Shown here: positions 1-14,829 of the stretch, one piece after another | Position numbering within the stretch: the first letter of the stretch is position 1 | Layout: each line of letters starts with the position of its first letter | From: a bacterium | GTDB taxonomy: Bacteria; UBP15; UBA6099; DSWB01 | Length of the DNA stretch: 14,829 bases | NCBI GenBank assembly: GCA_020061125.1 | Contig: JAGUYV010000371.1 | Location: forward strand, 1 to 14,829 | Direction of reading: 5' to 3' | Program-made: the position numbers and the translations under genes | The notes under the pieces: generated by a model | The model's input: only the letters and a program-made list of their open reading frames with translations | Told to the model about the DNA's origin: nothing | The model's database searches: none

Positions 1-462
1 CGGCTCGACCGGCGCGGCCACGCCCTGATTCTCGCCGCCGAAGGCGCGGGCCAGGACATCATGCGCGCGGAACTGGGCGACGCCGGCGCAGACGCTTCAG
101 GCAATGCGAAACTGCTCGATGTCGGCACATTTTTGAAAAAGCGCATTGCGGGTTATTTCAAAGCCAGAAACAAAGAAGTCACGCTCAAATACATAGACCC
201 GAGCTACATCATCCGCAGCCGCCCGGCCAACGCCAGCGACAGCATGTACTGCGCACAGCTCGCGCGCATGGCCGTGCATGCGGGCATGGCCGGAAAAACC
301 GGCATGGTTGTGGGCCGCTGGAACGGTCTCTTCACCCACGCGCCGATTCCGCTCGTTGTCAAAGAACGCAACGCCATTGATCCCAACGGCCCTCTGTGGC
401 TCGATGTGCTTGAAGCCACGGGCCAGCCTGACTGGCGCATTCAAGGCGATCCGGGGCTGTGA
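1..462 (+). CDS. 6-phosphofructokinase, C-terminal part (5' end outside window)
   Basis: Open from base 1 in frame 1 to a TGA at 460-462; the gene starts upstream of the window. The visible 153 residues match the C-terminal half of long-type ATP/PPi-dependent phosphofructokinases (PfkA superfamily). The signatures are a YIDPSYIIRS-type sugar-phosphate-binding segment, then SDSMYCAQLARMAVHAGMAG and a GKTGMVVG stretch. The family phosphorylates fructose 6-phosphate in cytoplasmic glycolysis. The phosphoryl donor cannot be decided here, because the residues that separate ATP from pyrophosphate users lie in the missing N-terminal half. The internal ATG at 61 falls inside the conserved domain and is not the start. 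Family assignment is firm; donor is open. Confidence 0.9.
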   Translation, partial: RLDRRGHALILAAEGAGQDIMRAELGDAGADASGNAKLLDVGTFLKKRIAGYFKARNKEVTLKYIDPSYIIRSRPANASDSMYCAQLARMAVHAGMAGKTGMVVGRWNGLFTHAPIPLVVKERNAIDPNGPLWLDVLEATGQPDWRIQGDPGL

Positions 463-490
463 CCCCGGGGCGCCGGAAACCGTGCATGCC

Positions 491-679
491 ATGAAAACCG
501 GTAACGATTCCGGCCAGGACAACACCCCGCGCCGTAAGCTGTGCTCGAACTGCGCATACCGCGGCACATGCAACAAGAGGTTCAGCGCCCAGGTCTCGGA
601 CGGGCAGGTGCGCTGCCTCGAACACGCATTCGATGTGACCCTGTTCTCCAGACCGGCGGGGGATGACGGCGGGGAGTAG
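491..679 (+). CDS. Small Cys-rich protein with CxxC-x5-C motif, 62 aa
   Basis: A 62-residue frame starts 28 bases after the phosphofructokinase stop. It carries four cysteines, C18, C21, C27 and C42, in the pattern CxxC-x5-C-x14-C. The core reads CSNCAYRGTCNKRF and is followed by RCLEHAFD. This spacing suggests a small metal site (zinc or Fe-S), but no function is known to me. Similar small proteins with a CxxCxYRGxCxKRF-like core occur in Deltaproteobacteria, as I recall. An in-frame GTG at 482 is an alternative start adding three residues; neither has a strong Shine-Dalgarno, though GGAAAC lies just before. The short gap suggests co-transcription with the kinase gene. The cysteine pattern supports a real gene even though it is short. 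Confidence 0.6.
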   Translation: MKTGNDSGQDNTPRRKLCSNCAYRGTCNKRFSAQVSDGQVRCLEHAFDVTLFSRPAGDDGGE

Positions 680-750
680 CCCGCGTGTCATCCTGAACCC
701 TCCCCGCACCGCAACATTTTTCGGGATATTGCGATCCTATTTCTGTAATC

Positions 751-768
751 TTCAGGCTACGGCCTGAA
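751..768 (+). promoter_or_regulatory. 7-bp hairpin with cUACGg tetraloop in the leader of the MFS gene
   Basis: TTCAGGC (751-757) and GCCTGAA (762-768) pair perfectly around a TACG loop. In RNA this is a C(UACG)G tetraloop, a known very stable class. No T-run follows on the plus strand, so it is not a classic intrinsic terminator. It sits 24 bases before the Shine-Dalgarno of the transporter gene. The rest of 680-802 shows no gene; a weak TGTAAT (744-749) has no matching -35 box. Confidence 0.5.
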
Positions 769-791
769 ACACAGCGCCCATGCGCGCAATC

Positions 792-797
792 AAGGAG
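792..797 (+). promoter_or_regulatory. Shine-Dalgarno AAGGAG for the MFS transporter
   Basis: AAGGAG lies five bases before the ATG at 803 and fixes that start. Confidence 0.75.
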
Positions 798-802
798 CCG
801 CC

Positions 803-2344
803 ATGCCGGAATTTGCAAAACCACCAAAGCGCAATCCCATGATCTGGGTTCCAACCCTGTACTACACACAGGGTTATCCTTACACGGCCGTCATGGAGAT
901 GGCCGCGGTATTTTTCAAAGCCATTGGCGTGTCTTTGCCCGTGCTTGGCATATTCGCGGGAATCTTCAATTTGCCCTGGGCTTTCAAATTCGTGTGGAGC
1001 CCGCTGGTTGAGCTTGTCGGCACGAAACGCGGGTGGATCCGGCTCTCCCAGGGACTTATTTGCGCGCTTCTGGTCGCTCTTGTGTATGTGATCGGGCTGC
1101 CGGTGTCCAAAACCCTGTTGAGCATCAACGCCGCAGTTCCCAATGTGGCGGATTACTGGATGAACGCCGGATTCTCACTGGGGCTGCTTGTTTTTATGTT
1201 TTCCCTGGGGTTCTCCATGGACGCTCGAAGGAGCGTCGCCGTGCGCATTCTGTGCTTGGCTCTTGCGGCGGGATACGCGGTGTTTGTCTTCGTATGTCAT
1301 GGACGCATATTCACCGTGGAAGCATTGTCCCTGGCGCCGTCCATCTGGGCCGCATTTGCGGTCTTTCTCGGGATCGCATTCATGAGCGCCACCCAGGACA
1401 TCGCCATTGACGGTTATTATCTGGACATGCTGGATGGCAGGGCGCAGTCCGCATACAGCGGGGTGCGCGTGATGTTTTATCGTGTGGCCATGGTCGCGGG
1501 CAGCGGCCTGTTCGTGATGATCGCCGGGCTGAAAGGCTCCAGTTGGTCCGTGGGGTTCGGTGCGGGTGCAGCCGTATTCGTCCTTCTATATGTATTTCAC
1601 ATGTTTTATCTGCCGTACGCGCCAGAGGGCGTTCCCCCCGGGCGCGGGGTTTCCCCACAATCGCACAGAAAGTCTTTCGCCGACGCCTTTTCTTCTTTCC
1701 TCGATCAGAAACGCATACTGCTCATCTTGATGTTCATCATCTTCTTTCGTGTTGACGATTTCCTGTGGAAGCCCATGTCCAAAGCGTTTCTCATGGACAT
1801 CGGGGTATCCGTGGCGCAACTCGGATTCCTCCAGGGCGTTGTGGGTGTGATCGCCACCATTGCAGGCAGCGTGCTGGGGGGATTCTACATCGCCAGAAAG
1901 GGCCTCACGAAAAGCCTCTGGACGCTCGGGATATGGCAGAGCACCAACCTTCTGCTGTATGCATACCTGGCTCTCGCGCATCCGGTTGTGCCAAAGGGTT
2001 CCGTGATTTCGCACATGAGCTTCATTCATGTGGGTGTAGTCAACGCACTGGAAAATCTGGCCATCGGTCTTGGCACCATTGCTTTTGTCAACTTCCTCAT
2101 GCGCACATGCAAAAAGGAATACACGGCTGCGCATTATGCCATCTGCACGGGGCTTATGGCGGTCTCCTCCATGGTGGCCAGTTTCTTCAGCGGATTTCTC
2201 GCCGAATCCATGGGTTATCTCGGGTTCTTTCTGCTGTGTTTCTTTGCGTCCATCCCAGGGCTGATCATTCTTGCGTTCCTGCCTCTCAAGGATCTCGAGA
2301 CGCGCTATGTGGCGCCGGATCATGCCGCAGGCATCGGCGAGTGA
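803..2344 (+). CDS. MFS transporter, AmpG/PAT-like
   Basis: A 513-residue polytopic inner-membrane protein with about 12 or more hydrophobic segments. Two features point to the peptide-acetyl-CoA-transporter/AmpG branch of the major facilitator superfamily. One is the N-terminal QGYPY (23-27) followed by LPWAFKFVWSPLVE (57-70), the AmpG TM2 signature. The other is SATQDIAIDGYYLDML from residue 195. AmpG imports anhydro-muropeptides for cell-wall recycling; homologues in other phyla have other or unknown cargo, so the substrate here is open. The start is set by AAGGAG at 792-797. The downstream SSS symporter is a second, unrelated solute carrier, so the two may serve a shared uptake role. No amp or anhydro-sugar recycling genes are in view. 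Confidence 0.85.
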   Translation: MPEFAKPPKRNPMIWVPTLYYTQGYPYTAVMEMAAVFFKAIGVSLPVLGIFAGIFNLPWAFKFVWSPLVELVGTKRGWIRLSQGLICALLVALVYVIGLPVSKTLLSINAAVPNVADYWMNAGFSLGLLVFMFSLGFSMDARRSVAVRILCLALAAGYAVFVFVCHGRIFTVEALSLAPSIWAAFAVFLGIAFMSATQDIAIDGYYLDMLDGRAQSAYSGVRVMFYRVAMVAGSGLFVMIAGLKGSSWSVGFGAGAAVFVLLYVFHMFYLPYAPEGVPPGRGVSPQSHRKSFADAFSSFLDQKRILLILMFIIFFRVDDFLWKPMSKAFLMDIGVSVAQLGFLQGVVGVIATIAGSVLGGFYIARKGLTKSLWTLGIWQSTNLLLYAYLALAHPVVPKGSVISHMSFIHVGVVNALENLAIGLGTIAFVNFLMRTCKKEYTAAHYAICTGLMAVSSMVASFFSGFLAESMGYLGFFLLCFFASIPGLIILAFLPLKDLETRYVAPDHAAGIGE

Positions 2345-2418
2345 GCCGCGGAGATTGCGGCATACGGTTCGTGCGCCGCCGCTCTGGTCGCATATAACTT
2401 TCGATACAGATCATAAAT

Positions 2419-2453
2419 AAGGGGATTTTGCGGACATTAATTTAAATTCCCTT
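2419..2453 (+). promoter_or_regulatory. 10-bp stem-loop in the leader of the SSS symporter gene
   Basis: AAGGGGATTT (2419-2428) pairs with AAATTCCCTT (2444-2453) over all ten positions, with one G-U wobble, around a 15-base AT-rich loop. It ends four bases before the GGAGGG ribosome-binding site at 2458-2463, so it could control access of ribosomes to the symporter start or act as an operator. The remainder of 2345-2462 holds no gene and no convincing promoter. Confidence 0.45.
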
Positions 2454-2457
2454 GCAC

Positions 2458-2463
2458 GGAGGG
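2458..2463 (+). promoter_or_regulatory. Shine-Dalgarno GGAGGG that favours the ATG at 2472
   Basis: GGAGGG ends eight bases before the ATG at 2472. The in-frame GTG at 2463 overlaps the motif itself and so could not be served by it. The ATG is therefore the better start. Confidence 0.7.
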
Positions 2464-2471
2464 TGTCGGGC

Positions 2472-4283
2472 ATGGCTCAACTGTGGAATCAATTGACGCA
2501 GCACATGGCGCCGCTGGACTGGGCGATTGTCGCCGCATATCTGATGCTGTCCCTGGGCCTTGGCATTTACCACATGAAAAAGGCGCAGGAGGGCATTGAC
2601 CATTATTTTGCGTCCGGCCGCAGCGCATCGTGGTGGCTTTTGGGAACCAGCATGGTGGCGACCACATTCGCCGCGGACACGCCCCTGGCCGTGAGCGGCT
2701 GGGTCATCGGAACGGGCATCGCCAACAACTGGTACTGGTGGTGCTGGGTCATGGGCACCATGCTCGGCGTGTTCTTTTTCTCGCGCCTGTGGCGCCGCGC
2801 CGGAGTGCTCACCGACAACGAATTGACCGAGCTGCGCTACAGCGGACAGGCCGCCGGATTCCTCCGAGGGTTCCGCGCGATCTATTTCGGCGTGCTCTAT
2901 AACTGCATCGTCATCGGCTGGGTCAACCTGGCCATGACCAAGGTGCTCATGCATTCCGTGGGCCTCACCGAGCAGCAGAAAATGTACGCCCTGTTCTTCT
3001 GTTTCGGATTCAGCCTGTTGTACACGCTGCTGGCCGGGCTTTCAGGCGTCATGGCCACGGATTTCGTGCAGTTTATTCTGGCCATGGCTGGCAGCATCAT
3101 GCTGGCGGTTCTGGCTGTGCAGCACATCGGGGGGCTGGGCGCGATTATGCCGGGGTTGACAGCAAACTTCGGCCCCGAGCGCGCGGCCGAGATGACGGCG
3201 TTGTTCCCCGCGCGCGGTTCGGACCTGTTCGCCGTCGCTCTGGTGTTCATATTCCTGCAATGGTGGAGCGCGGGCAACACGGATTCGGGCGGTTATCTGG
3301 CGCAGCGCATGATCGCGGCGAAAAACGAAAAGCATTCATTCCTCGGCATGCTGTGGTTCAATGTGTCGTTCTATTGTCTGCGGCCCTGGCCATGGATTGT
3401 TGTGGGCCTGTGCTGCGCGGTGATGCTGCCCAATATGGATCCGTCCGTGCAGGCCGCCATCAAGGCGGACCCGGAGACAGGGTACATTTTCATGATGCGC
3501 ACCCTGCTGCCCGTGGGCCTGCTTGGTATGGTGGTGGCGTCGTTCTTCGCCGCGTATATGTCCACCATTGACACGCACCTGAACTGGGGCGCTTCCTATC
3601 TGGTCAACGATGTATACAAGCGGTTCGTAGCGCGTGACGCATCCGAAAAGCACTTGATCGCCGCATCCTGGGCCGCCACCGTGGCCATCGCCGTGTGCGG
3701 CGCCATCGTGTCCCTGCACATGGATTCCATCCGCGAGGCCTGGTACATTATCGCCAAGGTTTACAGCGGCCTTGCGGTGATTTACATCTTGCGCTGGTTC
3801 TGGTGGCGCATCAATGCGTGGAGCGAGATCGGCGCCATGGGCGCGTCCATCGCATGCCTTTTCGTGACCGGCGTGATCATGCCACGGTACTTTCCTGGAA
3901 TCAAAATTCCCGAATTCCCGTTTATTCTGCTTTACATCGTACCGATCAGCCTGGGCACGGCTCTTATCCTCACATTCGCCACCCCGCCGGTGCGCGAGGA
4001 CAAGCTGGTGGAGTTCTACCGCAAAGTGCGGCCCGGCGGTCTGGGGTGGAAACGCATCGCCGCACAGGTTCCCGGCGCGGACAAAGACCCCGGCCCGGGC
4101 GCGGCCATTCCCGGCTATGTGCTGTCGGTAATCGCGGTGTATTGCGCCCTGTTCGGCGTGGGCAAGCTGCTGCTTGGCGCGCCCGGCCTGGGGCTGGCTT
4201 TGTGCGCCGTGGCCGTAGCCTGCGGCTGGGCCGTGTGGATCTATGTCTCGCGCTTGAAATGGGACGACGACAGCGCGGGCTGA
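2472..4283 (+). CDS. Sodium:solute symporter (SSS family)
   Basis: A 603-residue polytopic membrane protein of the SSS/PutP superfamily, which couples Na+ entry to uptake of sugars, amino acids or similar solutes. The family signatures are YFASGRSASWWLLGTSMVAT followed by FAADTP (residues 45-71, the first-helix region) and MSTIDTHLNWGASYLVND from about residue 363. The second stretch carries the Ser/Thr residues that line the Na2 site in this family. The last ~100 residues form an extended C-terminal part with two more likely helices, longer than the core fold requires. The substrate cannot be read from sequence. The ATG at 2472 is preferred over the GTG at 2463 on Shine-Dalgarno placement. 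The radical SAM gene begins 22 bases after the stop and may share its transcript. Confidence 0.88.
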   Translation: MAQLWNQLTQHMAPLDWAIVAAYLMLSLGLGIYHMKKAQEGIDHYFASGRSASWWLLGTSMVATTFAADTPLAVSGWVIGTGIANNWYWWCWVMGTMLGVFFFSRLWRRAGVLTDNELTELRYSGQAAGFLRGFRAIYFGVLYNCIVIGWVNLAMTKVLMHSVGLTEQQKMYALFFCFGFSLLYTLLAGLSGVMATDFVQFILAMAGSIMLAVLAVQHIGGLGAIMPGLTANFGPERAAEMTALFPARGSDLFAVALVFIFLQWWSAGNTDSGGYLAQRMIAAKNEKHSFLGMLWFNVSFYCLRPWPWIVVGLCCAVMLPNMDPSVQAAIKADPETGYIFMMRTLLPVGLLGMVVASFFAAYMSTIDTHLNWGASYLVNDVYKRFVARDASEKHLIAASWAATVAIAVCGAIVSLHMDSIREAWYIIAKVYSGLAVIYILRWFWWRINAWSEIGAMGASIACLFVTGVIMPRYFPGIKIPEFPFILLYIVPISLGTALILTFATPPVREDKLVEFYRKVRPGGLGWKRIAAQVPGADKDPGPGAAIPGYVLSVIAVYCALFGVGKLLLGAPGLGLALCAVAVACGWAVWIYVSRLKWDDDSAG

Positions 4284-4305
4284 TGCCGCGCCCATCCGGT
4301 GAGTC

Positions 4306-5841
4306 ATGAAAATCCTGCTTGTAAACCCCCGCCACATCCGCGGCTCCGCGCCGTCGTTTCTGCATGGGTTGCTCCAGTTGTGCGCCGAGGTCCGGCGCGC
4401 TGGGCACGAGTGCCGCATTGCGGATCTGTGCCTTCCCGGCGCGATCCTGCCCGCGGGAGTGTGGCGCGAATACGATGTGGTGGGCCTGTCAGTCATGACC
4501 ACGCAGTTGCGCCACGCCGCGGATATTGCGCGCAGCGCTCCAGCGGGCGCTCGCGTGGTCTGGGGCGGCGTGCATTGCCTGCTCGATCCCGAATCCATTC
4601 TCACAGCGTTTCCCGATCACTTTGTTGTGGCGGGCGAAGGCGAGCAACCCCTTCTGGATCTGCTGCGCTTTTTTCAGGACCAAACGGACAGGGAATGGCT
4701 TCGCGCGCGGCCCGGCGTGAATCTTACGCACGGCGGCGCGCCCGTGATCAACAAGCCATGGTTCATGAAATCCGTGGAAGATCTGGCGGATGTGGACTAC
4801 CACGACCTGCCCGACCTGTCCGCCGCCGTAAACAGCTATGATTATTACTTCCGGGCAACCATGCCCTCATTGAATGTGCGCGTGGCGCGCGGGTGCCTTT
4901 GGGACTGTTCTTTTTGCATCAATTCCCTGTTCCGCAAACACGGCGCTTTCCATCGGTCCAAATCCATGGACAAAATCCGCCGGGAAATCGAGCCTGTCAT
5001 AGATGAATTCAAGATCCCGCTGGTCTTTCCCGCGGATGATGATTTTTTTGCCAACAGGCAGCTTGTGCGGGATTGGGCCTCGTTCGCGCGCGAAAAGGGA
5101 TTGCTCTGGGCCGCGAATTGCCGGTTCAATTACTTCCGGGAGAGCATGGTCACACCGGACCTGCTGCGCGATCTCATGCAGAGCGGCCTGTTCCTGCTGG
5201 GAATGAGCATCGAGGCCGGAGACGAATCCGTGCGCAACGAAATCATCAACAAAAAGGTTTCGGACGCGCACATCGCACACGCCATCGAGGTGATTCGCGG
5301 CGTTGCCGGGAAACGGCTCTCCTTGAACACGAGCTTCATCATAGATTTCCCGGGCGACACAGCACTCAACAAAATCCGCACCCTGAAATGGATGGACCGC
5401 ATAACGCGCGAACTCAACACCACGCTGTCCGGGCCGCAGGTGTACCGCTCCTATCCCGGCTCGCGCCTGTACGAACAGGAGCGAAGCCACCCGCGCGGGG
5501 ATCTTGACTATTATCTGCAAAACACCACATCCCGGGGCGAAATCCGCACTTATAAACGCGTGCCGATCAGCTCCTGGTTTTATGCGGAAACCATGCGCGT
5601 GGTTTTCAGCAGCAGATTCCGTCATCTTAAACTCCTGCAGGATTCGAGCGGACGGCCGGGATGGGACCTGGACGCAGAGGACACGCGATCCATGAAACGC
5701 CGCATGGCCGATGCGTTGAAATGGCTTCTGCTGTGCACGGTCTTTCTGCGTCTGCGCACGGATTTCTGGAAAATGTTCTTCGAGCCTGCATTCATCGGCG
5801 CGCTTCAGCTTGCGGCCGCCCGGCTCCGGGGACGCGACTGA
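4306..5841 (+). CDS. Radical SAM protein with N-terminal B12-binding-like domain
   Basis: A 511-residue cytoplasmic enzyme of the BchE/cobalamin-associated radical SAM architecture. Residues 1-130 look like the Rossmann-type B12-binding domain, with MKILLVNPRH, DVVGLSVMT, WGGVH (86-90) and AGEGE. The cobalamin DxHxxG motif is not visible: the matching loop reads DLCLPG, so cobalamin may not be bound. The radical SAM core carries the [4Fe-4S] ligands C197, C201 and C204 (CLWDCSFC) and, later, a SIEAGDESV segment typical of this class. The C-terminal ~130 residues are hydrophobic and basic. The reaction is not identifiable; relatives methylate or rearrange lipids, hopanoids, porphyrins and phosphonates. 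Translation is probably coupled to the symporter gene, because no strong Shine-Dalgarno precedes the ATG. Confidence 0.85.
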   Translation: MKILLVNPRHIRGSAPSFLHGLLQLCAEVRRAGHECRIADLCLPGAILPAGVWREYDVVGLSVMTTQLRHAADIARSAPAGARVVWGGVHCLLDPESILTAFPDHFVVAGEGEQPLLDLLRFFQDQTDREWLRARPGVNLTHGGAPVINKPWFMKSVEDLADVDYHDLPDLSAAVNSYDYYFRATMPSLNVRVARGCLWDCSFCINSLFRKHGAFHRSKSMDKIRREIEPVIDEFKIPLVFPADDDFFANRQLVRDWASFAREKGLLWAANCRFNYFRESMVTPDLLRDLMQSGLFLLGMSIEAGDESVRNEIINKKVSDAHIAHAIEVIRGVAGKRLSLNTSFIIDFPGDTALNKIRTLKWMDRITRELNTTLSGPQVYRSYPGSRLYEQERSHPRGDLDYYLQNTTSRGEIRTYKRVPISSWFYAETMRVVFSSRFRHLKLLQDSSGRPGWDLDAEDTRSMKRRMADALKWLLLCTVFLRLRTDFWKMFFEPAFIGALQLAAARLRGRD

Positions 5842-5871
5842 CCGGCGCCGCACAATTTTCCGTCACGGTGT

Positions 5872-5888
5872 CAGCCCGTGCACGGCTG
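5872..5888 (+). terminator. Weak hairpin after the radical SAM gene
   Basis: CAGCC (5872-5876) and GGCTG (5884-5888) pair around CGTGCAC, followed by only a short TT. This is a possible weak terminator 30 bases past the stop; a T-run is lacking, so support is low. Confidence 0.2.
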
Positions 5889-5910
5889 TTCCATGGATTA
5901 TCAGCAAAAC

Positions 5911-5931
5911 ACGGCGCTGTATTCGCGCCGT
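5911..5931 (+). promoter_or_regulatory. 7-bp leader hairpin before the Cys-repeat protein
   Basis: ACGGCGC (5911-5917) pairs with GCGCCGT (5925-5931) around a 7-base loop. It ends five bases before the GGAGG at 5937-5941. It is the third hairpin in this window placed just ahead of a ribosome-binding site. Confidence 0.4.
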
Positions 5932-5936
5932 TCCGC

Positions 5937-5941
5937 GGAGG
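5937..5941 (+). promoter_or_regulatory. Shine-Dalgarno GGAGG that sets the start at 5949
   Basis: GGAGG lies seven bases before the ATG at 5949, which opens a protein with a proper signal peptide. The frame is open further upstream (to 5661), but that part overlaps the radical SAM gene and is not needed. Confidence 0.75.
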
Positions 5942-5948
5942 TTCCGAC

Positions 5949-7133
5949 ATGAAATTCTCACCCAAAAACATCACAGCCGCCCTGGCGCTCGCCGCTGTAT
6001 TGTGTGCGGGGCTGCGCGCCGCAGCCGTGCGCGTGGGCGACAACAAGGTCTTCGGCAAGCAGACCAAATCCGTGGTGACCCGCCTGGATGCGATCTCTTT
6101 CAACGGCGCAACGCTGTCTCTGGTCTACACCCTGCAAAGCCCCTGCCCTGCCTCCGAACACGCCACGGAGCTTGCGATGGACACGGAACGGCAAGGGAAA
6201 AAAGTGGTGGCATTCCGGTTGAAAATCACGGATTCCGCGCCCGCGCAGGGCTGCCGTGGCGCGGCCGGGCCGGTCACCGTGTCGCACACAGCGGATTTTC
6301 GCGCGCTGTATGATGCAACCGCGGCGGAGGCTCTGCGCGCAGGATTCACCGTGGATCCGAATGCTTTTCTTTACATGCCGGAAGTGAACCCTCTGGCCTC
6401 GGACGGCGCGGCAGTGGACATCGGCGCCGGGACGATTGCGCCGCCCGCAACAGGCGCAGCGCCCCCGCCCGCACAGGTTGCGCCGCCGGTTTCAATCACC
6501 CTTGTCGAATACGAGCCGGTCTACGAATGCACCACCTGGAAACGGGATGGCGCGCGCAAGGACGGGTTCACGGGCACAGGGTCCTCGCTTGAAGAAGCGC
6601 GCAAAGGCGCCGCCAATGGGTGCGCACGCACCAACCATCCCATGTGCGTGGCTTTTTCGCAGAACCCCGAACACACCGACTGCACGGTTTCCTTTCAAAA
6701 GGCCGAGAAGCTCGTGCAGCTTGGCGCGGATGCCCAGGGACAGGGCGCGGCTGTGACCGCGTGGTCGTGCGCGCTTGGGAATTACCAGGGTTCAGGCGGA
6801 ACCATGGATCAGGCCAGCCGCCAGGCGCTGGACCGGTGCCGCGCCGCCAACGCCATGAACTGCGACGCCTGGGTGCGCTCGGGCAGCATGAGCTGCGCGC
6901 CGTCCCTGCGCTACTCCATGCCCCAGCCCCAGGCGCAATGGGCCTGCATGCTCTGGAAAAACGACGGCGCGCGCAAGGACGGGTTCAGGGGAACCGGCAA
7001 TACCGAGATCGAGGCGCGGAGGGCCGCGTCCCGCGGATGCAAAACCACCAATAACCCGAGTTGCGACTCCTGGTCTCTGGATCCGGCGCACACGCGATGC
7101 GATGTGGAATTCTCCACGCCGGGCGCGAGTTGA
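5949..7133 (+). CDS. Secreted protein with three four-Cys repeats (DUF4189-like)
   Basis: A 394-residue exported protein. Residues 1-25 form a signal peptide: basic start MKFSPK, then a hydrophobic run ending near AAA. Residues 26-155 are a separate domain with two cysteines, followed by a Pro/Ala-rich linker (about 160-182). The C-terminal half holds three repeats with four cysteines each. Repeat 1 has C194, C225, C233 and C245; repeat 2 has C274, C297, C305 and C316; repeat 3 has C333, C364, C372 and C384. Spacing in repeats 1 and 3 is identical (31, 8, 12); repeat 2 has a shorter first gap (23, 8, 11). Each probably folds around two disulphides in the periplasm or outside. The layout resembles DUF4189-type domains; function is unknown. 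It has no obvious operon partner. Confidence 0.8.
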   Translation: MKFSPKNITAALALAAVLCAGLRAAAVRVGDNKVFGKQTKSVVTRLDAISFNGATLSLVYTLQSPCPASEHATELAMDTERQGKKVVAFRLKITDSAPAQGCRGAAGPVTVSHTADFRALYDATAAEALRAGFTVDPNAFLYMPEVNPLASDGAAVDIGAGTIAPPATGAAPPPAQVAPPVSITLVEYEPVYECTTWKRDGARKDGFTGTGSSLEEARKGAANGCARTNHPMCVAFSQNPEHTDCTVSFQKAEKLVQLGADAQGQGAAVTAWSCALGNYQGSGGTMDQASRQALDRCRAANAMNCDAWVRSGSMSCAPSLRYSMPQPQAQWACMLWKNDGARKDGFRGTGNTEIEARRAASRGCKTTNNPSCDSWSLDPAHTRCDVEFSTPGAS

Positions 7134-7146
7134 GCGTCATAAGGCA

Positions 7147-7169
7147 ACGCAGCGCCTGCGTCTTCGCAG
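7147..7169 (+). promoter_or_regulatory. Two mutually exclusive hairpins after the Cys-repeat gene
   Basis: ACGCAG (7147-7152) pairs with CTGCGT (7156-7161), while CTGCG (7156-7160) can instead pair with CGCAG (7165-7169). The shared middle segment makes the two structures alternatives, as in attenuators, but neither is followed by a T-run. The stretch 7134-7250 is otherwise featureless. Confidence 0.25.
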
Positions 7170-7250
7170 AGATTATCCCTTGTGTGCGGCCGGTGAAACC
7201 GCGCCGCGCGCCCCACGCTTTCCAGCGAATCCTCATAATTCCACGATTTC

Positions 7251-7271
7251 ATTGACATAAATTGATATAAT
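7251..7271 (+). promoter_or_regulatory. Extended -10 promoter with tandem 10-mer before the RND gene
   Basis: TGATATAAT (7263-7271) is a perfect extended -10 (TGn-TATAAT), about 48 bases before the GTG start. No -35 sits at the normal distance; a perfect TTGACA (7252-7257) is only eight bases upstream, too close for a standard sigma-70 promoter. The two boxes fall inside a tandem 10-mer, ATTGACATAA then ATTGATATAA (7251-7270, 9/10 identical), which could be an operator. The stretch is strikingly AT-rich for this window. Confidence 0.5.
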
Positions 7272-7306
7272 ATGCGCGTACACTCACGCGGCACATTCCG
7301 GAAGGC

Positions 7307-7311
7307 GGAGG
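7307..7311 (+). promoter_or_regulatory. Shine-Dalgarno GGAGG for the RND exporter (GTG start)
   Basis: GGAGG lies seven bases before the GTG at 7319 and supports this non-ATG start. An 8-base palindrome TTCCGGAA (7296-7303) sits just ahead of it. Confidence 0.7.
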
Positions 7312-7318
7312 CGCATCC

Positions 7319-10300
7319 GTGTTCACCGGTTTCTTTCTCCAGAAGAGAATATTCACCTTTGTCATGATCGCGCTGCTGTTCGGCCTGGGTGCGTGGGCCA
7401 TGTCCAGCCTGCGCGTGGAGACTATGCCGGACATCAACACCCCGGTCATGTTCGCGGCCATTCCCCTGCCCGGCGCGGCCCCCGAGGAAGTCGAAACCCT
7501 CATCACAAACGCCGTGGAGGACAAGGTTGCGGAAATGGAGGACATTGACCGCCTGCTCTCGTCATCCTGGCAGAATGTGTCCATTGTGGTGGTGTTCTTC
7601 GACGAGTCCGTGGACGCGGATGTGAAATTCGCGGAGTTCAAGGAAAAAATCGCCGAAGCGCGGCAGCTTGTCCCGGCCGAAGCCATGGAACCCATCATCG
7701 AGGAAATCAATTTCGAGAATCTGCCCATGATGTTTCTGGGCTTCCCCGGACAGGGCCGGGACCAGTATCAGATCAGCCGCCGCGCAGAGTCCATAAGGAA
7801 TGAAATCCAGGCGCTTCCGGGCGTCAAGCGCGTGGTCATGAAAGGCGCCACGGACAAGCATATCGAGGTGCGGGTGAACCCTGACCGCCTGCGCACATTC
7901 GGCGCGGAACCTCTGCGCGCGCTCATCGAGGATTTGCCGCAAATCAACACCAATATGCCCGGCGGCAAGGTGTCCATTCTGGGCGCGGAATACACTGTGC
8001 GCACCGTGGGCAAACTCAACGGCATCGAGGATCTGCGCAACACAGTGCTGGCCGCGCACCATGGCGAGCCGGTTGCTTTGCGCGACATCGCGGCCGTGAG
8101 CGAAACATATCCCGACCCCGAGACCCTTGTGCGTGTGGACGGCGAACACGGCGTGACTCTGGGCGTGATGAAAAAACGCGGCTACGGAACCATCGAGGTG
8201 GCGGACAGCGTTAAAAAAGTTCTCAAAAAGCACCCCGATGTCGTGGTCATGGCCGATGGGTCCGAGGCCGTGAAACACCAGATGGGCGAGCTGCGGTTTC
8301 ATGCCTCCTGGGGCATTGTTCTGGTTCTCGTGGTGCTGCTGCTCACCCTCGGGTTCCGCGTGGCCGCCATCGTGAGCTTCGCCCTGCCCATGAGCATTCT
8401 CATGACATTCGCTGCCATGTATTTTCGGGGAATGACCCTGGACATGGTGTCGCTGTTCGCGCTCCTGCTCGCCCTGGGCATGATGGTGGACAACTCCATC
8501 GTGGTGTGCGAGAACATTTTCCGGCACATGGCGCTCGGCAAGGATCCGGACAAGGCGGCGCTCGAGGGGACCAACGAGGTGGCGTGGCCCATTCTTTCGA
8601 GCACGGCCGCAGTGGCCGCCGCGTTCCTTCCCATGGGCCTGTTCCTGTCCGGACCCATCGGCGAGTTCACCCGCCCCATTCCCATCGTGGTCACGCTCTC
8701 GCTGGTATCCTCTCTGATCGTGGCCCAGTGCTTCAACCCCACGCTGTGCTCACGGTTCATCAGAAATGTAAAACACGGGGACGAGGGCGGCCGGTTCTGG
8801 ATCGGCGCGCGCCGCATCTACACCAACGCCATGGCATGGTGCCTGAACCACGGCGGGATTGTGATCGCCGCCGCTGTGGCCCTGCTCGCCGCATGCGTGC
8901 TTCTTGTCGTGTTCCGCATCATCGGCCTCCAGCTCTTCCCGCAGCTCGATTCCTCCAAGTTCTACATTGACATCAAGACCCCTCCCGGCAGCACTCTTGA
9001 AGAAACCTCGGCCGCGGCCGCACGCATCGAATCCGCGTTCCAGAAATCCCCGTATGTGGATCATTACATTCTCAATCTCGGGTCCAGCGGCACGCGCGTG
9101 GAGATTGACGACCGCGTTTTCTACGGCTCCAACATCGCGCGTTTCATCGTGGACCTCAAACCCCTGACGGAAATAGACAAGAGCCACAAACAGGTTATTG
9201 ACGGATTCCGGAAAAAATTCGGGGGCCTTTTCAACGACGGCACGCAGATGGTGTTTCTCGAAAAATACCTCGGCCCGCCCGTGGGCGCGCCCATCAACAT
9301 CCAGGTGAGCGGCGACGACTACGACCGCCTCGAAACCGTGACCGCGGCCGTGCGGCGCCTGCTCGAGGCCGAACCCGGCGTGGTGGATGTTAAGGACGAC
9401 ATGCCGGGCCGCGTGCCGCAGGTTACGCTGCGGACCAAACAGCGCGCCATGGGCCGCCTCGGCCTCACCACGCGGGAACTCGGCGGCTTCATCTTCCTGT
9501 CGCTCACCGGATACAAAATCGGCGAGATGTCCGTGGGCCGCGAAAAACGCGACATCTTCCTCAAAATTGACGCGGGCCAGAGCGGCAACATAGCCAACAT
9601 GCAGAGCCAGAAATTCTCGCTGCCGGGCGGCGAGGAAGTGGCTTTCGGCGATCTTCTCGAACCCGAGTTCACAAGGGGATTGAGCGGCATCGAGCACGAG
9701 AACGGCCGGCGCACCGTGACCATCGAGGCCAATGTGGCCAAAGGCGTGGAAGCCGAGCGCATCGTCAGCAACATCGAGTACTATTTCCCGGCCATGCGCC
9801 GGACCCTGGAAAGCCTGGACCCGGAAATCAAGAGCGTGGACATCCGCTTCGCCGGGGAAACCATGCTCATGGACAAGGCGTATTCGGATCTCGTCGCCGC
9901 CGTACTCGTGTCTCTGGCGCTCATTTACATCATTCTGCTCCTTGAATTCCGGTCCACCCTGCAGCCGCTCATAATCCTCGCATGCGTGCCATACGCCCTG
10001 GTCGGTGTCATCCTCGGGCTGCTCATCATGGGCTATTCGTTCAGCATCCTTGCGGGCATCGGCCTTCTGTGCCTCATTGGCATCGTGGTCAACAATGGCA
10101 TCATTTACATTGACTACGCCAACCTGCTGCAGGCGCGAGGCCTGTCCCGGCGCGAGGCGTGCCTCGAAGCGTGTCTCACACGCCTGCGCCCCATCGTGCT
10201 CACCAAGATCACGGTCATCCTCGGCATCACGCCCATGGCCCTGGCGTCCGCTTCCAAAACCCAGTTCTGGAAACCCCTGTGCTGGTCCATTATCTGGGGC

Positions 10301-10405
10301 CTGCTCATCGCCACCACTCTCACGCTCGTCATCATCCCCGTGGCGTACTACATCACCGAGGGCTGGCGCGAACGGTACTACAATCGCCGCGCAAAAACCC
10401 CGTAG
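7319..10405 (+). CDS. RND-family efflux transporter, inner-membrane subunit
   Basis: 1028 residues, the usual length of HAE1/AcrB-type RND pumps. These are proton-driven trimeric exporters of drugs, lipids or other hydrophobics. The fold repeats: a TM helix at about 11-30, a large periplasmic loop, a TM bundle from about 330, a second loop from about 560, and a second TM bundle from about 865. The TM4 proton-relay motif reads LALGMMVDNSIVV with D391-N392, where AcrB has two aspartates. The TM10 counterpart is GIVVNNGI (921-928), with Asn where AcrB has its key lysine. This D-N/N-N pattern is common in non-AcrB HAE1 branches. No membrane-fusion or outer-membrane channel gene adjoins it. It has its own promoter and a GTG start with GGAGG. 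Confidence 0.9.
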   Translation: MFTGFFLQKRIFTFVMIALLFGLGAWAMSSLRVETMPDINTPVMFAAIPLPGAAPEEVETLITNAVEDKVAEMEDIDRLLSSSWQNVSIVVVFFDESVDADVKFAEFKEKIAEARQLVPAEAMEPIIEEINFENLPMMFLGFPGQGRDQYQISRRAESIRNEIQALPGVKRVVMKGATDKHIEVRVNPDRLRTFGAEPLRALIEDLPQINTNMPGGKVSILGAEYTVRTVGKLNGIEDLRNTVLAAHHGEPVALRDIAAVSETYPDPETLVRVDGEHGVTLGVMKKRGYGTIEVADSVKKVLKKHPDVVVMADGSEAVKHQMGELRFHASWGIVLVLVVLLLTLGFRVAAIVSFALPMSILMTFAAMYFRGMTLDMVSLFALLLALGMMVDNSIVVCENIFRHMALGKDPDKAALEGTNEVAWPILSSTAAVAAAFLPMGLFLSGPIGEFTRPIPIVVTLSLVSSLIVAQCFNPTLCSRFIRNVKHGDEGGRFWIGARRIYTNAMAWCLNHGGIVIAAAVALLAACVLLVVFRIIGLQLFPQLDSSKFYIDIKTPPGSTLEETSAAAARIESAFQKSPYVDHYILNLGSSGTRVEIDDRVFYGSNIARFIVDLKPLTEIDKSHKQVIDGFRKKFGGLFNDGTQMVFLEKYLGPPVGAPINIQVSGDDYDRLETVTAAVRRLLEAEPGVVDVKDDMPGRVPQVTLRTKQRAMGRLGLTTRELGGFIFLSLTGYKIGEMSVGREKRDIFLKIDAGQSGNIANMQSQKFSLPGGEEVAFGDLLEPEFTRGLSGIEHENGRRTVTIEANVAKGVEAERIVSNIEYYFPAMRRTLESLDPEIKSVDIRFAGETMLMDKAYSDLVAAVLVSLALIYIILLLEFRSTLQPLIILACVPYALVGVILGLLIMGYSFSILAGIGLLCLIGIVVNNGIIYIDYANLLQARGLSRREACLEACLTRLRPIVLTKITVILGITPMALASASKTQFWKPLCWSIIWGLLIATTLTLVIIPVAYYITEGWRERYYNRRAKTP

Positions 10406-10828
10406 TCCGGCGCGACGGACCGTGTCAGGTTTTCTTCGCCCGTTTCACCTTTGACACACTTTTTATGATTGCCGCACAGGGCGCAGCGGCCTCGGAGGAA
10501 AAGCAAAAGAAATTTATCCACGAAGATCACGAAGAAAATTAAGGCTGCGGCCTGCGGCCGCGCATGAAACCCGAAAGCGGAAACCATATCCCTGAATCCC
10601 CTCCGCGACTCTGCGTCTCCGCGGCATCCGTTCAAAGGATTCCCGCAAGGAAATTCCAGCGGATTCTCCCCTTGATTGAGCACGAAACCCGGACAAACCG
10701 TTGCCGGAAGCCGGACCGGCAGCCTCGCGTATGGCACATTTTTTGCAATCATGGAAACGGGGTCCGCTCCGGCGCGGATCATATTCAATAGAACCGGGCC
10801 GCGAGGCCCGCACAACCGGGAGACAGGC
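10406..10828 (+). repeat. 423-base gene-free stretch with interspersed-repeat-like text
   Basis: No credible gene lies between the RND stop and ddl; short frames here lack coding character and ribosome sites. Around 10517-10537 is CCACGAAGATCACGAAGAA, and around 10603-10622 is the CTCTGCGTCTCCGCGG type of sequence. Both resemble short phrases that I recall as dispersed repeats in intergenic DNA of many Deltaproteobacteria and PVC genomes. Between them is a GC-rich part with two CTGCGGC copies and the palindrome GCGGCCGC (10554-10561). TGCCGG/CCGGCA (10702-10721) forms another 6-bp hairpin. TTGACA (10451-10456) with TATGAT seven bases later is not a canonical promoter. Confidence 0.35.
10795..10810 (+). 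promoter_or_regulatory. 6-bp GC hairpin with GCGA tetraloop before ddl
   Basis: CGGGCC (10795-10800) pairs with GGCCCG (10805-10810) around GCGA, a GNRA-type tetraloop. It ends seven bases before the GGGAG ribosome-binding site (10818-10822) of ddl. There is no T-run. Confidence 0.4.
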
Positions 10829-11791
10829 ATGGCGATCGAACACAGGCATAAAGGCAAACGCATCGGAGTGCTCATGGGCGGCAAAAGCGGCGAGCGCGAA
10901 GTCTCGCTGCGAAGCGGCGCGGGCGTGCTCGGCGCGCTCAAGCGCCAGGGCTATGATGCAATCGGCATTGATGTGGATGAGAATGTGGCGCAGAAACTGC
11001 GTGGCGAAAACATAGACATCGCGTTTCTGGCCCTGCACGGCCGTGGCGGCGAAGACGGCGCCATCCAGGGCCTGCTCGAAATCATGGAAATCCCATACAC
11101 CGGCTCCGGCATCCAGGCCTGCGCCATCAGCATGGACAAAACCGCAACCAAATTCGTGCTCGACCGCATGGGCATCCCCTACGCCAAAACTTACATATTC
11201 ACCCCCGGCCGCTGGGTTGCGGAACAGTGCGAAGAAATGCTCGGCCGCCTGCGCCTGCCCGTGATTCTCAAGCCCGCGTGCGAAGGTTCGAGCCTGGGCT
11301 GCGCACTCATTAAAAGCCGGGAACACGCCGAACGCGAAGCCGCTCCCCTGCTGGCAAAATATCCGGACCTGATCGCCGAGGAATTCATCAAGGGCCAGGA
11401 TGTGACCGTTGGCATCCTCGGAACCGGCGAGAACACCCGCGCCCTGCCCATCCTCGAGCTTGTGCCGGACAACGAGTTCTACGACTATGAGGCGAAATAC
11501 ACCAAGGGCATGACCAAATTCATCTGCCCGGCCAATCTCGACGACGATCTCACGCGCCAGGTGCAGCAGCTCGCCCTGGACACCCACCGCGCCCTGGGCA
11601 GCCATGGCGTGAGCCGCGTGGACATCATCGTCGGTCCGGACCGCAGCCTGTATGTCCTGGAACTCAACAGCATTCCCGGCATGACCGAAACCAGCGACAT
11701 CCCCGCGGAATATGAAACCGCGGGCGGCACCTACGACGAACTCGTCATCGAAATCCTCAACAGCGCCACGCTGGAGAGGCTGGGCTGTTGA
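10829..11791 (+). CDS. ddl: D-alanine--D-alanine ligase
   Basis: A 320-residue ATP-grasp ligase that joins two D-alanines in the cytoplasm for the peptidoglycan stem peptide. Key parts can be aligned with E. coli DdlB. GEREVSL has E22 matching E15. LHGRGGEDGAIQGLLE starts at residue 69, and EGSSLG (152-157) is the Ser loop. FYDYEAKY (217-224) ends in K223-Y224, matching K215-Y216. The metal ligands D265, E278 and N280 (LELNSIPGMT) have the same 13- and 2-residue spacing as D257, E270 and N272. The active site looks intact. The ATG at 10829 has GGGAG six bases upstream; the frame is open to 10676, but that extension lacks any family match. No mur or fts genes adjoin it, so ddl is outside a cell-wall cluster here. 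Confidence 0.93.
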   Translation: MAIEHRHKGKRIGVLMGGKSGEREVSLRSGAGVLGALKRQGYDAIGIDVDENVAQKLRGENIDIAFLALHGRGGEDGAIQGLLEIMEIPYTGSGIQACAISMDKTATKFVLDRMGIPYAKTYIFTPGRWVAEQCEEMLGRLRLPVILKPACEGSSLGCALIKSREHAEREAAPLLAKYPDLIAEEFIKGQDVTVGILGTGENTRALPILELVPDNEFYDYEAKYTKGMTKFICPANLDDDLTRQVQQLALDTHRALGSHGVSRVDIIVGPDRSLYVLELNSIPGMTETSDIPAEYETAGGTYDELVIEILNSATLERLGC

Positions 11792-11798
11792 AAGATGC

Positions 11799-11828
11799 TT
11801 GTCAAATATGCCAGCAACATGGTAATAT
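11799..11828 (+). promoter_or_regulatory. Candidate sigma-70-like promoter for the ATPase/STAS-like operon
   Basis: TTGTCA (11799-11804) and TAATAT (11823-11828) are separated by 18 bases, near the consensus for a housekeeping promoter. It lies eight bases past the ddl stop, where the AT-rich island begins, about 80 bases before the ATPase start. It is a pattern match only. Confidence 0.3.
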
Positions 11829-11854
11829 TGCTATTTAGCGTCTGGATGAAAGCG

Positions 11855-11894
11855 ATTGCGCGGCAATAACTATGAGATAGCCTGTATTGGCTAT
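11855..11894 (+). promoter_or_regulatory. Two successive inverted repeats ahead of the ATPase gene
   Basis: ATTGC-GCG-GCAAT (11855-11867) and ATAGCC-TGTATT-GGCTAT (11877-11894) lie between the candidate promoter and the start codon at 11908. They could be operator half-sites for autoregulation, or leader-RNA hairpins. No Shine-Dalgarno is visible between the second repeat and the ATG. Confidence 0.35.
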
Positions 11895-11907
11895 GCTGGT
11901 TTGACAA

Positions 11908-12879
11908 ATGAAAGCCTATATTCCTAACAGCGCATTCTTGCACAACATCGGGAATTTCTTCTCTATGTACGATCCTACCAATCCCGAATTCTTGTCAATT
12001 GAGTGTCATCCTAAATGGGTTCATGTGCATCCGGTCGTGCTTGCTATGCTTGCTTGTTTGGAGCATGGCATGTCAGAGGACAGTATCAGCATTTCGGGGA
12101 ACACACCTACATCCTTCACATATCTGACAAGAATGGGCTTGTTTAAGCACCACAAGAAAAACACTACATCAAAATCAATTGAGCATGATCCGTCCGGTCG
12201 GTTCATTCCGATTACTCAAATTACAGATTCGGAGAGTTTGGATGAATTTATATCTCAAATGGTGCCGCTGCTTCATACATCTCCAGATCAAGCAAGACCA
12301 ATTAAGTATGTTATCAGCGAGTTGATTCGCAATACACTTGAGCATTCAAGATCATCTAGCGGCGCGTTTATTTGTGCACAATATTTCAAGAAAGCCAACA
12401 GAATATCAATAGGAATTGCAGATTCGGGAATCGGCATTCTAAAAGCGCTTTCCTTTTGCCATCGCCCTAAAACGCATATTGACGCAATTGAAATGGCTAC
12501 CGAACCCGGAATTACAGGCGCGACATCAATTTTGGGAGGCAACGACACAAACGGCGGAGCCGGATTGTATTTTATCAAGAGGATTGCCAATGCAACGAAC
12601 AATTATTTTGTGATTTATAGCGGCACAGGCCTTTACAAACAATTAGTCGACAAATCTAAAAACAACTCACAGTTAGACATGTTCCAGCAATCAAAACCTC
12701 TTAAATACAAAAAGACAAACCACTACCCAAATTGGCAAGGAACAATAACTGGCTTTGATTTTTCATTAAACAGATCGGATTCATTCCAGTCGATCTTGAA
12801 TGAAATCAAAAAAACGTTTAATCTAGACATGAGGCAACAAAAAAAGGAAGTTTATAAAAGAAGGGCGCGATTCATATGA
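11908..12879 (+). CDS. GHKL-fold ATP-binding protein (anti-sigma/histidine-kinase-like ATPase)
   Basis: A 323-residue soluble protein with a histidine-kinase-type ATPase domain in the middle. The N box is ELIRNTLEH with E138 and N142, the G1 box is ADSGIGI with D172, and the G2 box is NGGAGLYFI at 215-223. There is no phospho-acceptor His domain and no membrane segment, so it is not a sensor kinase; SpoIIAB/RsbW-like partner switching is the nearest known role. Residues 25-85, with HPVVLAMLACL and later FTYLTRMGLF, may form a degenerate STAS-like or docking region. The C-terminus (about 245-323) is Lys/Gln-rich with no known motif. It overlaps the next gene by four bases. The gene is much more AT-rich than ddl, suggesting transfer. 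No Shine-Dalgarno precedes the start. Confidence 0.75.
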   Translation: MKAYIPNSAFLHNIGNFFSMYDPTNPEFLSIECHPKWVHVHPVVLAMLACLEHGMSEDSISISGNTPTSFTYLTRMGLFKHHKKNTTSKSIEHDPSGRFIPITQITDSESLDEFISQMVPLLHTSPDQARPIKYVISELIRNTLEHSRSSSGAFICAQYFKKANRISIGIADSGIGILKALSFCHRPKTHIDAIEMATEPGITGATSILGGNDTNGGAGLYFIKRIANATNNYFVIYSGTGLYKQLVDKSKNNSQLDMFQQSKPLKYKKTNHYPNWQGTITGFDFSLNRSDSFQSILNEIKKTFNLDMRQQKKEVYKRRARFI

Positions 12880-13199
12880 GCATAGAAATCAGCATTTTTG
12901 AAGTTGCTGGCGAATTCGCTCATAACAAAGACAAAGCTAGCGAATTGCGCAAACGCGTAATTATTCCCGGATTACAGAATGATTCAGCAATTCTAATAGA
13001 TTTTCAAAATGTGGATTTATCAACCCAGTCATTCATTCATGCTCTTATCAGTGAGCCGATACACATATTTGGTATTGATGTATTAGAACGAATCGCATTC
13101 AAGAACTGCAACGAAACAATAAGGACTCTGATTGAAATTGTCGTGGATTATTTGCAGGACGAGGAATGCTGTGTACCACAAGAATTAGACATATCGTAG
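12876..13199 (+). CDS. Small STAS-like protein (DUF4325-type)
   Basis: A 107-residue soluble protein whose ATG overlaps the ATPase stop (ATGA), so translation is probably coupled; AAGGG at 12861-12865 may help. The middle, ILIDFQNVDLSTQSFIHAL (39-57), matches the strand-then-helix core of STAS-like DUF4325 proteins. It is followed by RIAFKNCNETIRTLIEIVVDY. In classical anti-sigma antagonists this area carries a phosphorylatable Ser; here S49, T50 and S52 are candidates. It is the natural partner of the upstream GHKL ATPase, by analogy with SpoIIAA/SpoIIAB. No sigma factor or phosphatase gene is visible nearby, so the target of the switch is unknown. AT-rich (17/60 GC in a sampled stretch). 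Confidence 0.65.
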   Translation: MSIEISIFEVAGEFAHNKDKASELRKRVIIPGLQNDSAILIDFQNVDLSTQSFIHALISEPIHIFGIDVLERIAFKNCNETIRTLIEIVVDYLQDEECCVPQELDIS

Positions 13200-13232
13200 A
13201 CAACGGATTGGGTTCGCCGTTGCATCCCCCCC

Positions 13233-13253
13233 AGCGCAAGTTACCTATGCGCT
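13233..13253 (+). repeat. 6-bp inverted repeat in the gap after the STAS-like gene
   Basis: AGCGCA (13233-13238) and TGCGCT (13248-13253) pair around a 9-base spacer, just after a run of seven C (13226-13232). The 109-base gap 13200-13308 marks the change from AT-rich to GC-rich DNA. The repeat could be a terminator stem without a T-run, or a boundary scar of the AT-rich insert. Confidence 0.35.
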
Positions 13254-13308
13254 ATACGGAAGATATCATTTGAATGCTCCAATCGAAGCTTACAAATGAG
13301 GCGATCCA

Positions 13309-13668
13309 ATGGCTGAAAAGTCTGTATTGAACGCCATAAAGTTTCTTGGGAAATGCCTGGGACAGCATGGGGTGCGCATTTCCAGAATTATCCTGTTCGG
13401 GTCGTGGGCGCAGGGATCGGCGCGCGCGGACAGCGACATTGACATTGTTGTGATTTCTGATGATTTTGAAGGAAAGAGCATTTTCGAGCGCGCGGCCATG
13501 CTGCGCAACGCAAGGATGAAAACTCTGGATCGTTATCTGTACCCCATGGATATCCTTTTGAAAACATCCGGCGAGTATAACGACAGCCTCATCTCCCTGT
13601 ATGCGGACAAGGGCGTTGTTGCCTATTCTTCAACCGAAAAACCCCGGAAAAACAAAGCCTCGGCATGA
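13309..13668 (+). CDS. Minimal nucleotidyltransferase (MNT) domain protein
   Basis: A 119-residue protein of the DNA polymerase beta-type nucleotidyltransferase superfamily. The active-site signature is GSWAQGSARADSDIDIVV (residues 30-47), giving the GS-x10-D-x-D pattern whose two acidic residues bind Mg2+. Such MNT proteins often pair with a HEPN gene, as in MntA/HepT, where the MNT partner adds AMP to the HEPN toxin. No HEPN frame is seen on either side: upstream is the STAS-like gene, downstream is hypB. It may act alone, use a distant partner, or be a remnant. GAGG at 13298-13301 lies seven bases before the ATG. Base composition is back to GC-rich, so it need not belong to the AT-rich insert. 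Confidence 0.85.
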   Translation: MAEKSVLNAIKFLGKCLGQHGVRISRIILFGSWAQGSARADSDIDIVVISDDFEGKSIFERAAMLRNARMKTLDRYLYPMDILLKTSGEYNDSLISLYADKGVVAYSSTEKPRKNKASA

Positions 13669-13675
13669 GCCGTGG

Positions 13676-13690
13676 TCTCCTCGCCGGAGA
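13676..13690 (+). terminator. Hairpin between the convergent genes
   Basis: TCTCC (13676-13680) pairs with GGAGA (13686-13690) around TCGCC, in the 22-base space between the nucleotidyltransferase and hypB stops. On the plus strand it is followed by TTATTGTTT, so it may end plus-strand transcription. The minus side has no T-run. Confidence 0.35.
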
Positions 13691-14353
13691 TTATTGTTTC
13701 TCCCCCAACCGCTCCTTGAGCAACGCGATCCACTCATGCATGCCCTGGCCGGTTTTTGCGCTGGTTTGCAGGATGCGCGCGTCGGGGTTGACTTTGCGCA
13801 CATTGTCCGCGGCCTCGGCCGCATCGAAGTCCAGCACGCCAAGCAGATCGCATTTGGTGATGATCGCGGTGCCGCAGACTCTGAACATGAGCGGGTACTT
13901 CAGGGGCTTGTCCTCGCCCTCGGTGGCGCTCAACAGTGAAACTTTCATGTCTTCGCCCAGGTCGAACTCGGCCGGGCACACCAGGTTGCCGACATTCTCG
14001 ATGAACACGATGTCCAGGGCGTCGAGGTCGAGCTGTTCCACGGCGCCCGCAATCATGTTGGCTTCGAGGTGGCAGTCTCCGCCGAAGGTGTCCGTGTTGA
14101 CCTGCACCAGGGGCGCGTTGTGCCGCGCCAGGCGCTCGGCATCCAGGGTGGTGGCGATGTCGCCCTCGATGACGGCGCAGCGCAGGTCCCCCGCGAGCAT
14201 CTCAAGTGTCCTGTCCAGGAGCGCGGTTTTGCCCGAGCCGGGCGAACTCATGAGGTTCACCGAGAGGATCTTGTTTTGCGCGAACAGGACGCGCAGCTCC
14301 CCGGCTGCGGCGTCGTTCTTTTCGAGTATTTTTTTGACGATTTTAATTTCCAT
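13691..14353 (-). CDS. hypB: Hydrogenase nickel-incorporation GTPase HypB
   Basis: A 220-residue cytoplasmic GTPase that powers nickel insertion into [NiFe] hydrogenase together with HypA. The P-loop is SPGSGKT (37-43). The conserved dimer-interface metal site is C94-H95 in GGDCHLEA, with IENVGNLVCPAEFDLGE (118-134) around C126. The guanine-specificity motif reads TKCDL (166-170) rather than the usual NKxD. The N-terminus has neither the CxxGC nickel site of E. coli HypB nor a His-rich nickel-storage stretch, so this is the minimal form. The ATG at 14353 follows an AAAGG and gives a standard N-terminus; the frame is open further upstream, but there it would overlap hypA. It begins 17 bases after the hypA stop. 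Confidence 0.93.
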   Translation of the reverse strand: MEIKIVKKILEKNDAAAGELRVLFAQNKILSVNLMSSPGSGKTALLDRTLEMLAGDLRCAVIEGDIATTLDAERLARHNAPLVQVNTDTFGGDCHLEANMIAGAVEQLDLDALDIVFIENVGNLVCPAEFDLGEDMKVSLLSATEGEDKPLKYPLMFRVCGTAIITKCDLLGVLDFDAAEAADNVRKVNPDARILQTSAKTGQGMHEWIALLKERLGEKQ

Positions 14354-14370
14354 GGCATGCCTTTCGTGTG

Positions 14371-14724
14371 TTAATCCGGCTCGTCCACCTCTATGGATTC
14401 CACGAGCAGGTCGCGGCCCGCGAGCACATCGGCCTGTGTTGCGCCGCATTCCGGGCAGAGCAGCATGGGCGAATCGGACACGAACTCGGCGGCGCACGCA
14501 CGGCACCGCGCCACGATGGGCACAAGCTCGATGTGCAGCTCCGCTCCGTGCAGGGGCGTATTCTGGGTGAGCATTTCGTAATAGTGCCGCAGGTAATCCG
14601 GCACAACTGCGGTGAAGCGGCCGATCTTGAGGCGCACGGCGGTGACGATGAGGTGCGCCCCGGCTTCTGAACGCGCCTGCTCGATGGTGTCTATGATTTC
14701 CTGGGTGACGGACAGTTCGTGCAT
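14371..14724 (-). CDS. hypA: Hydrogenase nickel-incorporation protein HypA
   Basis: A 117-residue nickel metallochaperone that hands Ni to the hydrogenase large subunit with HypB. The N-terminal MHE (His2 is the nickel ligand) and the zinc site C74-x2-C77 ... C90-x2-C93 are intact, and the length is typical. On the minus strand AGGAG lies four bases before the ATG. It is the middle gene of a minus-strand operon: the zinc-ribbon protein ends 21 bases upstream and hypB starts 17 bases downstream. The other hyp genes and the hydrogenase itself are not in this window. Confidence 0.94.
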   Translation of the reverse strand: MHELSVTQEIIDTIEQARSEAGAHLIVTAVRLKIGRFTAVVPDYLRHYYEMLTQNTPLHGAELHIELVPIVARCRACAAEFVSDSPMLLCPECGATQADVLAGRDLLVESIEVDEPD

Positions 14725-14745
14725 GAAACTCCTGAAGGCCGCGAT

Positions 14746-14829
14746 TTAGGGGCCGGGATGTGGTCCGCCCGCCAGCGGGCGTCCGCAGGCTTCGCAGAAC
14801 CGCGCGCCGGGTGTGACCACGCGCGCGCC
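14746..14829 (-). CDS. C-terminal end of a zinc-ribbon-tailed protein (5' end outside window)
   Basis: The minus strand is open from the right edge to a TAA at 14746-14748, giving the last 27 residues of a protein. The tail ARFCEACGRPL is half of a CxxC zinc ribbon. It lies 21 bases upstream of hypA in the same direction, so it is likely part of the hyp operon. The family cannot be named from this fragment; only the frame, stop, spacing and CxxC support it. Confidence 0.5.
   Translation of the reverse strand, partial: GARVVTPGARFCEACGRPLAGGPHPGP

Follow-up and report, generated by a model that had tools for sequence, protein, structure and literature searches.

The window, 14,829 nt in all, carries in order genes for MFS and sodium-solute transporters, a B12-radical SAM protein and an AcrB-type pump, then ddl, an AT-rich island and a small nucleotidyltransferase, with hypB and hypA lying on the opposite strand. 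Two genes that overlap by ATGA occupy the island (Table 1), just as the first-pass annotation of this DNA had described them: the upstream one encodes a kinase-like protein and the downstream one a small STAS-like protein. GC is 0.398 across 11908-13199 (an island of ~40% GC) and GC3 amounts to 0.429 in the kinase gene and 0.370 in the STAS gene, against 0.60-0.81 in every other gene of the window. Only four of 1287 unmasked 1292-bp segments of the same genome, taken from 16 unmasked contigs (four masked sampled contigs were left out), are as AT-rich, the mean GC being 0.593 with a standard deviation of 0.046. The first-pass annotation had illustrated the GC drop with 37/60 in ddl (11041-11100), a count that was reproduced, and with 19/60 and 17/60 in stretches of the island that it gave without positions; island 60-mers that were sampled gave 20-25/60. 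There is no second copy of either gene in this 79%-complete genome. The nucleotidyltransferase that follows (13309-13668, 110 bp downstream of the pair on the same strand) matches MntA-type antitoxin models below the cut-off (NF047752, 35.5 bits, cut-off 60) and has no HEPN partner beside it. Two further copies of related sequence exist in the genome (paralogues at 46% and 38% identity) and its GC is intermediate (0.503), so that it looks like an unrelated neighbour of the pair.

Table 1. Features of the AT-rich segment and of the two proteins that it encodes
Feature	Position	Strand	Basis
AT-rich, presumably acquired segment, ddl to next gene	11795..13260	.	GC profile 0.62 -> 0.38-0.43, recovery after ~13250
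Kinase-like protein, 323 aa: STAS-like N-terminus, GHKL domain (SpoIIAB/RsbW-type), basic conserved C-terminal tail	11908..12879	+	Model, invariant residues
N-terminal STAS-like domain, residues 1-88	11908..12171	+	Model topology; Pfam STAS matches in homologues; Pro42 at would-be phosphoacceptor position
Trp37, conserved aromatic	12016..12018	+	W37 or F38 in 20/20; one residue from CapK W68 / VapK F54 column
Predicted GHKL ATPase/kinase domain, residues 97-290	12196..12777	+	Structure match to SpoIIAB/RsbW
N-box, E138-xxx-N142-xxx-H146	12319..12345	+	Invariant in 20 homologues
G1 box, D172-S-G174-I-G176	12421..12435	+	Invariant in 20 homologues
G2 box, GGAGLYFIKR	12553..12582	+	G217, G219, L220 invariant in 20 homologues
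4-bp ATGA overlap of kinase and STAS genes (translational coupling)	12876..12879	+	Same ATGA/GTGA overlap at 19/21 homologous loci
DUF4325 STAS-like protein, 107 aa, presumed phospho-acceptor partner	12876..13199	+	PF14213 33.7 bits, model
Ser52 of invariant TQSF motif, candidate phosphosite	13029..13031	+	22/22 invariant; ungapped xSF match to CapS S54

The AlphaFold2 model of the 323-residue protein, built with 20 homologues, has a mean pLDDT of 78.6 and a pTM of 0.80. The best fold match of its GHKL domain is SpoIIAB (1til/1l0o; Z 9.8, rmsd 2.7-2.8 Å over 132-134 residues); RsbW (Z 7.4), UsfX and others come next, with topoisomerases, histidine kinases and Hsp90 ranking lower. Pfam scores of the large ORF stay below their cut-offs (HATPase_c_2, 21.2 against 27.4 bits; HATPase_c, 20.2 against 26.4), so that the GHKL assignment rests on the invariant N, G1 and G2 residues of 20 homologues and on the model. 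With its boxes intact, and with a SpoIIAB-like fold that lacks a histidine-kinase dimerisation domain, the protein is by sequence and predicted structure a GHKL kinase of the SpoIIAB/RsbW type. The first-pass annotation, which had proposed an anti-sigma-kinase type of GHKL protein next to a STAS antagonist, was right on both partners.

Two systems against which such a pair can be measured, CapK-CapS and VapK-VapS-VapC, were described in EMBO J in June 2026 (PMC13373217). CapK (HTH-STAS-GHKL), when provided with single-stranded DNA (ssDNA), phosphorylates CapS (STAS-wHTH) at S54, which breaks the CapS dimer and derepresses an immune operon; an operon of that kind, known or predicted, lies downstream of CapK-CapS in 348 of 443 cases (PMC13373217). 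VapK (STAS-GHKL) and VapS (STAS) control the VapC toxin, and the system protects E. coli from a phage. An aromatic residue, CapK W68 or VapK F54, is needed for activation (by ssDNA in CapK), and a repressor or toxin always adjoins the kinases published there. DUF4325 is not mentioned in that paper.

The N-terminal part of the window kinase, which lies outside the structure matches (these span residues 97-290), is modelled with strands at residues 2-5, 29-33 and 60-63 and helices at 15-19, 42-52 and 67-75, in beta-alpha-beta-alpha order. Among the N-termini of 22 homologues, two gave Pfam STAS or STAS_2 matches (best E 1.5e-6); the window kinase's own gave no Pfam match. P42 is invariant across 22 aligned N-termini, which makes a role as phospho-acceptor unlikely for this half of the protein. 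No match emerged when the N-terminal STAS part was compared with DUF4325 profile to profile, so that a duplication is not shown to have given rise to the two STAS units of the locus. The first-pass suspicion of a second STAS unit at this end of the ATPase is supported by the model topology and the matches in homologues, but its description as an uncommon fusion does not hold: STAS-GHKL is the standard arrangement in the published CapK and VapK (PMC13373217) and in every homologue seen. That STAS directly precedes GHKL in the window kinase, as it does in CapK and VapK, is indicated by model topology, by the Pfam STAS matches of homologous N-termini and by alignment. Trp37 lies inside a three-residue insertion, one residue off the aromatic column, in an alignment to VapK-like and CapK-like homologues (not to the paper's own sequences).

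The 107-residue protein is a single STAS domain with a short tail. It passes the gathering cut-off of DUF4325 (PF14213; 33.7 against 23 bits), so that the first-pass assignment to this STAS-like family withstood the Pfam profile search. Its model (pLDDT 92) has the STAS fold, with RsbV, RsbS, SpoIIAA and SLC26 STAS domains as the nearest solved structures. Among solved proteins the profile of the window STAS family matches Escherichia VapS alone (9Z7O, E 0.0039), and the STAS protein of a kinase-STAS-PIN operon (L002) matches VapS at 60.9 bits; on these profile matches DUF4325 is the STAS family of VapS. A candidate acceptor, S52, is located near the start of STAS helix 2, the same region as the CapS and VapS acceptors, within T50-Q51-S52-F53, which is invariant in 22 of 22 sequences. 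S52 shares its alignment column with CapS S54, the serine immediately preceding phenylalanine in ATDSSF, which pairs with TQSF without gaps. (The CapS numbering was set by the landmarks N145, K151 and G169-G170, the PDB chain of CapS being offset by 2.) VapS S48, however, aligns with Gln51, one residue earlier, and the identity of the acceptor is for that reason not certain. SpoIIAA S58 likewise falls one residue before the S52 column.

The two genes are found together and in the same order at all 21 homologous loci, whose hosts include Patescibacteria, archaea, WOR-1 and Actinomycetota. Clustering of neighbours across these loci found only the two genes to be shared; the others are unrelated housekeeping genes. 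A PADLOC scan of 62 neighbour proteins revealed no defence system, its matches being traced to a reverse transcriptase (L040), an FtsK-type protein (L027) and one PDC-S60-like protein (L043). Lacking shared neighbours and defence systems in that scan, the subfamily is a stand-alone pair. The survey for enrichment in defence islands that the first-pass annotation had suggested thus came out negative, and its label 'defence-type' holds only through the distant relatives CapK and VapK. Its observation that no sigma factor, phosphatase or effector is close by stands: the window holds no sigma factor or phosphatase and there is no linked effector. No PIN ORF follows position 13199 in the window or recurs as a shared neighbour in the close-subfamily loci, and a nucleotidyltransferase comes after the pair at none of the 21 homologous loci that were read. 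At one locus in Falkowbacteria (L040:10255-12234) a reverse transcriptase and then a small four-helix-like protein are encoded near the pair, an arrangement that resembles a diversity-generating retroelement.

The nearest homologues, mostly full length, share 31-47% identity with the kinase and 38-53% with the STAS protein, and come from Patescibacteria, WOR-1, Woesearchaeota, Altiarchaeales, one Acidobacteria bin, one Nitrospirae bin and three Actinomycetota. Their tree intermixes phyla (some of the hosts are metagenome bins and possibly misassigned) and places the window protein on a long branch without firm position. The subfamily is rare in the genomes sampled: eight of 286 Patescibacteria, two of 296 Actinomycetota and one of 29 from the Altiarchaeales group have it, and 299 Pseudomonadota genomes added no member to the two distant relatives used as starting points. 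Scans of genome and viral collections with the single proteins found no relatives, the subfamily was not found in IMG/VR with close-family alignments, and viral scans for fused STAS-GHKL-DUF4325 proteins found none. Within the phylum, seven species were compared; ddl is present in six of them and the pair is absent beside it in all five relatives whose ddl neighbourhood is readable, although in one case only 1.8 kb separate ddl from the contig end. A distant kinase-STAS-PIN operon is found in one relative (G001), at a different place in its genome. Gene order around ddl is not conserved at all among these relatives, so that there is no clean empty-site proof of acquisition. Nevertheless, GC3, patchy distribution and absence from the ddl locus of the five readable relatives make horizontal acquisition and spread of the pair the best reading of these sequences, in agreement with the first-pass annotation, whose refuting case of vertical inheritance at this locus did not arise.

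DUF4325 and GHKL domains also meet in other forms: besides the lone two-gene pair there are single-chain STAS-GHKL-DUF4325 and wHTH-GHKL-DUF4325 proteins, kinase-STAS-PIN operons, kinases with a STAS-wHTH partner (Actinomycetota) and kinase-STAS genes accompanied by one for a small protein that is predicted to span the membrane once. Ser or Thr occupies one of two acceptor columns in 86 of 94 DUF4325 proteins, the exceptions being mostly of the wHTH single-chain type. In these ~340-residue chains (L058:652-1692, L060:1456-2481, L111:694-1701, L113:679-1710, L121, L124) the acceptor serine is mostly replaced by Ala or Gly (GQAF/GHGF); they are self-contained regulators that, to judge by this replacement, probably dispense with phosphorylation at the acceptor site, and phosphorylation therefore cannot be universal for DUF4325. 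At several Pseudomonadota loci (L112:1724-2188, L114:1750-2193, L117:1765-2424, L126:1740-2216, L129:943-1395) GHKL-like and DUF4325 genes are followed by one for a ~150-220-residue protein with a single N-terminal hydrophobic segment (19-residue mean hydropathy 1.6-2.0). From their sequence these third proteins look like a membrane-type output of a kinase-STAS switch, of which no description was found in PMC13373217. Distant kinase-DUF4325 pairs adjoin a temperate-phage repressor or integrase in Marinitoga phage MPV1 (L006:6267-7620) and in the Francisella prophage KIRK (Fhv_0046-0047; PMC7924643). Solo STAS-GHKL proteins of ~340 residues that have no DUF4325 neighbour (L010-L025, L048-L056) are common on phage and plasmid contigs.

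Membership in several known systems was considered and rejected. The pair does not belong to CapKS or vapKSC, since the requisite wHTH and PIN gene are missing: the 107-residue protein has no C-terminal wHTH, what lies downstream is no immune operon but the MNT-like nucleotidyltransferase and, beyond it on the opposite strand, hypB and hypA, and no PIN-domain vapC follows the STAS gene. A 57.7-bit match to DrmA had suggested DISARM, but it is confined to an N-terminal extension that has no counterpart in ordinary DrmA. In the PADLOC DrmA model PDLC02567 the matches to the window proteins are limited to positions 43-255 and 316-390, ordinary DrmA matches start at 415-747, and DrmA from 198 Actinomycetota genomes lacks the extension. 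Approximately positions 40-395 of that long model are a STAS-GHKL-DUF4325-like stretch (L083, L120), hence false DrmA matches for stand-alone kinase-STAS proteins; some DrmA may carry the kinase-STAS module as a fusion. In Sulfitobacter (L047:2283-8678) a solo STAS-GHKL kinase comes after a helicase and a DrmB protein (DrmB, 258.9 bits), which suggests a kinase attached to a DISARM-like locus. Nor is the pair a sigma-factor partner switch in any sense that is shown, there being no sigma factor or phosphatase partner within the window, though unlinked ones may exist; the partner-switch-like logic that the first-pass annotation saw in the pair is nonetheless judged right.

With vapKSC the pair shares a kinase of STAS and then GHKL lacking an HTH, a small STAS-only DUF4325 partner, the kinase-STAS gene order and a conserved acceptor close to where the second STAS helix begins; it differs in having no VapC/PIN gene, whereas VapS has a C-terminal toxin-blocking helix (PMC13373217), and in a kinase only ~22% identical to that of the L002 vapKSC operon. 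With CapK-CapS it shares a STAS-GHKL kinase gene directly before the substrate gene and an xSF acceptor motif in the same column, but it has neither the N-terminal HTH of CapK, nor the C-terminal wHTH repressor domain of CapS, nor the immune operon (PMC13373217). SpoIIAB-SpoIIAA and RsbW-RsbV offer the same GHKL fold, STAS partner fold and E/N/H N-box; their kinases bind sigma factors and have no STAS half, and the surroundings of the window pair contain neither a sigma factor nor a PP2C phosphatase. Three Pseudomonadota proteins (L120, L128, L135) have the same three domains in the same order, with the same FAEDK and SF-type motifs, in one chain of ~425 residues, unlike the pair; no characterisation of them was found in the literature. 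It is these single-chain STAS-GHKL-DUF4325 fusions that argue for interaction of the two window proteins.

On balance, and with modest conviction, we favour the pair being a mobile, self-contained kinase-substrate switch of the CapK/CapS-VapK/VapS type that has no linked output. A signal bound at the STAS-GHKL junction of the 323-residue protein, most plausibly ssDNA arising from damage or phage attack, would turn the kinase on, and the activated kinase would phosphorylate Ser52 of the 107-residue protein. In its unmodified state that protein would be bound to a second copy or to some unlinked host protein; phosphorylation would end this association and so release an output encoded elsewhere. 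The gene structure, conservation of the partners as a unit, fold, kinase residues, candidate acceptor and horizontal spread are shown here; phosphorylation and the ssDNA trigger are carried over from CapK-CapS, and toxin release from VapKSC (PMC13373217). We infer that the pair acts as its relatives do, with output in trans: by analogy and sequence, the kinase-substrate core most likely works as in CapK and VapK, and the output is probably in trans. Retention of the pair at 21 of 21 loci (19 of them with the 4-bp overlap), a fold closest to SpoIIAB/RsbW, the kinship of DUF4325 with VapS, invariant E138, N142, H146 and G boxes, the TQSF motif with S52 in the CapS S54 column, and an aromatic W37/F38 in 20 of 20 close to the ssDNA-activation position all count for such a switch. 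Counting against it are the shifted acceptor column of VapS, the Ser-less wHTH class, the off-column position of W37 and the want of a linked effector or defence neighbourhood, and part of the case is comparison at 20-25% identity.

The same facts bear on the other readings. Absence of defence genes, housekeeping neighbours in small genomes and displacement of the ssDNA-site aromatic by one residue, within an insertion, would all suit a pair with the same kinase-STAS chemistry and another trigger, a ligand or host protein at the STAS-like N-terminus, which served a general stress output like that of RsbW/RsbV rather than sensing ssDNA or phage. We regard this as unlikely, since no sigma factor is linked and the patchy, horizontally moved distribution is more what one expects of an accessory or defence function than of a regulator of core stress responses. 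Less likely again is a selfish or toxin-antitoxin-like module, with the pair as its own effector or with the MNT-like nucleotidyltransferase as local output: a stand-alone two-gene cassette would fit, as would the position, strand and sub-cut-off antitoxin match of the nucleotidyltransferase, but that gene is missing after the pair elsewhere, and its two paralogues and intermediate GC set it apart.

Phosphotransfer might also be dispensed with altogether, the GHKL half opening and closing with ATP around a STAS protein that serves as fixed docking partner. The invariant Gln (Q51) at the canonical SpoIIAA/VapS acceptor position and the mostly Ser-less related single-chain proteins speak for this, yet the flanking T50 and S52 are invariant, S52 matches the proven CapS site and every N-box residue used by kinases is retained, so that we would put its chances slightly lower still. 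That the pair is the decaying remnant of a larger system after transfer, as its missing output might suggest, is very improbable, for neither reading frame is broken, every signature residue is retained, and the same minimal pair turns up at 21 unrelated places.

The switch that we favour gives DUF4325, a Pfam domain of unknown function, a testable function, and the occurrence of the DUF4325-GHKL core with wHTH, PIN or small membrane proteins, or in a single chain, marks it as modular. A minimal pair conserved across bacteria and archaea with no linked output poses the question of what a lone switch controls. Tentatively, since we hold it possible rather than probable, the subfamily may constitute a third CapK/VapK branch: a widespread two-gene kinase-STAS switch, present in Patescibacteria, archaea and a small number of further lineages, in which the STAS protein would control a target whose gene lies at another place in the host genome. 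If so, a single mobile pair would bring control by DNA damage or phage to an existing host function, even in very small genomes.
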